A DNA stretch of 59,575 nucleotides from a virus: positions 1 through 59,575 of the IMG/VR virus record IMGVR_UViG_3300008262_000198; one strand, given 5' to 3'. Position numbers and translations under genes: made by a program. Positions 1-59,575 of this stretch are shown here, in pieces. Below the pieces are notes generated by a model. The model saw nothing but the letters and a program-made list of their open reading frames with translations. It had not been told where the DNA came from and ran no database searches. Positions within the stretch are counted from its first letter, which is position 1. Every line of letters starts with the position of its first letter.

Positions 1-111
1 ACCTTCTAAAAAGCCTAAGTCATCCCATTTTTTAATGGTATCTTCTTTGATAACACGAAGGTGCTTAAGACCGATGTTACCAACCATACCTGATTCTAAT
101 AATGCTCCCAT
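1..111 (-). CDS. Major capsid protein (gp23-like), N-terminal fragment
   Basis: Only the first 37 codons are inside the window; the gene runs off the left edge. It starts at the ATG at 111-109, after an A-rich leader. The residues KWDDLGFLEG near the end of the fragment resemble the start of T4-like major capsid proteins, and the gene follows scaffold, protease and portal in the canonical T4 head order. The product would form the hexamers of the capsid. The sequence itself is too short for certainty, so the call leans on gene order. An I-K-E triplet in the N-terminus could be a prohead protease site. Confidence 0.72.
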   Translation of the reverse strand, partial: MGALLESGMVGNIGLKHLRVIKEDTIKKWDDLGFLEG

Positions 112-139
112 TTTAGTTTGTTTTTATTTTTTTGGTTTA

Positions 140-1426
140 TTATTTTATTTTACTCATCAAATCTTTCATTCTCTTGAACTGTGGATTTTCGTATGCTTTT
201 GATTCCGACAATACATTTGAAGAAGATGTTGATGGAGTTGAAGTGATTTTTTCTGAAACTGTTTCGGTTACTGGTTTTTTAGTTCCCAATTCAGATTTTA
301 TTGTGTTAAATAAGTTTTTAGACTCATTCATAGTAGAAATCGAATCAAATCTCTTCATAATATTCAATTTCTCCTGTTTTGTTGTTGAATGTTCAGTGAA
401 CAAACGAGTAGCGTAAGCCAAATTAGCATTGAATACCGCAACTTCATTTAATTTTTCCTTAAAAAGAACTAAAGCCTTTTTGTATTCTGCGTTTTGTTTT
501 CTTAATTTAGAAACTTCTTCATTAATACCAAAAACACCTGAACCTGCTTTATATTTTTTCTTACTTGGTAATCCGGATCTGTCTAAACCACCTTTATTAC
601 CATGAGGATTTGATTTAGTTCTTGCGGCTTCAGTCGCCTCAATTGGTGTCCCATCTTCAGAACCTTCTGGTTCTTCGTATGTGAATGGTTCCTCTTCAGA
701 AATATCTAATGTTGGATCTTCTTCATCAAGTGTTATTTCATAAACATTTTCTTCACCTAATTCAGGATCCATGTCCATTTCTTCTTCCAATTCAGGTTCC
801 ATACCCATTTCTTCTTCCAATTCAGGTTCCATACCCATTTCTTCTTCCAATTCAGGATCCATGTCCATTTCTTCAGAAAGATCTTCTGTGTATGGTGATT
901 CTTCTTCTAGATCTTCGTCACCTTCACCATCTAATTTAATGATATATTCATCACCGTCGATTTCAAGATCAAGTTCATCATCATCTTTTTTAACAATAAT
1001 ACCATCTTCAGGTTTCATTGCTTTAAAAACTTTAAGAACTTCATCGTGAGAAGCGCCTGTCATGTCCATAACACCACTATCGTCAGATGGTTCGTCTTCA
1101 TATGATGTTTCGTCTTCATCATCAGAAGGTAATTCTTCATCATCAGAAGTCTCATCATCAGAAGGTAACTCTTCATCATCAGAAGTTTCATCTTCATCGG
1201 AGGTTGTGTCATCACCAGCATCATCGGCTGTTACATCATCTTCCTCTTCTTCAGGATTGGGTTGTTCTTCAACATCCTTTTCCTCTTCTTCCAAACTTTC
1301 TTTAAGCAATTCGTTTAGTTCTTGTTTCATTGTTGAAGCAAGTATACCTTTTGCATTTGCTTTTACTGCTTCTTCAAGATTTTGTACTTGAAGTAACGCT
1401 TGTTCTAAAACTGATTTTTCGGTCAT
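140..1426 (-). CDS. Prohead core scaffolding protein (gp22-like)
   Basis: This 428-residue, extremely acidic protein lies between the prohead protease and the major capsid gene, the place of T4 gene 22. Residues about 45-250 are almost all Asp/Glu/Ser/Pro, including DDEELPSDDE copies and a ten-residue repeat of the ELEEEMGMEP type. The C-terminal third has a long helical stretch and an element (NLAYATRLFTEHSTT, then a MKRFD motif) typical of T4-like scaffold proteins. It should build the internal core around which the capsid assembles and then be degraded by the protease. Length is greater than T4 gp22 (269 residues) because of the acidic insert. A late-type promoter motif lies just upstream. 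Confidence 0.75.
   Translation of the reverse strand: MTEKSVLEQALLQVQNLEEAVKANAKGILASTMKQELNELLKESLEEEEKDVEEQPNPEEEEDDVTADDAGDDTTSDEDETSDDEELPSDDETSDDEELPSDDEDETSYEDEPSDDSGVMDMTGASHDEVLKVFKAMKPEDGIIVKKDDDELDLEIDGDEYIIKLDGEGDEDLEEESPYTEDLSEEMDMDPELEEEMGMEPELEEEMGMEPELEEEMDMDPELGEENVYEITLDEEDPTLDISEEEPFTYEEPEGSEDGTPIEATEAARTKSNPHGNKGGLDRSGLPSKKKYKAGSGVFGINEEVSKLRKQNAEYKKALVLFKEKLNEVAVFNANLAYATRLFTEHSTTKQEKLNIMKRFDSISTMNESKNLFNTIKSELGTKKPVTETVSEKITSTPSTSSSNVLSESKAYENPQFKRMKDLMSKIK
761..875 (-). repeat. 30-bp tandem repeats inside the scaffold gene
   Basis: Nearly four copies of a 30-bp unit, alternating between two variants, encode the acidic ten-residue repeat of the scaffold protein. The units are in frame, with no spacers, so they are a coding minisatellite and not a CRISPR array. 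Confidence 0.85.
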
Positions 1427-1444
1427 TTGCGAATTTTATTTTTA

Positions 1445-1453
1445 TATAAATAC
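1445..1453 (-). promoter_or_regulatory. Putative late promoter motif upstream of the scaffold gene
   Basis: Read on the coding strand the motif is GTATTTATA, about 20 nt before the start codon. The same motif occurs before many structural genes on both strands, always in the same orientation relative to the gene. Role as a phage-specific promoter is inferred. Confidence 0.5.
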
Positions 1454-1506
1454 TTTGATTATATAGAAAATTTACTTTTAAGATATTAATATCAATAAAA
1501 AATTTA

Positions 1507-2190
1507 CTATTTTGATAAAAATGTATCTAGTCTACCCATTAATTTTTTCATTCTATCATCAACAACAGGTTTTCTCTCAATTGTTTCTTGATATTGTTCT
1601 CTGTCTTTTAAATCACTAAACACATATGCTCCGGGAGTCGATGGTGAGGAGACTAAGTCAAAACACACTAATTCAAAATCATCTTGTACTATGTTTTGTC
1701 CTTTTATATTTTTCAATGATCCTACACCTCTTGATGAAATACCTAAAGTGGCACCATTCATAATTAACATTGCCGCTTGATCACCTCTTGTACTTACGAT
1801 ACCCATTTTTTTCCAACCTGGTGATGTAAATAATTTAATTTTACCCATTAACATTTTACCATCCCACCATGTTTCAATGATTGAATGTGATACTCTATCT
1901 AAATCAATTAATGAAGATGAGGGGTGATTTAATTCATTTAAAGCACCACCTTTTTTTATTAAAGATTGATATTTTTCATTTTCTCTTTTTAATAAAACTT
2001 CAGGATAAATTCTACCATTTTTGTTTGGGGTATCGTATTTCTGTAAAACAGCAAAAAGGATAAGGTCTTGCGAAAAGTCCATATCCTTCATTTCTGAAAT
2101 TATTTTTTTATTATCTTCTGGTGAGATATGGCCGGCATCATATTCTATTAATATACCATGTCCGGTTTCTTTTGGTCCTAATATCTTCAT
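1507..2190 (-). CDS. Prohead maturation protease (T4 gp21 family)
   Basis: The 227-residue protein belongs to the T4 gp21-type serine proteases that cleave scaffold and capsid proteins during head maturation. Visible signatures are LNELNHP (candidate catalytic His89), LGISSRG (candidate nucleophile Ser152 or Ser153) and the following FDLVSSPSTPGA segment, which is typical of the family after the active site. It sits between a small unknown gene and the scaffold gene, as expected. T4 gp21 cuts after Leu/Ile-x-Glu, and many proteins in this window carry such a site near the N-terminus, so it may process far more than capsid proteins here. Confidence 0.9.
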   Translation of the reverse strand: MKILGPKETGHGILIEYDAGHISPEDNKKIISEMKDMDFSQDLILFAVLQKYDTPNKNGRIYPEVLLKRENEKYQSLIKKGGALNELNHPSSSLIDLDRVSHSIIETWWDGKMLMGKIKLFTSPGWKKMGIVSTRGDQAAMLIMNGATLGISSRGVGSLKNIKGQNIVQDDFELVCFDLVSSPSTPGAYVFSDLKDREQYQETIERKPVVDDRMKKLMGRLDTFLSK

Positions 2191-2204
2191 TTATAGTTTT
2201 TATA

Positions 2205-2214
2205 CTATAAATAC
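2205..2214 (-). promoter_or_regulatory. Putative late promoter motif upstream of the protease gene
   Basis: Coding-strand sequence GTATTTATAG, 15-25 nt before the protease ATG, identical to the motifs before the terminase gene and before the genes starting at 11161 and 36201. Confidence 0.55.
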
Positions 2215-2226
2215 ATCGATATCGTA

Positions 2227-2652
2227 CTATTTTTTTGTTTTATAAAAATTAAACAAGTTTTTATCTACCAATGATTCGTTAATTATTGTTTTTATAATAT
2301 CCGTAATTATTCTTTTTGTGTCTTTAGATTTAACATCAAATTTATTTTCAACATATAATGTTATTTCTAAATTCATAAAAGATCTTTTTTCTTTTTTTAT
2401 TCCTTTGGTTCTTATGTCTAAATCTACAATAGATTGTGGTTTAAAATTTTGATGATTTAAATCGTATATTAATCTTTTTATATCTCTCCTTGTTTTAAAA
2501 ATCACACTATCAAAGTCATCATTTTCATTATTTGGTTGTAACCAAGAATTTAATTTTAAATAAATTGTTTTTAGATTTTTAAAATCTACGGTTCCATATC
2601 CGATCTTAACATCATCGTATGTTCCCAAAGGAATAAACTTTCCTGTCTTCAT
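2227..2652 (-). CDS. Head-region protein of unknown function
   Basis: I do not recognise this 141-residue protein. It has a mixed alpha/beta pattern, with a basic middle (KTRRDIKRLIYDL) and the segment MNLEITLYVENKF that could form a strand pair. It lies between the protease and the bS21/portal-proximal genes, so it may be a small head or connector protein. It begins with MKTGKFIPLG after an A/T-rich leader. No catalytic motif, membrane segment or coiled coil is visible. Confidence 0.65.
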   Translation of the reverse strand: MKTGKFIPLGTYDDVKIGYGTVDFKNLKTIYLKLNSWLQPNNENDDFDSVIFKTRRDIKRLIYDLNHQNFKPQSIVDLDIRTKGIKKEKRSFMNLEITLYVENKFDVKSKDTKRIITDIIKTIINESLVDKNLFNFYKTKK

Positions 2653-2754
2653 TATTTTTTACATATTAAAAATATTTTATGGTGTAAATAAAAAATATGA
2701 AAAATTATCCACAAAACCAAATTTTTTTTGTATATATGGGTATAATTATAAAAT

Positions 2755-2946
2755 ATGATTATTATTGATTTAACTAAAGAAAAAAATTTGGAGTCTGCGT
2801 TAAGAACCTATAAACATAAAGTTCAAAAAACAAAATTGATCCAAGAACTTAGAAAAAGAAAGGAGTTTGTAAAACCTTCGGTAGAAAAAAGAGATTTGAA
2901 ATTAAAAGCAATCCACACCAGTAAAATTAAAAATGGTCTCGATTAA
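2755..2946 (+). CDS. rpsU: Ribosomal protein bS21 homologue
   Basis: The 63-residue product matches bS21 of the small ribosomal subunit along its whole length: an N-terminal strand (MIIIDLTKEKN), the helix with ALRTYKHKVQKT, then ELRKRKEF followed by the conserved KPSVEKR segment and a basic C-terminal helix. It looks more like Bacteroidota bS21 than the proteobacterial form. bS21 sits at the mRNA exit of the 30S platform next to the anti-Shine-Dalgarno; in Flavobacterium it helps to hide that sequence. The gene stands alone on the plus strand within a minus-strand head operon. A phage copy could replace host bS21 and bias initiation toward phage messages (inference). Confidence 0.9.
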   Translation: MIIIDLTKEKNLESALRTYKHKVQKTKLIQELRKRKEFVKPSVEKRDLKLKAIHTSKIKNGLD

Positions 2947-2961
2947 TCAAGACCATTTTTT
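2930..2961. terminator. Bidirectional terminator shared by bS21 and the 2943-3695 gene
   Basis: A near-perfect palindrome (AAAATGGTCT paired with AGACCATTTT around a 10-nt loop) with T-runs on both strands lies over the ends of two convergent genes. The stop codons lie inside it, so both proteins end with the same residues, KNGLD. Confidence 0.85.
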
Positions 2962-3695
2962 AATTCTTTAAGTTTATAGTAACCGTACTTTGTGGTTTCC
3001 GTTTTCATCACTTCAGTTTTCACATTATTTAATTTAGTTACTAATTCAACATCATCTTTTGATTCAAGAATAGTTGAATCTATTTTAGATACTATGGATT
3101 CTTTTAAATTTTTAACTTTATCTTTAAGTTCATTTTCATTTAAAGAAACAATTTCTTTTAATTCTTTCTTTTCGTTTTCATTTAAAGAATTGTCAAATAT
3201 AGTGTTAAAATTATTTGTCAATACGGCGTGTAGTAAATTTTGATTTTTAATAAAAATGGAAGATTTATTTTCATTTACTGTTTTGTTTTTTTTTCCAGTT
3301 AAAAAATCAATTAATTTTTTCTTTGCGGATATTTTTTTGTCTATGTTTAATAGATTATCATTCTCAGACAATAGATCTAACATTTTATAAATCTCATTAT
3401 TATCCTCAACTTGAACATCTTTTAATTCGACATCCAATTCTTCCATTATTTTATTTAGACTTTTTAAATTTTTTGATTTAAGTAATGAACTTATTTGATC
3501 TACATATTCTTTAGCAACATCAAGATCTTCAATGTCTTTATTTTCGATGTCTTCATACAACAAATACAATTCCTTAAAATCTTTATTTTCTTTAATTGTA
3601 CCTAATATGTCCTTTAATTCACCCTTGTTATTTTTAATATAAGAGTCTGTTATTTTTTTTAACAACTTCATCTTTAATGATCCAAAATTTTTCAT
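2943..3695 (-). CDS. Portal-proximal coiled-coil protein, possible prohead core component
   Basis: This 250-residue, Lys/Glu/Asn-rich and largely helical protein follows the portal gene by a few bases. In T4 the small core genes 67 and 68 sit at this place, so a role in the prohead core is possible, but I see no direct sequence match. Helices such as KELYLLYEDIENKDIEDL and the C-terminal SKDDVELVTKLNNVKTEV suggest coiled-coil packing. It contains several L-x-E/I-x-E triplets that the prohead protease could cut. Its last codons lie in the shared terminator with bS21. Confidence 0.65.
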   Translation of the reverse strand: MKNFGSLKMKLLKKITDSYIKNNKGELKDILGTIKENKDFKELYLLYEDIENKDIEDLDVAKEYVDQISSLLKSKNLKSLNKIMEELDVELKDVQVEDNNEIYKMLDLLSENDNLLNIDKKISAKKKLIDFLTGKKNKTVNENKSSIFIKNQNLLHAVLTNNFNTIFDNSLNENEKKELKEIVSLNENELKDKVKNLKESIVSKIDSTILESKDDVELVTKLNNVKTEVMKTETTKYGYYKLKELKNGLD

Positions 3696-3699
3696 TTTT

Positions 3700-5541
3700 T
3701 TAATCGTTTAATATATCTTTTATTTTATTTTCTATTTCATAAATATTCTCTTGTGCCTTATTAAAATTAAATAAATCATTTAAATCTTTTTTTTCATCAC
3801 CTAACATACTTAAAATTTTACTTTTTTTACTTTTGTTTTCACCTTCGGATAGTGTCTCTCCTCCACCTCCACCGGCTGGTGGCGGCGGTGCTGCTGATGC
3901 TCCTCCACCCATATCCATTCCACCACCTCCAGGTGATTCACTACCCGCTGATCCAGACGCCTCTAATTTCTTCCTCTCTTCTTCCGGTATACCGTATTTT
4001 CTATCAACTTCATCAAACACACCCGAACGTTTTATTATGTTCTGTGTATTTGTTAATTCAAATCCGATCGCTCTTTCAAGACGTTGTTGTTCTAAGTCTA
4101 ATATAACTTCATTATCACTAAAACCTAAAATATTTTTCTTAGCCCAAGTATGTGAAACAGGTAAAATACCTATTTGTGATTGGTCGGATGTTGCATCTTT
4201 ATAAAGAGTTATTTTTTCTTTCCATTGTTCTATTTTTAACAAATCAGACTGAGAGGAAGGATTTGTTAAAGATAATTGGAAATTATGTAGTTCATCCTCC
4301 AAACCCACAAGTGATAGGTGTATTAATGCAATTTTATTTAATTCTTGAATTAATGATTTCTGTATTTTATTAATTGTTCTGGCAAATCTAATATCCATTA
4401 ATGCCAAATTCTTACCATCCCCAACAACTTCCTCAAAACCTAAAAACGCCTTAGGAATTCTAAGTGCCGCCAACATTTTCTTTTGAATATATTCAATATC
4501 GGCAATTTCACCTAAGTTCTGTGCTCCTGCCAATGTTTCAATTGGATTTGCGGCTGAAGGGTCACGAACGGGAATAAAATAATCTTGATCAACGGCCATT
4601 TGATTATATCTCATATCGACTTGACCGTTTTTAGGATCAGGTACCGCTTGTCTTTTAAATTTATTTGCAACTCTTTGTACATATGGTTCGATATCCTTAT
4701 CATCCATATTACCAACAAATATTTTAAATACACGTCTCTCAGGTGCTCTTGATGTTCTATAAATTAACATTGCGTCTTCCGCTAATAGAAGTTGTTTCCA
4801 AATTCTTCTAATTTTATCTAACATAGAGGTACCATATGGTAATTTTCTATCGTCACCCAATAACCTAAAATGAGCAATTTCCCAGGCTTGGAATTCCATG
4901 TCTTTATTTTTCCACTGAAATCTTAACTCTCTTGTTGGTATTTTAATATCTCTTTGATTTGGTGTTTTAGAAGACGCGCCTTCAATTCTTTCTATCTCTA
5001 TGTTTGGTAATTGTTGACAACCAACAATACCATCTTTAGGGTCTATTTTAAGGTATACAAAATCATCACCATATTTACAAAGACCTCTCGTCCACATTTG
5101 TAGATTTGTTGCTATGTCTAACTTATTATTGAATAGATCTTGTAGTATGGATTTAACTCTATCTGATTCTGAATATATTGTTAAAATTTCACCTTTTTCT
5201 GATGGTGTCGTACTTTCTTCTGCGTATATATCCAATGCCGCGGAAATTTCGGGTGTGAATTCCATTGATTCATAATCATAATATGCGGCCAATCTATTTG
5301 GTTCATAATAAACAGATTGATTATATAATGATTGATCTAATTTAGCCCACTTATCTGCAATATATTGACTTTGTTGGGATTGTAATAAAGCCGAATCATA
5401 TTCTTCTTTACTACTTGTTTTTAATAATTCTTCTTTAGAGAAATTAAATGACGGATTTTCTGGTTGAGTAGGTTTATTTTGACCAACAAAACCAAACATC
5501 TTGGTTAATTTCTGAAATACTGTAATATTTTGATCTGCCAT
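3700..5541 (-). CDS. Portal vertex protein (T4 gp20-like)
   Basis: The 613-residue protein matches T4-type portals: YYDYESMEFTPEISAALDIYAEES near residue 90 is the conserved start of the clip/stem region, followed by RGLCKYGDDFVYLKI and a long central part with RAPERRVFKIFVGN and IPKAFLGFEE. Portals form the dodecameric channel through which the terminase pumps DNA. The C-terminal 80 residues are unusual, with Gly/Ala/Pro runs (GGGGMDMGGG-like) and then a charged tail. It is followed by the terminase large subunit gene upstream, in T4 order. Confidence 0.92.
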   Translation of the reverse strand: MADQNITVFQKLTKMFGFVGQNKPTQPENPSFNFSKEELLKTSSKEEYDSALLQSQQSQYIADKWAKLDQSLYNQSVYYEPNRLAAYYDYESMEFTPEISAALDIYAEESTTPSEKGEILTIYSESDRVKSILQDLFNNKLDIATNLQMWTRGLCKYGDDFVYLKIDPKDGIVGCQQLPNIEIERIEGASSKTPNQRDIKIPTRELRFQWKNKDMEFQAWEIAHFRLLGDDRKLPYGTSMLDKIRRIWKQLLLAEDAMLIYRTSRAPERRVFKIFVGNMDDKDIEPYVQRVANKFKRQAVPDPKNGQVDMRYNQMAVDQDYFIPVRDPSAANPIETLAGAQNLGEIADIEYIQKKMLAALRIPKAFLGFEEVVGDGKNLALMDIRFARTINKIQKSLIQELNKIALIHLSLVGLEDELHNFQLSLTNPSSQSDLLKIEQWKEKITLYKDATSDQSQIGILPVSHTWAKKNILGFSDNEVILDLEQQRLERAIGFELTNTQNIIKRSGVFDEVDRKYGIPEEERKKLEASGSAGSESPGGGGMDMGGGASAAPPPPAGGGGGETLSEGENKSKKSKILSMLGDEKKDLNDLFNFNKAQENIYEIENKIKDILND

Positions 5542-5544
5542 GTT

Positions 5545-5553
5545 TATAAATAG
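5545..5553 (-). promoter_or_regulatory. Putative late promoter motif upstream of the portal gene
   Basis: Coding-strand CTATTTATA a few bases before the portal ATG; one of the recurrent GTATTTATA-type motifs. Confidence 0.45.
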
Positions 5554-5593
5554 TCTTTTTATAAGATACGTGTTTTTTTTATCACTTTAAAGT

Positions 5594-7369
5594 TTATTTA
5601 CGTTTAGTAAATAACCAAGAATATTCTTTATATATGTCTTTTCCAACATTCATTGTGTTATCTTTGTGATAAAAACTATTATCCATTGCTAATGCACCTA
5701 TTGGGTCTAAAGTTGTTCCATATGAATAAAAAGTTTTATTGGCTTCATATGTTCTTTCGGATGATACCCAAGATTCTAACATTGCTTTATTAGTTGAATC
5801 GGCTCTTTGTAATTGATTAAAACAAATTTCACCAGCATATAATGCCATGGATAGACTCATAATAGAATCATCGTGAGATCCCTTCATATGGTCTGGTCTA
5901 CCGTTTATGTAAACAAATGTGTTTAATTCATTTAGTAATCTATTTGATCTAACAATAAAACCTTTTCTTAGTTGTTCTTCAAATGATGCGACTATCTGGG
6001 TTCTTTTATTGTTAAAATTAATACCGGGAATTTTTTCCATCGCTTTCTTATTGTATTCCCAAATATTTTGTGTATTAATACCGTCAATATAAATGTTTTT
6101 ATAATTTAATTCTTGTAATTTTCTTGATGTTGCAACACCCATACCACCAGTTATATCCACAACCACAAAGGCGTTTCCATAAAGGATACCCCATTTATAA
6201 ACAATTGACGCTAAATCATCTGGTGGTATTTTACCAATATATTCTAACACCTGTTCTCTATCATCAAAATCAATAATATTGATCGAAGAAAAATCTTCAC
6301 TATCACCTCTACTCACATCAACACCCATAATATAACGATGACCCTCAACTGGTTCTTTCCATTGCCAAAGTGTACCTTGCATGTACTTTTCCATTGGTTG
6401 TCTGATCATATTTTTTGCAATATTTTCTTGGGTTTCACTTGGAATAACACCATCACCTGAACCTAAAAAGTCACACTCCAATTCCTGTGCAATTTTACGT
6501 CTATCATATTTGAATTTTTTAGACATTGATTCAAACCAAGATGAAAATGGTTTATATCCTTGTTCTTCATATTCTCTATATTTTTCAACATCAAAATCAT
6601 ACATTACCACTTCATCATCATTATATTGTTCTCTATTCAACATATAATGACATATGTCAGCACATTTAACCCAACGTAAGTCTTTAGTGTAACGAGGGTC
6701 TTTAAACCATCTTAAATCTGTTATATGGAAATCATTTATACCACGTAACGCTTGGTCATAAACACCATAATAAATCGGATCATAACCATTTGGTGTTGAT
6801 ATAAGAATAATCTTACCACCCGTAGATAGTGACGCCATAGATGCCGCCCAAAAGTCTTCTCCCGCTTCAATATATGCCGCCTCATCAAATACAAGTATCG
6901 TTGGTGTGTAACCACGTAATGCATCCGCAGATGTCGCAACCGCTTTAACTTCACATCCATTATTTAATCTAAATCTACTTTCTGAGTTTTTATCAGGGTG
7001 AAAACCCACATTAATCCATTCTGGCCATTGATCCAAGAAATGTCTAACTTTATTGGCCATTTCAATCGCGGTATCTCTCTTATTCGCAATAATCAGAACC
7101 CTTTCAGGATTTTCGGGTTTTGCGGTTTGGAGTTTTTTTGAAATCCAAGCGGCTGTTACTGTAGATACACCCGCCTGTCTATATTTTCTTGTTATATTTT
7201 CATTATAAGTTTCATAATCCTTAATCAATTGAACTTGATCAGGAAACAATTCTAAGGGTACGAATTTCTTTTGTGTATTATCATAAGTTGTTAAGTATGT
7301 TTTTAAGGCATACGGAGCATCTTTGATAATCTTAGCGTATTCTTTTAACTGTTCAATCTTTGTGTTCAT
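5594..7369 (-). CDS. Terminase large subunit (T4 gp17-like)
   Basis: The 591-residue protein is the DNA-packaging motor. The ATPase domain shows a Walker A variant RQAGVST (about residues 64-70), Walker B ILVFDEA (158-164) and the coupling segment LISTPNG. The C-terminal nuclease domain shows GVDVSRGDSEDF (catalytic Asp351), VVVDITGGMG and the late HDDSIMSLSMAL motif, matching the acidic triad of RNase H-fold terminase nucleases. It couples ATP hydrolysis to translocation through the portal and cuts concatemeric DNA. Length is close to T4 gp17 (610). A terminator and a late-type promoter motif lie immediately upstream. Confidence 0.95.
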   Translation of the reverse strand: MNTKIEQLKEYAKIIKDAPYALKTYLTTYDNTQKKFVPLELFPDQVQLIKDYETYNENITRKYRQAGVSTVTAAWISKKLQTAKPENPERVLIIANKRDTAIEMANKVRHFLDQWPEWINVGFHPDKNSESRFRLNNGCEVKAVATSADALRGYTPTILVFDEAAYIEAGEDFWAASMASLSTGGKIILISTPNGYDPIYYGVYDQALRGINDFHITDLRWFKDPRYTKDLRWVKCADICHYMLNREQYNDDEVVMYDFDVEKYREYEEQGYKPFSSWFESMSKKFKYDRRKIAQELECDFLGSGDGVIPSETQENIAKNMIRQPMEKYMQGTLWQWKEPVEGHRYIMGVDVSRGDSEDFSSINIIDFDDREQVLEYIGKIPPDDLASIVYKWGILYGNAFVVVDITGGMGVATSRKLQELNYKNIYIDGINTQNIWEYNKKAMEKIPGINFNNKRTQIVASFEEQLRKGFIVRSNRLLNELNTFVYINGRPDHMKGSHDDSIMSLSMALYAGEICFNQLQRADSTNKAMLESWVSSERTYEANKTFYSYGTTLDPIGALAMDNSFYHKDNTMNVGKDIYKEYSWLFTKRK

Positions 7370-7373
7370 ATAC

Positions 7374-7383
7374 CTATAAATAC
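7374..7383 (-). promoter_or_regulatory. Putative late promoter motif upstream of the terminase gene
   Basis: Coding-strand GTATTTATAG ends 5 nt before the terminase ATG region and starts directly after a terminator, so terminase transcription must restart here. Confidence 0.55.
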
Positions 7384-7411
7384 AAAAAAGGGAGGTAAAA
7401 CCTCCCTTTTT
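7384..7411 (-). terminator. Intrinsic terminator between the 7427-8746 gene and terminase
   Basis: AAGGGAGGT pairs with ACCTCCCTT around AAA, flanked by A/T runs on both sides. For minus-strand transcription it ends the upstream operon just before the terminase promoter motif. Confidence 0.85.
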
Positions 7412-7426
7412 ATTATCTTTACTTGA

Positions 7427-8746
7427 TTATGATAGATCAATACCTAAGCCACCAAGGAAATCTTTTAAATCATCATCATCAGTTTCATCTGAGATATCTG
7501 TAAGTTTATCGTCAAATTCACTCATCGATTCTTCATAATCATAATTTCTTATTTCCGCCTCTATAGAATCAACAATAATTTTCATTAAATTTCTACCATT
7601 TTCTGATCCTGAAATAACTTCTTTCATGAATACTAAAAATTCTTTAGCTGGCTTTTTAACTATATGTGAAAATAACATTAATTGTATATTCTTCTTATTT
7701 TCATCAGTTAACACATCTTCTGGTATTTGACTTCTAATTCTATCCCATATCGCTGGACCCAATCTTAAATCCCAAATTTCTTTTTCCATTGTGTTTTCAC
7801 TACTAATTACTCTTTGAGCAATTTCAGGATTACGCGATTGTCCTTTAATTGCAGCAATCACTTCAAAAGTACCTTTTATTAGTTCATGAACCAATATTGG
7901 GAAATTCAATCCTTGTGCCATTACTTTTGGTGGATTTGAATTAGGGTCAATACTTTCTTTACCTCCAACCATATTACCACCACCTCCACCACCCATGGAA
8001 GCTTTCATTTGTTGATCACTGACTTGCCAATATAATGTATCATTAATTGACATTAAAATACCATATTGATTAATTAATGATTCTGAACCGGTAATTTCTC
8101 TAATTTTATCTGTAACATAATGATACATATAATGACCTCTTTTCGATGCACCTTGTATCATACTACCAATTAGTCTTGCTTTAGCTTTTTCTAAATTTAA
8201 TGTTTGTAAATCATCAAATAATTCCTGTTCAATTTCGACCTCTTCCATTTCAGGTTGTTGTTGACCCGGTTGATCTCTATTAAAGTCCTGAGTATCAATT
8301 TCACCCATACCAACAATTTTTGCCTCAAACTCAATGTCACCTTCCTCAATTCCAAATTCTTTCATGACCAAATCAATTGCCAATCTTTCTAATTCTTCTC
8401 TATGTTCTCTTTCGGTTTGAACAATTTCATTATGTGCCATCATCATGGTTTGCATTAATGGCATCATATTTTGCATACCAACCATTGGTGTTTGAATGTT
8501 AGTATATTGTCTAACTTTCTGAACAACTTGTTTATATCTCTCTGAAGCCAAAAGTTCCTGGAAATTTTGATTTGGTTCATTACCTGTTTTAGGTAAGGGA
8601 ATTTTTTTCAAAGGAGTTTCACCTTGACTAAGTTTAGACTGTACACCAGAATCGGGCCTATCGGCAGAATCAAAATCCATTGCCATTTCTTCAATATTTT
8701 CTTTAACTAAAGATAGTAAATTTTTTTTGCTTATAACAATTTTCAT
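7427..8746 (-). CDS. Putative head-internal or virion protein with N-terminal (L/I)xE tag
   Basis: I do not recognise a family for this 439-residue protein. The first 20 residues (MKIVISKKNLLSLVKENIEE) form a basic amphipathic segment ending in I-E-E, the pattern of T4 capsid-targeting sequences cut by gp21. A Met-rich stretch (MQNMMPLMQTMMM, about residues 93-105), a long helix with HREELERLAIDLVMKEF, a Gly run near residue 250 and an acidic C-terminus (DETDDDDLKDFLGGLG) follow. It is encoded immediately after an operon of similar tagged proteins and before the terminase, so virion packaging is plausible. Function unknown. Confidence 0.7.
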   Translation of the reverse strand: MKIVISKKNLLSLVKENIEEMAMDFDSADRPDSGVQSKLSQGETPLKKIPLPKTGNEPNQNFQELLASERYKQVVQKVRQYTNIQTPMVGMQNMMPLMQTMMMAHNEIVQTEREHREELERLAIDLVMKEFGIEEGDIEFEAKIVGMGEIDTQDFNRDQPGQQQPEMEEVEIEQELFDDLQTLNLEKAKARLIGSMIQGASKRGHYMYHYVTDKIREITGSESLINQYGILMSINDTLYWQVSDQQMKASMGGGGGGNMVGGKESIDPNSNPPKVMAQGLNFPILVHELIKGTFEVIAAIKGQSRNPEIAQRVISSENTMEKEIWDLRLGPAIWDRIRSQIPEDVLTDENKKNIQLMLFSHIVKKPAKEFLVFMKEVISGSENGRNLMKIIVDSIEAEIRNYDYEESMSEFDDKLTDISDETDDDDLKDFLGGLGIDLS

Positions 8747-8747
8747 T

Positions 8748-9665
8748 TTATTTTTTCTTTTTCCCTTCTTTTATTGTTGATCCTGCTCTTGGACCGGGAT
8801 TCGGAATCGGATTTGGGTCATCTTTTCTGAATGGATCTTTTCTTGGATCTTTTCTTGGTGGGGTTTTTTCACCCGGATCTTTTGTTGGTGTGGGTTTTGT
8901 TGAAGGTTCTTTTGTCGGTGCTGTTTCAGTTGATGTTATTGAATCATAAGTCATAAACTCAGGAATACCATTATGACCTTTATGACCTTTTTTAGCTTTT
9001 TTGGGCATAGGTATCATTGTTTCAGTTTCATTAAGTTTTCTTTGTAAAAGTTCCATGATTTCTCCTTTTGATGTGAATGGATGATAATTTGTTTCTGCTA
9101 AGTTATTAACCCATTCTGATATTTCATGATTTTCTTTTAACTTTTTTAAAGTCATAGCCAATTTTGCTCTTTGACCTAATTTACGACCTTCCTTAACTTC
9201 AGATTTTTTTGATCCTAACTTTTTAAAATCGGCAGAAGTTAATTTACCTTTAGGTTCAGCAACATCTAATTTTTTCTGATTACCTTTTAACTCTTCTTTA
9301 ACATCTTTTTTATTTCTCAATAATTTGAAATCTTCTTTATCTATTCTCTTATTTTTATTTTTATCTAAAGCAGATAATTGTTTTTGAGTAGGTTTCTTTT
9401 TCCCTTCTTTCATTTCTGTTTCCTTTGTTACTTGTATGTGACCTTGTTTAGAAATATCGGTAACTTTTTTAGGATCATTAATAATTGTATTAATTTCTGC
9501 GGCGTCACTTGGATTACTCATACTGTAAACTTTAACTTGTTTAACAAGTGCTTCATTTAACATTCTATCACATAGTGATCTAAGTTGATTATCACTAAAA
9601 TTAACCAATGTTTTTGTGGAAAGACCCTCATTTACAAGTCTTTTAACCATTTCTGATCTTGTCAT
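8748..9665 (-). CDS. Putative virion protein with EF-hand-like loop and Pro/Thr-rich tail
   Basis: The 305-residue protein has N-terminal LxE-type sites (RLVNE and RMLNE) like other tagged proteins here. Around residue 100 it carries DKNKNKRIDKEDF, which fits an EF-hand or dockerin calcium loop (D at 1, N at 3 and 5, I at 8, D at 9, D at 12). A Lys-rich middle with KLTSADFKKLGSKKSEVKEG and a C-terminal Pro/Thr/Lys/Asp-rich segment (about 240-290) follow. It is 1 nt away from the 439-residue gene and overlaps the next upstream gene by 4 nt, so it is part of one operon. Enzymatic role not evident. Confidence 0.68.
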   Translation of the reverse strand: MTRSEMVKRLVNEGLSTKTLVNFSDNQLRSLCDRMLNEALVKQVKVYSMSNPSDAAEINTIINDPKKVTDISKQGHIQVTKETEMKEGKKKPTQKQLSALDKNKNKRIDKEDFKLLRNKKDVKEELKGNQKKLDVAEPKGKLTSADFKKLGSKKSEVKEGRKLGQRAKLAMTLKKLKENHEISEWVNNLAETNYHPFTSKGEIMELLQRKLNETETMIPMPKKAKKGHKGHNGIPEFMTYDSITSTETAPTKEPSTKPTPTKDPGEKTPPRKDPRKDPFRKDDPNPIPNPGPRAGSTIKEGKKKK

Positions 9666-10063
9666 ATTATTTTAATTTTTATTTCTTCATTTATTAGGTG
9701 ATAACCTCTTTCTTTTATTTTTTTTGTTACACTTTCTAATGTTTCTCCAAACTTAAATGTCAATCTTTCATCTTGACTTTCAGGATTGAATTTTTCCCAA
9801 CCTAATGCAACTACACCATCCACAGCATCAATAACTCCGAAATAATCGGAGTTTTGAACAAGTTCTAATTCTATGTCTGAATTTTTTAAAAGACCAACTA
9901 AGTCAATATATTCAACATCGGGAGACTTAGATTGTGTTGAAATTGATGCCGGTATAACAAACCATTCCTCTATGTCAAGTTCTGTAGATTTACTGAAGAT
10001 AAATTCATACTGTTTTTGACCTTTATAATCTGCACCAATTTCATTAACATAGATAAGTCTCAT
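9662..10063 (-). CDS. Conserved-looking phage protein of unknown function
   Basis: This 133-residue protein has alternating strands and short helices (MRLIYVNEIGADYKGQKQYE, then FGVIDAVDGVVALGWEKFNP). It overlaps the downstream gene by 4 nt (stop/start overlap) and lies 3 nt after the upstream one, so it is translationally coupled within the 11.2-7.4 kb operon. It has no tag ending in L/I-x-E, unlike both neighbours, and no catalytic motif I can name. A structural role is a guess from context. Confidence 0.65.
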   Translation of the reverse strand: MRLIYVNEIGADYKGQKQYEFIFSKSTELDIEEWFVIPASISTQSKSPDVEYIDLVGLLKNSDIELELVQNSDYFGVIDAVDGVVALGWEKFNPESQDERLTFKFGETLESVTKKIKERGYHLINEEIKIKII

Positions 10064-10066
10064 ATT

Positions 10067-11161
10067 TTATTTAAAATATTTACTCAACGTCTCACCAATA
10101 CTTTTGCTTATGTCAGCTTTTATTTCATCCATATCAATTTCAACCTCTAAAAGATCATCACTTTCAGAAACACCTAAATCATTGTAATCATCTAAATTAA
10201 CTTCATCTATTTCTTCATCAGTTGCGATCGGTGTATTTATGAAATTTTCTAATTTATCCATTGTTTCACCCAATTCTTCTTCCCCACTTTCCGGTGCTTG
10301 TGGAATTTCTTCCCCACCTTCTGGTGTTTGTGGAATTTCTTCCTCACCTTCTGGTGTTTGTGGAATTTCTTCCTCACGATCGAATTTTTTAGATATTTCC
10401 TCGATATCTTCATCCTCTAATTTATCTAAATCAACTGCCGATATTATCATGTTTAAAACATATTTAATATCGTCACTTTCCATTTTTTGTTTTTGATCTC
10501 TTAATTCTTGACCAAGTTTCCCTGAAAATTTTTGTACTTCAGCCATGTAATCTGAAGGTTTTCCTGATTCTCCACCTTCAGGTGCGAATGGAACTTCTTC
10601 TCCACCTTCTGGTGCCATTGGAACTTCTTCTCCACCTTCTGGCGCCATTGGAACTTCTTCTCCGCCAGGAGTAGGTGCCCCACCTTCTGGTGCCATTGGT
10701 GCTTCAGGTGCCCCACCTTCTGGTGCCATTGGTGCTTCAGGTGCCCCACCTTCTGGTGCCGCTGGTGCGGGTGCCATTGGTGCTTCAGGTGCAGGTGCCC
10801 CACCTTCTGGTTTTTGTTTTAAAACGTATTTTGTTGCTTCTTGTAAATTTTCTTGACCAACAAGTAAATCCATTCTTTTCAACGCCTCAGCATATGAAGA
10901 AAATCTATTTTTGTTTTTCATGAACATTCCACCAATATAATCTAGTGAATTTTCATTTAAACCTTTTTTTACATAGTAACCGTCTCTTTCTTTTACGATA
11001 CCATATACTCCATTACCAATAGATTCTTTAATCATTTCGGCTTTAGTGTTATTATTTGTTGATTTTTTGGGTGTACTATTATAGTAGGTTAATTCGAGAA
11101 TTCTTTTTAATTTGTCATCTCCATTTAACTTTTCACTACCCAATGGTTTTAAATCTCCCAT
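10067..11161 (-). CDS. Putative virion protein with Pro/Gly/Glu repeats
   Basis: The 364-residue product begins with a basic helix that reaches R-I-L-E at residues 20-23, again a gp21-like site. Residues about 120-210 consist of repeats of the APEGGAPEAPM and PEGGEEVPMA types; a second set (TPEGEEEIPQ) lies near residues 265-295. The C-terminus is acidic and probably helical. Low-complexity spacers of this kind are common in phage structural proteins, and the repeats must be disordered. It starts the four-gene operon ending at 7427. No enzymatic motif is visible. Confidence 0.68.
   Translation of the reverse strand: MGDLKPLGSEKLNGDDKLKRILELTYYNSTPKKSTNNNTKAEMIKESIGNGVYGIVKERDGYYVKKGLNENSLDYIGGMFMKNKNRFSSYAEALKRMDLLVGQENLQEATKYVLKQKPEGGAPAPEAPMAPAPAAPEGGAPEAPMAPEGGAPEAPMAPEGGAPTPGGEEVPMAPEGGEEVPMAPEGGEEVPFAPEGGESGKPSDYMAEVQKFSGKLGQELRDQKQKMESDDIKYVLNMIISAVDLDKLEDEDIEEISKKFDREEEIPQTPEGEEEIPQTPEGGEEIPQAPESGEEELGETMDKLENFINTPIATDEEIDEVNLDDYNDLGVSESDDLLEVEIDMDEIKADISKSIGETLSKYFK
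10554..10806 (-). repeat. Tandem coding repeats in the 10067-11161 gene
   Basis: Units of about 21-33 bp encode Pro-Glu-Gly-Gly-rich peptides. Length variation between copies suggests expansion and contraction by slippage or recombination. Confidence 0.75.
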
Positions 11162-11194
11162 GTTTTTTGTTTAATAAATATAATTATTCTTATC

Positions 11195-11204
11195 CTATAA
11201 ATAC
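11195..11204 (-). promoter_or_regulatory. Putative late promoter motif
   Basis: Coding-strand GTATTTATAG about 35 nt before the ATG at 11161, at the head of the four-gene operon. Confidence 0.5.
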
Positions 11205-11229
11205 AAGGATATATTAAAAAAATTGTTGT

Positions 11230-12333
11230 TTATTGATTTGATAGAGATAATTTTTTATCGATTATCTTACTTTTTAAATCTAATATTTTTTCTATATACC
11301 CATTTCTTCTAAGTAACTTGAATGTTAAGTTTTCATATGAGTACTCACCACCAGATTCTAAACCACTCTGTCTAAAGTTTTTTATCTTCTTATATAAGTC
11401 TTTAGTTTCTTTTGTTATATCATCACCACTTTCCATTTTAGATAATAAATCATCTATTTGCTTTCCATATTCTTCACCCTTTTGTAATATTTTTTTATCA
11501 TCTATTTTTGGATTTGTCTTTTCAGGTGTGACAACCCATTTGTTATTTAATATAGAGTAAACACCAGATGATACATGTTCTTGATGAATATCTTGAACGT
11601 ATATTTCAAGATCAAAACCTTTTATTTTAATGTCGTGTTTCGATTTCCAAACTTTTTCTTTTGAATCAAAAAAATCTTGAACTATTTTATGTAAGATAGT
11701 GGAATCTTCTTTTTCTTTATTATCAAATTCATCCATGTCAACTAATATGTGTAAATCAACATCTGAAAATTCCGACCAATTATAGTTTGCCAAAGATCCG
11801 GTAAGAACTATATCGTGAATAAAAAATTCAACATCAATAAAATCTAAATATTCATTGGTGATTTCCAATAGTTTTTTTCTAATGTCGTCTTTAATAACAT
11901 ATTCTTTCCCAACTCTACGAAATATGTTTGGACATAATGTATCTTTACTTCTAAAAGATTTAATTATCTTTTTATCAACTTCCTTGTCTTCAATTAGTTC
12001 TTCAAATAAAGATTTTTTTGGTTTTTTATTTAAAATATAATTAATCAAGTTAATCATATTTTCAGATGTAAAGCCCTGAGTACCTATCGTACCATTTGGT
12101 CTTCTAAGTAATTCTATTGGAACCAATTTAAATTCACCATCAATAATTGATGGAATATTATCAACTTTTAAAAGATTAAGTAAATTCGACCTGTGATTAC
12201 CATCTGATATGATATATGTATCGTCTGGCATTTTTGATAAAGTAACAGGATCTGTTTTTACGTATTCGTAAATTTTTTCAATTTTATCGGGATCCTCTCT
12301 TAATTTAAAAATTAGTTCTTTAAATTCACTCAT
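11230..12333 (-). CDS. ParB-like domain fused to a minimal nucleotidyltransferase
   Basis: Two modules are visible in this 367-residue protein. Residues about 30-75 contain IISDGNHRSNLL, which resembles the active loop of ParB/sulfiredoxin-like domains (D-G-x-H-R). The middle carries GSLANYNWSEFSDVDLHILV, the G-S...D-x-D signature of polymerase-beta-type nucleotidyltransferases. The C-terminus is helical. Such proteins transfer NMP to protein, RNA or small molecules, but the substrate cannot be read from sequence; it lacks obvious CCA-enzyme features. It overlaps the upstream KTSC gene by 4 nt, so they are coupled. Confidence 0.75.
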   Translation of the reverse strand: MSEFKELIFKLREDPDKIEKIYEYVKTDPVTLSKMPDDTYIISDGNHRSNLLNLLKVDNIPSIIDGEFKLVPIELLRRPNGTIGTQGFTSENMINLINYILNKKPKKSLFEELIEDKEVDKKIIKSFRSKDTLCPNIFRRVGKEYVIKDDIRKKLLEITNEYLDFIDVEFFIHDIVLTGSLANYNWSEFSDVDLHILVDMDEFDNKEKEDSTILHKIVQDFFDSKEKVWKSKHDIKIKGFDLEIYVQDIHQEHVSSGVYSILNNKWVVTPEKTNPKIDDKKILQKGEEYGKQIDDLLSKMESGDDITKETKDLYKKIKNFRQSGLESGGEYSYENLTFKLLRRNGYIEKILDLKSKIIDKKLSLSNQ

Positions 12334-12575
12334 TTTACCTTTTTGTACTTATAAGTTTTCGCAATATTTGCGTTAAAAAACTTCCCTTGAGATTCCGCTA
12401 ATCTTAATTTAGCAAAAATATCCCACGGTACTTTATTATACTCATAAATACCACCATTATTGAAAGTAATCGTCAAATCTTGACTTTCAGTATCATACAA
12501 TGCTGATTTTAGATTTGATGAATTGATTTCAACTGTAATAAGTTTTCCTTCGATTTTTTCTGAAATGATTCCCAT
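12330..12575 (-). CDS. KTSC domain protein
   Basis: The 81-residue protein matches the KTSC domain along its length: VEINSSNLKSALYD, then LTITFNNGGIYEYNKVPWDIF and a final FFNANIAKTYKYKKV. The family takes its name from the C-terminus of some lysyl-tRNA synthetases and is frequent as a free-standing phage protein; its biochemical role is unknown. The 4-nt overlap with the nucleotidyltransferase gene suggests that the two work together. Confidence 0.85.
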   Translation of the reverse strand: MGIISEKIEGKLITVEINSSNLKSALYDTESQDLTITFNNGGIYEYNKVPWDIFAKLRLAESQGKFFNANIAKTYKYKKVK

Positions 12576-12616
12576 AATATAGTTTTTACTATAATATACG
12601 AAATATATGGGAAATA

Positions 12617-12642
12617 AAAAACCCCGAAAATTTCGGGGTTTT
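12617..12642 (-). terminator. Intrinsic terminator after the small heat-shock gene
   Basis: AAAACCCCGAAA pairs with TTTCGGGGTTTT, giving a perfect stem with A/T runs on both sides; it ends minus-strand transcription of the Hsp20-like gene. Confidence 0.88.
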
Positions 12643-12645
12643 AAT

Positions 12646-13005
12646 TTAATTAAGAGAAATTAGTTTTTCCAAAGTTTTTTTCTTTGAAATTGGTAATGTT
12701 AATTCTAACACACCATTTTCGACCTTACCTTCAATTTGATTTTCATTTACCTCATCAGGTAAAGTGTAGGTTTTTGTGAAGTTTGGTACAAATGTCGAAC
12801 CACCTTCTTTTTCAAAAGTGATTTTCAAAATACCATCTTTTGTGGTGATCTTGAGATCACTCTTGGTTAGTCCCGGTACAGGAATAGTTACAACATAACC
12901 TGTTTCATCTTTATTAACTTTGGTTTTCGGAACATTAAGTTCTCTTTCAAATTCAAACATTTTATCAAATGCCTGAAAAAATGGGTCTTTAAATAATGTA
13001 ATCAT
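12646..13005 (-). CDS. Small heat-shock protein (Hsp20/alpha-crystallin)
   Basis: The 119-residue protein is a small heat-shock protein: the alpha-crystallin beta sandwich is recognisable from VTIPVPGLTKSDLKITTKDG through LKITFEKE to the C-terminal signature VENGVLELTLPISKKK. Such proteins form oligomers that hold unfolding proteins. Related proteins occur in several large T4-like phages, where they are thought to aid folding or assembly. The N-terminal arm is short (about 28 residues) and the usual I-x-I/V tail is replaced by KLISLN. Gene is monocistronic, with its own terminator. Confidence 0.92.
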   Translation of the reverse strand: MITLFKDPFFQAFDKMFEFERELNVPKTKVNKDETGYVVTIPVPGLTKSDLKITTKDGILKITFEKEGGSTFVPNFTKTYTLPDEVNENQIEGKVENGVLELTLPISKKKTLEKLISLN

Positions 13006-13069
13006 AATTATTAATTTTAGTAACCCATTTTCAATTTTTATACCATAAAGATACTGATGACATTTTGTC

Positions 13070-13930
13070 TTATCTTTTTATTTTGATCGGACTATTTGTC
13101 ATATCAGTATGGTCATTATTTCTAAATTTAATTCTCTTACGAACTGTAGATTGATGATTGACAGTAGTTTTTTTATTTAATAATGAATTATTACTTATAT
13201 TTTCTTTTAATGATTTCTGTAGAACATTTATAATATGGAATGGGAGATTCGTTTCAGATTGTTCTATTTTTTTATCTAACTGACTCCAATATGTTACCGA
13301 GTTATTCCTTAATAATTTATGTACTGCGGTCTTTTTACCTGTTTTCATATTAATAATGTAAATCAACATACCATTTCTACTGTAATCCTCAAAATATTGT
13401 GGAGCATCTTCCGATGCGGTACACCATTTTGTATTTGATCCATATTTTTTTGATGATTGATGTGTTAATGGTTTTAATATTAACCATTCTTCGTCTTTAA
13501 ATAACACAACTATCTGACCCTCAAGTTCTTTTTCGTATTCTTTTATTTCTGCTAATGATATTGACGATTTAATCTGTGAAAAATTTTTATATGTACTTAA
13601 ATCGTTTTTTGGTATTAGATTTTTTTCATTATATTCACAAAACCTTTGAAATGATTTTAAGTCATCGATACCAATCATATTTTCCATAAACGTATGATAA
13701 AACAATAAGTGATCTTCTGGAATATTTTTTATATCCTCTTCCGATATATTCAATTCATCATTTAAAAATTTTTTTATTTCTTTTATATGTTGTTTATGTT
13801 TTTTTTCATTTTTAATGATCCTCATCAACGTCTCAACATATTTTGTTTTTTTAACACAAAGAATAGATAAAAGATCAATAATATTTATAATATTTTTTTC
13901 ATCATTTTTTAATTCTTTTATTCTTGACAT
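13070..13930 (-). CDS. W-C domain phage protein
   Basis: I do not know a named function for this 286-residue protein. Residues about 148-205 contain a characteristic block: EWLILKPLTHQSS, then YGSNTKWCTAS (Trp169-Cys170), Y-F-x-x-Y and a hydrophobic MLIYIIN strand followed by a Lys-rich turn. The same layout occurs in the 519- and 616-residue proteins at 45821 and 51248. The spacing loosely recalls the PcfJ-like domain (L..HC...Y...G...I). Unlike those two it has no N-terminal L/I-x-E tag, so it may act in the cytoplasm while the others are packaged. It is divergent from the ClpC gene. Confidence 0.72.
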   Translation of the reverse strand: MSRIKELKNDEKNIINIIDLLSILCVKKTKYVETLMRIIKNEKKHKQHIKEIKKFLNDELNISEEDIKNIPEDHLLFYHTFMENMIGIDDLKSFQRFCEYNEKNLIPKNDLSTYKNFSQIKSSISLAEIKEYEKELEGQIVVLFKDEEWLILKPLTHQSSKKYGSNTKWCTASEDAPQYFEDYSRNGMLIYIINMKTGKKTAVHKLLRNNSVTYWSQLDKKIEQSETNLPFHIINVLQKSLKENISNNSLLNKKTTVNHQSTVRKRIKFRNNDHTDMTNSPIKIKR

Positions 13931-13994
13931 ACGTTGTTTACTATAATTATCAATTTTTGTTAATAATTGATTTTTTTTTTAATTTAAAATAACG

Positions 13995-14002
13995 TATGTT
14001 TG
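13995..14002 (+). promoter_or_regulatory. Bacteroidota-type -7 box upstream of clpC-like gene
   Basis: TATGTTTG matches TAnnTTTG and lies 19 nt before the ATG at 14021. Confidence 0.6.
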
Positions 14003-14020
14003 TAGTAAAATAATTAAAAT

Positions 14021-16036
14021 ATGTCAGTAGATTTCATTGATGATGGGCAACCAACAAACCAAAATAAGAAAGGTAAGAGAAATTCTAATACACCTATATT
14101 AGATAATTTCTCAAGAGATTTGATAAAATTAGCACAAGAAGGTAAAATAGACCCTATTGTTGGTAGAGATAAAGAAGTAAAAAGAATTGCACAAATTCTT
14201 TCAAGAAAGAAGAAAAATAATGTTGTTATTGTGGGTGATGCCGGTGTGGGTAAATCGGCATTGGTTGAAAAATTGGCGCTATTGATTAATAAAGGTAACT
14301 GTCCTTCAAATCTTTTAGATAAAAGAATAATGTCATTGGATTTGACATCTTTAGTTGCGGGTACCAAGTATAGGGGTCAATTTGAAGAAAGGATTAAAGC
14401 GATATTAAATGAATTACAAGAAGCACCGAATGTAATTGTTTTTATTGATGAATTACACACAATGGTCGGTGCAGGTAATGCCAGCGGATCAATGGATGCA
14501 GCCAACATATTAAAACCCGCACTTGCTCGTGGTGAAATTCAATGTATTGGTGCAACAACTTTTGATGAATACAAAAAGAACATCGAAAAAGATTCTGCGT
14601 TAGTTAGAAGATTCCAAAAAATAATCTTACCGGAACCAACAGAAAAAGAAACTGTTGAAATTTTGGAAAATCTTAAAACATCATATGAGAATTTTCATAA
14701 AGTAAAATATGAAGATGGTGTTATTGATACTATTGTTAAAGTATCAAAAAGATTTATGACTGACAGACAATTTCCTGATAAGGCAATTGATATTATGGAT
14801 GAATTAGGTTCAGAAAAGAAAATATCTAATAAAATACCTGAAAGTGTTGAAAAATTAAAACAAGAAGTTGAGGAAATAAAACAAAAAAAATTAGATGTCG
14901 TTAAAACACAGAATTATGAATTGGCAGCTAAATTAAGAGATACAGAAAAAACTGTTCTATCAAAATTAGAACAAGAAAAAGAAAAATGGTTGATAAACCA
15001 ACAAAATAATAAAACACCAATTAGTATTGAAGATGTTTACCAGATAATTTCAAATATTACTGGTGTACCAATTACAAAATTGGATTCAAAAGAAACAGAA
15101 AAACTTTTGAATTTAGATAAAATTTTAACATCTAAGGTTATTGGACAGAATGAGGCGATATCAATCATATCTAAATGTATCAGAAGAAATAGAGTTGGTA
15201 TTAAAGATACAAATAAACCAATCGGATCATTTATATTCTTAGGATCAACTGGTGTCGGTAAAACATATCTTGCAAAATCATTGGCTGAAATATTATTTGG
15301 TGATCCCGAAAAAATGATTCGTGTGGATATGAGTGAATTTATGGAGAAACACAATGTATCTAAATTAATTGGTTCACCTCCCGGTTACGTTGGATATGAT
15401 GAAGGTGGTCAATTAACAGAAAAGGTAAAAAACAATCCATTTTCAGTTATATTGTTTGATGAAATTGAAAAGGCACATAAAGATGTTTTCAATTTGTTGT
15501 TACAAATTTTAGATGAAGGACACTTAACCGATTCTTTTGGTAGAAAAGTTAACTTCACCAATACTTTGATTATTATGACATCAAATGTTGGGGCTAAAAA
15601 AGTTTCTGAATTTGGTGGGGGAGTTGGTTTTGAAACATCTTCAACAAATAAACAAAAAGAAGAAGTTAAAAAAACAATGATACAAAAATCATTGAAACAA
15701 CAATTCAATCCTGAATTTTTAAATAGAATTGATGATGTAATCCTTTTCAATTCTTTAGACGAAAATGCACTAAAACAAATTATTGGTGTTGAATTAAATA
15801 AATTAAAAAATAGATTAACTGAAAAAGGATACAAAGTTAATTTTGACGAATCAGTATCACAAAAGATATATGAATTAAATCAACAAGAAGAATATGGAGC
15901 GAGACCCATAAAAAGAATAATACAAAATCTTTGTGAGGATTTCTTAAGTGAAGAAATTCTAAAAGGTACTATAAAAGAAAATGTTTTAGCAAATTTGAAA
16001 ATTAAAGACGGAGAATTGGTAATTAGAAAAAAATAA
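14021..16036 (+). CDS. ClpC-like AAA+ unfoldase lacking the N domain
   Basis: This 671-residue protein has both AAA+ modules of a class I Clp ATPase: Walker A GDAGVGKS (72-79) and Walker B FIDE (141-144) in D1; GSTGVGKT (408-415) and LFDE (478-481) in D2. A short M-domain with a UVR-like helix (NYELAAKLRDTEK, about 298-310) marks it as ClpC rather than ClpB. The N-terminal adaptor domain is missing. D2 carries GGGVGFETS: a V-G-F tripeptide at the position of the ClpP-docking loop, so it may feed host ClpP. Together with the phage tmRNA it could redirect degradation of tagged or host proteins (inference). Confidence 0.92.
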   Translation: MSVDFIDDGQPTNQNKKGKRNSNTPILDNFSRDLIKLAQEGKIDPIVGRDKEVKRIAQILSRKKKNNVVIVGDAGVGKSALVEKLALLINKGNCPSNLLDKRIMSLDLTSLVAGTKYRGQFEERIKAILNELQEAPNVIVFIDELHTMVGAGNASGSMDAANILKPALARGEIQCIGATTFDEYKKNIEKDSALVRRFQKIILPEPTEKETVEILENLKTSYENFHKVKYEDGVIDTIVKVSKRFMTDRQFPDKAIDIMDELGSEKKISNKIPESVEKLKQEVEEIKQKKLDVVKTQNYELAAKLRDTEKTVLSKLEQEKEKWLINQQNNKTPISIEDVYQIISNITGVPITKLDSKETEKLLNLDKILTSKVIGQNEAISIISKCIRRNRVGIKDTNKPIGSFIFLGSTGVGKTYLAKSLAEILFGDPEKMIRVDMSEFMEKHNVSKLIGSPPGYVGYDEGGQLTEKVKNNPFSVILFDEIEKAHKDVFNLLLQILDEGHLTDSFGRKVNFTNTLIIMTSNVGAKKVSEFGGGVGFETSSTNKQKEEVKKTMIQKSLKQQFNPEFLNRIDDVILFNSLDENALKQIIGVELNKLKNRLTEKGYKVNFDESVSQKIYELNQQEEYGARPIKRIIQNLCEDFLSEEILKGTIKENVLANLKIKDGELVIRKK

Positions 16037-16044
16037 TTTATAAA

Positions 16045-16188
16045 TATCTTGACTTTTTGTAAAATTATATATATTTATATTCTCGGAGGTTCTCTTTGTC
16101 GATTACCTTTTCGTTTTTTTTCATAAGTAAATGGGGTTGAACCCATTGAAAGACCTTAGTCCCGACATATCGTTGGGACTTTTTTTTA
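16045..16188 (+). ncRNA. Candidate small RNA after the ClpC gene
   Basis: No ORF is credible here. After an AT-rich stretch with TTG and a TATATTTA box, the sequence has a boxA-like GTTCTCTTTG (near 16089), a hairpin AATGGG/ACCCATT and finally an intrinsic terminator: TTAGTCCC pairs with GGGACT followed by eight T (16158-16188). This looks like a short transcript of about 110 nt. Function unknown; it could simply be the ClpC 3' end and terminator. Confidence 0.45.
16158..16188 (+). terminator. Intrinsic terminator
   Basis: AGTCCC/GGGACT stem with an 11-nt loop and a run of eight T. Confidence 0.8.
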
Positions 16189-16230
16189 TTATATTTTGTT
16201 ATTAAATTTATTTTTCGTATATTTACAGGT

Positions 16231-16410
16231 ATGAAAAAATATATGTTTATTTTGATTGTTAGTGCGATTTTCGCGTTAACATCATGTGGATCTGAGTCAA
16301 CCACAACAATCGAAACTACTGACTCTACAGAAGTTTCTGTTGATACTTTAGTACCAACAGGACAAGACACTACAGTAGAAGTAAAAACTGATAGTGCTGA
16401 TGTAAAATAA
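16231..16410 (+). CDS. Small Thr/Ser/Asp-rich lipoprotein
   Basis: A 59-codon ORF encodes a classic lipoprotein: MKKYMFILIVSAIFALTSCG has a basic start, a hydrophobic core and a lipobox L-T-S-C with Cys19. The mature part is short and made mostly of Thr, Ser, Val, Glu and Asp, so probably unstructured. It has its own promoter-like TATATTTA upstream and a strong terminator directly after, so it is monocistronic. It would be anchored in a membrane leaflet, possibly in superinfection exclusion or envelope modification, but there is no direct evidence for either. Confidence 0.8.
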   Translation: MKKYMFILIVSAIFALTSCGSESTTTIETTDSTEVSVDTLVPTGQDTTVEVKTDSADVK

Positions 16411-16443
16411 AATTTGGGGGGAATATAAATTCCCCCTAATTTT
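16411..16443 (+). terminator. Intrinsic terminator after the lipoprotein gene
   Basis: GGGGGAAT pairs with ATTCCCCC across ATAA, followed by TAATTTTG. Confidence 0.85.
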
Positions 16444-16465
16444 GTTAAACTAAAATTCCCAATTT

Positions 16466-16891
16466 ATGGAAGAAAAAAAATATGTCGGAGATTTAATTCT
16501 TTTAAGAGGAGTACCAGGTAGTGGTAAATCTACATTAGGTAAAACAATTTTAAGATGTTTAGCTTCAGATGATCCTGACGTTATTTCTGCGGATGATTTT
16601 TTTCTTGACGAAAAGGGTAATTATATTTTTGATTCCACAAAATTAAAAGAGGCACATGCACAATCACAACAAAGATGTGCAACAAAAATGAAAAATGAAT
16701 TTTCAAGAATTGTTGTCGCGAATACCTTTACACAGAAATGGGAAATGGACGCATATTACGAAATGGCGGAAAGATACAATTACAGGGTTTTTAGTGTGAT
16801 TGTTGAAAATAGACACGGAAATTTAAATATTCACGATGTTCCCGAAGAAAAAGTTGAACAAATGAAAAATAGATTTGATGTTTCTCTTTAA
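16466..16891 (+). CDS. P-loop kinase of the polynucleotide kinase / NEDD4BP2-like type
   Basis: The 141-residue protein opens with LLRGVPGSGKSTLGKT (Walker A), followed by VISADDFF, a substrate-site motif of Pnk-like and NEDD4BP2-like kinases, and IVVANTFTQKWEMDAY (Walker B-like and lid region). It has no phosphatase domain, so unlike T4 Pnk it would only phosphorylate 5' ends. Its stop overlaps the ATG of the RNA ligase gene by 1 nt, and a cREC protein follows. I infer a kinase-ligase-cyclic phosphate pathway for healing cut tRNAs or other RNA. Confidence 0.83.
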   Translation: MEEKKYVGDLILLRGVPGSGKSTLGKTILRCLASDDPDVISADDFFLDEKGNYIFDSTKLKEAHAQSQQRCATKMKNEFSRIVVANTFTQKWEMDAYYEMAERYNYRVFSVIVENRHGNLNIHDVPEEKVEQMKNRFDVSL

Positions 16892-17961
16892 TGTTAGATA
16901 TATTAGAAAAATATCACAATGATGGTCTGTTATTAAAACAGACACACCCAACATTACCTTTAACAATTTGGAATTACTCACCAAAAGTTCAATATGATAA
17001 CTTATGGGATGATGTTATTATTCAATGTAGAGGATTAGTTACCGATGTTGATGGTAATATTGTTGCTCGACCTTTTCCAAAATTTTTTAATTACGAAGAA
17101 TTAAAACCCGAACAGATACCAAACGAACCATTTGATGTTTTTGAAAAATTAGATGGGTCTTTAGGTATATTATTTAATTATGAAGGTCAATGGGTATTTG
17201 CAACTCGTGGATCATTTACATCCGATCAAGCAAAAAGAGGATGGGAACTTCTTCAAAAATATGACTACCAAAGATTAATTGAGGATAAAACATATCTATT
17301 TGAAATAATTTATAAAGAAAATCGTATTGTTGTTGATTATGATTATGAAGATCTAATAATGCTCGGTGTAATTGACAATATCGATGGTTACGAATATAAA
17401 ATATTTGACGAAAGAATCCATCTTGAAGGTGTTAGGTTCGTTAATATGTATAGAAATCTTGGATTTAAATTTGTTAAAAAATATGATGGTATAAAAGACT
17501 ATTCAACCCTAAAAGAAATAATCAAAGATAATGAAGAGGGATTCGTTATTAGATTTCAAAATGGGTTTAGAATGAAAATAAAAGGTGTAGAATATTGTCG
17601 TCTCCATAAAATCCTAACAAACATCTCAAATAGAGATATTTGGGAATCTTTAAAAAATGGAGAATCATTAGATAAAATTATTGAAAAGGTACCCGATGAA
17701 TTTTATAATTGGGTAAAAGAAACAAAAAATAAATTTGAGTCAGAATTTGATAAAATAAAAAAAGAATATGAATGGATATTCAAAGTTATTATGAGATCGG
17801 AAAATTCAAATGAAAGAAAAGTATTCGCACAATTTGCAATAAAATACAAATATTCTTCAATTCTATTTTCTATGTATGATAATAAACCATATAATCAAAC
17901 AATATGGAAAATCCTATATCCTGAGTATTCGAAACCTTTTAAAAAAAATGATAATGAGTAA
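16891..17961 (+). CDS. RNA ligase (T4 Rnl1-like)
   Basis: The 356-residue protein carries the nucleotidyltransferase motif I FEKLDGSLGILF, where Lys is the AMP acceptor, preceded by IIQCRGLVTDVDG and followed by WVFATRGSFTS (motif III region), TYLFEIIYKENRIVVDYD (motif IIIa), EEGFVIRF (motif IV) and RMKIKGVEY (motif V). A helical C-terminal domain is present as in Rnl1, which seals cut tRNA anticodon loops. It is in an operon with a 5'-kinase and a cREC protein. The phage's large tRNA set is the obvious substrate class, or host tRNA cut by defence nucleases. Confidence 0.92.
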   Translation: MLDILEKYHNDGLLLKQTHPTLPLTIWNYSPKVQYDNLWDDVIIQCRGLVTDVDGNIVARPFPKFFNYEELKPEQIPNEPFDVFEKLDGSLGILFNYEGQWVFATRGSFTSDQAKRGWELLQKYDYQRLIEDKTYLFEIIYKENRIVVDYDYEDLIMLGVIDNIDGYEYKIFDERIHLEGVRFVNMYRNLGFKFVKKYDGIKDYSTLKEIIKDNEEGFVIRFQNGFRMKIKGVEYCRLHKILTNISNRDIWESLKNGESLDKIIEKVPDEFYNWVKETKNKFESEFDKIKKEYEWIFKVIMRSENSNERKVFAQFAIKYKYSSILFSMYDNKPYNQTIWKILYPEYSKPFKKNDNE

Positions 17962-18382
17962 ATTAAAATTGTATTTAGACGATGTTCGTGTTCCAAAAGA
18001 CAATAGTTGGATTCTTGTAAAAGACTATGGTGAATTTGTAAGTACCATATTAAAACATGGTTTAGAAAGTTTTGATACCATTTCTTTGGATCACGATTTG
18101 GGTGAGACTGCAATGGCTGAATATTTTAACAATGTTTACCCAAACTATGAACTGAACTACGATAACATAAAAGAAAAAACTGGATTGGATTGTGCGAAAT
18201 GGTTGGTGAATCATTATTTGGAAAAACCAAAAGAAAATTTTACCTTTCCACTTGTTTATACTCATTCCGCAAACCCGATAGGTTCCGCAAATATTATGGG
18301 TTATATAAACAATTTTTTAAAAAACATGAGACAACCCCAAACATGTATTAGGGTACGTATTGATCACACAATAAACGAATAA
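17954..18382 (+). CDS. cREC-type cyclic-phosphate-processing receiver domain protein
   Basis: I place the start at the ATG at 17954 (MSKLKLYLDDVR), which overlaps the ligase stop by 8 nt; upstream in-frame Met codons would make an N-terminal extension overlapping the ligase. The 142-residue product has LYLDDVRVPKD, DTISLDHDLG and PLVYTHSANPIGSANI, a receiver-like fold lacking a kinase partner. The family has been predicted to process cyclic phosphate ends in phage RNA repair. Position after kinase and ligase supports that: 2',3'-cyclic ends left by anticodon nucleases must be opened before sealing. Confidence 0.82.
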   Translation: MSKLKLYLDDVRVPKDNSWILVKDYGEFVSTILKHGLESFDTISLDHDLGETAMAEYFNNVYPNYELNYDNIKEKTGLDCAKWLVNHYLEKPKENFTFPLVYTHSANPIGSANIMGYINNFLKNMRQPQTCIRVRIDHTINE

Positions 18383-18846
18383 TGAATATATTTTTTTTAG
18401 ATAAAGATCCAAAAAAATGTGCAGAATACCATTGTGATAAACATGTTGTTAAAATGATATTGGAAACCGCACAATTATTATGTTCCGCACATTGGGTAAC
18501 AGGTTCACAAGCACAATACAAATTATCTCACAAAAATCACCCATGTTCAATATGGGTCAGGGAATCACTATCAAACTATTTGTACCTTTGCGAAATTGGA
18601 TTGGAATTATGTTACGAATACACATATCGTTATGGTAAAAAACATAAATCACAAGAAGTAATTGAATGGTGTGTAATAAATAAAGTAAAAATTTCTGACA
18701 AAGGTATTACAGAATTACCTAAAGCAATGCCAGATAAATACAAAGTTAGTTGTCCAATACAATCATATAGAAATTATTATATTGGTGACAAAATAAATTT
18801 TGCATCTTGGAAAAATAGAGAGACACCTTTTTGGTTTTCCAATTAA
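18382..18846 (+). CDS. Conserved phage protein, distantly like pyrimidine-dimer glycosylase/endonuclease V
   Basis: The 154-residue protein begins MNIFFLDKDPKKCAEYHCDK and has HVVKMILETAQLL, then helices with RYGKKHKS, and LPKAMPDKY followed by SYRNYYIGDK. This layout (an N-terminal region, a helix bundle, a final S/A-Y-R-x-Y-Y segment) is widespread in T4-like phages and weakly recalls T4 DenV, but I cannot show the catalytic Thr2/Glu23 pair. It shares 1 nt with the cREC gene end, so it belongs to the same operon. Repair function is a guess. Confidence 0.72.
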   Translation: MNIFFLDKDPKKCAEYHCDKHVVKMILETAQLLCSAHWVTGSQAQYKLSHKNHPCSIWVRESLSNYLYLCEIGLELCYEYTYRYGKKHKSQEVIEWCVINKVKISDKGITELPKAMPDKYKVSCPIQSYRNYYIGDKINFASWKNRETPFWFSN

Positions 18847-18853
18847 TTTTAAA

Positions 18854-18861
18854 TATCTTTG
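18854..18861 (+). promoter_or_regulatory. Bacteroidota-type -7 box
   Basis: TATCTTTG 13 nt before the ATG at 18874; likely an internal promoter for the small gene and the SLOG gene. Confidence 0.5.
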
Positions 18862-18873
18862 AAAAAAAATTTA

Positions 18874-19194
18874 ATGAAAACATACAGCAATGACATCGTG
18901 GTTGATTTGACTAAAAATTATCAAGATTTTCGCCATTTCTATGATGAAAATAAAAGTATAATTTATAAATCAATTATTGAGATTTTCGAAAAATTTAAAA
19001 CAACCAAGAAAAAAAATCTAAAACTTCTTGTTAAAGCAACAATCATGGATTTGGAATTTGAAACCGAATTCTGTTATCGTAAAAATGAGAATTTTGTATT
19101 AATGAGGGATCTAATGCCGTATTTTGAACAAATAGAAGATTTCGAGACTTGCACGAGAATAAGAGATTTAAGTAAAGAATTAAACACCATATAA
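18874..19194 (+). CDS. Small helical protein with UVR-like C-terminus
   Basis: I start this gene at the ATG at 18874 rather than the TTG at 18859, which lies in the promoter box. The 106-residue product has no named family. Its end, FEQIEDFETCTRIRDLSKEL, follows the pattern of UVR motifs (E-D-F/Y-E-x-C/A-x-x-x-R-D). A second protein at 37312-37605 ends in the same way. It overlaps the SLOG gene by 1 nt. Protein-protein contact is a reasonable guess. Confidence 0.65.
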   Translation: MKTYSNDIVVDLTKNYQDFRHFYDENKSIIYKSIIEIFEKFKTTKKKNLKLLVKATIMDLEFETEFCYRKNENFVLMRDLMPYFEQIEDFETCTRIRDLSKELNTI

Positions 19195-19544
19195 TGAAAA
19201 TAATCGTTGCGGGTGGTCGTGATTTTAGTGATTACGAACTACTAAAAGAAAAATTAGACGAATTGATTGGTGAAAATAAAGAGGATCTCGAAATAGTTTC
19301 AGGAATGGCTAGAGGGGCTGATACTTTAGGGGTACAATACGCGAATGAGAGAGGTTACAAAATTAAGAAGTTTCCAGCACAATGGGATAAGTACGGAAAG
19401 AGTGCGGGTTATAAAAGAAATGAAGAAATGGCGAATTATGGTAATACTTGTATTTGTTTTTGGGATGGTAATAGTAAGGGCACGAAACATATGATCGATC
19501 TATCAAATAAATATAAATTAAACACTATTGTTATTAGATATTGA
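19194..19544 (+). CDS. SLOG-family protein (YspA/YpsA-related, DUF2493)
   Basis: The 116-residue protein shows the whole SLOG core: MKIIVAGGRDFSDYELL, EIVSGMARGADTLGVQYANERG, KFPAQWDKYGKSAGYKRNEEMA and ICFWDGNSKGTKHMI. SLOG proteins bind nucleotides or nucleotide-derived ligands, and some act as sensors in immunity-type systems; YspA-type phage proteins have no assigned ligand. It is the last gene of its operon, followed at once by a terminator. Confidence 0.9.
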   Translation: MKIIVAGGRDFSDYELLKEKLDELIGENKEDLEIVSGMARGADTLGVQYANERGYKIKKFPAQWDKYGKSAGYKRNEEMANYGNTCICFWDGNSKGTKHMIDLSNKYKLNTIVIRY

Positions 19545-19571
19545 TCTATATTTAACAAAAAAATATTACAT

Positions 19572-19608
19572 AAATGTCAACTAAAAAAAAGTTGACATTT
19601 TTTTTTTA
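19572..19608 (+). terminator. Intrinsic terminator after SLOG gene
   Basis: AAATGTCAAC pairs with GTTGACATTT; ten or more T follow. Confidence 0.9.
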
Positions 19609-19653
19609 ATTATAAAACTTTTCAAGTATTTATTGTTGATTCCATTTTAATAT

Positions 19654-20712
19654 ATGAATAAAAATAAAGTACTTTTCATCTTAAAAAGAAAAAATAATTA
19701 TGATGGAATAAAGGATTCACATGTCGGTATGAGTACCGGATTGTACAATTCGGCATCTTTTATGAACGATATGTTAAATGATTCAGGTATTGAGTCCCAT
19801 ATTTCAGTCGTGATTGATAATAATTGTATTGATAGGGAAGTTACAAAATACAAACCAACACATGTTATTATTGAGGCACTTTGGGTTGTACCGTCTAAAT
19901 TTTATGTTCTATGTAAACTACACCCAAAGGTAAAATGGATAATTAGATTACATAGTGAAATACCATTTTTAGCAAATGAAGGTATGGCATTAGATTGGTT
20001 GGGTGATTATATATTTTATGAAAATGTTTATATTGGGACAAATGCACCCAGAGCAACGAGAGAATTGAGAGATTTCATAAAACATAAAGTGAATTGGTCA
20101 AGTAAACAGATAAATGAAAAGATAATTTATCTTCCAAATTTTTATCCTCAAGAATATAAAATAAAAAAATACGATAGAAATAAAGATACCATCGATATAG
20201 GTTGTTTTGGTGCAATTAGACCAATGAAAAACCATTTAATGCAAGCAATTGCGGCAGTTAAATTTGCTGAAAGTATAGGTAAAAAATTAAGATTTCATAT
20301 AAATTCAGGTAGAGTTGAACAAAAAGGAGATGCAGTATATAATAATTTAAAAAGTTTTTTTGCACATTTATCCGATTCAGAACATCAATTAATTAACCAC
20401 TCTTGGGCACCGAGAGAAGATTTTTTGGAAATATGTGGTAAAATGGATATAGGTATGCAGGTTTCATTTTCAGAAACATTTAATATTGTTGCCGCGGATT
20501 TAGTTAGTCAGGGTGTCCCTGTAATTTCCTCGGATGAACTTCCTTGGATCAACCGTATTTTTACCGCAAAACCAACAGAAACAAGAGATATATATTTAAA
20601 ATTATTGTTAACACATTTATTACCAAAGGTAAATTTGATAACAAACCAATATTTATTAAGGGGTTATACCAATAAGACACGTAAAATTTGGGTAAATTAT
20701 TTTAAAAAATGA
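19654..20712 (+). CDS. GT-B fold glycosyltransferase
   Basis: The 352-residue protein has a GT-B organisation. The N-half contains VIIEALWVVPSKF and KWIIRLHSEIPFL; the linker leads to IDIGCFGAIRPMKNHL, the start of the C-terminal Rossmann domain; and ETFNIVAADLVSQGVPVISSDELPW carries the donor-binding E...GVPV signature of GT4-like enzymes. It would transfer a sugar to DNA bases, virion proteins or host glycans. It overlaps the next gene by 4 nt. Substrate unknown. Confidence 0.82.
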   Translation: MNKNKVLFILKRKNNYDGIKDSHVGMSTGLYNSASFMNDMLNDSGIESHISVVIDNNCIDREVTKYKPTHVIIEALWVVPSKFYVLCKLHPKVKWIIRLHSEIPFLANEGMALDWLGDYIFYENVYIGTNAPRATRELRDFIKHKVNWSSKQINEKIIYLPNFYPQEYKIKKYDRNKDTIDIGCFGAIRPMKNHLMQAIAAVKFAESIGKKLRFHINSGRVEQKGDAVYNNLKSFFAHLSDSEHQLINHSWAPREDFLEICGKMDIGMQVSFSETFNIVAADLVSQGVPVISSDELPWINRIFTAKPTETRDIYLKLLLTHLLPKVNLITNQYLLRGYTNKTRKIWVNYFKK

Positions 20713-21017
20713 CAAATAAAAAAGAAAAAAACAATAAAATGAAAAACTATTCAGGAAAAAAGAAAAAAGAAATTATAGAACACAAAACAAAAGAAAAAAA
20801 TAAAGATTATTCTGTTATTATTTTTGATTGGGTTGATGGTGTTTTAGTAAAAACAGAAACATTTTTTAAAACAATAGAAGAAGCAAAAGAATTTGTTGAA
20901 ACTAAAACAGGAGACATAAAAATATATAACATAGACAAACAAGTAATACATTCTGAAAAAAAAGAAAAGAAATATGCTAAAATAAAAAATAAAGAAGATG
21001 ACGATACTTACGCATAA
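20709..21017 (+). CDS. Small Lys/Glu-rich protein
   Basis: The 102-residue protein has a basic N-terminus (KKKKEII), then a compact segment with DYSVIIFDWVDGVLVKTETF and FKTIEEAKEFVETK, and a charged end. The central segment looks like a small alpha/beta domain of phage regulatory proteins, but I do not recognise it. It is coupled to the glycosyltransferase gene by a 4-nt overlap and ends just before a strong terminator. Confidence 0.65.
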   Translation: MTNKKEKNNKMKNYSGKKKKEIIEHKTKEKNKDYSVIIFDWVDGVLVKTETFFKTIEEAKEFVETKTGDIKIYNIDKQVIHSEKKEKKYAKIKNKEDDDTYA

Positions 21018-21043
21018 TTTTAATAATTAAATGTAACGTAAAA

Positions 21044-21074
21044 AAAAATCTCTTAAAATTTTAAGAGATTTTTT
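21044..21074 (+). terminator. Intrinsic terminator
   Basis: AAAATCTCTTAAAA pairs with TTTTAAGAGATTTT; it separates the protein operon from the following stable-RNA operon. Confidence 0.9.
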
Positions 21075-21094
21075 GTTTTAAGGAATATATTGTT

Positions 21095-21118
21095 TATCTT
21101 TGTTTTGTTCTTTGACAT
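21095..21118 (+). promoter_or_regulatory. Promoter with boxA-like element for the tRNA-Leu operon
   Basis: TATCTTTG (21095-21102) fits the Bacteroidota -7 box. GTTCTTTGACAT (21107-21118) immediately follows and resembles boxA antitermination sites of rRNA leaders. The same pair recurs before the initiator tRNA, the large RNA and the tmRNA. Confidence 0.75.
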
Positions 21119-21132
21119 TTTTGGAAATAGTT

Positions 21133-21221
21133 GCCCCGGTGGTGGAACAGGTAGACACGCAGGACTTAAAATCCTGTGGACCGAAACGTCCGTGCGGGTT
21201 CGATTCCCGCCTGGGGCACCA
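21133..21221 (+). tRNA. tRNA-Leu (TAA)
   Basis: Class II tRNA with a 7-bp acceptor stem GCCCCGG/CTGGGGC, anticodon arm CAGGA-CTTAAAA-TCCTG, a long variable arm, T-arm GCGGG-TTCGATT-CCCGC and an encoded CCA. It is outside the two attenuated arrays and has its own promoter. It reads TTA/TTG, the most used Leu codons in such AT-rich genes. Confidence 0.96.
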
Positions 21222-21651
21222 ATACTATCGTTCTTTGACATATAAGGAGAAACAAATTATGGAAATACTTTTCTTTATTTTAGGAATTACTTCCGTGGTG
21301 GTTATTGCGACCGCAATAGTTGCTGTGGTAAGTATTGTTAAGGTAACAAAGTTACAAACAAAAGTTAAAGATGGTTTTGATGGTGTTTATCATTCAATTG
21401 ATAATACACATACTTCCATCGATAACACAAAAAGAGATACTCACGATAACATCGGAAGATTAAATGAAGAAGTTAATCGTAGAGTTGATAACCTCGAAAG
21501 AGAAACCTTCTCACAGTTAGATTCTCGATTAGATAAGTTGGAAACGAAGTTAAAAACTTACGTTCACACTAATGCAACCATGATGAAACTTGCATTAGAT
21601 ACACATAAAGCAACATCAAAATAAAATAAAAGTCAAAAGAACGATAGTATT
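21221..21651 (+). repeat. Long-range inverted repeat enclosing a protein gene
   Basis: The 19-nt arm at 21221-21239 (AATACTATCGTTCTTTGAC) is the exact complement of 21632-21651 apart from one bulged A. The arms flank the 21259-21624 gene, and the left arm contains a boxA-like sequence directly after the tRNA-Leu CCA. It resembles the processing stems around rRNAs, so it may direct RNase III cleavage that releases the tRNA and the enclosed mRNA. Confidence 0.7.
21259..21624 (+). CDS. Membrane-anchored coiled-coil protein
   Basis: I place the start at the ATG at 21259, where MEILFFILGITSVVVIATAIVAVVSIV gives one N-terminal membrane span; the rest of the 121 residues is a soluble coiled coil with heptads such as IGRLNEEVNRRVDNLERE. 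The open frame extends upstream into tRNA-Leu and cannot be used there. AAGGAG lies 9 nt before the ATG, a real Shine-Dalgarno that is rare in this window. The gene is enclosed by an inverted repeat. Function unknown. Confidence 0.78.
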   Translation: MEILFFILGITSVVVIATAIVAVVSIVKVTKLQTKVKDGFDGVYHSIDNTHTSIDNTKRDTHDNIGRLNEEVNRRVDNLERETFSQLDSRLDKLETKLKTYVHTNATMMKLALDTHKATSK

Positions 21652-21654
21652 AAG

Positions 21655-21775
21655 GTTGAACGGGGAATGAAGATTAAGACACCTGTTGGTGGTTGGTGAT
21701 TATCTTCGGAGTTGGAACCAACATAGTAATGCCGTTCGTAAAAGAGGATGTCCACTCGACCATCTTCCTCTTTCC
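21655..21775 (+). ncRNA. Structured non-coding RNA segment
   Basis: No credible ORF. GAACGG (about 21658) pairs with CCGTTC (about 21733) and encloses two hairpins: CACC-TGTT-GGTG, and GTTGGT paired with ACCAAC. A further perfect stem AAGAGGA/TCCTCTT lies just before tRNA-Arg. I do not recognise the family. Confidence 0.5.
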
Positions 21776-21780
21776 TTCTT

Positions 21781-21851
21781 GGTCTCATAGTTTAAGGGAA
21801 AAACGGTAGCCTTCTAAGCTTCTGATCCTAGTTCGAGTCTAGGTGAGACTA
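21781..21851 (+). tRNA. tRNA-Arg (TCT)
   Basis: Acceptor GGTCTCA/TGAGACT, anticodon loop CTTCTAA, T-arm CCTAG-TTCGAGT-CTAGG. CCA is not encoded. The second pair of the anticodon stem is a T-T mismatch. Reads AGA/AGG. Confidence 0.93.
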
Positions 21852-21854
21852 CAA

Positions 21855-22065
21855 AGTTCCTGTAGGCCGCGGGATCGTAGTTCCTCTATTCCACTGACAA
21901 AAGTCAAGAAAAGAGCCAGATCGTAAGCTGGATGGGTTGACAACTTTCCCACTGACTCGGAAAAAAGTTGTAAATTTTAAGCGGGTCCTCGCTTCCCACG
22001 GTTTAATAGTACAAGGATAATGAAGGGAATAATACGACCCCTAAGACCTGCTTTTATTAAAAAAA
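21855..22065 (+). other. Structured intergenic RNA leader
   Basis: About 210 nt without a gene. Hairpins visible: TGAC-AAAA-GTCA, CCAG/CTGG, ACAACTTT/AAAGTTGT and AAGCG/CGCTT. GC content is higher than in nearby coding sequence, as in the stable RNAs around it. It could be a 5' leader or riboswitch-like element of the 22073 gene or part of a processed RNA; I cannot assign a class. Confidence 0.4.
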
Positions 22066-22072
22066 ATAAAAT

Positions 22073-22504
22073 ATGAATTACAAATTAAAAGAAATGCCCG
22101 AAAAAGTATATTGGGCGGAAACAAAACAATTTACAGTTGAAAATGAAAATGGTGAAACATTTGATATTCGAATTGGTGAAAGTTCAAAATTTACTGAATA
22201 TTGGATTTGGAAAGATCCGGGTGGATGGGAAGAAATTGATGATGATGATCTTATGGAGTATATAAATGAACAATTTGCCGATGATGAATGGGAATTTGAA
22301 CTTTCTGCACAAAAAGAAAGAGAAGAAAAAATGGATAAAATTATTGATGAATATATTAAAGAAAATGGTGATCAAATAAAAATAGATGAATTAGTGTCTA
22401 AAATAAGTAGAGAAAATCTATATCCACGAAATATCACATTTTACGAAGAGTTTTATCACAACTATCATTATGTCAATAAAAAAATAAAACAACTTAATAA
22501 ATAA
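22073..22504 (+). CDS. Acidic protein of unknown function
   Basis: The 143-residue protein has Trp-rich beta segments (EYWIWKDPGGWEEIDDDDL), then helices rich in Glu/Lys and an aromatic C-terminus (FYEEFYHNYHYVNKK). No known motif. It is the first protein gene after a structured leader and lies 2 nt before a small membrane protein gene. Confidence 0.65.
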   Translation: MNYKLKEMPEKVYWAETKQFTVENENGETFDIRIGESSKFTEYWIWKDPGGWEEIDDDDLMEYINEQFADDEWEFELSAQKEREEKMDKIIDEYIKENGDQIKIDELVSKISRENLYPRNITFYEEFYHNYHYVNKKIKQLNK

Positions 22505-22506
22505 AA

Positions 22507-22710
22507 ATGGAAAATTATAGAAAAGTATTAATTTTTGTGATGTGTTTTTTGGTCACATTTATCGGTGGCATTATTGTTACAGAATTATCCGCCTATCTTT
22601 TAACTTTACCAAATACAATTGCAAATATTTTTGGTTATATCATTTTAATCACTACCTTTGTATTGATCCTCTTATTAGGACATAAATTAGTAAAATCTTT
22701 AAACAAATAA
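22507..22710 (+). CDS. Small two-span membrane protein
   Basis: The 67-residue product has two hydrophobic segments (VLIFVMCFLVTFIGGIIVT and NIFGYIILITTFVLILLLG) with short charged ends. It lies 2 nt after the previous gene and 11 nt before the SPFH gene, so it may work with the latter in the host membrane. No family is recognised. Confidence 0.7.
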   Translation: MENYRKVLIFVMCFLVTFIGGIIVTELSAYLLTLPNTIANIFGYIILITTFVLILLLGHKLVKSLNK

Positions 22711-22721
22711 AAAAAACAGTT

Positions 22722-23666
22722 ATGATTGGAATTATCACATTTACCTTATCGGTAGTAGTATTAGGAATTTTATTCGGAGTATTTAACTTCAAAAATTATT
22801 TGTCAGAACCTGACAAGTACAATAATACAAAAATAAAAGCGAGTGCAGTTATTAAAGCGGTTGTTGTGTTTATTGTATCTATTATCTTGGCAATCATCAA
22901 TCCAATTTCAGTTGAACGAATTGATGTTGGACACGTAGGATTAAAAATCAACAACACCGGAGATGAAAAAGGTATCAGTAAGACCACATATGTAACGGGT
23001 TGGGTGTTTTATAATAGTTGGTTATCTCGTATTAAGGAGTATCCCGTGACCCAACAACATGTAGATTACGAAGAAACCGCAATCATCACAAAAGGTGGGT
23101 TCCAAGCGGTAATTAAACCAAGTTTTAACTGGTCTGTGAATCCATCCAATGCCGCTGATATGTATCAAAATCTCAGACAAGATGTTGATCAGATTAAAGA
23201 AACTTGGTTGAAGAACGCTATTATAGGTGCCGTGAATGATGTTGCCAACTTATATAGTGTCGATTCAATTTTTAATCATCGAGCCGAATTTGAATCTGAC
23301 ATTGTAAAAGAATGTAATTTAAGGGTTAGTAAATGGTTTAACGTATCTCAATTAAGAACAAATATTGTTCCTCCAAAAGAGATCACGGAAGCCATCAACC
23401 AAAAGACCAAGGCGGTTCAAGAAGCTCAAGCGGCTATCCAACAAAAGATCGTGGCCGAAGCTCAGGCTTTAACACAGATCGCAAAGGCAAAAGGTGATAG
23501 TGCTCAAGCGGTGATTGCAGCATCCGGTAGGGCTGAAGCGGTGAGAAAAGAACAACAATACTTAACACCGATGTATATTGAGTATATTAGAGCACAAAGA
23601 TGGGATGGTAAGTATCCACAAACAATGCTCGGTTCTGGTGGAAATGTGTTGTTAAATTTGAAATAG
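22722..23666 (+). CDS. SPFH/prohibitin (band 7) membrane protein
   Basis: The 314-residue protein starts with two hydrophobic spans, followed by SVERIDVGHVGLKINNTGDEKG, a typical SPFH domain entry, and ends with the coiled region KAVQEAQAAIQQKIVAEAQALTQIAKAKGDSAQAVIAASGRAEAVR (cut here into blocks in the protein), the repeat-rich helix of prohibitins and flotillins. These proteins form large ring or dome assemblies on membranes and cap proteases such as FtsH. Phage versions are known in large phages and may protect phage proteins or alter the host membrane. Confidence 0.9.
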   Translation: MIGIITFTLSVVVLGILFGVFNFKNYLSEPDKYNNTKIKASAVIKAVVVFIVSIILAIINPISVERIDVGHVGLKINNTGDEKGISKTTYVTGWVFYNSWLSRIKEYPVTQQHVDYEETAIITKGGFQAVIKPSFNWSVNPSNAADMYQNLRQDVDQIKETWLKNAIIGAVNDVANLYSVDSIFNHRAEFESDIVKECNLRVSKWFNVSQLRTNIVPPKEITEAINQKTKAVQEAQAAIQQKIVAEAQALTQIAKAKGDSAQAVIAASGRAEAVRKEQQYLTPMYIEYIRAQRWDGKYPQTMLGSGGNVLLNLK

Positions 23667-23671
23667 AATAT

Positions 23672-23869
23672 TAAGTCAGGTGGCGGAATAGAATGTAATG
23701 ATGATTTGGACGATTAGTCGACACGTAATCACGTGACTATTTCTATCCTTATCAGATGTTGAATCATCGAATCTTACATTCTTTGGTAGACGATAATCAC
23801 GGAAACCTAATGAGGTAGAGAACGCAAGTGAGAGGTATCTGCGGATACCGTACAAGGAAGATATCTTCA
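23672..23869 (+). ncRNA. Hairpin-rich RNA element upstream of the 24045 gene
   Basis: About 200 nt with high hairpin content. GAATGTAA pairs with TTACATTC and encloses GATGATT/AATCATC and CACG-TAATCA-CGTG; GGTATC-TGCG-GATACC is a perfect tetraloop hairpin near the end. The start (GGTGGCGGAAT) and a later TTGGTAGACG look like the two sides of a tRNA-Leu D-arm, but no T-arm or matching acceptor is present. Either a tRNA relic with an insertion or a new small RNA. Confidence 0.45.
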
Positions 23870-24044
23870 CAAAGATTTTATTAAAGGTGTAAAAAATCTG
23901 TGGAAATGGTTTCCAACTATTTGGAAAGATAGAGAACATGACTATCATTTTATTTTAGTTCTTCTTGAAAAGAAACTTAATTTTCAATCAAAATATATTG
24001 GTTATAAAAATAGACATTCAGAAGCAACTAGAGATTCTGAACGT

Positions 24045-24374
24045 ATGATGACATGTGTTCGTCTTATACAAAAAATAAAAGAAGATTACTATAATACGGA
24101 ATATGTGGATTATCAAAAAAGTGAATTTCATTTTGATCCCATTCCCGATAGACCTACCCACAAACAACTTCGTATTGAGGAAATTTCAGATAATTTTGAT
24201 GATTATTTTAAAATATATCCTCGTATCTATAAAAAAGTTTTTAATGAACTTGATGTGGATCAAAGAAACTCAAAAAGAATTATTGCTATTCGTATGAGTT
24301 GGGAAAATCACAACAGAGCAAAAAAACTTTTATTTAAAATGATGGAAAATCATATCGAGTCTTGGTGGGATTGA
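24045..24374 (+). CDS. Conserved phage protein, 5' end unclear
   Basis: The ATG-initiated part encodes 109 residues (MMTCVRLIQKIKEDYYNTEY onward). However, the same frame remains open upstream to 23832 and encodes protein-like sequence there (KNLWKWFPTIWKDREHDYHF, then IGYKNRHSEATRDSERMM). That segment is like the N-terminal part of a phage family which normally begins with such a WKW...W.DR.WD block. No ATG, GTG or TTG exists in frame before 24045; ATT at 23880 is the only near fit. So the gene is either truncated by the upstream RNA element, starts at a non-standard codon, or is joined at RNA level. Confidence 0.68.
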   Translation: MMTCVRLIQKIKEDYYNTEYVDYQKSEFHFDPIPDRPTHKQLRIEEISDNFDDYFKIYPRIYKKVFNELDVDQRNSKRIIAIRMSWENHNRAKKLLFKMMENHIESWWD

Positions 24375-24411
24375 TTTTTTTTCTTATATTATATAAAATA
24401 AAACATAAATT

Positions 24412-24657
24412 ATGAAATGTATCAAATCAATTAAGTCAACTAAAAACACCGAAATCGGGGTAATTAAAAGAATTGACGACAAAGAAGCAGAATCAATGGT
24501 TAAATCAGGTTATTGGAAATATGTTCCTAAATCTGAATTTAAAATTAAAAAAGTAAAAGAAGATGAAACATTAAGGGAACAATATCCCGCCAATGTTGAA
24601 GGATCAAAAGAATTTAACAAGGCAAATAAAAAAAATAATAAAAAAGTTTCGAAATAA
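24412..24657 (+). CDS. Small basic protein of unknown function
   Basis: The 81-residue protein has MKCIKSIKSTKNTEIGVIKR followed by RIDDKEAESMVKSGYWKYVPKSEFK, a short beta-rich domain with a conserved-looking G-x-W-x-x-V-P-K-S turn seen in small phage proteins, and a Lys/Asn-rich tail. It is followed by the array 1 promoter. No function can be assigned. Confidence 0.65.
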   Translation: MKCIKSIKSTKNTEIGVIKRIDDKEAESMVKSGYWKYVPKSEFKIKKVKEDETLREQYPANVEGSKEFNKANKKNNKKVSK

Positions 24658-24681
24658 TTTTTTTATTATTTCAAATTTACA

Positions 24682-24689
24682 TATATTTG
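24682..24689 (+). promoter_or_regulatory. Promoter of tRNA array 1 and its leader peptide
   Basis: TATATTTG fits TAnnTTTG and lies 17 nt before the leader ATG at 24707. Confidence 0.65.
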
Positions 24690-24706
24690 CATATATTTAT
24701 AAGACA

Positions 24707-24799
24707 ATGACAAACTTGTTTAACATACTAACGATAGAGAATACACCAAATAATGGTGGTGGGTATGATGTGCCAGTATACAAACAAGTTCGGAGTTAA
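24707..24799 (+). CDS. Leader peptide of tRNA array 1 (attenuator)
   Basis: A 30-codon ORF between a promoter and an intrinsic terminator. Codons 2-25 use Thr (ACA, ACG), Asn (AAC, AAT), Ile (ATA), Leu (CTA, TTG), Glu (GAG), Pro (CCA), Gly (GGT, GGG), Tyr (TAT, TAC), Asp (GAT) and Val (GTG, GTA), plus one Phe. Twenty-two of these 24 are read by tRNAs of the array behind it; the two misfits, TTG and TTT (codons 4-5), lie in an RNA pairing element. The codons AAA to AGT at the end lie over the second pairing element. The product itself is probably not functional as a protein; its translation senses charged tRNAs. It sits in frame within a longer open frame that starts in the preceding gene. Confidence 0.72.
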   Translation: MTNLFNILTIENTPNNGGGYDVPVYKQVRS

Positions 24800-24858
24800 A
24801 AAAATTTATTAAAACAAAATAAACATAAACCCGAACACAAAAAGTTCGGGTTTTTTTT
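24713..24858 (+). promoter_or_regulatory. Transcription attenuator of tRNA array 1
   Basis: Four mutually exclusive segments are visible. Segment 1 AACTTGTTT (24713-24721) pairs with segment 2 AAACAAGTT (24782-24790). Segment 2 also offers GTTCGG (24788-24793) to segment 3 CCGAAC (24831-24836). Segment 3 (AACCCGAAC) pairs with segment 4 GTTCGGGTT (24844-24852), which is followed by eight T: the terminator. A ribosome halted between codons 5 and 24 masks segment 1 and favours the 2:3 antiterminator; a ribosome reaching the stop masks segment 2 and allows termination. This is the trp-operon logic. Confidence 0.7.
24828..24858 (+). terminator. Intrinsic terminator of the array 1 attenuator
   Basis: AACCCGAAC/GTTCGGGTT stem with a 7-nt A-rich loop and T8. 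Confidence 0.9.
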
Positions 24859-24864
24859 GTTAAT

Positions 24865-24880
24865 AGATCTTTGAAATAAT
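24865..24880 (+). promoter_or_regulatory. boxA-like element before tRNA array 1
   Basis: AGATCTTTGAAATAAT directly before tRNA-Pro resembles the GTTCTTTGA(C/A)A elements before the other stable RNAs of this window. Confidence 0.45.
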
Positions 24881-24954
24881 CGGGATGTAGTTCAGTCCGG
24901 TAGAATGCTTGGTTTGGGACCAAGATGTCGTAGGTTCGAATCCTGCCATCCCGA
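24881..24954 (+). tRNA. tRNA-Pro (TGG)
   Basis: Acceptor CGGGATG/CATCCCG, anticodon arm CTTGG-TTTGGGA-CCAAG, T-arm with TTCGAAT; no encoded CCA. First gene of array 1. Confidence 0.96.
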
Positions 24955-24960
24955 CATAAT

Positions 24961-25032
24961 GTCTTCTTAGCTCAACGGTAGAGCAATTGGCTGTTAACCA
25001 ATAGGTTTTAGGTTCGAATCCTAAAGAGGACG
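24961..25032 (+). tRNA. tRNA-Asn (GTT)
   Basis: Acceptor GTCTTCT/AGAGGAC, anticodon arm ATTGG-CTGTTAA-CCAAT, T-loop TTCGAAT. Confidence 0.96.
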
Positions 25033-25037
25033 CAATC

Positions 25038-25119
25038 GCCCCGATGGTGGAATTGGTAGTCACGGCAGACTTAGGATCTGTTGCCTTATGGTGTGAGAGT
25101 TCGAGTCTCTCTTGGGGTA
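25038..25119 (+). tRNA. tRNA-Leu (TAG)
   Basis: Class II; acceptor GCCCCGA/TTGGGGT with wobble ends, anticodon loop CTTAGGA, variable arm, T-arm GAGAG-TTCGAGT-CTCTC. Confidence 0.95.
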
Positions 25120-25128
25120 CATTAAATT

Positions 25129-25201
25129 GGCCGATTAGTTCAGCAGGTTAGAATGCGTGACTTGTAATCATGAGACGACAGTTCGATTCTGTCATTGGCC
25201 T
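25129..25201 (+). tRNA. tRNA-Thr (TGT)
   Basis: Acceptor GGCCGAT/ATTGGCC, anticodon loop CTTGTAA, T-arm GACAG-TTCGATT-CTGTC. Confidence 0.95.
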
Positions 25202-25205
25202 CATA

Positions 25206-25281
25206 AGCGGATTTCGCCTAGTTGGCATGGCACCACACTTCCACTGTGGAATAGGGTCGGTTCGAGACCGTCAATCCGCTC
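25206..25281 (+). tRNA. tRNA-Gly (TCC)
   Basis: Acceptor AGCGGAT/ATCCGCT, anticodon arm CCACA-CTTCCAC-TGTGG, T-loop TTCGAGA. Confidence 0.93.
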
Positions 25282-25326
25282 AGAATTTTTTTTATTCAAA
25301 TATATTTTGTATGTTTGAATTTGTAA

Positions 25327-25409
25327 GGTGTAGTTGAGCAATTGGTTGGCTCGCCGGACTGTAAATCCGGTCCCTTCGGGGCTTGTAGGTTCGAGTCCTA
25401 CCTACACCA
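25327..25409 (+). tRNA. tRNA-Tyr (GTA)
   Basis: Acceptor GGTGTAG/CTACACC, anticodon arm CCGGA-CTGTAAA-TCCGG, long bacterial-type variable arm, T-loop TTCGAGT. Confidence 0.96.
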
Positions 25410-25415
25410 CAAATT

Positions 25416-25487
25416 GCCGCTGTCGTCTAACGGTTAGGACGCGTCCCTTTCACGGACAAAATGCGAGTTCGATTCTCGTCGGTGGTA
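25416..25487 (+). tRNA. tRNA-Glu (TTC)
   Basis: Acceptor GCCGCTG/CGGTGGT with three wobble pairs, anticodon loop CTTTCAC, T-arm CGAG-TTCGATT-CTCG. Confidence 0.94.
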
Positions 25488-25492
25488 CGATT

Positions 25493-25564
25493 GGTCTCAT
25501 AGTTAATCGGCTATAATATTGCCCTGTCACGGCAAAGTGCCGGGTTCGATTCCCGGTGGGACCG
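25493..25564 (+). tRNA. tRNA-Asp (GTC)
   Basis: Acceptor GGTCTCA/TGGGACC, anticodon arm TTGCC-CTGTCAC-GGCAA, T-arm CCGGG-TTCGATT-CCCGG. Confidence 0.95.
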
Positions 25565-25568
25565 CAAA

Positions 25569-25611
25569 CTTCAGGAGTAATTAACCTGAAGATGGAAGGT
25601 TCGAAACTTTC
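25569..25611 (+). other. Orphan tRNA 3'-half-like element
   Basis: Stem CTTCAGG/CCTGAAG with a 9-nt loop is followed by a 3-nt spacer and a perfect 5-bp T-arm (GAAGG-TTCGAAA-CTTTC). There is no D-arm or acceptor 5' strand, so this looks like the right half of a tRNA gene left in the array. Confidence 0.5.
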
Positions 25612-25614
25612 GAT

Positions 25615-25714
25615 TGGCTATGGTGTAATGGGCACACTGGTCCCGTGATTGGCTCGGTTATCGTCGAGTTTCAGTCGGGACCGGGGGATTCAGGTTCAAT
25701 TCCTGATTGGTCAG
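25615..25714 (+). tRNA. tRNA-like gene with an expanded anticodon loop
   Basis: Acceptor TGGCTAT/TTGGTCA (six pairs), a D-arm identical in type to that of tRNA-Arg(ACG), and T-arm TCAGG-TTCAATT-CCTGA are all present. The anticodon stem TGGTC/GACCG encloses a 36-nt loop instead of 7, which folds into its own hairpin (CTCG/CGAG core, extended by CCG/CGG). No anticodon can be read directly. Either it contains a small insertion that must be removed, or it is a decayed or decoy tRNA. Confidence 0.5.
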
Positions 25715-25720
25715 CAAAAT

Positions 25721-25794
25721 GGACCCTTAGCTCAGTAGGTTAGAGCAAATGACTCATAATCATTAGGTGCACGGTTCGAGCCCGTGAGGGTCCA
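25721..25794 (+). tRNA. tRNA with CAT anticodon, probably tRNA-Ile2 (lysidine, reads ATA)
   Basis: Acceptor GGACCCT/AGGGTCC, anticodon arm AATGA-CTCATAA-TCATT, T-arm CACGG-TTCGAGC-CCGTG. The pairs C4-G69 and C5-G68 and the start GGxCCCTTAGCTCAG are like tRNA-Ile2, which TilS modifies, rather than elongator Met. The array 1 leader contains two ATA codons and no internal ATG, which agrees. Confidence 0.85.
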
Positions 25795-25799
25795 CATTT

Positions 25800-25871
25800 A
25801 GTCCTTTAGCTTAGTGGGAAAGCGGTTGTCTTACATGCAACATAGAGTGTGTTCGATTCACACAGGGACTA
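25800..25871 (+). tRNA. tRNA-Val (TAC)
   Basis: Acceptor AGTCCTT/AGGGACT, anticodon arm GTTGT-CTTACAT-GCAAC, T-arm TGTG-TTCGATT-CACA. Confidence 0.94.
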
Positions 25872-25873
25872 CC

Positions 25874-25976
25874 CCCGATATGTATGTGTAAGCAAGAAGC
25901 ATATCATCAGTTGGGATCTTACAGTCCACGAACTGGGGTCCGGTGGGAACCGGGATGAGAGTACCCGAACCTCTCA
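25874..25976 (+). other. Hairpin-rich spacer inside tRNA array 1
   Basis: About 100 nt between tRNA-Val and tRNA-Gly without a tRNA. Four consecutive hairpins are visible: GATATG/CATATC, CAGTT/AACTG with an inner GGGA/TCC, CCGGT-GGGA-ACCGG, and GAGAG/CTCTC. Function unknown. Confidence 0.4.
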
Positions 25977-25979
25977 AAC

Positions 25980-26051
25980 GCAGATATAGCACAATGGTTA
26001 GTGTTCGGCCTTGCCAAGGCTGAGATGCCAGTTCGAATCTGACTATCTGCT
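25980..26051 (+). tRNA. tRNA-Gly (GCC)
   Basis: Acceptor GCAGATA/TATCTGC, anticodon arm CGGCC-TTGCCAA-GGCTG, T-loop TTCGAAT. Confidence 0.95.
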
Positions 26052-26057
26052 CAAATT

Positions 26058-26205
26058 GTACTGTGGTGAAATTGGCAGACACCCCCACTCGTCTCGTGGG
26101 CGTCGACAACGAAATAGGTAAATGGATAAGGGTTGACCACAAGCTAGCTAGCATATTTGTCCTTTACCGAATCGCGACATAGACGGTTCGAATCCTCTCG
26201 GTACA
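26058..26205 (+). tRNA. tRNA-Leu-like gene with an oversized variable region
   Basis: Acceptor GTACTGT/TCGGTAC and a Leu-type D-arm (TGGTGAAATTGGCAGAC) are clear. The next stem, CCCAC/GTGGG, holds the loop TCGTCTC, which lacks the usual T33. About 85 nt of extra structured sequence follows (GTCG/CGAC enclosing GGTAAA/TTTACC) before a weak T-arm around GGTTCGAATCC. At about 148 nt it is roughly 60 nt too long for a class II tRNA. It is the last RNA gene of array 1. Confidence 0.5.
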
Positions 26206-26235
26206 GCATATATTTTTGACAAATAAAAATAGTTT

Positions 26236-26475
26236 ATGACGATCTTAATCGGCATCAATGAATTAGAAGAAGAATTTCAAATACCGTGGAAGATGGGATT
26301 AGTTAATCATTTGGTCATTGATTACGCAGACAACGCAATCTATGGTACATTTGAGAAAAAAGAAGTAATTATTTTTAGGTTCAAAAAATATGGTTGGGTT
26401 TGTGATAATAGATACAATTTATACACACTATCAAGTGGTGAGGCAGGTATCATGATTAACATGAATTCAACATAA
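26236..26475 (+). CDS. Small protein of unknown function
   Basis: The 79-residue product has a beta-rich pattern (NHLVIDYADNAIYGTFEKKEVIIFRFKKYG reads as three strands) and no known motif. It starts 30 nt after array 1 with no terminator between, so it may be co-transcribed and hence under attenuator control. Confidence 0.65.
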   Translation: MTILIGINELEEEFQIPWKMGLVNHLVIDYADNAIYGTFEKKEVIIFRFKKYGWVCDNRYNLYTLSSGEAGIMINMNST

Positions 26476-26499
26476 AATATTTATTAATAACAACATGTT

Positions 26500-26961
26500 A
26501 TGAGAAAATTTAAAACATTATTCGGAATTGAGATTGATAATCTTGCTGAATATATTAAAGAATATATTTCAACAAGAGAAAATGTGGAGATATTAGTTGG
26601 CGCCGATTCTCAAAATTATAGTAATAGAAAAACTATATATGGAGTTGTTATTGCCTTATACACAAAAGGTAAAGGTGCACATGTTTTGTGTTCAAGAGAT
26701 ACTGTTCCAATTGAGAGAAACACATCAACCAGATTACTTACTGAAGTTTGGAAATCAATTGAGACCGCAGAATTTTTAAAAGAAAATGGTTTACCAAAAC
26801 CATTATGGATTGATATTGACTTAAATCCTGATCCGAAATTTAAATCAAATACCGTATTAAGACAAGCGGTTGGTCTTGTTGAAGGTATGGGTTATCAAGT
26901 TAGATATAAACAATTAGGTGCTATGGTAACATACGCCGCAAATCACTTAGTTAGAAATTAA
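26500..26961 (+). CDS. RNase H-like nuclease of the YkuK/DUF458 family
   Basis: The 153-residue protein matches YkuK-type proteins: VEILVGADSQNYSNRKTIYG begins the RNase H fold with the first acidic residue, followed by VVIALYTKGKGAHVL and the later PLWIDIDLNPDPKFKSN, which supplies further acidic residues. The family is predicted to cut RNA, but activity is not established. It lies downstream of tRNA array 1, so a role in RNA turnover or tRNA processing is possible. Confidence 0.83.
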   Translation: MRKFKTLFGIEIDNLAEYIKEYISTRENVEILVGADSQNYSNRKTIYGVVIALYTKGKGAHVLCSRDTVPIERNTSTRLLTEVWKSIETAEFLKENGLPKPLWIDIDLNPDPKFKSNTVLRQAVGLVEGMGYQVRYKQLGAMVTYAANHLVRN

Positions 26962-26996
26962 ATTATACTTTTCTTTGTTTTTACAATATTTATTAT

Positions 26997-27004
26997 TATC
27001 TTTG
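26997..27004 (+). promoter_or_regulatory. Promoter of tRNA array 2 and its leader peptide
   Basis: TATCTTTG with TTG (26975-26977) 19 nt upstream, the canonical Bacteroidota spacing. The leader ATG lies 29 nt downstream. Confidence 0.8.
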
Positions 27005-27033
27005 TAAAACAAAAGATTAAAAAAATAAATTCG

Positions 27034-27135
27034 ATGAAACAGTTCAAACATATTATGTCGTTTATTAGTTGTTCAAAATGGGCAAGTCAGCGTCATATCC
27101 GTATGTCCCGATCTGTTTGTATGAATTTGTGTTAA
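27034..27135 (+). CDS. Leader peptide of tRNA array 2 (attenuator)
   Basis: A 33-codon ORF between promoter and terminator. Codons 2-24 encode only Lys, Gln, Phe, His, Ile (ATT/ATC), Met, Ser, Cys, Trp, Ala and Arg. Every one of these 23 codons is read by an anticodon found in array 2 (TTT, TTG, GAA, GTG, GAT, CAT, TGA/GCT, GCA, CCA, TGC, ACG). The only residues foreign to array 2 (Val, Asn, Leu) come after the pairing element at codons 24-26. Such a composition is very unlikely by chance and points to a sensor of charged tRNA. Confidence 0.78.
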   Translation: MKQFKHIMSFISCSKWASQRHIRMSRSVCMNLC

Positions 27136-27189
27136 AATATTTTAATAAGTAATTCAAAAAAACCTCGGGACAAAATCTCGAGGTTTTTT
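27079..27189 (+). promoter_or_regulatory. Transcription attenuator of tRNA array 2
   Basis: Segment 1 TGGGCA (27079-27084) can pair with TGTCCC (27104-27109) with one bulge. Segment 2 GTCCCGA (27105-27111) is the exact complement of segment 3 TCGGGAC (27165-27171). Segment 3, as part of AACCTCGGGA, pairs with TCTCGAGGTT (27176-27185) to form the terminator followed by T6. Ribosome stalling in codons 2-20 would free segment 2 for the antiterminator. The 1:2 pairing is weaker than in array 1. Confidence 0.65.
27161..27189 (+). terminator. Intrinsic terminator of the array 2 attenuator
   Basis: AACCTCG/CGAGGTT stem with an inner GGA/TCT part and T6; ends 8 nt before tRNA-Ala. Confidence 0.9.
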
Positions 27190-27196
27190 GTTTTAT

Positions 27197-27269
27197 GGGC
27201 TGTCATGTTCCAAGGCTGGCGAAGGACCCTTGCAAGGTCTTTGGGAGATTTCGATTATCTCACGGTCCA
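27197..27269 (+). tRNA. tRNA-Ala (TGC)
   Basis: Acceptor GGGCTGT/ACGGTCC, anticodon arm GGACC-CTTGCAA-GGTCT, T-arm GAGAT-TTCGATT-ATCTC. D-stem only 3 bp. Confidence 0.9.
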
Positions 27270-27275
27270 CATAAT

Positions 27276-27349
27276 GTTCGGGTAGATCAATTGGTGAGAT
27301 CATTCGCCTGATACGCGAAAGGTTGTAGGTTCGAGTCCTACTCCGAACA
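27276..27349 (+). tRNA. tRNA-Ile (GAT)
   Basis: Acceptor GTTCGGG/TCCGAAC, anticodon arm TTCGC-CTGATAC-GCGAA, T-arm GTAGG-TTCGAGT-CCTAC. Confidence 0.95.
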
Positions 27350-27354
27350 CGAAT

Positions 27355-27427
27355 GGTACACAAGCTAACTTAGTAGAAGCATTGGACTGAAAATCCAAGG
27401 GACTTGGAGCGTAACCAAGGTGTACCA
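27355..27427 (+). tRNA. tRNA-Phe (GAA) with a non-canonical T-loop
   Basis: Acceptor GGTACAC/GTGTACC and anticodon arm TTGGA-CTGAAAA-TCCAA are normal. The T-arm stem CTTGG/CCAAG is intact, but its loop is AGCGTAA in place of TTCGANN, so the T54-Psi55-C56 corner is missing. Confidence 0.88.
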
Positions 27428-27435
27428 CAAACATA

Positions 27436-27511
27436 TTCCCTCGTAACTCAATTGGCTAGAGTACCACACTTTTAATGTGGGAGTTTCGAGTTCGAATCTC
27501 GACGGGGGAAC
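27436..27511 (+). tRNA. tRNA-Lys (TTT)
   Basis: Acceptor TTCCCTC/GGGGGAA, anticodon arm CCACA-CTTTTAA-TGTGG, T-arm TCGAG-TTCGAAT-CTCGA. Confidence 0.94.
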
Positions 27512-27514
27512 AAT

Positions 27515-27586
27515 GGTCGGATGGCCGAGTGGATTAGGTGGAGGTCTGCAAAACCTCTTACGTCAGTTCGATTCTGACTCCGACCT
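27515..27586 (+). tRNA. tRNA-Cys (GCA)
   Basis: Acceptor GGTCGGA/TCCGACC, anticodon arm GAGGT-CTGCAAA-ACCTC, T-arm GTCAG-TTCGATT-CTGAC, discriminator T as in Cys tRNAs. Confidence 0.95.
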
Positions 27587-27592
27587 CAAATA

Positions 27593-27667
27593 CACGGGTG
27601 TGGTGAAATTGGTTATCATTTCGGTCTCCAAAACCGACGTTTCAGATTCGAATTCTGACATCCGTGC
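27593..27667 (+). tRNA. tRNA-Trp (CCA)
   Basis: Acceptor CACGGGT/ATCCGTG, anticodon arm TCGGT-CTCCAAA-ACCGA, T-loop TTCGAAT. Confidence 0.94.
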
Positions 27668-27670
27668 AAT

Positions 27671-27743
27671 GGTTCTATGGTGTAATGGATTAGCACACGA
27701 AGCTACGGACTTCGGAGTTTGGGTTCGAGTCCTAATAGAACCA
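27671..27743 (+). tRNA. tRNA-Arg (ACG)
   Basis: Acceptor GGTTCTA/TAGAACC, anticodon arm CGAAG-CTACGGA-CTTCG, T-arm TTGGG-TTCGAGT-CCTAA. Needs A34-to-inosine editing to read all CGN(T/C/A). Confidence 0.95.
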
Positions 27744-27748
27744 CATAT

Positions 27749-27820
27749 TGTTCCGTGATGTAATGGTTAGCATACAAGAATTTGACTCTTGTAGTATAGG
27801 TTCGAGTCCTATCGGAACAT
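27749..27820 (+). tRNA. tRNA-Gln (TTG)
   Basis: Acceptor TGTTCCG/CGGAACA, anticodon arm CAAGA-ATTTGAC-TCTTG, T-arm ATAGG-TTCGAGT-CCTAT. Confidence 0.94.
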
Positions 27821-27826
27821 CATAAA

Positions 27827-27875
27827 GGAGAGGTCGTATAGTGGTTTAGTACAGTAGTCTTGAAAACTACCGCAT
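27827..27875 (+). pseudogene. 5' half of a tRNA-Ser (TGA)
   Basis: An acceptor 5' strand GGAGAGG, a D-arm and a complete anticodon arm GTAGT-CTTGAAA-ACTAC (anticodon TGA) are present, but the sequence then runs straight into tRNA-His; variable arm, T-arm and acceptor 3' strand are absent. The leader peptide of this array uses TCA and TCG, codons this tRNA would read, so a complete gene probably existed, or the half is used in an unknown way. Confidence 0.6.
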
Positions 27876-27878
27876 ATG

Positions 27879-27955
27879 GTGGCCTGAGATGGGTTGGTTA
27901 CATCGTCAGATTGTGGCTCTGAAGAACACGGGTTCGACTCCCGTAGGTCACACCA
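27879..27955 (+). tRNA. tRNA-His (GTG)
   Basis: Acceptor GTGGCCT/AGGTCAC, anticodon arm TCAGA-TTGTGGC-TCTGA, T-arm ACGGG-TTCGACT-CCCGT, encoded CCA. The base before the gene is G, as needed for G-1. Confidence 0.95.
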
Positions 27956-27958
27956 AAA

Positions 27959-28047
27959 GGAGAGTAAACTACGACGGTGAGTAGACATGCCTGCTAAGCA
28001 TTGTGTTCGTTAATTCGGATGAGGTTCGATCCCTCTACTCTCCGCCA
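27959..28047 (+). tRNA. tRNA-Ser (GCT)
   Basis: Class II; acceptor GGAGAGT/ACTCTCC, anticodon loop CTGCTAA, long variable arm, T-loop TTCGATC, encoded CCA. Confidence 0.93.
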
Positions 28048-28050
28048 AAT

Positions 28051-28123
28051 GCCGTGGGTTAGTGGAATACGACTATCTCTCATAAGGATGGAGAACACAG
28101 TTCGAACCTGTGCTACGGTACCA
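28051..28123 (+). tRNA. tRNA-Met, elongator (CAT)
   Basis: Acceptor GCCGTGG/CTACGGT, anticodon loop CTCATAA in a stem TATCT/GGATG, T-arm CACAG-TTCGAAC-CTGTG, encoded CCA. The D-arm is short. The leader of array 2 contains internal ATG codons and no ATA, which supports Met over Ile2. Confidence 0.85.
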
Positions 28124-28166
28124 AAAAAAAGTTTTAAAAAGATTTTGTATTTTAAAAAAGTATTTA

Positions 28167-28191
28167 TATCTTTGTAAAAGTTCTTTAAACA
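28167..28191 (+). promoter_or_regulatory. Promoter with boxA-like element for initiator tRNA
   Basis: TATCTTTG (28167-28174), TTG 19 nt upstream, then GTTCTTTAAACA (28180-28191) just before the tRNA. Confidence 0.78.
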
Positions 28192-28192
28192 T

Positions 28193-28264
28193 CGTGGCGT
28201 GGAGAAGTGGTATCTCACTAGGCTCATAACCTAGGGACCGTTGGTTCGAATCCAACCGCCGCAA
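28193..28264 (+). tRNA. Initiator tRNA-fMet (CAT)
   Basis: The acceptor CGTGGCG/CGCCGCA has the C1-A72 mismatch that defines bacterial initiators. Anticodon arm CTAGG-CTCATAA-CCTAG, D-arm GAGA/TCTC, T-arm GTTGG-TTCGAAT-CCAAC. No CCA. It has its own promoter, so it is not under attenuator control. Confidence 0.93.
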
Positions 28265-28307
28265 CAAAAAAGTTTTAAAAAGATTTTGTTTTTTGAAAAA
28301 CTCTTTT

Positions 28308-28315
28308 TATATTTG
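28308..28315 (+). promoter_or_regulatory. Bacteroidota-type promoter upstream of the large RNA
   Basis: TATATTTG with TTG 19 nt upstream; followed by a hairpin TTCGGT/ACCGAA and a boxA-like GTTCTTAAA at 28346. Confidence 0.7.
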
Positions 28316-28396
28316 TAAAACAATTCGGTAATACACACCGAAAAAGTTCTTAAAAAAAAAGTTTGACAAAAATTTGGAAAGTTGAAAAACACTTCT

Positions 28397-28438
28397 TATC
28401 TTTGTAAAACAATCGGAAACGATAAAGTTCTTTGAAAA
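28397..28438 (+). promoter_or_regulatory. Second promoter plus boxA-like element of the large RNA
   Basis: TATCTTTG (28397-28404) with TTG 20 nt upstream; GTTCTTTGAAAA at 28427-28438 follows within the first 25 transcribed bases. Confidence 0.78.
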
Positions 28439-29334
28439 TATTGGGCGGTCTATAGTCCATAAAATAAACCATGAAAGTGGTATAAAGTGGAATACCTTGG
28501 TTTTGGTATTCTGCGGCTTGGGTAACCGAGCTCGAGTAGACAAACGAGATATCGTCTGACCTTTAGTACTGAGGGTAACACTGTAGGGAAAGTGGTTGGG
28601 CGATCAAGCGATGTGGGTCGTTTGGTTGAGGTGGGAACACCAATAAGAATAACTCGTAGAATTATTGCAAGAAATGTTGTTATCCGACTTCATAATTGCG
28701 TTTTTCAATATTATGGTTGTCTTAAAACCGAAAGGTATGTTAGTGTACAGGTGGTGCTGTTATTAACCTTAACCTTAGCCTACCAAGGCATGAGTTATGA
28801 AGATGAGCAAAAATATGGAGGTGGGGACATCTCAGAGGGTAGTTTAGTATTTAGCCGTTCAAAAGATGGCTGAGCTGGTGACGAACCACTACCTTCACAA
28901 TCCACAAACCAATAACTTGCATCCATTTAATTGCAAAATTAATAAATCAAGGAAAAGTGTTCGTCAGTTGTGGATGACAGGTCACTACATAGTCATGAGT
29001 TGTTCATGGCCATGAAGGGTCCCAAGCCCAACATGATTTTCACCAAAGTTCTCTAATCTCGCAAGGATTAATTGGGGTGGCAACCTCGAAGAGTGATGAG
29101 TAATGAGAGAGTGATTCACAACTTAAGGATTGGTTAATCTAATTGACCGTGACTGATTATTACTACTCAAAAGGTAGTGGATAAGGGAAGAATCAATAAT
29201 GTCCCAAAGATAATCACCCGAACGTGTAATCTCAGCGTTTTATTTTCCTGATTTTTATAAAATCATGGTGGTGGAGTAATAAAAAGATTTCATGCCGCAA
29301 GGCCCCAAAGGTTAGATTTTTCTAACCTTTTTTT
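28411..29334 (+). ncRNA. Large structured non-coding RNA, about 0.9 kb
   Basis: Between a tandem promoter with boxA and a strong intrinsic terminator (29307-29334) lie about 900 nt without credible genes; the base composition is richer in G than the coding sequence. Local hairpins are easy to see: GAATACC/GGTATTC (about 28490-28511), AATAA/TTATT around 28650, the palindrome TTCATGGCCATGAA near 29010, and ACTAC/GGTAGT near 29165. It lacks the conserved RNase P segments (such as GAGGAAAGTCC) and is not rRNA. Size, phage origin and position next to tRNA genes match the GOLLD and ROOL classes of giant RNA; I cannot test the consensus here. Confidence 0.7.
29307..29334 (+). terminator. Intrinsic terminator of the large RNA
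   Basis: AAAGGTTAGA/TCTAACCTTT perfect stem with TTTT loop, followed by T4-G-T5. Confidence 0.92.
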
Positions 29335-29366
29335 GTTTTTATATTTTTTTTATTTATATTATACCT

Positions 29367-30119
29367 ATGAGATTAATTTGTATATCAGACACACATTCTT
29401 TACATGAAAGAATGACACATAAAGTTGAAAAATATATCGATCCTGATCAAGACAATATACTCATCCATGCGGGGGATTGTACTAATATGGGTAGAGAACC
29501 TGAAATTATTGAATTTGTTTATTGGTATCAAAATTTAAAAGGATTTGATACCAAGATCTTTATTGCGGGTAATCATGATTTTGGTTTTGAACATTATAAT
29601 GGTCTTCGTCATAGTAATGAGGCACCTTGGTTACATCATATAATAAATGAGGAGAATTTATCTCAATCAGATGTCGTTTATCTTCATGATTCTGAATTTG
29701 TAATTGAACATCCGAAATTTTCAAGACCAATTAAATTTTATGGAAGTCCTTGGCAACCTGAATTTTATAATTGGGCATTTAATCTTCCAAGAAATGGTTG
29801 GGAGTTAGAACTTAAATGGAAAGAAATACCAGATGATACTGATATATTGATCACACACGGACCTCCACATGGTTGTAGAGATTTTACACCACAAAATTTA
29901 CAAGTTGGTTGTGAATTGTTGAGATATAGATTAGATACATTAAAACCACTTGTCCATGTGTTTGGACATATTCATCATGCATATGGTGGTGCATATATTG
30001 ATGATGTTTTATACATTAACGCATCAACATGTACAGAAAGATATGTCCCACGTAATAGACCTATTGTTGTTGATTTAAAAGAAGAAGATGGTAAAATAGT
30101 TACTACCTATATTGATTAA
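29367..30119 (+). CDS. Calcineurin-like metallophosphoesterase
   Basis: All metal-binding motifs of the family are present in this 250-residue protein: ICISDTHSLH (D-x-H), HAGDCTNMG (G-D), FIAGNHDFG (G-N-H-D), ITHGPPHG and VFGHIHHAYG (G-H-x-H). The layout is like the MPPED/YfcE-type enzymes that hydrolyse phosphodiesters or phosphomonoesters with two metal ions. Encoded between the large RNA and the tmRNA; in that setting, processing 2',3'-cyclic phosphates or RNA ends is conceivable, but the substrate is unknown. Confidence 0.9.
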   Translation: MRLICISDTHSLHERMTHKVEKYIDPDQDNILIHAGDCTNMGREPEIIEFVYWYQNLKGFDTKIFIAGNHDFGFEHYNGLRHSNEAPWLHHIINEENLSQSDVVYLHDSEFVIEHPKFSRPIKFYGSPWQPEFYNWAFNLPRNGWELELKWKEIPDDTDILITHGPPHGCRDFTPQNLQVGCELLRYRLDTLKPLVHVFGHIHHAYGGAYIDDVLYINASTCTERYVPRNRPIVVDLKEEDGKIVTTYID

Positions 30120-30160
30120 GTTTTTCATTTTTATATGATATTTATATATAAACAATATCT

Positions 30161-30361
30161 ATGAAAAATATAATTGATTTTTTAAAAAACCTATTAACAA
30201 AAAAATCTGAAGAAGTTATTTCAGAAATAAAACAAAAGGTTGTATCTGAAATAAAGGGTGAACCTGAGAAAGTAGAAGAACCTGTTAAGGTTGAGGAACC
30301 AAAAGAAGAAATCGTCGAAGAAAAACCCAAAAAAAGAGGTAGAAAGAAAAAGGTAGATTAA
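30161..30361 (+). CDS. Small charged protein with AT-hook-like end
   Basis: The 66-residue product has an amphipathic helix at the start (MKNIIDFLKNLLTKKSEE), a Pro/Glu/Val/Lys-rich middle (VEEPVKVEEP) and a basic end KKRGRKKK, similar to an AT-hook (R-G-R). It may touch DNA or RNA. A terminator follows within 25 nt. Confidence 0.62.
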   Translation: MKNIIDFLKNLLTKKSEEVISEIKQKVVSEIKGEPEKVEEPVKVEEPKEEIVEEKPKKRGRKKKVD

Positions 30362-30383
30362 TAAAAAAAATAAAAGATAAATT

Positions 30384-30412
30384 GGGTTAAATTTTTATTT
30401 AACCCTTTTTTT
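30384..30412 (+). terminator. Intrinsic terminator before the tmRNA promoter
   Basis: GGGTTAAAT/ATTTAACCC with TTTT loop and T7. Confidence 0.88.
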
Positions 30413-30415
30413 GTC

Positions 30416-30440
30416 TATATTTGTGAAAGTTCTTTAAAAT
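30416..30440 (+). promoter_or_regulatory. Promoter with boxA-like element for tmRNA
   Basis: TATATTTG (30416-30423) followed by GTTCTTTAAAAT (30429-30440); the tmRNA begins 3 nt later. Confidence 0.75.
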
Positions 30441-30442
30441 AT

Positions 30443-30835
30443 GGGGGTGTCCAGGTATTGATTGGCGTTTATATGGTAAATGGGCACGTAGTCAGATGTC
30501 ATCTATGACTTAAATCTACGGTGGTAAAAATCAAACGGCAACGTTTACAACAACATGGAAATTGCAGGTATCCTTGCAACTTCTAAAGTAGCTGCTTAAT
30601 AAGTACCTACTGTCGGGTCGGTTAGGACATATAACCCAGGAACAGAAGTCCGTTATACGGGTCACAGGTCAGAGCTCGTTTAAAATAATTCTGAGACCAA
30701 GTTGTTTGTAGGTAGGTTTCTCACATATATCAAACCTAATATTTTGGAACATTGAGAACCAATGTTATACTAAACGTGTAGTCCATCTATTGTATGGCGA
30801 ACAAGACAAGGGTTCGATTCCCTTCACCTCCACCA
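30443..30835 (+). ncRNA. ssrA: tmRNA (ssrA)
   Basis: The ends fold into the tRNA-Ala-like half: GGGGGTG pairs with CACCTCC, the T-arm is AAGGG-TTCGATT-CCCTT and CCA is encoded. Inside, a short reading frame from GGC at 30537 gives the 20-residue tag GNVYNNMEIAGILATSKVAA, followed by two TAA codons. Pseudoknot-like pairings fill the rest. The RNA rescues stalled ribosomes and marks the unfinished protein for proteolysis. The tag is long for a tmRNA and ends in VAA rather than the usual LAA. Confidence 0.93.
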
Positions 30836-30841
30836 AAAATT

Positions 30842-30868
30842 AAACCCATCGAATTCGATGGGTTTTTT
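30842..30868 (+). terminator. Intrinsic terminator of tmRNA
   Basis: AAACCCATCGAA/TTCGATGGGTTT perfect palindrome and T6. Confidence 0.9.
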
Positions 30869-30896
30869 ATTTATAATAACTGAGGTTTATAAACGA

Positions 30897-30990
30897 ACAA
30901 AGAGGTCTTTAGGACCCCTTTGTCGAGATTTGGAATACCCCCTTTCGTTTTTTTCGAGTTATCATCTAATGGCGACCAAACCATTAAACT
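30897..30990. other. Hairpins between tmRNA and convergent virion operon
   Basis: About 140 nt without genes. ACAAAG-GGTC pairs with GACC-CTTTGT (30897-30923), and a nested stem GAGTT/AACTC enclosing AATGG/CCATT lies at about 30957-30992. Neither has a T-run on either strand, so they may be mRNA 3'-end stabilisers or a small RNA. Confidence 0.4.
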
Positions 30991-31008
30991 CTAATATAAA
31001 TATCTAAT

Positions 31009-31959
31009 TTAATAGTTTTGTGCTATTGTTTTCAAAAAATTTAATCCAAATTGACTATTCATATCCATTAAACCACCACCCTGTTGTTGTAGATTCTCTT
31101 GTCCATTAATCCCTAATCTATCAATTTGGACCAAATCTTCTTGACTTGTTGATTGATTAACAACTTGTGAAAATCTTGGATCGTTTGCCAATTTTTCTCT
31201 AAATTGTTCATCTTCATTGAATTTCTTTTCAAACGCATCAAAACTCGGTAATCCAAACATGGCTAAAACACCATTAGCGATTATAAATTGTTTTACCATA
31301 TTTCTTCTACCACGTCTTGCAGGCATAACTACGTTCCACCAATTAGATAACCAAGTACTTGGTGCTTTTCCTGTTTTTGCAATATATTCTGCCAATTTTT
31401 CTCCTTGAAAGAAATTTTTAAAACCTGTACTAAATTTTCCACCAGCAGAGATCGTAGATCCAATCTGTTTACCTAATCCAACAGGTCTTTGTAATATTTT
31501 ACCAATCGCGGTTGTGTGTTCCGCCATTGCATGTCTTAATCCACCAGCGGCTTTGGTACCAATAATTGGTACTTTTTCTAAACTTCTAATTGTGTTGGTA
31601 ACAGGTGCGGAATTTATGTATTTACCTAACTCAACATATTTTTTTGCGAACGTTGGATTTTTAGCCGCAAAGGCAACTAAGTTATCTGTATTTTTCAACG
31701 CACCTCTCGCAATAGGACTTTTAAGTAGTCTAATTATTGGTTTAGCGAAAAAATCACCCACTGTCGGTATTAGTGCAATTAACATTAAACCAGCGTAAAG
31801 ATATTCCTTTTTGTATATGTAACGAATAATCAATATAATGTCAGCAACCTCACCTATCACAGGTATAAAACCTGCGATCATTAATGCATTTTCTAAACCA
31901 TCTTCTTTTAGTAGTTGTTTAGATTCTAAGATTTCCTTTTTTGTATAAATTCTAGACAT
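31009..31959 (-). CDS. Membrane-active putative virion protein with (L/I)xE tag
   Basis: The 316-residue protein starts MSRIYTKKEILESKQLLKE, ending in L-K-E, a candidate prohead protease site. Then come hydrophobic segments: ALMIAGFIPVIGEVADIILIIRY and YAGLMLIALIPTVGDFF, similar to the glycine-rich hydrophobic parts of pre-toxin and pore-type domains. The rest is amphipathic, with a Gln-rich end. It is the last gene of a minus-strand operon of tagged proteins and may insert into the host membrane during DNA entry (inference). Confidence 0.7.
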   Translation of the reverse strand: MSRIYTKKEILESKQLLKEDGLENALMIAGFIPVIGEVADIILIIRYIYKKEYLYAGLMLIALIPTVGDFFAKPIIRLLKSPIARGALKNTDNLVAFAAKNPTFAKKYVELGKYINSAPVTNTIRSLEKVPIIGTKAAGGLRHAMAEHTTAIGKILQRPVGLGKQIGSTISAGGKFSTGFKNFFQGEKLAEYIAKTGKAPSTWLSNWWNVVMPARRGRRNMVKQFIIANGVLAMFGLPSFDAFEKKFNEDEQFREKLANDPRFSQVVNQSTSQEDLVQIDRLGINGQENLQQQGGGLMDMNSQFGLNFLKTIAQNY

Positions 31960-31966
31960 TTCAATT

Positions 31967-32587
31967 TTATTTATGGATTAATTTACAAAAGGGTTGACTA
32001 ATCGCCTCACCTAAACCAGTATTTCTTATCATTTCACCTGAAAGGTTACCTAATATTGATCCAGGTATACCTGAAAATCCATCATTATTTCTATTTAGAC
32101 CAAATAATGTAGACACACCTGCTCTAAGTGATACCTCAACAACAGCATCCATAATATGTGGAGCATGTTTTAAACAAGTGGGACTATCTTTAAAAATTCT
32201 AATAAAATCAATTGGACTTAAATCAGCAAATGCCTGAGATAAAGTTGTTGACCAACCAGGACTAACACCCATGTATCTTAAAACCCAATTTATTGCCAAT
32301 TCCTTTAAAAATGAAATACCACCTTCTTTTGCTAAATCACCAAAATCAAGTTTATCTAAACCAAGAGATGTTGGTAATGAAAATTCTTTTAATAATTGAT
32401 CATTTACTTCTTTTTCAGTATATCCTTCATTTATCAATTTAATAGATGTATTAAAACATTCTTTTAAATAAATGTTAGGATCATCAATATCTCTCAAATG
32501 TGAAAAAGATTCATTAAGATTAGATTTTCTTTTTTCATTTAATTTTTTACTAACTATACTCTTAGTATCTATTACTATTTTTTTCAT
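31967..32587 (-). CDS. Putative virion protein with (L/I)xE tag
   Basis: The 206-residue protein begins MKKIVIDTKSIVSKKLNE, ending in L-N-E at residue 18. The body contains SFLKELAINWVLRYMGVSPGWSTT and TCLKHAPHIMDAVVEVSLRAG, mainly helical and slightly hydrophobic. It lies 7 nt from the next gene. I recognise no family. Virion location is inferred from the tag and the operon. Confidence 0.68.
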   Translation of the reverse strand: MKKIVIDTKSIVSKKLNEKRKSNLNESFSHLRDIDDPNIYLKECFNTSIKLINEGYTEKEVNDQLLKEFSLPTSLGLDKLDFGDLAKEGGISFLKELAINWVLRYMGVSPGWSTTLSQAFADLSPIDFIRIFKDSPTCLKHAPHIMDAVVEVSLRAGVSTLFGLNRNNDGFSGIPGSILGNLSGEMIRNTGLGEAISQPFCKLIHK

Positions 32588-32588
32588 T

Positions 32589-34622
32589 TTAGAATTCTGC
32601 GTTTGAGTTAATCCATTTATATTTCATATCACCATCCCCTTTATCGACTTGTTTTGTTTCTACATATCCCTTATCTTCTAAATATTTGTTTAATATGTAG
32701 TAATCATTACCCGATAATTGTTTTCCTCTCCATACTGCGGCCAATCCTTTTTTAGGCCATCTTTTTCTTTTAATTAATTTATTACTAGCCAATAATTCCT
32801 GTAATCTGTTTTCATCATATACAGGTTTAATTGGTGTTGGAGGAGGAGGTGCAGGTGTTGGTGCAACTGTAGGTGCTGGTGTTGCAGTAGGTCCTGGTAC
32901 TGGTGTGCCGGTTGGACTTGGGTTTTTACCACAAATCTCTTTTTTAACATAATCGTAAACTTCTTTAGTTATAGGATTAATTGGCATCTTCACACCTCTT
33001 TTTTCAATGATTTCCTCTCTAAGTTTCGCCATCGTTTTAGGTCCAAAATAACCTTTTTGACTTGGTAAATCTAAACATGCTTGTATTTCGGCTATTTTTT
33101 CATTTCTACATCCGAATTCAAACGGGAAATCTTTACATTCTTTATATGGTACCGGTTCTTTTGTTGGTCTAGGTTCTTTTGTTGGACCAGGTACAGGAGG
33201 TACAGGACCATCTGTTGGTTTTGGTTGACCATCCCAAGTAATTTCAACACCACCTAAATCACCGGTATTGGTACCACCTCCACCGCCTTTACCACTTTCA
33301 ATTTGGTTTATTAATGAATACATCTCTTGTTTGGCTCTAACAGATGATGCGTTTACTGTGTAGATATAATCTAATGATTTTTTTAGACTACCACCACCTA
33401 AACCTGATGCTTGGTATAGTTTCAAGAATTCTTTACCATTAGCACTTCCAGCATATTTTTTAAGTAATGCTAATGCACTTTGTAAATCACTACCTGAAAC
33501 AGGGAAATCCAATAAATCAATCATTGTTTCAACATCATTATCTATTGATGAAGTTGCTGCCTCATTTATATCTTCATCTATAGTTTGGATGTTACCACCT
33601 TTACATTTCCAACTACCCATGGCCCCCGTCTCTGTATTCATTACTCTACCATTTGTGAAAAATTGTACTCCTTTAGGATATTCACTTGATTTAACAATAA
33701 CCCAAACTTGGCCAGTTGAACTTGTCTCTACTTTACCTTGTTGTTTATTTATTAAATCTTGAATACATGGTGCCCATTGTCCATCATTTGGTGGTGGTGT
33801 TGGTGGGAAATCTTCTGGAACAGTTTCTCCACTATCTGCCATCATCCACCATAAGGCCGCTGCAGTTAAACCACCGGCTAGACCCCATTTTAATATATCT
33901 TTCCAACTCTTTCCTTGTTTTATCCAAATAATTATTTTAATATACCAAGGTCTTGGAATTGGTGGTGGCGGTACCGGTGGTGGTTTTGGTAAAGTTATCT
34001 CTCCACCGCCAGTTTTTTTAATTCTTCTATTTATGGCTTTATCAACTGCTTTAGTTGATACCCCGCCTCCCGATTTCATTTCTCTCGCACCTTTTTGAAG
34101 TAATGCCTCCGCTTCTTTAGCGGACATTCCATATGTTTTTTGTAATGTTTCAGATGCCAATTTAAAGTTTTCAGGATTTGCTGGCATTGCACCTCCTTTA
34201 GGATAAACCTTTTTTAGAATTTCTTTAAATGTTGGTGATTCACCAATAAGACCTTTTAATTTTAGTGCAATTTCAGGAACTTTATTTGCTTGTTTAATTA
34301 CAAGAAATTTCTCAGCAGTACTGAGAGCCCCTGCTTCACCCGGTGCCTTTTTCATTGCGATTAATAACTCGTCAGCGGTTTTAAATCTAGAAAGTGCGGG
34401 TATTTCATTTTTTAATGTGGAAAATAAACCTTTTTCTGATTTTAAAATACTACCGATTGCTTCAATACCTTGTTGAGCAACTTTTGTTACTTGTTCTTCA
34501 ATATTTTCAGGATTTTCTTCTTCTGATACCTCGATATTGGGATCTTCATTTTCTAATTTATCATTAACTGATTCAACTAATGATATCATTTTTCTAATTA
34601 ATAATGCGTCTCTATTTTCCAT
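32589..34622 (-). CDS. Putative virion protein with peptidoglycan-binding-like domain
   Basis: The 677-residue protein starts MENRDALLIRKMISLVE, ending in L-V-E (residue 17). A single hydrophobic span WGLAGGLTAAALWWMMAD lies near residue 255, after a Pro-rich stretch; Pro/Thr-rich linkers recur. Near residue 515 the segment KIAEIQACLDLPSQKGYFGPKT is typical of the PG_binding_1 fold (repeat L...G...D/G-x-x-T). An internal protein that binds the cell wall and spans a membrane would suit DNA delivery through the Gram-negative envelope. No lytic catalytic residues are visible. Confidence 0.72.
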   Translation of the reverse strand: MENRDALLIRKMISLVESVNDKLENEDPNIEVSEEENPENIEEQVTKVAQQGIEAIGSILKSEKGLFSTLKNEIPALSRFKTADELLIAMKKAPGEAGALSTAEKFLVIKQANKVPEIALKLKGLIGESPTFKEILKKVYPKGGAMPANPENFKLASETLQKTYGMSAKEAEALLQKGAREMKSGGGVSTKAVDKAINRRIKKTGGGEITLPKPPPVPPPPIPRPWYIKIIIWIKQGKSWKDILKWGLAGGLTAAALWWMMADSGETVPEDFPPTPPPNDGQWAPCIQDLINKQQGKVETSSTGQVWVIVKSSEYPKGVQFFTNGRVMNTETGAMGSWKCKGGNIQTIDEDINEAATSSIDNDVETMIDLLDFPVSGSDLQSALALLKKYAGSANGKEFLKLYQASGLGGGSLKKSLDYIYTVNASSVRAKQEMYSLINQIESGKGGGGGTNTGDLGGVEITWDGQPKPTDGPVPPVPGPTKEPRPTKEPVPYKECKDFPFEFGCRNEKIAEIQACLDLPSQKGYFGPKTMAKLREEIIEKRGVKMPINPITKEVYDYVKKEICGKNPSPTGTPVPGPTATPAPTVAPTPAPPPPTPIKPVYDENRLQELLASNKLIKRKRWPKKGLAAVWRGKQLSGNDYYILNKYLEDKGYVETKQVDKGDGDMKYKWINSNAEF

Positions 34623-34639
34623 TTTTTTATTTTTTATTT

Positions 34640-35923
34640 TTATTGCATTTTATTTAATAAATTTGCCATATCATCCTCCACACCTTGTTTTATTTGTTCA
34701 TCGGGTATTGCACTTGCGATTTTTGTTAAGTCTTCCTGTGATGCTACCGATCCATCTTCTCCTTTATTTTTACCGGCAAAATATTGTGCTCCCTTTTCCA
34801 TACCCTTCATCGCCACAGCGGTACCCCCACCCCATGTTAAACCTTTTCTTACTGCCGTTGCGGTACTAACAGGACCTTTACCCTTTAGTGCGGCGTTTAT
34901 TGGTTTTGTAAAATCTTTTTGAATGAATTTTTTACCAAGTGAGGTTAAAGTCTCGGCACCTTGAACTCCCGCCTTTTGTGCTGCAGGTGCAAAAACATTT
35001 TTCATATTTTCTAAAACTTTACCAACACCTGATTTAAATGAAGAAATCATACCTGCTGCTTTTGGTCCGAAAGCCTTAGCGATCCATTCTAATGGTTTTA
35101 TTAATATATTCATTATACCACCAAGACCTTTACTTAAAACAGTAATGATTGGTTGTAAAATTTTTCCACCAACTTTCATAACACTACCACCCGCAGCTTT
35201 AAAGGCCGCTTTAAGACCTTTGGCAGCACCAGAAAAAAGAACACCCGCTAAACATACTGCGAGATCAATATAAGTCCATACACTTTTTGAATCAGTTTTA
35301 CCACTTAATAATTGATAAACTTTCCAAACAAATAGAATACCCCAAACTATACCTGTGGCTAATTTACCAATACCTAATGCGGTTAATGCCACGTCCAAAC
35401 CGATACCAACAGGACTCATCATGAAATGTTCTATTTTTTCCATTATCCATGGTAATCCTTTATTTAACACCCATGCACCCGCATCTTTTATACCTTGCCA
35501 AGCTTTTCCCGCAACTTCTTTTGTTTTATCCCAAAGATCACCAAAAAAACCCTCAGCAAGTGTTGGATATTTTTGAGATATTTTATTTTTTACAAATTCC
35601 CAAGAATCAGTTATAACTTGTTCAGTTGATAATGAATTGATTGATTCTATGATTAAATTTCTACCAAATTTTATTTCATATTCCATTATTATATTCATAT
35701 CCGATTCCATCAAACGATATAATAATTTTCTTATATTACTAAATAACTGTGTAGATTCCATTATTGAATGTCTATAAATGAATATACTTTGATTTTTAAA
35801 CATTTCACAAATAAAAAATGGATTTGGGTTATTAATATCAGTATATAACCCTGTTTCTACATCAATAATTCGATTTAAACCCGAAACATACCTACCATCT
35901 CTTGTGAATAATAAATCTTCCAT
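34640..35923 (-). CDS. Amphipathic putative virion protein
   Basis: The 427-residue protein has an N-terminal 54-residue part (LLFTRDGRYVSGLNRIIDV), then a Met at residue 55 that opens MESTQLFSNIRKLLYRLMES, which looks like the tag of its neighbours, with L-M-E. The translation start could thus be at 35761. The rest has many glycine-rich hydrophobic helices (VGIGLDVALTALGIGKLA, AVCLAGVLFSGAAKGLKAAF). It resembles the 286-residue protein at 50345 in composition. Probably a membrane-penetrating internal protein; no enzymatic motif. Confidence 0.68.
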   Translation of the reverse strand: MEDLLFTRDGRYVSGLNRIIDVETGLYTDINNPNPFFICEMFKNQSIFIYRHSIMESTQLFSNIRKLLYRLMESDMNIIMEYEIKFGRNLIIESINSLSTEQVITDSWEFVKNKISQKYPTLAEGFFGDLWDKTKEVAGKAWQGIKDAGAWVLNKGLPWIMEKIEHFMMSPVGIGLDVALTALGIGKLATGIVWGILFVWKVYQLLSGKTDSKSVWTYIDLAVCLAGVLFSGAAKGLKAAFKAAGGSVMKVGGKILQPIITVLSKGLGGIMNILIKPLEWIAKAFGPKAAGMISSFKSGVGKVLENMKNVFAPAAQKAGVQGAETLTSLGKKFIQKDFTKPINAALKGKGPVSTATAVRKGLTWGGGTAVAMKGMEKGAQYFAGKNKGEDGSVASQEDLTKIASAIPDEQIKQGVEDDMANLLNKMQ

Positions 35924-35943
35924 GTTATATAAATATATTGATT

Positions 35944-36201
35944 TTACTTAAGTGGATTTCCTTTACCTCTTTTTAATATAGATCCAACAACATCACTCCA
36001 TTTAGTTACACCAACTTGATTTGATGGTCCTCTAGTTACACCACTTTCCCATTTACCAACTTGTGGATATCCCGAACCCCCACCACTTGATGATGTACCC
36101 GCACTAGGTGCTGCTGCCGCATCTTGTTCACTTATCTCTTCTTCCTCCAAATCTTTAGAGAGAATTAGTTTAAGTTGTTTTTCATTTATTAAAACTTTCA
36201 T
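35944..36201 (-). CDS. Small tagged protein
   Basis: The 85-residue product consists of the tag-like start MKVLINEKQLKLILSKDLEE and a Ser/Gly/Ala-rich remainder. Because the tag makes up a quarter of the protein, cleavage by the prohead protease would leave about 65 residues (packaged peptide). It heads the 36.2-31.0 kb operon. A GTATTTATAG motif lies a few bases before the ATG. Confidence 0.68.
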   Translation of the reverse strand: MKVLINEKQLKLILSKDLEEEEISEQDAAAAPSAGTSSSGGGSGYPQVGKWESGVTRGPSNQVGVTKWSDVVGSILKRGKGNPLK

Positions 36202-36204
36202 CTA

Positions 36205-36214
36205 CTATAAATAC
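36205..36214 (-). promoter_or_regulatory. Putative late promoter motif
   Basis: Coding-strand GTATTTATAG, 3 nt before the ATG at 36201. The extreme closeness means a leader of a few bases at most, or that the motif acts on translation. Confidence 0.5.
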
Positions 36215-36251
36215 TTAAATTTTCTTGTTTTTTATACCATAAACTAAAAAA

Positions 36252-36620
36252 TTATTCATCATATATTGTCTCATCAATTTTTGAAAACATTTTAACAAAC
36301 TGTCCCGCTTTTGCATTAGCTTCATCTTCAATCTCACCACCAATATCTGGCGGCTTAACTTTTAAACGACCTTGTTCGTATTGTTTATGATGGACAAGTT
36401 CATGTGCTAAACTTCTCATTACATCAACAAGTGCCCTATTTTTAGCATTAACTTTAATTATTTTATTTTTTTTAGTGTAGTCATAGCTAGCAGTAGTCTT
36501 TAATTCTTTTCTACCATTTTGAATAGAAATAGTTGGCACTGTTTTTAAATCCAATTCCTTTTTAACGAATTTTACAAATTCTTGTAATTTCTTCTTTTTT
36601 TCGTCAGATAAAAATTCCAT
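36252..36620 (-). CDS. Zincin-like metalloprotease domain protein
   Basis: I place the start at the internal ATG at 36620 (MEFLSDEKKKKLQE), since upstream codons overlap the preceding gene's stop. The protein of about 122 residues carries SLAHELVHHKQYEQG, the H-E-x-x-H metal-binding motif of zincins, followed by a helix with EIEDEANAKA that may supply the third ligand (Glu). Small proteins of this type are common in large phages; the substrate is unknown. A second one is at 43910. Confidence 0.75.
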   Translation of the reverse strand: MEFLSDEKKKKLQEFVKFVKKELDLKTVPTISIQNGRKELKTTASYDYTKKNKIIKVNAKNRALVDVMRSLAHELVHHKQYEQGRLKVKPPDIGGEIEDEANAKAGQFVKMFSKIDETIYDE

Positions 36621-36631
36621 AAATATAAATA

Positions 36632-36871
36632 TCACAAACTTACCCGTTCGGGTAAATCGTTTTCTTTTAAATATTCAGATAATAATTCAATTACAAATTC
36701 TTCATCAATATCTAATATATCGTGTTCAGATATTATCGTTGGACTATAATATTCTATGGAATCAAATTCAATGTCTAATACTCTATAAAAATTATCACCG
36801 TCTTCTTCGGTTGAGAATTCAACATGTAGAGTACTTTTTTCTTCTGTGTAGTAATACTCGTGTATAACCAT
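36632..36871 (-). CDS. Small acidic protein of unknown function
   Basis: The 79-residue product alternates beta strands (STLHVEFSTEEDGDNFYRVLDIEFD) and ends with an acidic helix. It precedes the zincin gene with stop and start close together. No recognised family. Confidence 0.6.
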   Translation of the reverse strand: MVIHEYYYTEEKSTLHVEFSTEEDGDNFYRVLDIEFDSIEYYSPTIISEHDILDIDEEFVIELLSEYLKENDLPERVSL

Positions 36872-36968
36872 TCTAAATATGTGGATTACGTAAACTTAAT
36901 TAAAAAATAATTATGTTGATTTTTATCAAAAACCATAAATAATTGAATTATTCTAAATAATTACTAGT

Positions 36969-37298
36969 ATGATGGATTGGTATATTATAGAATATTTGTA
37001 TCCTGAATCATTTAAAAGATTCATTGACGTAACATTCCCAAATATTGGTATTGTAAGTACTAATTCTTTATCGTTTTATAAAACAAAAAATTTATACAAT
37101 TTTTTTGACAAAGAAGGTTTATATTTTAATGTCGAACAATGTTGTCCAAAAAGATGGATTTATACAATATCAATAAAAAATATAATAGTGCTCGGACCAA
37201 TTAATTTAAAAGAAAATACCAAAGAGGATATCGAAATAGAGGGATTTACGGAGTGTTTTAAAATACTAGATAAAATTCTAATAACCCATCAATTATAA
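36969..37298 (+). CDS. Small protein of unknown function
   Basis: The 109-residue product contains aromatic-rich strands (WYIIEYLYPESFKRF, LYNFFDKEGLYFNVEQCCP) and IYTISIKNIIVLGP. I do not recognise it. It is in a short plus-strand operon with the 37312 gene. Confidence 0.6.
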   Translation: MMDWYIIEYLYPESFKRFIDVTFPNIGIVSTNSLSFYKTKNLYNFFDKEGLYFNVEQCCPKRWIYTISIKNIIVLGPINLKENTKEDIEIEGFTECFKILDKILITHQL

Positions 37299-37311
37299 AT
37301 GTATTTATAAT

Positions 37312-37605
37312 ATGGAAATATCTATAAAATTTCTATTACAGTCTGTAAAAGTTATAACAGAAAAAAAATATCATTTAGAGGATCTATATCTTATATATGA
37401 CTTTTTAATTTCTGTTAAAAAAGATGAATTAATTAAATACCTAAAATCTAATACAGTTTTGTCCTATAAGAACGATTTAGAATTATATAAGGACACAATC
37501 ATTCATTTAATGAAAATTTTTGAGGATTTAGAAAACTATGAGGAATGTTTTGTATTAAAACAAAAGTATGATGAATGTGAATTTTTAATAAATGAAAAAA
37601 CCTAA
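37312..37605 (+). CDS. Small helical protein with UVR-like C-terminus
   Basis: The 97-residue protein is mostly helical. Its end FEDLENYEECFVLKQKYDE closely parallels the end of the 18874-19194 product (FEQIEDFETCTRIRDLSKEL), so the two are probably homologous over that motif. The gene ends inside a terminator hairpin. A GTATTTATA motif lies just before its ATG. Confidence 0.62.
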   Translation: MEISIKFLLQSVKVITEKKYHLEDLYLIYDFLISVKKDELIKYLKSNTVLSYKNDLELYKDTIIHLMKIFEDLENYEECFVLKQKYDECEFLINEKT

Positions 37606-37625
37606 TCAATAACGATTAGGTTTTG
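37599..37625. terminator. Bidirectional terminator
   Basis: AACCTAATC/GATTAGGTT stem with A and T runs, between convergent genes. Confidence 0.82.
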
Positions 37626-37631
37626 TATAAA

Positions 37632-37859
37632 TTATTTACTTACACGTTTTCGCAATAAAAAATAAAAAATAAAAAATAGACCCGATATAAAATACATAAT
37701 AATATTGGCTCTCCAAATGTTTCCGGTTATAGACATTAACGTATATTGTACAACATCGAACCCAAATGGGAGAAAGAACATCGCTAACATTAGAGACGTA
37801 TCTTTGTATAACACCAATCTTTTTTCCTTGTTTTTTATTGTTTTTAGTCGATTCACCAT
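37632..37859 (-). CDS. Small membrane protein
   Basis: The 75-residue product has a basic N-terminus (MVNRLKTIKNKEKRLVLYKD) and two hydrophobic segments (SLMLAMFFLPFGFDVVQYTL and IIMYFISGLFFIFYFLL). It faces the terminator and is the last gene of a possible minus-strand glycosylation operon. No function is known; a frame-shifted alternative reading of the same DNA is less protein-like. Confidence 0.62.
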   Translation of the reverse strand: MVNRLKTIKNKEKRLVLYKDTSLMLAMFFLPFGFDVVQYTLMSITGNIWRANIIMYFISGLFFIFYFLLRKRVSK

Positions 37860-37909
37860 CGGTATCCATGTATGAATAATTTATCTAATTATGTCTTAAT
37901 GACTTTTAA

Positions 37910-39010
37910 CTATAAATATGTCTCTATTTCTGTTTTAACTTTTTTTAACGCGGAGGCGATTACTTGGTGCATATCATAATACTTATATTCCGCCAACCTA
38001 CCACCAAAAATGACATTATTTTCCATTTTTGTTAAATCTTGGTACTTGTTAAATATATTTTGATTTATTAAATCATTTATTGGGTAATATGGTTCTTCAT
38101 TTTTATTCCATTCAATTGGATATTCTTTTGTTATTATTGTTTTAGAAGAAATATCATTATTAAAATGTTTGTGTTCAATAATTCTCGTAAAAGGTATTTC
38201 AATGTCTGTAAAATTTATAACTGAATGACCTTGATAATTTTCTTTGTCGAGTATTTCAGTTTCAAATCTCAATGGTCGATACTCTAAATCACCATAACAA
38301 TAATTATAAAATTTGTCTACCGGTCCTGTATAAATTATTTTTCTAGATAATGAATTGAAATATTCTCTATTTTCAAAATAGTCAACATTTTTTCGTACTT
38401 CAATATTTTCTAATAATTTTTCAAATAATTCTGTATAACCGTTTTTTGGAATTCCTTGGTATGTGTCAAAAAAATAATTATTATCGTATGTGAATCTTAC
38501 AGGTAATCTTTTTATGATAAAAGGTGGTAATTCTTTTGGGTTTTTCATCCATTGTTTTTCAGTGTAACCCTTAATTAATTTATCATATACATCTCTACCT
38601 ACTAATGATAATGCTTGTTCTTCTAAATTATTGGGTACACCTCCATATCTTTGACTTTCTATTATTTTTATCGCTTCTTCCGGATTATTGACCCCCCACA
38701 GTTTATTAAACGTAAACATATTGAAGGGTAAAGAGTATAGTTGATCTTTATGTGACGCCAAAACATGATGTCTATAATTGTTAAACTCAACAAATTTATT
38801 TACATAATCCCAAACTTCTTTATCTGAAGTATGAAATATATGTGCACCATACTTATGTACATTAATTTCTAAATTTTTTTCAGTATAACAATTACCACCA
38901 ATATGATCTCTTTTTTCTATAACCAATACTTTTTTTCCGACATTGGTTAATTCTCTGGCAAAAATAGATCCAAAGAGACCCGATCCAACTATTAAATAAT
39001 CATACATCAT
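37910..39010 (-). CDS. glf: UDP-galactopyranose mutase
   Basis: The 366-residue flavoprotein starts with a dinucleotide-binding loop, LIVGSGLFGSIFARELT, followed by VLVIEKRDHIGGNCYTEKN, the hallmark of Glf, and contains KYGAHIFHTSDKEVWDYVNKF and the late VIFGGRLAEYKYYDMHQVI. It converts UDP-galactopyranose into UDP-galactofuranose. Length fits bacterial Glf (about 370-390). It overlaps the adjacent glycosyltransferase gene by 11 nt. The product may supply Galf for modifying phage DNA, virion or host surface. Confidence 0.95.
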   Translation of the reverse strand: MMYDYLIVGSGLFGSIFARELTNVGKKVLVIEKRDHIGGNCYTEKNLEINVHKYGAHIFHTSDKEVWDYVNKFVEFNNYRHHVLASHKDQLYSLPFNMFTFNKLWGVNNPEEAIKIIESQRYGGVPNNLEEQALSLVGRDVYDKLIKGYTEKQWMKNPKELPPFIIKRLPVRFTYDNNYFFDTYQGIPKNGYTELFEKLLENIEVRKNVDYFENREYFNSLSRKIIYTGPVDKFYNYCYGDLEYRPLRFETEILDKENYQGHSVINFTDIEIPFTRIIEHKHFNNDISSKTIITKEYPIEWNKNEEPYYPINDLINQNIFNKYQDLTKMENNVIFGGRLAEYKYYDMHQVIASALKKVKTEIETYL

Positions 39011-39644
39011 TAATTCTTTTTACCGGCCTGTTGTATGCATTTACGAATATATTATCATAACCAAGAAATCCACCAATATTATCACTAACACTATCTATTT
39101 GAGAAATTAACAATGGATATCCACCATATTTAATAAAATTATTTTGATAAATCCACGCGTCTATTGGGACATCAACTTCTGGGTCGTATTTTAACATTTT
39201 TTCATATGCCTGTTTATTGACAGCATATGCGTGAACACAATAACATCCATGGATATACATTAAATTATCATCAATTAAGTTTATTGGGTTATCAAAAATA
39301 TTTGCACTAAAATAATAAACATCCCAATTATCTATTTTCGAAAGACTATCTAATGATTTTTCTATAAGTTCCTCCGCACCTTCTTTGAAAAAAACATCAT
39401 CCTCAAAAATTAAAATATTTTCTAAATCATTATTGTAGGCATATTCAATAATATTTCTGTGTGATTTACCGCTGGCAATTACACAATTTTGAGGTGTTTT
39501 AATATCCGCCTTTATTGCTGAATATCTTTTTACAAATTTATCTAAATCAACTCTCGATAGTTCTCGTTTCATGTGATCTTGTCTATCAACTCTATCGTCT
39601 AAATTTATATAAAAAGCGTCTTTAAAAAATTCTTGTATTTTCAT
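39000..39644 (-). CDS. Glycosyltransferase of the GT25 type
   Basis: The 214-residue protein has DAFYINLDDRVDRQDHMKREL at its start, then NILIFEDDVFF, an E-D-D motif that replaces D-x-D in family 25 (LPS galactosyltransferase-like) enzymes, and HGCYCVHAYAVNKQAYEKML. It should transfer a hexose, with UDP-Gal a good candidate since Glf is encoded next to it with an 11-nt overlap. Confidence 0.82.
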   Translation of the reverse strand: MKIQEFFKDAFYINLDDRVDRQDHMKRELSRVDLDKFVKRYSAIKADIKTPQNCVIASGKSHRNIIEYAYNNDLENILIFEDDVFFKEGAEELIEKSLDSLSKIDNWDVYYFSANIFDNPINLIDDNLMYIHGCYCVHAYAVNKQAYEKMLKYDPEVDVPIDAWIYQNNFIKYGGYPLLISQIDSVSDNIGGFLGYDNIFVNAYNRPVKRINDV

Positions 39645-39650
39645 TTTTTT

Positions 39651-40880
39651 TTAAATTTTAAAATATGATGGTCTTTTCCATTCTAAATCTTCAGAGTATG
39701 GCCAAATTAATAGTTGTGTTGGTATTTGCCTATTTTTGGATCTATAAAATTTAAATGTACGAGAATTTATTTTACCATCGATTATATCTTTATTTTCGTT
39801 ATAAGTTAAATCTTCTCTATGTATTGCAATACCCCCCTGATCTAACACAATCATCGCCCAAAATCTAACATTATTTATTTTTTCAATTTTATCATAATCC
39901 CAAGAAATTGTGTCATTGAAATAAACTTGTTCATTGTCCCAACCTTCTTCAGAATTTGAACATGGAGGTTCGATACCCTTCTCAGTATCTTTATGTACAA
40001 TACATTTAACAAAATCGATTCCAGAATAATCGGTATACTCTTGTAATGTTCTTTCTTTACCTAAACCATACATACCTAAACCAAACAAATCATTTCTACC
40101 AAGTAAACAATCTAATCTATCATGTGCAACTTTATTTAAATTCCCCCAATTATTATGGTCACCCCAATGTTTAGGGTTATCTAACCTTTGATAAAAATGA
40201 TGTACAATTGTTCTATGAGAATTATATATATTATAACCGTGTGTGAAATACCTAATCGCCATGGCCGCTTCCTCACCCGAAAAATAAAAATCAGGATCGT
40301 ATGGTACTTCTCTGTTTATTTGACCAGGACCAAAGATAAAACCTGCAGATATATAAACACCTTTGACAGGAAAATTCTTAGATTGCCAATCTTCCATATT
40401 CATTGGTCTACTCATCGGATACTTATGATCGAACCTATAAACATTACATATTTGTGGTACGTTATACCATTTACTTTCATCCATTTCTGGATTATAGTTT
40501 GGGGGGTATCCAGTAATGATTGCTTTTTCGTCATTTAGTGACTCCCAAATGTTTATCAACTTTTCATCCCAATTTTCAACAAATCTCATATGTGAATCTA
40601 TCTGAAGTGAAAATTTCTCATCTTTCCACAACATTTGTGTTATATTTCTGGCCCAACACGCTCCTTTTGATTCTTTGTAATCAAAATCAATTATTTCTAT
40701 ATTTTCATTATTTTTTATTTCATCTAAATTATCCCATATATCATCTTTTGAATGTTGCCAACATATAACAAACCTCAAATTCTCGGGAAATTTAGATCTA
40801 CTAATCGCATGTTTTATTGTTGGCAATAACTCTTTATCTCTATACGATGCGATTTGAACAAAAATTTTATTATTACTCAT
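39651..40880 (-). CDS. GlcNAc-type glycosyltransferase (GT60-like)
   Basis: The 409-residue protein matches the GlcNAc transferase family of Skp1-type enzymes: FVQIASYRDKELLPTIKHAI at the start, SKGACWARNITQMLW, FSLQIDSHMRFVENWDE (metal-binding D-S-H) and ISAGFIFGPGQINREVPYDP, and a Gly-rich late region with HHFYQRLDNPKHWGDH. It likely adds GlcNAc to protein hydroxyls. It heads the three-gene glycosylation operon with the GT25-like enzyme and Glf, so virion glycoprotein modification is plausible. Confidence 0.83.
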   Translation of the reverse strand: MSNNKIFVQIASYRDKELLPTIKHAISRSKFPENLRFVICWQHSKDDIWDNLDEIKNNENIEIIDFDYKESKGACWARNITQMLWKDEKFSLQIDSHMRFVENWDEKLINIWESLNDEKAIITGYPPNYNPEMDESKWYNVPQICNVYRFDHKYPMSRPMNMEDWQSKNFPVKGVYISAGFIFGPGQINREVPYDPDFYFSGEEAAMAIRYFTHGYNIYNSHRTIVHHFYQRLDNPKHWGDHNNWGNLNKVAHDRLDCLLGRNDLFGLGMYGLGKERTLQEYTDYSGIDFVKCIVHKDTEKGIEPPCSNSEEGWDNEQVYFNDTISWDYDKIEKINNVRFWAMIVLDQGGIAIHREDLTYNENKDIIDGKINSRTFKFYRSKNRQIPTQLLIWPYSEDLEWKRPSYFKI

Positions 40881-40974
40881 ATGTCTTAAACATAAATAAA
40901 AATTGTTAAAAAGTAAAACACTATTATTTTTTTTTTCTATTTAATTTTTTTATTTTTATCTAAAATAATTACAA

Positions 40975-41343
40975 ATGAATAAAGTTTATCAACCAGTCGT
41001 ATTAGAAAGATCAAATGAAATTGTTCAAAGTTTGGTCGAATCTGGATTTTTTAAAGATTATGAATTACCAAGTACCGATTTTGCTAAAGAATATCTGTGT
41101 GAAAAATTGACAGAAAAGTTCATAGAAAATGGTTCAGATATAAATGATACGATTTTCACTGAAAACGAATTTGAGAATATTTTAAGAGTAATTGTAACTG
41201 GATCAATTTTAGGTGAATTAAAGAGAAAAGGATATATAAATTCTTATGAAGATGAAAATACGGAAGAAACTTTTTTTCTAACCGAAGATGGTAAAGAAAT
41301 GTTAAAAAACCTAAAAAGTACAGATGATAAAACTAAAGAATAG
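40975..41343 (+). CDS. Winged-helix-like small protein
   Basis: The 122-residue product is helical, with GSILGELKRKGYINSYEDENTEETFFLTEDGKEML resembling the recognition helix and wing of winged-helix proteins (L...G-Y-I...F-x-L-T-x-x-G). A regulatory role is possible but unproven. It is convergent with the 41344 gene, with a 0-nt gap between stops. Confidence 0.62.
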   Translation: MNKVYQPVVLERSNEIVQSLVESGFFKDYELPSTDFAKEYLCEKLTEKFIENGSDINDTIFTENEFENILRVIVTGSILGELKRKGYINSYEDENTEETFFLTEDGKEMLKNLKSTDDKTKE

Positions 41344-41673
41344 TTATTTCTTTTTTTCATCAACTTGTTGACTAAGACTGTTCTTTTTATGTTGTCTTAT
41401 TTTTTCTTTTAATTGCGATAAAATTTTTTGTGTGTTAGATAAATTTGTGGAAATAGTTGAAACTCTACCATTAGATAATGTTTTTAAACCTTCAGGAATA
41501 CTATCCTCTAATTTTCTAAATTCCTTTATTGTTTCAGATAATGAGTTTTGTAACTCCTCAATTTTATATTGCACTCTATTATATTCCTGTCTATTAACTT
41601 TGGACGTTTCCTCATTTAATAGGTCATTTAACACTTTTTTTACCGTTTCTTCTGATATTAATCTACCTTCCAT
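41344..41673 (-). CDS. Coiled-coil protein of unknown function
   Basis: The 109-residue product is largely one long coiled coil (YKIEELQNSLSETIKEFRKLEDSIPEG and NLSNTQKILSQLKEKIRQHKK). It might be a small structural or chaperone protein. A GTATTTATA motif lies 5 nt before its ATG region, as for late genes. Confidence 0.62.
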   Translation of the reverse strand: MEGRLISEETVKKVLNDLLNEETSKVNRQEYNRVQYKIEELQNSLSETIKEFRKLEDSIPEGLKTLSNGRVSTISTNLSNTQKILSQLKEKIRQHKKNSLSQQVDEKKK

Positions 41674-41678
41674 AATAT

Positions 41679-41687
41679 TATAAATAC
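41679..41687 (-). promoter_or_regulatory. Putative late promoter motif
   Basis: Coding-strand GTATTTATA just before the 41673 start. Confidence 0.45.
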
Positions 41688-41753
41688 TTTTTAATCACCA
41701 ATTTTTTTTATTAAAGAAAATTTCTTAAATTTAAAATACAAAAATAAATACAA

Positions 41754-42833
41754 ATGAGAAATGTTGAATTTACATTATTTGATTTTGATGATCTACTAAT
41801 TGAACCTGCACATATTTCACCAATCAGGTCCAGAAAAGAAATTAACCCAAAGTATGATAATGGTTACTATCCATTGATGACCGCTCCGATGGATACGGTC
41901 ATTTCCAAAGATAATCACAAACTTTTTGGTAATTTGGGTATTAGATCTGTAGTCCCAAGAGGTGAGGGTTATTATGATCAAAATTATAATGACACACACT
42001 TTAATTCATATGGATTAGATGAATTTAATGAAATTTTCATAAATGGTGATGTGGAAATTCTAACAGATTCCAAAATTTATGTGTTAATTGATATTGCAAA
42101 TGGCCATATGAGGGCGTTATACGATTCCGCTAAGACCGCAAAGGAAAAATATGGTGATAAAATGGTCTTAATGATTGGGAATGTTGCAAACCCCAAGACT
42201 TTTGCGGAATATTGTTCAATAGGTGTCGATTATATTAGAATTGGTATAGGTAATGGTGGTGGTTGTTTAACAACTGTTCAGACTGGTGTTGGATTCCCAA
42301 TGGCATCACTAATTGAAGAGTGTTATGATGTTAAAAAATATATGGAATTTCCAAATATTAAGATAGTTGCGGATGGAGGATTCAAATCATATTCTGACAT
42401 CATAAAGGCACTCGCGTTAGGTGCGGATTATGTTATGTTAGGATCAATATTAAACAAATCTCTCGAAAGTTCGGGTGAAACAACTAGATTACGACAATCA
42501 CATAAACCACATTTTGATCAACACATAGTGATAGACCAATATTCCGAAGAAGCTAAAAAAATGTTTGAGGCAGGTACACCATTATTCAAAACATTTAGAG
42601 GAATGAGCACAAAAGAAGTACAAAAATCGTGGGGAAAAGAAGAATTAAAGACATCTGAAGGTGTTGTTAGAACACATAAGGTTGAATACACATTAGAAGG
42701 GTGGATTAATAATTTTGATTCATATTTGAGATCTGCGATGAGTTATACAGGAAAAAAAGAACTCCACGAATTTATCGGTGGAGTTCAGTTGAATTTCATA
42801 AGTCAAAATTCCTATAAGAGATTTAGTAAATAA
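41754..42833 (+). CDS. IMP dehydrogenase / GMP reductase family enzyme
   Basis: The 359-residue TIM-barrel protein shows the family's features: LTAPMDTVI-like (residues 41-50), VLIDIANGHM, IGNVANPKTF, GIGNGGGCLTT with catalytic Cys171, then IKIVADGGFKSYSDIIKALALGADYVMLGS, the IMP phosphate site, and a mobile flap with FKTFRGMSTKEVQKSWG. There are no CBS domains. In the Cys loop G-G-G-C replaces the common G-S-I-C, so it is divergent. Whether it oxidises IMP (toward GMP) or reduces GMP cannot be settled. It would adjust purine pools during infection. Confidence 0.88.
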   Translation: MRNVEFTLFDFDDLLIEPAHISPIRSRKEINPKYDNGYYPLMTAPMDTVISKDNHKLFGNLGIRSVVPRGEGYYDQNYNDTHFNSYGLDEFNEIFINGDVEILTDSKIYVLIDIANGHMRALYDSAKTAKEKYGDKMVLMIGNVANPKTFAEYCSIGVDYIRIGIGNGGGCLTTVQTGVGFPMASLIEECYDVKKYMEFPNIKIVADGGFKSYSDIIKALALGADYVMLGSILNKSLESSGETTRLRQSHKPHFDQHIVIDQYSEEAKKMFEAGTPLFKTFRGMSTKEVQKSWGKEELKTSEGVVRTHKVEYTLEGWINNFDSYLRSAMSYTGKKELHEFIGGVQLNFISQNSYKRFSK

Positions 42834-43070
42834 TTATACTCTGAATTCTCTATCTTCAGAACTTGATAATTCTTTATCTCTCTTCATACCTTCTTTGATA
42901 TAACTTCTAATAAGTCTTGAAACGGTTACCTTTTTCTTATCCGCAACTTTTTCAATCTCCTTATAATAAGCGGGAACAACTCTAAATGACAACATTTGAA
43001 TGAGTTGTTTGTGCTTTGGTAAACTAGAACCTTCAGGTTGTTTTTCTTCTTTTGATGCTTTTGATGCCAT
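42834..43070 (-). CDS. Ribbon-helix-helix-like DNA-binding protein
   Basis: The 78-residue protein has MLSFRVVPAYYKEIEKVADKKKVTVSRLIRSYIKEGM, one strand and two helices in the pattern of RHH (MetJ/Arc) transcription factors, after a charged N-terminal tail. It likely binds DNA as a dimer. It abuts the IMPDH-family gene (convergent, no gap) and faces away from the 43140 gene, whose promoter region it shares. Confidence 0.75.
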   Translation of the reverse strand: MASKASKEEKQPEGSSLPKHKQLIQMLSFRVVPAYYKEIEKVADKKKVTVSRLIRSYIKEGMKRDKELSSSEDREFRV

Positions 43071-43139
43071 TATACACTTTTTTTATAAATATTTGGTTTT
43101 TCGGTAATTTTTAATTATTTTAATAAAAACAACATATAT

Positions 43140-43499
43140 ATGTCAGAAGAAAAATCTACAGTAAATCCCGCAATTAAGGAAATCGAGGAAAAATACCCCG
43201 AAATGACTAAAGAATTCAAAAGAATTATGAGAGAACAATATGAAATGTTCTGTAAAAAACAATTAACTTACGGTACAGGAAATATTTCCGTGGGAACGAG
43301 GTTGGAAACACCCGAAGAAGTTAAATTATCCCAAACAGGTCTTTGGTTTAGAAAAATGGACAAAATAAACAGATTAAAACAGTTAGTTTTGTTGAATAAA
43401 GAGGATGTAGTTAGTGAAACCGTAGAAGATACGTATTCAGACCTATCGGTTTACTCAATTATCTCACAAATCGTTAGTAGGGGTAAATGGGGAAAATAA
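43140..43499 (+). CDS. MazG-like/DUF1599-type small phage protein
   Basis: The 119-residue protein contains FCKKQLTYGTGNISVGTRLET and LWFRKMDKINRLKQLVLLNK, then EDTYSDLSVYSIISQIVSRGKW, the layout of DUF1599 and phage dNTP-modification-associated helical proteins related to MazG-type pyrophosphohydrolases. D-x-x-x-D in the last block would hold a metal. A role in nucleotide metabolism is likely but not certain. Confidence 0.75.
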   Translation: MSEEKSTVNPAIKEIEEKYPEMTKEFKRIMREQYEMFCKKQLTYGTGNISVGTRLETPEEVKLSQTGLWFRKMDKINRLKQLVLLNKEDVVSETVEDTYSDLSVYSIISQIVSRGKWGK

Positions 43500-43528
43500 A
43501 AGGGATATATATATCCCTTTTTTTTATT
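43497..43528 (+). terminator. Intrinsic terminator
   Basis: AAAAGGGATAT/ATATCCCTTTT perfect stem and T-run after the DUF1599-type gene. Confidence 0.88.
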
Positions 43529-43556
43529 TAAAAATATTTATAATAAACGAAAAGAT

Positions 43557-43907
43557 ATGACAGTCAATGTGAATCACCCAACTTTTATTGCATTTTTAGA
43601 ACAAGTAACTAATAAGATCCTATCTTCCACACAGGTTGAAAATTACTTTAAATTAACACCAGAAAAAAAATTACGTGTTCAATATATGGTGTTTAAATTA
43701 ATGAAAAATTCAACAAAAATGAGAGGAAAATTTAATGATTCTGAATTAAAAAGTTTTGTAATGATTTTATGTAAAAAAAATGAAGATGATGAGAATTATG
43801 AATTTTCTGCAATATTGAATGACATACATAATAATTTTGATAAGATAAATGATGTTACAAAAATAAAAACTAAAACCAATAAACCAATAAAAGTAGAAAC
43901 AAAGTAA
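43557..43907 (+). CDS. Small helical protein of unknown function
   Basis: The 116-residue product is helical (VQYMVFKLMKNSTKMRGKF, FSAILNDIHNNFDKINDV) with a Lys/Thr-rich end. It precedes the zincin gene by 2 nt. No family recognised. Confidence 0.62.
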   Translation: MTVNVNHPTFIAFLEQVTNKILSSTQVENYFKLTPEKKLRVQYMVFKLMKNSTKMRGKFNDSELKSFVMILCKKNEDDENYEFSAILNDIHNNFDKINDVTKIKTKTNKPIKVETK

Positions 43908-43909
43908 CT

Positions 43910-44305
43910 ATGAAAAACAAAACTGCGGATTTTGATGCAAAGAAAAAGTGTGCGGTTTTAGCAATGAAATGGTGTAAAACAAATTTGGGTGTCAATAAAA
44001 AGAAAAAAAATAAAATAAAGATATCTATTAGAGTTAGACCCAAAAAAGAAGGAAATTATTTCTTCTATGGTGACTTTAATTCAAAAGAGAATAAAATTAT
44101 AGTATATGGTGCAAACGAACAAAGCTTAGACGATATTGTTTCAACCGTTATACACGAATATACACATTATCTACAGTCAACTAAAAAATATTGGGAATAT
44201 TTTGAAACACATTATTACTCAACACACCCTTACGAAAGACAGGCAAAAAGGAATGAAATAAAGTATACATCAGAATGTTTAAAAGAGATAAAGAAATTAA
44301 TTTAA
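43910..44305 (+). CDS. Zincin-like protein with HExxH motif
   Basis: The 131-residue protein has STVIHEYTHYLQSTKKYWEYF, an H-E-x-x-H motif preceded by a beta strand (NKIIVYGANEQSLDD), and a later Tyr-Glu-rich helix (HPYERQAKRNEIKY) whose Glu could be the third ligand. It is similar in plan to the 36252 product, though not obviously a close copy. Substrate unknown. It overlaps the following convergent gene by 9 nt. Confidence 0.75.
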   Translation: MKNKTADFDAKKKCAVLAMKWCKTNLGVNKKKKNKIKISIRVRPKKEGNYFFYGDFNSKENKIIVYGANEQSLDDIVSTVIHEYTHYLQSTKKYWEYFETHYYSTHPYERQAKRNEIKYTSECLKEIKKLI

Positions 44306-44497
44306 TATCTCTAGTTCGGGTATTTCTCTTAAAAACAATAAAAGATCATCCTCATTATGTCTGTGTTTTACCACTAAATCACAATTCCAATAATTTTTAA
44401 TATCTTGGACAAATCCTTCCTTAATTCTATCATTTTTTACCTTTCTATAGATCCAATATAATCTATTTTGGTAATTTACAAATTCTTTAGGATACAT
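44297..44497 (-). CDS. Small protein coupled to a P-loop kinase
   Basis: The 66-residue product (YQNRLYWIYRKVKNDRIKEG, NYWNCDLVVKHRHNEDDLLLFLREI) shows a short beta-alpha-beta pattern. It starts inside the end of the 44487 gene (11-nt overlap) and so is translationally coupled. No known function. Confidence 0.62.
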   Translation of the reverse strand: MYPKEFVNYQNRLYWIYRKVKNDRIKEGFVQDIKNYWNCDLVVKHRHNEDDLLLFLREIPELEILN

Positions 44498-45044
44498 TGT
44501 TATTAATTATATAATTAAAAATATCCACATGTGTCGTATCATTGACTTCAAATTCAACAAATGGGATATTATAGGTTATTAGTTTATTTTTGATGTCCCC
44601 ATCAATTTCTTTTGCCTCTTCTAATTTTTGAAATCTACCATTTTCATCATACGAACTATCGTTTCTCGTTAGTAATATATTAAAATTCCTATATTTTTTA
44701 AATAATTGTAATATAAAAAAATCAAAAGAATTATCATAAAACATTGCAGGATATTCTGGTTCAGTGTTATATCTTTCTTTGTAGACCATACCCAAAATTA
44801 TTGGAGAATCTACTATAATATATTTGACTTTATTATATAACCTACTTATGTTTCTATGTTGATTTGCGGTAATGTAGAATTGATCTTTAATTGCCGAATA
44901 ATTCTCTTCCCAAGAGACTATTTTAGGAAATTCATAAGTTAACTCAACATCCATGTGTTGTTTTTTCATTTCAGTAAATAAACCTGCCGATTGTGTTGAT
45001 TTACCTATACCAGGACCACCAAAAAAATTTATTATTAAACTCAT
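44487..45044 (-). CDS. P-loop NTPase, nucleoside kinase-like
   Basis: I use the ATG at 45044 (MSLIINFFGGPGIGKSTQSAG); an upstream Met would add only eight hydrophobic residues. GGPGIGKST is a Walker A motif, IIVDSPIILG a Walker B-like segment, and LLTRNDSSYDENGRFQ corresponds to a lid. Similar phage proteins are NadR/thymidylate kinase-like AAA proteins, but the substrate is unknown. It is coupled to the small gene at 44297. Confidence 0.78.
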   Translation of the reverse strand: MSLIINFFGGPGIGKSTQSAGLFTEMKKQHMDVELTYEFPKIVSWEENYSAIKDQFYITANQHRNISRLYNKVKYIIVDSPIILGMVYKERYNTEPEYPAMFYDNSFDFFILQLFKKYRNFNILLTRNDSSYDENGRFQKLEEAKEIDGDIKNKLITYNIPFVEFEVNDTTHVDIFNYIINNNVS

Positions 45045-45096
45045 AAGATAATATAACAAATTAGACACAAATTACCAAATGAAAATTAGACATTTA

Positions 45097-45104
45097 TATA
45101 TTTG
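45097..45104 (+). promoter_or_regulatory. Bacteroidota-type -7 box
   Basis: TATATTTG about 48 nt before the ATG of the GAF-like protein gene. Confidence 0.45.
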
Positions 45105-45152
45105 TTTATATTTATTGGAATAAATGTTAATCACACCCTGAAATAAAGAAAT

Positions 45153-45773
45153 ATGGACACAAATATTAGTATGTTAGGTGCAATAATAGTTGCGGTAATT
45201 TCAACAATAATAGGACCAACTATTATGGAATATGTTAAACAAAAGTTTAGAAAGAAAAAAGGTGATTTAATAAAAAAAGATTTAGAAAAAAATGTAATTG
45301 TTGATCAAGAATTGAGATCCATATCTGAGGTATTAGATGCCGATAGAGTTTGGATAACACAATTCCATAACGGAGGTCATTTTTTACTTTCAAATAAATC
45401 TATTCAAAAATTTTCAATAACATATGAAATAACAAAAATTGGTGTTAGTCCAGCGAGTCAAGTTTTTAAAGATATTCCCATATCTTTATATTCAAGAGCA
45501 ATGAATAAAATTTTAGAAGATGGTTACATTTATGTTTCCGATTTTGATAATCCTTGTATAGAATCATATTGTTTAAAAAGTGCGGCATATGCCACCGGAA
45601 CTAAGTCCAGTTATATTGTGGCATTAAATGATATTGTGACCGACAGGTGTATCGGTACAATTGGTGTTGAATATTGTAATAAAAAAGAGTTGCACCAAGA
45701 CGAAATTGAATTTATAACAGAAAAAAGTAATAGAATTGCGGGATATCTATCAGTATTTTTAAAAGAGAAATAA
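45153..45773 (+). CDS. Membrane-anchored GAF-like domain protein
   Basis: The 206-residue protein has an N-terminal hydrophobic span (ISMLGAIIVAVISTIIGPTIM), a basic linker and a sensory-type domain: VLDADRVWITQFHNGGHFLLSNK, YIVALNDIVTDRCIGTIGVEYCN and the final helix, as in GAF folds that bind small ligands. Membrane topology suggests a cytoplasmic sensor at the inner membrane. No output domain, so it may act by binding host components. Confidence 0.72.
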   Translation: MDTNISMLGAIIVAVISTIIGPTIMEYVKQKFRKKKGDLIKKDLEKNVIVDQELRSISEVLDADRVWITQFHNGGHFLLSNKSIQKFSITYEITKIGVSPASQVFKDIPISLYSRAMNKILEDGYIYVSDFDNPCIESYCLKSAAYATGTKSSYIVALNDIVTDRCIGTIGVEYCNKKELHQDEIEFITEKSNRIAGYLSVFLKEK

Positions 45774-45820
45774 ATATCTTTTTAATTTAAAAAGATATTT
45801 ATCAATATATTTATGTTTTT

Positions 45821-47380
45821 ATGAAAATAAAAAATTTGATTTATGATTTATTGTTAGAGGAAGTTAAAAACAAAAAACTTCTTGACTATCTCTCAAACAA
45901 ATGGTTTGGTGAAAATCCAACACAGGAACAAAGAATAGAATCTGAAAAACTATATACTGAATTCCAAAAAATACAAAACGGTCTGTCAACAAAAAGACCT
46001 CAAGTAATTTCATTTTTAACTCGTTTTGATGGTAATCACGGTTTTAGTGTGTTTGATCCAAATAATCTTAGAGATATTACAAAATATACGTTACAACAAA
46101 TAAGATCATTAGTTGACGAATATAGAGATGATGATTTGGATCTTGGAGGAGATGTTTTTTCTGGTAAAGACACAAAACCAACGACCGAAAGATTAGATGC
46201 TTCTAAATCACTATGGGAAGGAGATCAAAATTTAATAATAAATGAAGGCGGTCTTAGGGTTTATGACATTAAAGATCAAAAAATGTCAGTTAAGTATGGT
46301 TATTATGTTGAAAATGTAAATAAAGACCAAGGTGGTACCATGCCGTGGTGTGTGACATGGAGACCTGATCAACCAAATAGAACAAATATGTGGGGTCATT
46401 ACAGAAGTCAAGGAAGAAGTTTTTATTTTGTTATTGATACCAACAAAAACCCTAAAAAAGACAGATATTATTTAGGTGCATTACAAAGAGTAAAAAGTAA
46501 CACAACTGGTTTTATTTTAACATCTGTTTTAAATGATGGTGATAATACAATGTCTTGGGATCAAATAATTGGAATATATCCACAATTAAAAAATTATAAA
46601 GAATTATTCATAGAAAAACCATATAGTCAAGATGAATTGGAGGAAAAAAATATTGTAGGTCAAATTACAGAAAGACCAGGTAGTCAATATGAATTTAGAA
46701 GAATGGATAGACAACTTAAAAAGGCATATATCAATAATCTAGGTACTTTAACTTTACCTGAATCTTGGCAATCAATGGACGAAAAACTAAGAGCACTTTA
46801 TATTACAACAACTAGAGAAAATGATATAACCAATAAATTTAGTAATTTATCATTTGTAAATGAAATAAAAAAAGTTGGTAACGAATACACTTTACTTAAA
46901 AATAGATTAATTGCCCTTAAAAAGAGTCCCGGTTTCATTATTGAACATTTAATGAAAAATGAATTTGATATCGTTATGAGAAATGTTGCTAATGATAATA
47001 TCAAATTATTACAAAGTAAAAACACAAGAAAATATGGTTTATTCGATTCGTTAAAAAACGATTGGGTAAAATTAAATGGTGTTGAATATTTTGTTAATTA
47101 TCAAAAAATAGATCATAAAATAGTTGAGGACGATAATGGAACCGAATATTTCCTTCATGTATTTTCAACATCACCAGAACCAAATCAACAATCATTTTAT
47201 TGTTTATATGATTCAAATAGTGAAGTATCTAGTGGACAAATACAAGATTCTTATTTTGTATCTAAAAATAAATGGGACGATTTAATCAAATCAGAGAAAA
47301 TAATCGATGATGAAATGATGGCAACATCTAAAGATGTTGATTTGGGTACAGATTCCGACATAAAAGAAATGTTTAAATAA
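45821..47380 (+). CDS. Tagged W-C domain protein
   Basis: The 519-residue protein starts MKIKNLIYDLLLEE, a tag with L-L-E. In the middle it has LRVYDIKDQK, MPWCVTWRP (Trp176-Cys177), a WGHYRSQGRSFYFVID block and a long C-terminal helical part. It thus shares the W-C...Y...G...(I/V)D layout with the 616- and 286-residue proteins. The tag suggests packaging in the head and possible injection. Unlike most tagged genes it is on the plus strand, alone, before the lysis cassette, with a terminator after it. Confidence 0.7.
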   Translation: MKIKNLIYDLLLEEVKNKKLLDYLSNKWFGENPTQEQRIESEKLYTEFQKIQNGLSTKRPQVISFLTRFDGNHGFSVFDPNNLRDITKYTLQQIRSLVDEYRDDDLDLGGDVFSGKDTKPTTERLDASKSLWEGDQNLIINEGGLRVYDIKDQKMSVKYGYYVENVNKDQGGTMPWCVTWRPDQPNRTNMWGHYRSQGRSFYFVIDTNKNPKKDRYYLGALQRVKSNTTGFILTSVLNDGDNTMSWDQIIGIYPQLKNYKELFIEKPYSQDELEEKNIVGQITERPGSQYEFRRMDRQLKKAYINNLGTLTLPESWQSMDEKLRALYITTTRENDITNKFSNLSFVNEIKKVGNEYTLLKNRLIALKKSPGFIIEHLMKNEFDIVMRNVANDNIKLLQSKNTRKYGLFDSLKNDWVKLNGVEYFVNYQKIDHKIVEDDNGTEYFLHVFSTSPEPNQQSFYCLYDSNSEVSSGQIQDSYFVSKNKWDDLIKSEKIIDDEMMATSKDVDLGTDSDIKEMFK

Positions 47381-47381
47381 T

Positions 47382-47409
47382 AAAAAAGGGAGGTTAACCT
47401 CCCTTTTTT
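47382..47409. terminator. Bidirectional terminator between the W-C protein gene and endolysin
   Basis: AAAAAGGGAGGTT/AACCTCCCTTTTT palindrome overlapping the endolysin stop codon. Confidence 0.9.
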
Positions 47410-48007
47410 ATTTAAGTAAACTATAGTACTCTTTAAAGTGTTTAATTCTATCAGGTAATCCAATAGTTCCACCATTTACTCTTTTCGTAATTGAAGTAAC
47501 ATCAACATCAGTAGCACCTTTATCGGCTAATGTGTTTAATCCATTTTTACCCCAAAACCAAGCCGCAGATAGTAATGGATATTTTGTCGCAACTAAATCA
47601 GGATTTTCTAAAATGTTTTCAGTAACAACTTTATCAAATTCAGTATAATTTGCTTTACCGGTTAATTGGATATAACCTCTGCCGCGAAATTTATAACCTT
47701 CTTTTGTTGGTTCAGCACCATTACCCATTCTTCCACCATAAACTCTCGATGCAATTAGTTCAGGTTTTCTTTCATACTGTTCTGCAAGTGCCTGAGTTGG
47801 GAAATACTTTTTAAACGTAGTTAATAAACCTTTTGCCCCGTAATTAAGGTTCTCGTTTACAAACTTAAATCCACCACTTTCATGTCCACACTGAGCAAGA
47901 AAATGAGATAATCTCAAGGGTGTGTTTATGTTAAATTTAGCCATAACATCGGGAATTTGTCCGATCACTGTGTCAGGAACATGTCCTTTTAATTTGTTTA
48001 AATCCAT
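47408..48007 (-). CDS. Endolysin, GH19 chitinase-like
   Basis: The 199-residue protein contains FLAQCGHESGGFKFVNENLNY with catalytic Glu43, RVYGGRMGNG, YKFRGRGYIQLTGKANY and AAWFWGKNGLN, the signature of glycoside hydrolase 19 endolysins, which cut peptidoglycan glycan strands. It has no signal peptide, so it depends on the adjacent holin. It is the last gene of a minus-strand lysis cassette. Confidence 0.93.
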   Translation of the reverse strand: MDLNKLKGHVPDTVIGQIPDVMAKFNINTPLRLSHFLAQCGHESGGFKFVNENLNYGAKGLLTTFKKYFPTQALAEQYERKPELIASRVYGGRMGNGAEPTKEGYKFRGRGYIQLTGKANYTEFDKVVTENILENPDLVATKYPLLSAAWFWGKNGLNTLADKGATDVDVTSITKRVNGGTIGLPDRIKHFKEYYSLLK

Positions 48008-48033
48008 TGTTTTTTGTTTTTATTTATTGTTTA

Positions 48034-48306
48034 TTATTCTACTGTTTCTTCATTTGTTTCTTCTGCCGGTTTACCATGTTTCATAACGATAAATTTATCA
48101 ACTGAGGCAATACCAAATGACCCCAATGTCATAATTAGGAACGAATTAAAGATGAAGTCTGTAACTAATAATTCTTTACCTAAAGAACCTGTTACGATGT
48201 CTGCAACGGCAAATATTACCATTACAACAAAAGATGCAAAACCAACAACCGATTTTTCATTTATATCGTTGTTGTCACTAAATAAATTTTTAAAAAATTT
48301 TTTCAT
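48034..48306 (-). CDS. Candidate holin
   Basis: The 90-residue protein has a basic start (MKKFFKNLFSDNNDINEKS) and two membrane segments (VGFASFVVMVIFAVADIVTG and FIFNSFLIMTLGSFGIAS) with a charged C-terminus. Together with the endolysin downstream and the spanin-like genes upstream this fits a class II-like holin. A similar product is encoded at 54256. Confidence 0.75.
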   Translation of the reverse strand: MKKFFKNLFSDNNDINEKSVVGFASFVVMVIFAVADIVTGSLGKELLVTDFIFNSFLIMTLGSFGIASVDKFIVMKHGKPAEETNEETVE

Positions 48307-48327
48307 AGGATACGGATTTTATTTTTA

Positions 48328-48759
48328 TTATTGACTTATACCAGTTATAAAGATGGTTAACCAAACAACAAGTGCCGATACCACACCAATCGTTACTCTT
48401 TGTTTTACTTTTTTATCCTCAAATTCCATCTTTTTATATTTTTCAATTTCTTTAACGTAAACGTCATTTAATAATAAAGTTCTTTTTAAGGAATCTTGTG
48501 TTTTTGATAAATTTTTATTTGTATTAATTAATGATTCACTTGTTAATCTCAAATTTTCTTTATTTTGAAATAAAGAAACATTTATTAATTTAATACTATC
48601 TTTTAATAATAAAAATTTATTATCAATTGCTTTGGCTTGAGGTACGGTCATTATAACAACTTCCTCACCTTTAATAATCTTCGTAGTCGGATATTGTGCG
48701 AATGATATATGGCTCACCACGATCATTGTCAATATCATAAAGTATTTTTTTAAGTTCAT
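48328..48759 (-). CDS. Spanin-like protein (Rz-type candidate)
   Basis: The 143-residue protein has an N-terminal hydrophobic signal (MILTMIVVSHISFAQ), a periplasmic coiled coil (NLRLTSESLINTNKNLSKTQDSL) and a C-terminal membrane span (IGVVSALVVWLTIFIT). Its first 89 nt overlap in another frame with the lipoprotein gene, an arrangement typical of spanin pairs, where the partners disrupt the outer membrane. The C-terminal span is unusual for Rz, so the role is tentative. Confidence 0.7.
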   Translation of the reverse strand: MNLKKYFMILTMIVVSHISFAQYPTTKIIKGEEVVIMTVPQAKAIDNKFLLLKDSIKLINVSLFQNKENLRLTSESLINTNKNLSKTQDSLKRTLLLNDVYVKEIEKYKKMEFEDKKVKQRVTIGVVSALVVWLTIFITGISQ

Positions 48760-49003
48760 TATTTTCTTCTTTTAATTGTTTTATTTCATTTTCCATTTTT
48801 TGAATCTTTTTTACAGTTTTTTCTACTTTTCCTGTAATTGCAGAATCAGATTTGGAAGAGGCTTCTTGTGCTACTTCTGAATTTAATTTACTTTGTTGTA
48901 TCAGAGAATCTATGGTAGAAGTTGTATTGTCAACCTTTTCCATTTTAATGGTTTTTGAGTTACAAGAAAGTAATAAAATACAGAAAAATAATAGTTTTTT
49001 CAT
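48671..49003 (-). CDS. Outer-membrane lipoprotein, o-spanin candidate (Rz1-type)
   Basis: The 110-residue protein starts MKKLLFFCILLLSCNSK, with lipobox L-L-S-C (Cys14). The mature part is a long coiled coil (TVKKIQKMENEIKQLKEENNELKKIL). It overlaps the next gene by 89 nt in a different frame. Lipoprotein plus coiled coil beside an endolysin suggests the outer-membrane partner of a spanin complex. Confidence 0.75.
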   Translation of the reverse strand: MKKLLFFCILLLSCNSKTIKMEKVDNTTSTIDSLIQQSKLNSEVAQEASSKSDSAITGKVEKTVKKIQKMENEIKQLKEENNELKKILYDIDNDRGEPYIIRTISDYEDY

Positions 49004-49005
49004 GA

Positions 49006-49308
49006 TTACTTAATTTTTCCTAATTCTTGTAATACCGCAATTTTAGATGCCGCTGCGGACAATGTACTATCGGATCTACGAAGAGCTTCAGTTAATTGAT
49101 CAACTTTTCCTTCTAATTTTGTTATTTTTTCGTTCATTGTTTTTTGTGTATTTGAGTTAGTCATCTTTATATCAACATAAAGATAACCTACAGCAATTAT
49201 ACAAATGAACATTAAACCTTTAACAGGTTCTTTAGCGAATTCTTTGAAAGAGATTGGTGGTTTTACTGTACCAGCAACTGTTTCTACTGCGGATTTAGCC
49301 TTAGCCAT
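49006..49308 (-). CDS. Membrane-anchored coiled-coil protein of the lysis cassette
   Basis: The 100-residue protein has one N-terminal span (GLMFICIIAVGYLYVDI) preceded by a cytoplasmic segment and a periplasmic coiled coil (KITKLEGKVDQLTEALRRSDS). It is a good alternative candidate for the inner-membrane spanin, since its topology (N-in, one span, coiled coil out) is that of classical Rz. It begins the lysis operon, 2 nt before the lipoprotein gene. Confidence 0.7.
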   Translation of the reverse strand: MAKAKSAVETVAGTVKPPISFKEFAKEPVKGLMFICIIAVGYLYVDIKMTNSNTQKTMNEKITKLEGKVDQLTEALRRSDSTLSAAASKIAVLQELGKIK

Positions 49309-49338
49309 TTAAATAGGATTTTGGATATATTATTATAA

Positions 49339-49348
49339 CTATAAATAT
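49339..49348 (-). promoter_or_regulatory. Putative late promoter motif of the lysis operon
   Basis: Coding-strand ATATTTATAG about 31 nt before the ATG at 49308. Confidence 0.5.
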
Positions 49349-49383
49349 TGACATTTTTTAAAAATTCATATATATTTATTGTA

Positions 49384-50295
49384 GACCTTGTGATTGAATC
49401 GGAAGTGTTTAAGTAACATTTGAGTTGGAATTGATACCAACGAATTCGGGTTCAAATACAAAAAAATATAAGGAAAATGAGAAGAAGAATTTCACTTCAA
49501 AGTGGTCTTGCTGTACCACAATCTTTTATTACCAAGGGTAAACAAAGATTAAAACAAAACGTAGACACCGTATATATGAACAACGGTGATGAGTTCGAGA
49601 TCGAACTTTATAATCCCACACAAAATAAGATTTTAGCAAAAATTGAAATGAATGGTAGTTCTATTGGTAATGGAATTATCCTTCGTCCTGGTGAAAGGGT
49701 ATTTTTAGAAAGATACTTTGATGAAGCCAAAAAGTTTTTGTTTGAAACTTATACTGTCGACGGAAATAATGAAGAAGTACAAAATGCAATTGCAAAAAAT
49801 GGTGATGTTACTGTTAGTTTCTACAATGAAAATAAACCACAACTGTATAATACAATCACTCCAAATGTAAATTGGACTGCAACAAATGTGGGTGGTTCTT
49901 TTTCTTACACGGGTGATATTGGTGTATATAACACAACAACATCTGGCACTGTTAGTTATAGTAGTACATCGGGAACTTATACTACCACAAATGAACCAAT
50001 ATTATTTTCAAGTTCTGTTAAATCCACACTTGATAAAAAATCGAGAGAAATTGAAACGGGTAGGGTTGAGAAGGGTTCAAATTCCGATCAATCATTTGTT
50101 TATGATAACTCAAGTTTCGAATATTATTCATTTCATACTAACTGGTGGAGAATAAAACCTATGCAGGAAAAACCATGCACTAAGGACGATTTAGTGGTTT
50201 ACTGCACGGAATGCGGTGCAAAACGTAAGAAAGATAACCATAAATTTTGTCCACATTGTGGAACAAAATATTAATAAAAAATAAAACACAAGGTC
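49384..50295 (+). repeat. 9-nt inverted repeat flanking the zinc-ribbon gene
   Basis: GACCTTGTG (49384-49392) is complementary to CACAAGGTC (50287-50295). The arms lie just outside the gene on both sides. The leader in between also contains GTTGG/CCAAC and a T-loop-like GGTTCAAAT. It may be chance, but a similar enclosure exists at 21221-21651. Confidence 0.4.
49477..50274 (+). CDS. Zinc-ribbon phage protein
   Basis: The 265-residue protein has an N-terminal beta-rich domain (DEFEIELYNPTQNKILAKIEM, IILRPGERVFLERYF), a Ser/Thr/Tyr-rich middle and a C-terminal zinc ribbon (CTECGAKRKKDNHKFCPHCG). Such ribbons bind nucleic acid or proteins. The first domain is like the one found in membrane or virion-associated phage proteins. 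AAGGA occurs 6 nt before the ATG. It is followed by an intrinsic terminator. Function unknown. Confidence 0.7.
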   Translation: MRRRISLQSGLAVPQSFITKGKQRLKQNVDTVYMNNGDEFEIELYNPTQNKILAKIEMNGSSIGNGIILRPGERVFLERYFDEAKKFLFETYTVDGNNEEVQNAIAKNGDVTVSFYNENKPQLYNTITPNVNWTATNVGGSFSYTGDIGVYNTTTSGTVSYSSTSGTYTTTNEPILFSSSVKSTLDKKSREIETGRVEKGSNSDQSFVYDNSSFEYYSFHTNWWRIKPMQEKPCTKDDLVVYCTECGAKRKKDNHKFCPHCGTKY

Positions 50296-50298
50296 AAT

Positions 50299-50328
50299 AA
50301 AAAAGGGGAGTTAAACTCCCCTTTTTTA
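50299..50328. terminator. Bidirectional terminator
   Basis: AAAAAGGGGAGTT/AACTCCCCTTTTT between convergent genes. Confidence 0.9.
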
Positions 50329-50344
50329 ATTTGTATTTTCTCAA

Positions 50345-51205
50345 TTATAGAATTGATTTTCCGTTAAAAGCAATTGCTTCAGATAAAATACTTAAAGTAT
50401 TTTTACCGGTAAAACTGTGATATCTTTCAAACATTTCTTGTAAGAAACCTTTAATACCACCCCAAACATTTCCAGCGACATTTGCCGCCTTATTTGCAAA
50501 ACCAGTCACTCCCTGTTTAACGGTGTTGTACGCACTACTTACAGTTTGTTTGGCTTTATTATATGCACCTGATGCCCAACTTGCTGCCTTATCCCAAGCA
50601 ACACCAACTTGATTTTGTATTGTACCCCACTGTTGTCCCAACCAACCTGAAACAGCACCACCAAATTCTTTAATAGCAGCGGCACCGACTAATATTTTTG
50701 CCCATGCCTGAACACCAAATTGTTTGAATGCCTGTATAACCCACTTAACAACACCGAATGTAGCTTCTTTTGCTGAGTTAAGTCCTTGTAAAATAGCTTG
50801 TGATCCTTTTTCGATTGCGATACCAGCCGCTTTCAATGCATCCATTCCCGATTTTCCAACTGCTTGAGCACCACTAACAACGGCCTTACCTGTTGAGGCC
50901 AAAAATTTCAATATTGCATTACTAACCGCCGCACTTACTTTGTAAAGACCTTTACCTATTAAATAAACAACAGTTGCACCTGCAATAAAAATGTTAAATG
51001 TTATTTTACCTATCGTTACCACAATTTGTTTACCTATATTAACAGCCTTTACAGCTGCGGTATTTACCGCTTGTCTGACTTTCTGTCCTGCTTGTGTACC
51101 GGTTTGAACACCTTGATTATAACTTTGTTTAATGTCTTCTTTGAGGATTATTTCATTTATCAAATCCTTTAATTGGGATTCCGTTAATTTAACTACTCTA
51201 GCCAT
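50345..51205 (-). CDS. Amphipathic tagged virion protein candidate
   Basis: The 286-residue protein starts MARVVKLTESQLKDLINE (I-N-E at residue 18), similar to the tags of the 364-residue protein at 53111 and the 85-residue protein at 35944. The rest is a series of Ala/Gly/Val-rich amphipathic helices (VVYLIGKGLYKVSAAVSNAIL, AVSGWLGQQWGTIQNQVGVAW) ending with a short polar tail. It resembles membrane-inserting ejection proteins in composition. No catalytic residues. Confidence 0.7.
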   Translation of the reverse strand: MARVVKLTESQLKDLINEIILKEDIKQSYNQGVQTGTQAGQKVRQAVNTAAVKAVNIGKQIVVTIGKITFNIFIAGATVVYLIGKGLYKVSAAVSNAILKFLASTGKAVVSGAQAVGKSGMDALKAAGIAIEKGSQAILQGLNSAKEATFGVVKWVIQAFKQFGVQAWAKILVGAAAIKEFGGAVSGWLGQQWGTIQNQVGVAWDKAASWASGAYNKAKQTVSSAYNTVKQGVTGFANKAANVAGNVWGGIKGFLQEMFERYHSFTGKNTLSILSEAIAFNGKSIL

Positions 51206-51218
51206 AATGTTTTTTATT

Positions 51219-51227
51219 TATAAATAT
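51219..51227 (-). promoter_or_regulatory. Putative late promoter motif
   Basis: Coding-strand ATATTTATA about 14 nt before the ATG at 51205. Confidence 0.45.
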
Positions 51228-51247
51228 CTTGACTTTTATAAAAAAAA

Positions 51248-53098
51248 TTATTTTATTACTTTTTTAAATTTAATAAAACTTTCAAATAACTGATAATTTG
51301 TCACATATGACGCTAAATTTTCTACCTTAACATTACCTCTGTAAGATTTACCTGTGTCTTTATTTTGAAAATGTATCTCGACTGATTTTTCAGAACAGTC
51401 AACACCAGATAATATTTTTACAATCACATGTTCATTTTCAAAAAAGTCTTTATTTTTGAAAATTTTACTATATACATCATTAAATTTTTGTCTAACTTCT
51501 AAACATTCTTTTGTTACCTCACCATCATCTATTAATTCTTCAAAAAATTTTTCAACATCATATTCCATTTTATCCCATCCTGCGGTTTCCCCCACATATT
51601 CATAAATGTATTCATATTCCGTTTGAACATTATTATCCGTTATATAATCCTCAATTATATTAAGTAAATCGGATCCCCCTTCCCCATCCATTTTTGTTAT
51701 GTTATTTTTAACCAAATATTGTACAAAATATACAATATTTAATTCGACGTTAGAATTACGATAACCATTATCTATTTTTATATACTTTTCAATATCATTT
51801 ATTAATTTTTGTGCCTCAGCTTCAAAACTTTCTTGATTTAATCTCGTTGATTGATCTAAAAATTCTTCTTGTATTTTGCTACTTTTATAAAAAATTTCAA
51901 AATAATCTTTTTTAAATTGTTCATAATTAAAAGAACCTAAACCTTGTTTTACTTTATCTGAATTTTCTTCATAATATTTTTTGAATAAAGGTTCAAGTTC
52001 AATTGCAACATCATCATCATTATAAAATCTATCTCTTAAATCATCATATATTCTATCATAACTACTATTAATGTCCCCATTATACCCCGCAAGTACACTT
52101 TCCACATCACCAATTGTACTATAACTTCTGTAAGAATCTACTTCGAAATTAACATATCCACCACCAATCTGAATATCAACTAATCGTTCATGTTCTATCT
52201 TTTCTTTCAATCCATCTATATTATTATTTAATAAATCATATACAATTGGATTTGATGTTGCATCTTCAGAAATTGATTTTTTCAATAACTCAAGTGAATC
52301 TTCACCACTTAAAACAGTCATTCTTTTTATTTGAGCATCTATTTGTTTTTGATCAGTAACATTTGTAAAAAGTGATGGGAAAAAATATTTTTTAATTTCG
52401 GGATTTTCATTTAAAAAATCACCAGTATTAATTTGTTTGTCAGCCGGATTCATGAATTGTTTAGACTCAAAATGAAACTGATACTTATCATTTTCATTTG
52501 TTTTATTAATCATAATAAACAATGGTCCCTGTGTGTTATATCTACTGAAATAATTATCCTTACCCTTATGTTTATCATTTAAAGAATATGGACCCCATGT
52601 TGTACACCATTCAGTATTAACACCTAAATAACACGATGCCCTTTCGGTTAATGGTTGAACAATATACCAATTTTCTCCGTTATGTAAAATTTTATATTCT
52701 TGTTCAGATAAAGATTTTAATATCGTAGATATATCTCTTTTATCTTGAACAATGTATTTTTTAACTAAATCATATAAATCACTAAGTTGATTTACTTTAT
52801 TTATGTCTACTGCTATTTTGTGTTTATATAGATACCCAAGATAATCCTTGGCTCTATCTAAATCTTCCAATTTCAATGTACCCTTACCATATAATAACAA
52901 TAATAATTTAGAATACTTTCCAATTCTTTGTACCCTTTTTTCAATACTTGTATCAACTCCCGGATTTACCGCTGATTGTGGATCTGCTGAAATTACTTTA
53001 ATAAATGTTGCGGGAGGTATTTTACTATAATATTTTGTATATATCTCACTGGGGGTGGCCTCAACTAATAATTCCTCAAATAGTAATTTTAATTTCAT
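51248..53098 (-). CDS. Tagged W-C domain protein
   Basis: The 616-residue protein starts MKLKLLFEELLVEATP, with L-V-E at residues 11-13. It has the block ENWYIVQPLTERASC, then LGVNTEWCTTWG (Trp164-Cys165), FSRYNTQGPLFIMIN and a following basic turn, as in the 286-residue protein at 13070. The long C-terminal part is acidic and helical with no recognised domain. The W-C block may be a binding or catalytic domain; the tag suggests entry into the head. Confidence 0.72.
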   Translation of the reverse strand: MKLKLLFEELLVEATPSEIYTKYYSKIPPATFIKVISADPQSAVNPGVDTSIEKRVQRIGKYSKLLLLLYGKGTLKLEDLDRAKDYLGYLYKHKIAVDINKVNQLSDLYDLVKKYIVQDKRDISTILKSLSEQEYKILHNGENWYIVQPLTERASCYLGVNTEWCTTWGPYSLNDKHKGKDNYFSRYNTQGPLFIMINKTNENDKYQFHFESKQFMNPADKQINTGDFLNENPEIKKYFFPSLFTNVTDQKQIDAQIKRMTVLSGEDSLELLKKSISEDATSNPIVYDLLNNNIDGLKEKIEHERLVDIQIGGGYVNFEVDSYRSYSTIGDVESVLAGYNGDINSSYDRIYDDLRDRFYNDDDVAIELEPLFKKYYEENSDKVKQGLGSFNYEQFKKDYFEIFYKSSKIQEEFLDQSTRLNQESFEAEAQKLINDIEKYIKIDNGYRNSNVELNIVYFVQYLVKNNITKMDGEGGSDLLNIIEDYITDNNVQTEYEYIYEYVGETAGWDKMEYDVEKFFEELIDDGEVTKECLEVRQKFNDVYSKIFKNKDFFENEHVIVKILSGVDCSEKSVEIHFQNKDTGKSYRGNVKVENLASYVTNYQLFESFIKFKKVIK

Positions 53099-53110
53099 AA
53101 AGTTTAATTA

Positions 53111-54205
53111 TTACATACAACCACCTTGAATATCCCAAATAGTAGTACCAATTGGACTATATACAAATATATCAACAGAATTCATTGATTCATCTTTCAC
53201 AAAATTGGTAACACCAACTATTCGTCCTGGAAATAATTCATCTCTTCCTTCTGTTTTTATAACATCAGAAGTGAATGTCCAAAACCCACCCGCCTTTTTT
53301 ATTCTTTCAACATTCCTCTCCCCTGATTTTGACCAATTTATATTGACAACATGACCAAGAAGTTCTTGTAAACCACCATCATCATTAAAACTTGAAGGAT
53401 CGGGAATATTTTTTATATTACTTGGGAACATACCGGGTATTTTTTGACCATTTTTAACATATGTGTGATACAATATTGTTCCCAACATAATATTCCAGTA
53501 AGTTTTTGGTTCGTCACCAACAAATCCCGTATTTATAATTTTATTACCCGATCTTACAACTAACATATCAGGAACCATACGTGGATACATAACAATTTTA
53601 AATTTAGACCCGACCGGCATTTTTGATATATCAATAGATTTACTATATCCTAAGAAATTGTTATTTGGGTACGCAACACCACCATTCATTGTTTCTTTAA
53701 AATCACAAATATTGTTTGTAGTGGTGCCGGTATTAACTGGTGTTTCTTTTTCACCCGAAACAGATGCAAACAACTTTACATATTGCCAAGCTGTATAATC
53801 GGGGTGTTTTGAACCTTTTTTAGTATCCCAATCAGGTCCTTGAGCACCTTTATTATCTATTATTAAATTTACATTTTGTGGTAATTTCTTATCTAAATAA
53901 TTTTTAACCTCTTCAGCCCTTAATCTTGAAAGATCTCCGGGTTTCAAACCAACACCACTATTTGGTACTTTAGACTCCGAAGATTCTATGGTTACATTTA
54001 TTGCCGTATTTTTTGGGTATTTTGAAATATACCCATTAATTTGAGCTAGTGCACCATCTATAGCTTGTGTATTTATTGGTCTATATTGACCACTTGGAAA
54101 ACTATTTGGTGGTAATTTAATTTCTAACGCTTGACCCCTTTCTACTACGGGGTCCTGTTCTAGAATTATTCTTTTTAATTGATTTTCTGTTATAATAATT
54201 TTCAT
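53111..54205 (-). CDS. Tagged protein with OmpA-like domain
   Basis: The 364-residue protein starts MKIIITENQLKRIILEQ, with I-L-E at residue 16. Next comes an OmpA/MotB-like region: NTAINVTIESSESK, then LSRLRAEEVKNYLDKKLPQ, which corresponds to the N...L-S-x-x-R-A-x-x-V peptidoglycan-binding pattern. The C-terminal half (about 165-364) has alternating strands. OmpA-like domains bind peptidoglycan, so an injected or tail-tip protein that contacts the wall is plausible. A divergent late-type motif pair separates it from the 54256 gene. Confidence 0.75.
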   Translation of the reverse strand: MKIIITENQLKRIILEQDPVVERGQALEIKLPPNSFPSGQYRPINTQAIDGALAQINGYISKYPKNTAINVTIESSESKVPNSGVGLKPGDLSRLRAEEVKNYLDKKLPQNVNLIIDNKGAQGPDWDTKKGSKHPDYTAWQYVKLFASVSGEKETPVNTGTTTNNICDFKETMNGGVAYPNNNFLGYSKSIDISKMPVGSKFKIVMYPRMVPDMLVVRSGNKIINTGFVGDEPKTYWNIMLGTILYHTYVKNGQKIPGMFPSNIKNIPDPSSFNDDGGLQELLGHVVNINWSKSGERNVERIKKAGGFWTFTSDVIKTEGRDELFPGRIVGVTNFVKDESMNSVDIFVYSPIGTTIWDIQGGCM

Positions 54206-54255
54206 ATAGATAAATATAATATCAAAATAAAAAAAATGAAGTTATATTTATAAAT

Positions 54256-54621
54256 ATGAGGAAGTTTTTTACGATTCTACTTTCAGATAGTAATAAAATA
54301 TCAACCAAAAGGTTTATTGGGTTGATATGTTTAATTATGTTTATTGCATATGGTATCTCAGGATTACTAAGACCGTTTAATGTTCAATTTTGGATTTTTT
54401 ATGTTTCTTTATGTACAATAACAATTTGGATTGCATTCAAGTTTATGTCTTCTGAAAAAATATTGAAGTATGATGTTATATCAAAATTAACTAAATTTGG
54501 TGCAGTAAAAGAAGTTGTGGATGGATTTATAGAAAATGAAAATACAATAGATGGTATAATACAACCTAATAATAATGAAGAGGTGGGGGAAGAAGAAACT
54601 GTTTGGAATAAAGTAGAATAA
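54256..54621 (+). CDS. Holin-like membrane protein
   Basis: The 121-residue protein begins MRKFFTILLSDSNKISTKRF and has two hydrophobic segments (FIGLICLIMFIAYGISGLL and FWIFYVSLCTITIWIAFKFM), close in plan to the candidate holin at 48034 (MKKFFKNLFSDNNDINEKS). The C-terminus is longer and acidic. It may be a second holin or an antiholin. Convergent with the 54623 gene, with one base between stops. Confidence 0.7.
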   Translation: MRKFFTILLSDSNKISTKRFIGLICLIMFIAYGISGLLRPFNVQFWIFYVSLCTITIWIAFKFMSSEKILKYDVISKLTKFGAVKEVVDGFIENENTIDGIIQPNNNEEVGEEETVWNKVE

Positions 54622-54622
54622 A

Positions 54623-55129
54623 TTATCTATTAAAATACATCTTAATAAATTCACTTTTCGACATCCCGACTTTGTTTGTTTCTTTTGGTTTTTCTGTAAC
54701 TTTATTATCTACTACCTTTTTCTCTACGATTTTCTTTTCAACAATTTGATTTTTTGTGGTTGTTGGAGTTAAAGTAATTTCATTAACCACAATTTTAGGT
54801 TTTTTATCTTCAACTTGTTCTTGAACTGTTACACTAACCTTCTTATCTGAAACAACATCAAATTCTGAACTCCAAGGTTCAAAATGTACATCATCGGCTA
54901 TGATCTCCAATTTTATTGTACCAACCTCACCTTCACTAAGGATATTTTTTAATTTTGGTAAATTAAATTCACACACACCATTATCAAATAATTTACCTCT
55001 AAAAAGATATGACATTTCGTTCTTTGTTTCCAAAATAACTCTAGCTTGAGAATTACTTAAAGAAGTACCTTCAACCTGTACAGTACATTGAAATTTATTG
55101 GTCTTGTCGGTATATAATTTGTAACCCAT
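54623..55129 (-). CDS. Putative structural protein
   Basis: The 168-residue protein has an N-terminal beta-sandwich-like half (CTVQVEGTSLSNSQARVILE, VGTIKLEIIADDVHFEPWSSEF) and a Lys/Val/Glu-rich linker that ends in GMSKSEFIKMYFNR. It lies between fibre-proximal genes and the tagged operon. Proteins of this shape are found as phage neck or fibre accessory components, but I cannot name it. Confidence 0.65.
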   Translation of the reverse strand: MGYKLYTDKTNKFQCTVQVEGTSLSNSQARVILETKNEMSYLFRGKLFDNGVCEFNLPKLKNILSEGEVGTIKLEIIADDVHFEPWSSEFDVVSDKKVSVTVQEQVEDKKPKIVVNEITLTPTTTKNQIVEKKIVEKKVVDNKVTEKPKETNKVGMSKSEFIKMYFNR

Positions 55130-55130
55130 A

Positions 55131-55460
55131 TTAAACTATAACTTTTACGTTTATTTGTCTTATTTCTTTTATAAATAGTTTCATATCCTTAATTGTTACA
55201 TCAACATCGGTATTTTTTGATTTATTACTAGTGATGACCAATTCTTTATTTTGTTCCGTTTTTATTCTTGTTATCAGTCCTATTAATACTTTTTTATCTT
55301 CTTCTGGTAGATTTTTAACAAATTTCGATAATTTCTTATTTCTGTTAAGTGGACCTGAAAAATTTACAATTTTTGATATGACACAAGCCTCTACCCAAGT
55401 TATATTGGCATCTAACCATGTTAAAGTTGCGTCGTTCCATGTTAAACATTGTTGTGCCAT
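55131..55460 (-). CDS. Small fibre-associated protein
   Basis: The 109-residue protein begins with imperfect repeats (LTWNDATLTWLDANITWVEA) reminiscent of the short repeats of phage fibre tips, followed by a helical charged part. It is placed 1 nt from the structural gene at 54623 and 3 nt from the 626-residue fibre gene, so it belongs to the fibre operon. Function unknown. Confidence 0.65.
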   Translation of the reverse strand: MAQQCLTWNDATLTWLDANITWVEACVISKIVNFSGPLNRNKKLSKFVKNLPEEDKKVLIGLITRIKTEQNKELVITSNKSKNTDVDVTIKDMKLFIKEIRQINVKVIV

Positions 55461-55463
55461 AGG

Positions 55464-57344
55464 TTATCTTTTATATGCTGCTAGTAATTGACCAAGTATC
55501 TCAGGTGTAGCGGCTATTCTCAATCTTTGAGCTATCGGATCTGAACTTGCACTAAGTTCCGCTAATAATTGTGACGTATCAAATAATGCGGTTCCAACTG
55601 TATTATCTGTTGCAACTCCGCTTCTAACGTCAGTTGGTGATGTCATTCTTAATGTTCCCGTAAGTCCACTTGATGGTCCGAATTGGGTTAGATATCTAAC
55701 ATCTGATAGTGGTGGTTGATTTGGGAATGTGTTGTCTGAATAAAGTGTTCTGTCTGCACCACCTGATGTGAAAAACCTTGCTTGGGTTGTTCCTGTTTGG
55801 TCTAACCATATGATTGGTGCGTAGATTGCCATTTTACCATTAATATTGAACATATCACCTCTCAAATATACTTGTGCGGTTGAGTTTGTAACAGATACCG
55901 CAACAGCACTTGTTGAGGCACTTGCATTGCCTAATATATTTATACTACTTGATATCGCAGATGCAACAGCCGCCCCAACATTTGAGGTTGAAACATTACC
56001 ACTTACGTTTATTGTTGTGAAGTTTGTTGATATTGTTGAGTTTGTGGTACTTGAATTTGTTACATTTCCACCAACATTTATTACACCACCTGATTGAAAA
56101 AGGTTTGTTCCACCATTAGAAACGTTTCCACTTATTGTCACGGTTGGCGAACCAAGTTGTATTTGGGCGTTTGCACTACCACTAACATTTGTTACATTTC
56201 CACCAATTGTTAATTGTGTTATACTTCCAGCCGCTATTGTTATATTACCAACACAAGAAACATTACCTGTTATTGTAATTGTCCCTATTGTTGATTTTGA
56301 TAATAATGTTTCACCTCCTCTACCTGATGGTTGACCAATTAAACTTCCATTAACTATAATATTACCTGTTCCTGTTGAAGCTATTGTTTGGTTTGATGCA
56401 CCAGCACTAGTTGTTGTATGTTGAAAATAGTCACCAAATAATGTTAAATTTCCTGTCGATGAATGGGTTATTTGTGCTCCACCAATAAGACCTAATGTTA
56501 CATTACCAAGTGTATTAACTATTAAATTAGCTGTTCCACTATGTTGTAATCCATTAAGAGTTAAAGGTATCCTTGCGGCAGGTGCATTTATTGTAATTGT
56601 TCCACCACTTGTTGAATTGACAACCAAACTTGATAGGTTTAACGCACCTGATAGATTTGCGGTTATATTTGATGTGTTAAAGTTAAAGTTTCCTCCTGCA
56701 GTTGTTGTAATACTATTGTTACCCGCAAAAATCTGTACCTCACCCACTGTAGTGTTAGTTCCACCATTTATTGTCAATAAATTTACCCTGTATCTTGAAT
56801 ATGCAATTGTATTTGAAAATAATGGACTGGTATAAACAACAGAATCGGTTAATGCAAATCCCGATACACTGTGTAAAATAGTCCAACTTACACCATCATT
56901 ACTACCTTCAAAATTCCAACTTGTTGGTGCATTTACGTTTCCTCCACCGTATGTTGATATCCACCATTGGGATAATACATATCTTGTTGCAATGAATGGT
57001 GTTGCGGGTATATAACCAATCCATCCTGTGGTGGCACCCGCTTGCCATCCCTGATTTTCTGATAAAGCATTACCATTAAATGCCAAATAACTAATTGATG
57101 AGCTATTATTACTTATCACAAAACCTGATGGTGACCCATTTGATGTCATGTTGGGAGTTGCTTTACTACCAAGAGATTTAGCACTATTGTTCAAACTGTT
57201 CACTGTAAACCCTGTGTCAACTAATACCGTAAACCCATTGGTATATACATCGTCACCAACTGTTGGTATTCCCAATGTTGTTCCATCATTCCAAGTTGTT
57301 ATGTTTGACCAACTACCGCCTGTTATTGCCCATCTTATTGCCAT
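55464..57344 (-). CDS. Discoidin-domain tail fibre or adhesin
   Basis: The 626-residue protein has the fibre N-terminus RWAITGGSWSNITTW, shared with the next protein, then a discoidin-like domain around TSWNFEGSNDGVSWTILHSV and YSRYRVNLLTINGG, and a long glycine/threonine/asparagine-rich repeat region typical of a right-handed beta-helix. The C-terminus has a DVRSGVATDNTVGTALFDT region also shared with its paralogue. It should bind a host surface glycan. It starts at the base where its upstream paralogue stops (1-nt overlap). Confidence 0.83.
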   Translation of the reverse strand: MAIRWAITGGSWSNITTWNDGTTLGIPTVGDDVYTNGFTVLVDTGFTVNSLNNSAKSLGSKATPNMTSNGSPSGFVISNNSSSISYLAFNGNALSENQGWQAGATTGWIGYIPATPFIATRYVLSQWWISTYGGGNVNAPTSWNFEGSNDGVSWTILHSVSGFALTDSVVYTSPLFSNTIAYSRYRVNLLTINGGTNTTVGEVQIFAGNNSITTTAGGNFNFNTSNITANLSGALNLSSLVVNSTSGGTITINAPAARIPLTLNGLQHSGTANLIVNTLGNVTLGLIGGAQITHSSTGNLTLFGDYFQHTTTSAGASNQTIASTGTGNIIVNGSLIGQPSGRGGETLLSKSTIGTITITGNVSCVGNITIAAGSITQLTIGGNVTNVSGSANAQIQLGSPTVTISGNVSNGGTNLFQSGGVINVGGNVTNSSTTNSTISTNFTTINVSGNVSTSNVGAAVASAISSSINILGNASASTSAVAVSVTNSTAQVYLRGDMFNINGKMAIYAPIIWLDQTGTTQARFFTSGGADRTLYSDNTFPNQPPLSDVRYLTQFGPSSGLTGTLRMTSPTDVRSGVATDNTVGTALFDTSQLLAELSASSDPIAQRLRIAATPEILGQLLAAYKR

Positions 57345-59215
57345 TATACAAAATTATATTCTGATATTAGTTGTCCAGCCGAATTATCTGTTAGCATTGT
57401 TCTCATCCTGACAGCTAGTGGGTCTGAACTTGTGTTTATAAAGTTTAATATGTCTTGTGCCGTTATATTCGCAGTTCCAACTGTATTATCAGTTAGAACA
57501 TTAACTCTTATATCTGATGGAGATGCAACAATCATTGTTCCTGTTAAACCACTTGCAGGTCCATATTGAATCAAATTTCTAACATCACTTGTTGGAGGTA
57601 AATTTGGAAAACTATCTGCGGAATATAATGTTCTTGTTAATCCTCCACCTATATCCATTCTCCAAAGTGTTGTTGCACTATTGCTGATAAATACGTTAGG
57701 ACACCATATAGCCATTCTTCCCAATGTGTTATACATATTACCTGTTAGGTTGACATTACTATTTGTATTTGTTGATGAGATACCAACAGATGTTGATGAG
57801 GCGTAAACATCACCACTTACAGTTATAGCAATTGCGGATGTTGTTGAAATACCCGCAGTCGCTCTTGCAAAAACACTACCATTTATTATAAGTGGTGCAG
57901 TTGTTGATACTCCGACAGCAGCGGCGCCATAAATGTTACCATTTATTGTTGTTGGTGCGGTTGTTATTAATCCATTAGACGCCGCAGCATATACATCACC
58001 GTTAATTAGAACAGATGCCGCGGATGTGATAAATACCGCTTCAGCATTAACATTAAAACCACCAAATAGGTTACCGTTGATTATCAGAATTGAAGATACG
58101 TTATTTAGTATAACACCCCTAGTACCAGAAGTATTACCCTGTACATTACCTGTAATAGTTATATTACCGGCAGTTTGATTTATTGATGCTAATGTACTAT
58201 TACCATTAACATTACCCACAACTACCGTATTTCCAGCAATAGAGTTGAGAGCATAAGCTGTCCCCCCATTTCCACCGCCGAACATATCACCTATTATCGT
58301 TATAGTACCTGTTGAAGTTTTATTTATACAAAACGCAGTACCACTTGCATTACCTCCATTGAATCTAATACCATTCAATATTAAATCACAATTTCCTGTG
58401 TGATTGAACATCTGTGTTCCGACTGTTGCTAATGCAGTCACAGTGCTTGCTAAATTAAGTGTTACTGTCCCTCCTGTAGCGGTAATTGTTATTAAATTTG
58501 TCGCACCTATTGATAGAGATGATGAAGTGGATGTACAAGTTACAGATACACCTGCTGTGTTGAAGTTGAAAGACCCACCCGCAGCCAATGCAGCTGTTCC
58601 TGGTTGGTAGAGTTCGAGTTCTGTTATTCTTGTATTTGAACTAGCACCATTATTACTTACATTAACTCTGTAATATCTATATGCTGTTGGATTACCTATG
58701 GAGAATATTGAATATGTTCCACCAGCAGGTATTGCGGTTGCACTTGTAACTGTATGTAATATATTCCAACTAGTATTATTATTACTTCCTTCAAATGTCC
58801 AGTTACGAGGATTATCATTAACACTATTACTTCCGTAAATGGTATAACCATCTATAATAATAGAACTACCAAAATCAAATGATAACCAAGAAGGAAGACC
58901 GTTACTAGTCCAATAGGTTGATGTTGAATAGTTTCTATCAAAAGCTCTATATGCTTCTTGGCCAGCGGCAAAAACAGTGCTAGCAGCAGCAACATAAGGA
59001 CTTGGAGCATTGTTGGCCGTCATCTGCGGTGTAGCAATATCTCTTGCTCTTGCACTATTGTTTAAACTGTTCACCGTAGAATTAACATTCATAGTAACAG
59101 TGAAACCATTGGAGAATACATCATCAGATGATGTGGGAATACCCAATGTTGCACCATTATTCCATGTTGATGTTGAAGACCATGTTCCACCTGTTACTGC
59201 CCAACGTGTTGCCAT
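57344..59215 (-). CDS. Discoidin-domain tail fibre or adhesin, paralogue
   Basis: The 623-residue paralogue of the preceding protein has RWAVTGGTWSSTSTW at the start, an F5/8 type C (discoidin) domain (AYRAFDRNYSTSTYWTSNG, PRNWTFEGSNNNTSWNILHT, YRYYRVNVSNNG) and beta-helix repeats (GNITITGNVQGNTSG, INGDVYAAASNG). Discoidin domains bind carbohydrate. Two copies in tandem suggest duplication followed by divergence for host range. Confidence 0.85.
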   Translation of the reverse strand: MATRWAVTGGTWSSTSTWNNGATLGIPTSSDDVFSNGFTVTMNVNSTVNSLNNSARARDIATPQMTANNAPSPYVAAASTVFAAGQEAYRAFDRNYSTSTYWTSNGLPSWLSFDFGSSIIIDGYTIYGSNSVNDNPRNWTFEGSNNNTSWNILHTVTSATAIPAGGTYSIFSIGNPTAYRYYRVNVSNNGASSNTRITELELYQPGTAALAAGGSFNFNTAGVSVTCTSTSSSLSIGATNLITITATGGTVTLNLASTVTALATVGTQMFNHTGNCDLILNGIRFNGGNASGTAFCINKTSTGTITIIGDMFGGGNGGTAYALNSIAGNTVVVGNVNGNSTLASINQTAGNITITGNVQGNTSGTRGVILNNVSSILIINGNLFGGFNVNAEAVFITSAASVLINGDVYAAASNGLITTAPTTINGNIYGAAAVGVSTTAPLIINGSVFARATAGISTTSAIAITVSGDVYASSTSVGISSTNTNSNVNLTGNMYNTLGRMAIWCPNVFISNSATTLWRMDIGGGLTRTLYSADSFPNLPPTSDVRNLIQYGPASGLTGTMIVASPSDIRVNVLTDNTVGTANITAQDILNFINTSSDPLAVRMRTMLTDNSAGQLISEYNFV

Positions 59216-59217
59216 AT

Positions 59218-59535
59218 CTAACTATAACTATGTGTTAAATACCCTACCCAATTAACCCCACCAACAGGTTGTGCTGTTGCCGTAGCACTAACACTTCCAT
59301 CACTTGATGTTGTTAATCTTGTTATCGTCCAAACCAAATCGGACTCTGTTGTTGCAACACCTGTTGTTGTAACAGGTGCAACTCCGCAATAAAGATTTGA
59401 TCCTGATAACGCAAATCTTCTTATCAAATTATATTCATTATATGCATCCCAAGCATAACCGTTATACTTCCAAGAGATTCCTCCTGAAGTATATATTTGA
59501 TTAGGTGTTGCTCCTGTTGGAAAGTTTAATGCCAT
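59218..59535 (-). CDS. Small fibre/structural protein
   Basis: The 105-residue protein begins MALNFPTGATPNQIYTSGG and GISWKYNGYAWDAYN, a short repeat type found in phage collar or fibre proteins (P-x-x-G-x-x-Y-T-x-x-G-x-x-W-x-Y-N-G-x-x-W). It is 2 nt upstream of the 623-residue fibre gene. The start overlaps the stop of the next gene. Confidence 0.7.
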   Translation of the reverse strand: MALNFPTGATPNQIYTSGGISWKYNGYAWDAYNEYNLIRRFALSGSNLYCGVAPVTTTGVATTESDLVWTITRLTTSSDGSVSATATAQPVGGVNWVGYLTHSYS

Positions 59536-59575
59536 TAGATTTCAATTTGATATGCACTTATGAATATATCATCCA
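59535..59575 (-). CDS. C-terminal end of an upstream gene (partial)
   Basis: The last 12 codons (DDIFISAYQIEI) and stop of a minus-strand gene that continues past the right edge. Stop TAA overlaps the ATG of the 59218 gene. Too short to identify. Confidence 0.5.
   Translation of the reverse strand, partial: DDIFISAYQIEI

Follow-up and report, generated by a model that had tools for sequence, protein, structure and literature searches.

Leader-peptide attenuation of amino acid operons (trp, his and similar) controls biosynthetic enzymes, and T-box riboswitches sense the state of a tRNA to control transcription. The phage leaders analysed here differ from the amino acid operon leaders in what they control, namely tRNA genes, and in how much they appear to sense at once, about 11 to 20 amino acids with isoacceptors separated. 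Unlike in trp- or his-type leaders, the antiterminator element lies inside the ORF, and our folding model needs no separate anti-antiterminator arm. T-boxes differ in that sensing by the phage leaders appears to go through the ribosome, and we found no T-box match in Rfam, either at gathering level in the window (the whole stretch of DNA analysed, a 59,575-base IMG/VR virus record) or up to E 10 in 24700-28400. Rfam matches in the window at gathering level were limited to tRNA, tmRNA and GOLLD; weak matches to His, Thr and Leu leaders (E 0.04-0.1, below gathering) were set aside as probably reflecting terminator shape.

To our knowledge, tRNA genes controlled by leader-peptide attenuation would be without precedent, as would leaders that poll as many as all 20 amino acids. 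The mechanism itself is of an already known kind; novelty lies, as far as the openly licensed literature listed shows, in what is regulated, in how many amino acids are sensed and in a leader content that mirrors array content, and no prior description of such tRNA-array leaders was among the matches listed in that literature. Phage tRNAs have been described as a counter-defence against host systems that cut tRNA (PMC10264068, PMC11555353), a likely reason for supplying replacement tRNAs during infection, and the main text of PMC10264068, in the portion available, has no occurrence of leader, attenuat, promoter or operon. Arrays of many tRNA genes are on record in huge phages, with Bacteroidetes hosts among them (PMC7162821), and the available part of that paper does not mention array regulation.

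Two leaders and two tRNA arrays in one phage locus

The window encodes portal protein, terminase and tail proteins. Its inter-array ORF and both leaders recur identically on a 286,785-base contig, so the phage is probably large. Each of the two arrays is preceded by the same order of parts, from a Bacteroidota-type promoter motif through a short ORF and an intrinsic terminator to the tRNA genes:

24682-24689, plus strand: promoter-like TATATTTG of leader 1, from the sequence
24707-24799, plus strand: leader ORF 1, 30 codons, matching array 1 at 22 of the 26 codons before its element
24788-24793, plus strand: putative antiterminator element GTTCGG within leader 1, complement of CCGAAC at 24831-24836
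24827-24853, plus strand: intrinsic terminator of leader 1, from a pattern scan, hairpin -13.5 kcal/mol
24881-26209, plus strand: tRNA array 1 (ARAGORN), with Pro, Asn, Leu(TAG), Thr, Gly, Tyr, Glu, Asp, Ile2-like(CAT), Val, Gly and odd tRNA-like genes
26500-26961, plus strand: DUF458-like ORF between the arrays (phrog_11311, unknown function), used as the marker for finding relatives
26974-27004, plus strand: promoter-like TTTG-N19-TATCTTTG of leader 2, Bacteroidota type, from the sequence
27034-27135, plus strand: leader ORF 2, 33 codons, with codons 2-27 array-cognate by codon matching and a tail after them
27105-27111, plus strand: putative antiterminator element GTCCCGA within leader 2, complement of 27165-27171, pairing in the ribosome-position model
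27157-27189, plus strand: intrinsic terminator of leader 2, from a pattern scan, hairpin -16.8 kcal/mol
27197-28265 (whole array), plus strand: tRNA array 2 (ARAGORN), first Ala, Ile(GAT), Phe, Lys, Cys, Trp, Arg(ACG) and Gln, then Ser(TGA, truncated), His, Ser(GCT), Met-like(CAT) and initiator-like Met(CAT)

The motif upstream of leader 2 was assigned by the Bacteroidota promoter consensus. In the leader set, 32 of 61 members have TAnnTTTG no more than 75 nt from the ATG; for random ATGs the figure is 157 of 2635. Many leaders of one-array phages without TAnnTTTG have, by eye and uncounted, a ATATTTATA-like motif just upstream of the ATG, possibly a phage promoter. One phage-record match to the inter-array ORF is annotated as a DUF458 domain-containing protein.

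Several features of the arrays are recorded here in their own right. The odd tRNA-like genes of array 1 lie at 25569-25715, 25870-25979 and 26057-26207; two have apparent insertions, and relaxed ARAGORN reads introns of ~25 and ~73 bases in these genes. In array 2, a Ser(TGA)-like tRNA at about 27829-27878 seems to lack its 3' half and is directly followed by tRNA-His; this truncation and the initiator/elongator assignment of the Met tRNAs were judged by eye. A 77% identical copy of 28123-28179, a stretch with a promoter-like motif, occupies 28353-28409, and an extra promoter around the last tRNA is possible. Downstream of the arrays are GOLLD RNA (338.5 bits) and tmRNA (86.8 bits), at 28835-29238 and 30443-30835.

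The leader 2 peptide is MKQFKHIMSFISCSKWASQRHIRMSRSVCMNLC, and its codons 2-24 specify only A, C, F, H, I, K, M, Q, R, S and W, which are the 11 isotypes of array 2. An earlier note on this DNA had claimed a perfect codon match to the array. By amino acid the match is indeed 23 of 23; by codon class it falls to 21 of 23 if the truncated Ser(TGA)-like gene is left out. The isotype set also requires tRNA-Ala(TGC) at 27197-27270, tRNA-Ser(GCT) at 27959-28047 and the CAT tRNA at 28051-28123, which default ARAGORN missed and which were found by relaxed ARAGORN, a setting that also yields false calls; with default tRNAs alone the match is 18 of 23. The remaining particulars held: random sequence was said to match about half of the codons, and the expected fraction is 46% (mean of window ORFs 11.8 of 23), which puts the chance estimate p^23 at about 2e-8; the foreign residues begin only after the pairing element, with Val at codon 28; and every base of GTCCCGA (27105-27111) can pair with TCGGGAC (27165-27171), which lies in the left terminator arm. 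None of 14,800 23-codon stretches in 62 genes reaches 23 matches (maximum 19), and among 352 ATG ORFs of 24-60 codons in the window (261 stop codons) leader 2 stands alone at 23 of 23, the next best being a nested start of leader 2 itself (21) and the best unrelated ORF scoring 18. The observation on leader 2 is thus confirmed, and is stronger than first stated.

Leader 1, with the peptide MTNLFNILTIENTPNNGGGYDVPVYKQVRS, carries array-1 codons at 22 of 26 positions before its element, the exceptions being TTG, TTT, AAA and CAA. Both of its Ile codons are ATA, and the array-1 CAT tRNA (25721) resembles an ATA-reading tRNA-Ile2; this assignment was made by eye, and the count of 22 of 26 rests on it. 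By codon class, leaders 1 and 2 match their own arrays at 22 of 26 and 21 of 23 positions and the other array at 3 of 26 and 0 of 23. What the earlier note missed is that the two leaders divide the 20 amino acids between them, and that many one-array relatives have leaders containing all 20.

Leader content follows array content across related phages

We defined relatives as virus-contig loci carrying the inter-array ORF, among the matches listed (up to 80 loci per list). The same ORF was present at 19 loci of genome contigs, mainly Chitinophagaceae or Chitinophagales MAGs, and only one, from a Flavobacterium MAG (L231), had a leader in the stretch examined. A metallophosphoesterase tried as a second marker mostly retrieved loci without tRNA arrays and was dropped. 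Leaders were called by structure only, as ATG ORFs of 25-60 codons upstream of a tRNA cluster and ending 12-40 bases before a terminator; among 588 clusters (L001-L218 plus the window, with many overlapping copies) this gave 103 calls with 62 different peptides. Two calls without an element of at least 6 bases (L070 at 9070 and L102 at 6086) were excluded from the leader-set analyses.

Leaders with an element are specific to tRNA clusters, preceding 55 of 395 deduplicated clusters against 5 of 2212 gene upstream regions; where a terminator is present, the counts are 55 of 67 and 5 of 152. Single tRNAs rarely have them (4/140) and clusters of ten or more tRNAs often do (17/41). Since some of the clusters are later parts of an array already counted, these figures do not give the share of arrays with a leader; the 24 of 41 large clusters in which the structure search called no leader were not inspected individually. 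That search also found no leader before the lone tRNA-Leu (21133) or tRNA-Arg (21781) of the window. Four members of a distant clade (L254, L258, L263 and L268) have large arrays and no convincing leader, and in two huge-phage records that carry a related marker gene, neither such an array nor such a leader occurs within 20 kb of that gene. With tblastn against 50,697 phage records, two of three leader peptides had no match and the third only an irrelevant capsid match at E = 1.

To compare own and other array without hand choice, we used every two-leader locus found among the matches listed, ten in all (the window phage and nine relatives). By codon class, every one of the 20 leaders matches its own array better than the other, whether tRNAs are called with relaxed or standard settings; when only amino acids are compared, this holds for 19 of 20, so codon class separates the arrays better than amino acid does. 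With relaxed calls the own fit is 77-100% and the other fit 0-23%, except for the first leader of L047, at 9 of 18 against 8 of 18 (10 of 18 for the other array by amino acid). Isoacceptors are divided accordingly between the leader types that we call A (17 leaders) and B (13), with five leaders that fit neither type excluded: Ile ATT/ATC to ATA stands at 38:5 against 9:25, Arg CGN to AGR at 19:7 against 0:12 and Ser TCN to AGY at 37:4 against 14:14. The Fisher values for the splits (2.6e-8, 3.7e-5 and 2.7e-4) overstate independence, since related sequences are counted.

The A-type leaders can be aligned with one another and their arrays differ. In 17 of them, own matches number 361 of 420, against a mean of 326.0 and a maximum of 359 in 5000 permutations of the arrays (P = 0.0006 with standard tRNA calls); 15 B leaders have 307 of 394, against a mean of 246.2 and a maximum of 288. 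Poor fits (L008 11/27, L021 31/48, L022 13/23, L029 9/25) are included and one-array leaders (among them L187, L213 and L214, each without several residues) left out of this full repeat, which supersedes a hand-chosen set of 16 loci (18 of 18 leaders in nine phages; 293/325, with L013 out of the permutation). Residue by residue in the A leaders, Glu occurs in both leader and array 15 times and in neither twice, without exception; the corresponding counts are 7 and 9 with one exception for Val, 11 and 4 with two for Asp, 12 and 1 with four (all leader-only) for Thr, and 3 and 7 with seven for Gln. Leader presence thus follows the arrays poorly for Gln and Thr, and likewise for AGR.

Single phages illustrate the co-change. 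The array of L107 opens with Pro, Asn, Leu and Gln, and its leader has Ser-Asn-Gln-Pro-Asn where that of L009 has Ile-Ile-Cys-Ser-Lys, and Asn-Glu-Leu-Pro at the place of Ala-Asp-Glu-Arg-Ala; it still contains Phe, His, Thr and Trp, for which its array has no tRNA. A distant phage (L230) has a third split: its array, with Lys read by eye and one ORF interposed, opens with Phe, Trp, Ile, Ala, Cys, Asn, Tyr, Tyr, Lys, Met and Val, and 28 of the 30 leader residues before the element fit it, Gly being the sole foreign residue.

In one-array phages the leaders approach pangrams. All 20 amino acids occur in 21 of the 62 structure-only peptides, within 39 to 53 codons, and F3-type leaders, which were selected by their diversity, hold 19 or 20 amino acids in 30-31 codons, as in MKHCISYQLSPQKSFWMNPVAEDIRLIGLTM (L060) and MKHCQSYQFSLTASWMNRPEVKDIRLKGLMM (L219). 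Of 26 leaders chosen because they hold at least 19 amino acids, three (L066, L070 and L181) cover all 24 codon classes, that is, the 20 amino acids with Ile, Leu, Arg and Ser split. Near-pangrams reach into the distant clade of L254, L258, L263 and L268 (L259, 19 amino acids in 38 codons; L264, 18 in 37). The P value per pangram leader is modest (0.003-0.04 for 21 leaders) and the leaders are related to one another; amino-acid diversity alone was therefore dropped as proof, and the weight of the pangrams comes from their recurrence in families that look unrelated in sequence. Omissions also follow the arrays in places: the L189 leader lacks Glu and Met, whose tRNAs sit in a separate later cluster, and Gly is missing from seven of the eight F3 and F4 arrays, while in the corresponding leaders it is confined to element codons or absent. 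Elsewhere array-encoded residues are missing, namely Met from five leaders (L077, L078, L170, L183, L184), Thr from three (L211, L217, L221) and others from eight further one-array leaders (L185, L187, L194, L213, L214, L231, L259, L264).

Apart from composition, leader types that look unrelated have C-terminal tails in common, with free synonymous change: D-T-D-V-G-stop, D-I-N-K-G-stop, E-A-S-G-W-stop and D-D-N-W-G-stop. Such tails recur in the leaders of L009, L013, L038, L049, L050, L058, L061 and L064, and of L107, L192, L193, L195, L196, L199 and L210; the Gly-ending tails are perhaps a slow-termination step.

Reading frame, element and terminator

The reading frame of the leaders is preserved in three families. 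Within F1 ORFs, 54 of 54 gap runs are multiples of three, whereas the first 80 bases counted from the stop give 66 of 219; the ORFs of F2 and F3 give 8 of 8 and 4 of 4. For F1 the median dN is 0.23 and the median dS 0.64. The A-type ORFs, with poorly aligned ends, do not show this (23 runs multiples of three, 68 not), and B-type ORFs are even (4 and 4).

Of 61 leaders, 45 have at the ORF end an element that is Watson-Crick complementary over at least 6 bases to the left terminator arm; after the codons are shuffled, 11% do. In F1 the element/left-arm pair changes from leader to leader (GTTAGAGG/CCTCTAAC, GTTAGGGG/CCCCTAAC, GTTAAGGG/CCCTTAAC, GTCAGGGT/ACCCTGAC): across 16 leaders 98.4% of cells are paired, four of eight pairs have changed on both sides, and sliding the partner abolishes the signal, with the count of further pair types not above its shuffles. 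The terminator helix also covaries. For seven of these 16 leaders, the left arm finds a better match in the element than in the right arm, the terminator having G-U where the antiterminator has A-U.

We folded 11 leaders with a ribosome at successive positions, assuming a 31-base footprint and leaving out the right arm as not yet transcribed. In 10 of 11, the antiterminator is predicted to form with the ribosome in earlier codons and not with the ribosome in the next ~7-11 codons; in L195 this contrast is weaker in places. The border falls where the foreign Lys-Gln of leader 1 begin, and about six codons before the foreign residues of leader 2. In 10 of 11 leaders folded with no ribosome, the element has already paired with the left arm by the time the right arm appears (L195 reaches only 2.25 pairs), which in the model speaks against an anti-antiterminator such as trp segment 1:2. 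Once complete, the ribosome-free transcript favours the terminator in each of the 11 leaders, which means that the switch must work kinetically. With the assumed footprint, a ribosome at the stop re-exposes the element in window leader 2, L049, L056 and L078.

Attenuation calls for leader codons cognate to the regulated product, which are present; for an intrinsic terminator between the leader ORF and the regulated genes, met here by pattern and folding only; and for a competing antiterminator that depends on ribosome position, met in computation only.

A proposed tRNA-shortage attenuator and its alternatives

The earlier note's reading of leader 2 as an attenuator gains support from the isoacceptor-level match between leader and array, from their co-change across related phages, from the covariation of element and terminator arm in one leader family and from frame-preserving evolution in three; translation and the effect of stalling remain inferred. 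We consider it highly probable that the leaders are ribosome-mediated transcription attenuators sensing shortage of the tRNAs that they control. Transcription would begin just upstream of the leader ORF. With all tRNAs for the sensing codons present, the ribosome would trail RNA polymerase closely and cover the element near the ORF end, leaving the left arm to pair with the right arm, and transcription would stop before the array. If one tRNA were scarce, whether uncharged, cleaved or no longer made, an upstream stall would let the element pair with the left arm and the array would be transcribed; the newly made tRNAs would then relieve the stall and close the loop. Where arrays are split, each leader would carry the codons of its own array, and where there is one array, nearly all codon classes. 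The match, the co-change, the covariation, the preserved frame and the mutually exclusive predicted structures can be read from sequence; leader translation, stalling, read-through and feedback are inferred, there being no expression or translation data.

The same attenuator might instead respond to slow or absent translation in general (few ribosomes, antibiotic, ppGpp), its codon content being incidental. The antiterminator predicted in 10 of 11 ribosome-free leaders allows for this, as poor initiation would also give read-through, but general slowing offers no reason for leaders to avoid the codons of the other array, to split isoacceptors or to change with the array, and we regard it as improbable. 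A reversed polarity, in which efficient leader translation turns the array on, found no supporting evidence; in the model a ribosome near the ORF end blocks the antiterminator and an upstream ribosome permits it, which makes this reading very unlikely.

We give equally little credence to the leader ORF as a small functional phage peptide that a terminator merely separates from the tRNA genes. A median dN below dS and conserved stretches inside families would suit such a peptide, yet families that look unrelated in sequence have a common composition, Cys is present in 12 of 12 aligned F1 leaders at changing positions, composition tracks the array, and the element complements the terminator. That the ORFs arose by chance before ordinary terminators is scarcely credible: the modest P values of individual pangrams are in its favour, but it is contradicted by the better own-array fit of 20 of 20 leaders, and the chance tests in the window, the specificity for tRNA clusters, the F1 covariation and the enrichment of the element all stand against it.

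For the tRNA-shortage attenuator, the natural signal is inferred to be tRNA depletion during infection. The leaders would sense tRNA species more than amino acids, we infer, because isoacceptors are separated and amino acid starvation would hit all isoacceptors together. Host defences that cut tRNA, loss of host tRNA synthesis or ordinary starvation could each be the cause, and the data do not decide among them.

These leaders bear on the old question of why phages carry tRNAs and when they are made, since the leader sequence seems to spell out the set of tRNAs sensed. Depletion by tRNA-cutting host defences or by loss of host tRNA synthesis becomes a directly testable hypothesis, and the leaders offer a natural design for a general reporter of tRNA shortage. 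More broadly, and with somewhat less confidence than in the attenuator itself, we think it likely that one family of large Bacteroidota phages monitors the whole host tRNA pool by isoacceptor: the alphabet of the leader would be the content of the array, rewritten whenever a tRNA gene changes array, and the arrays would be self-limiting repair kits made only when any of their own tRNAs runs short, with Gly-ending tails that may add a step of slow termination.
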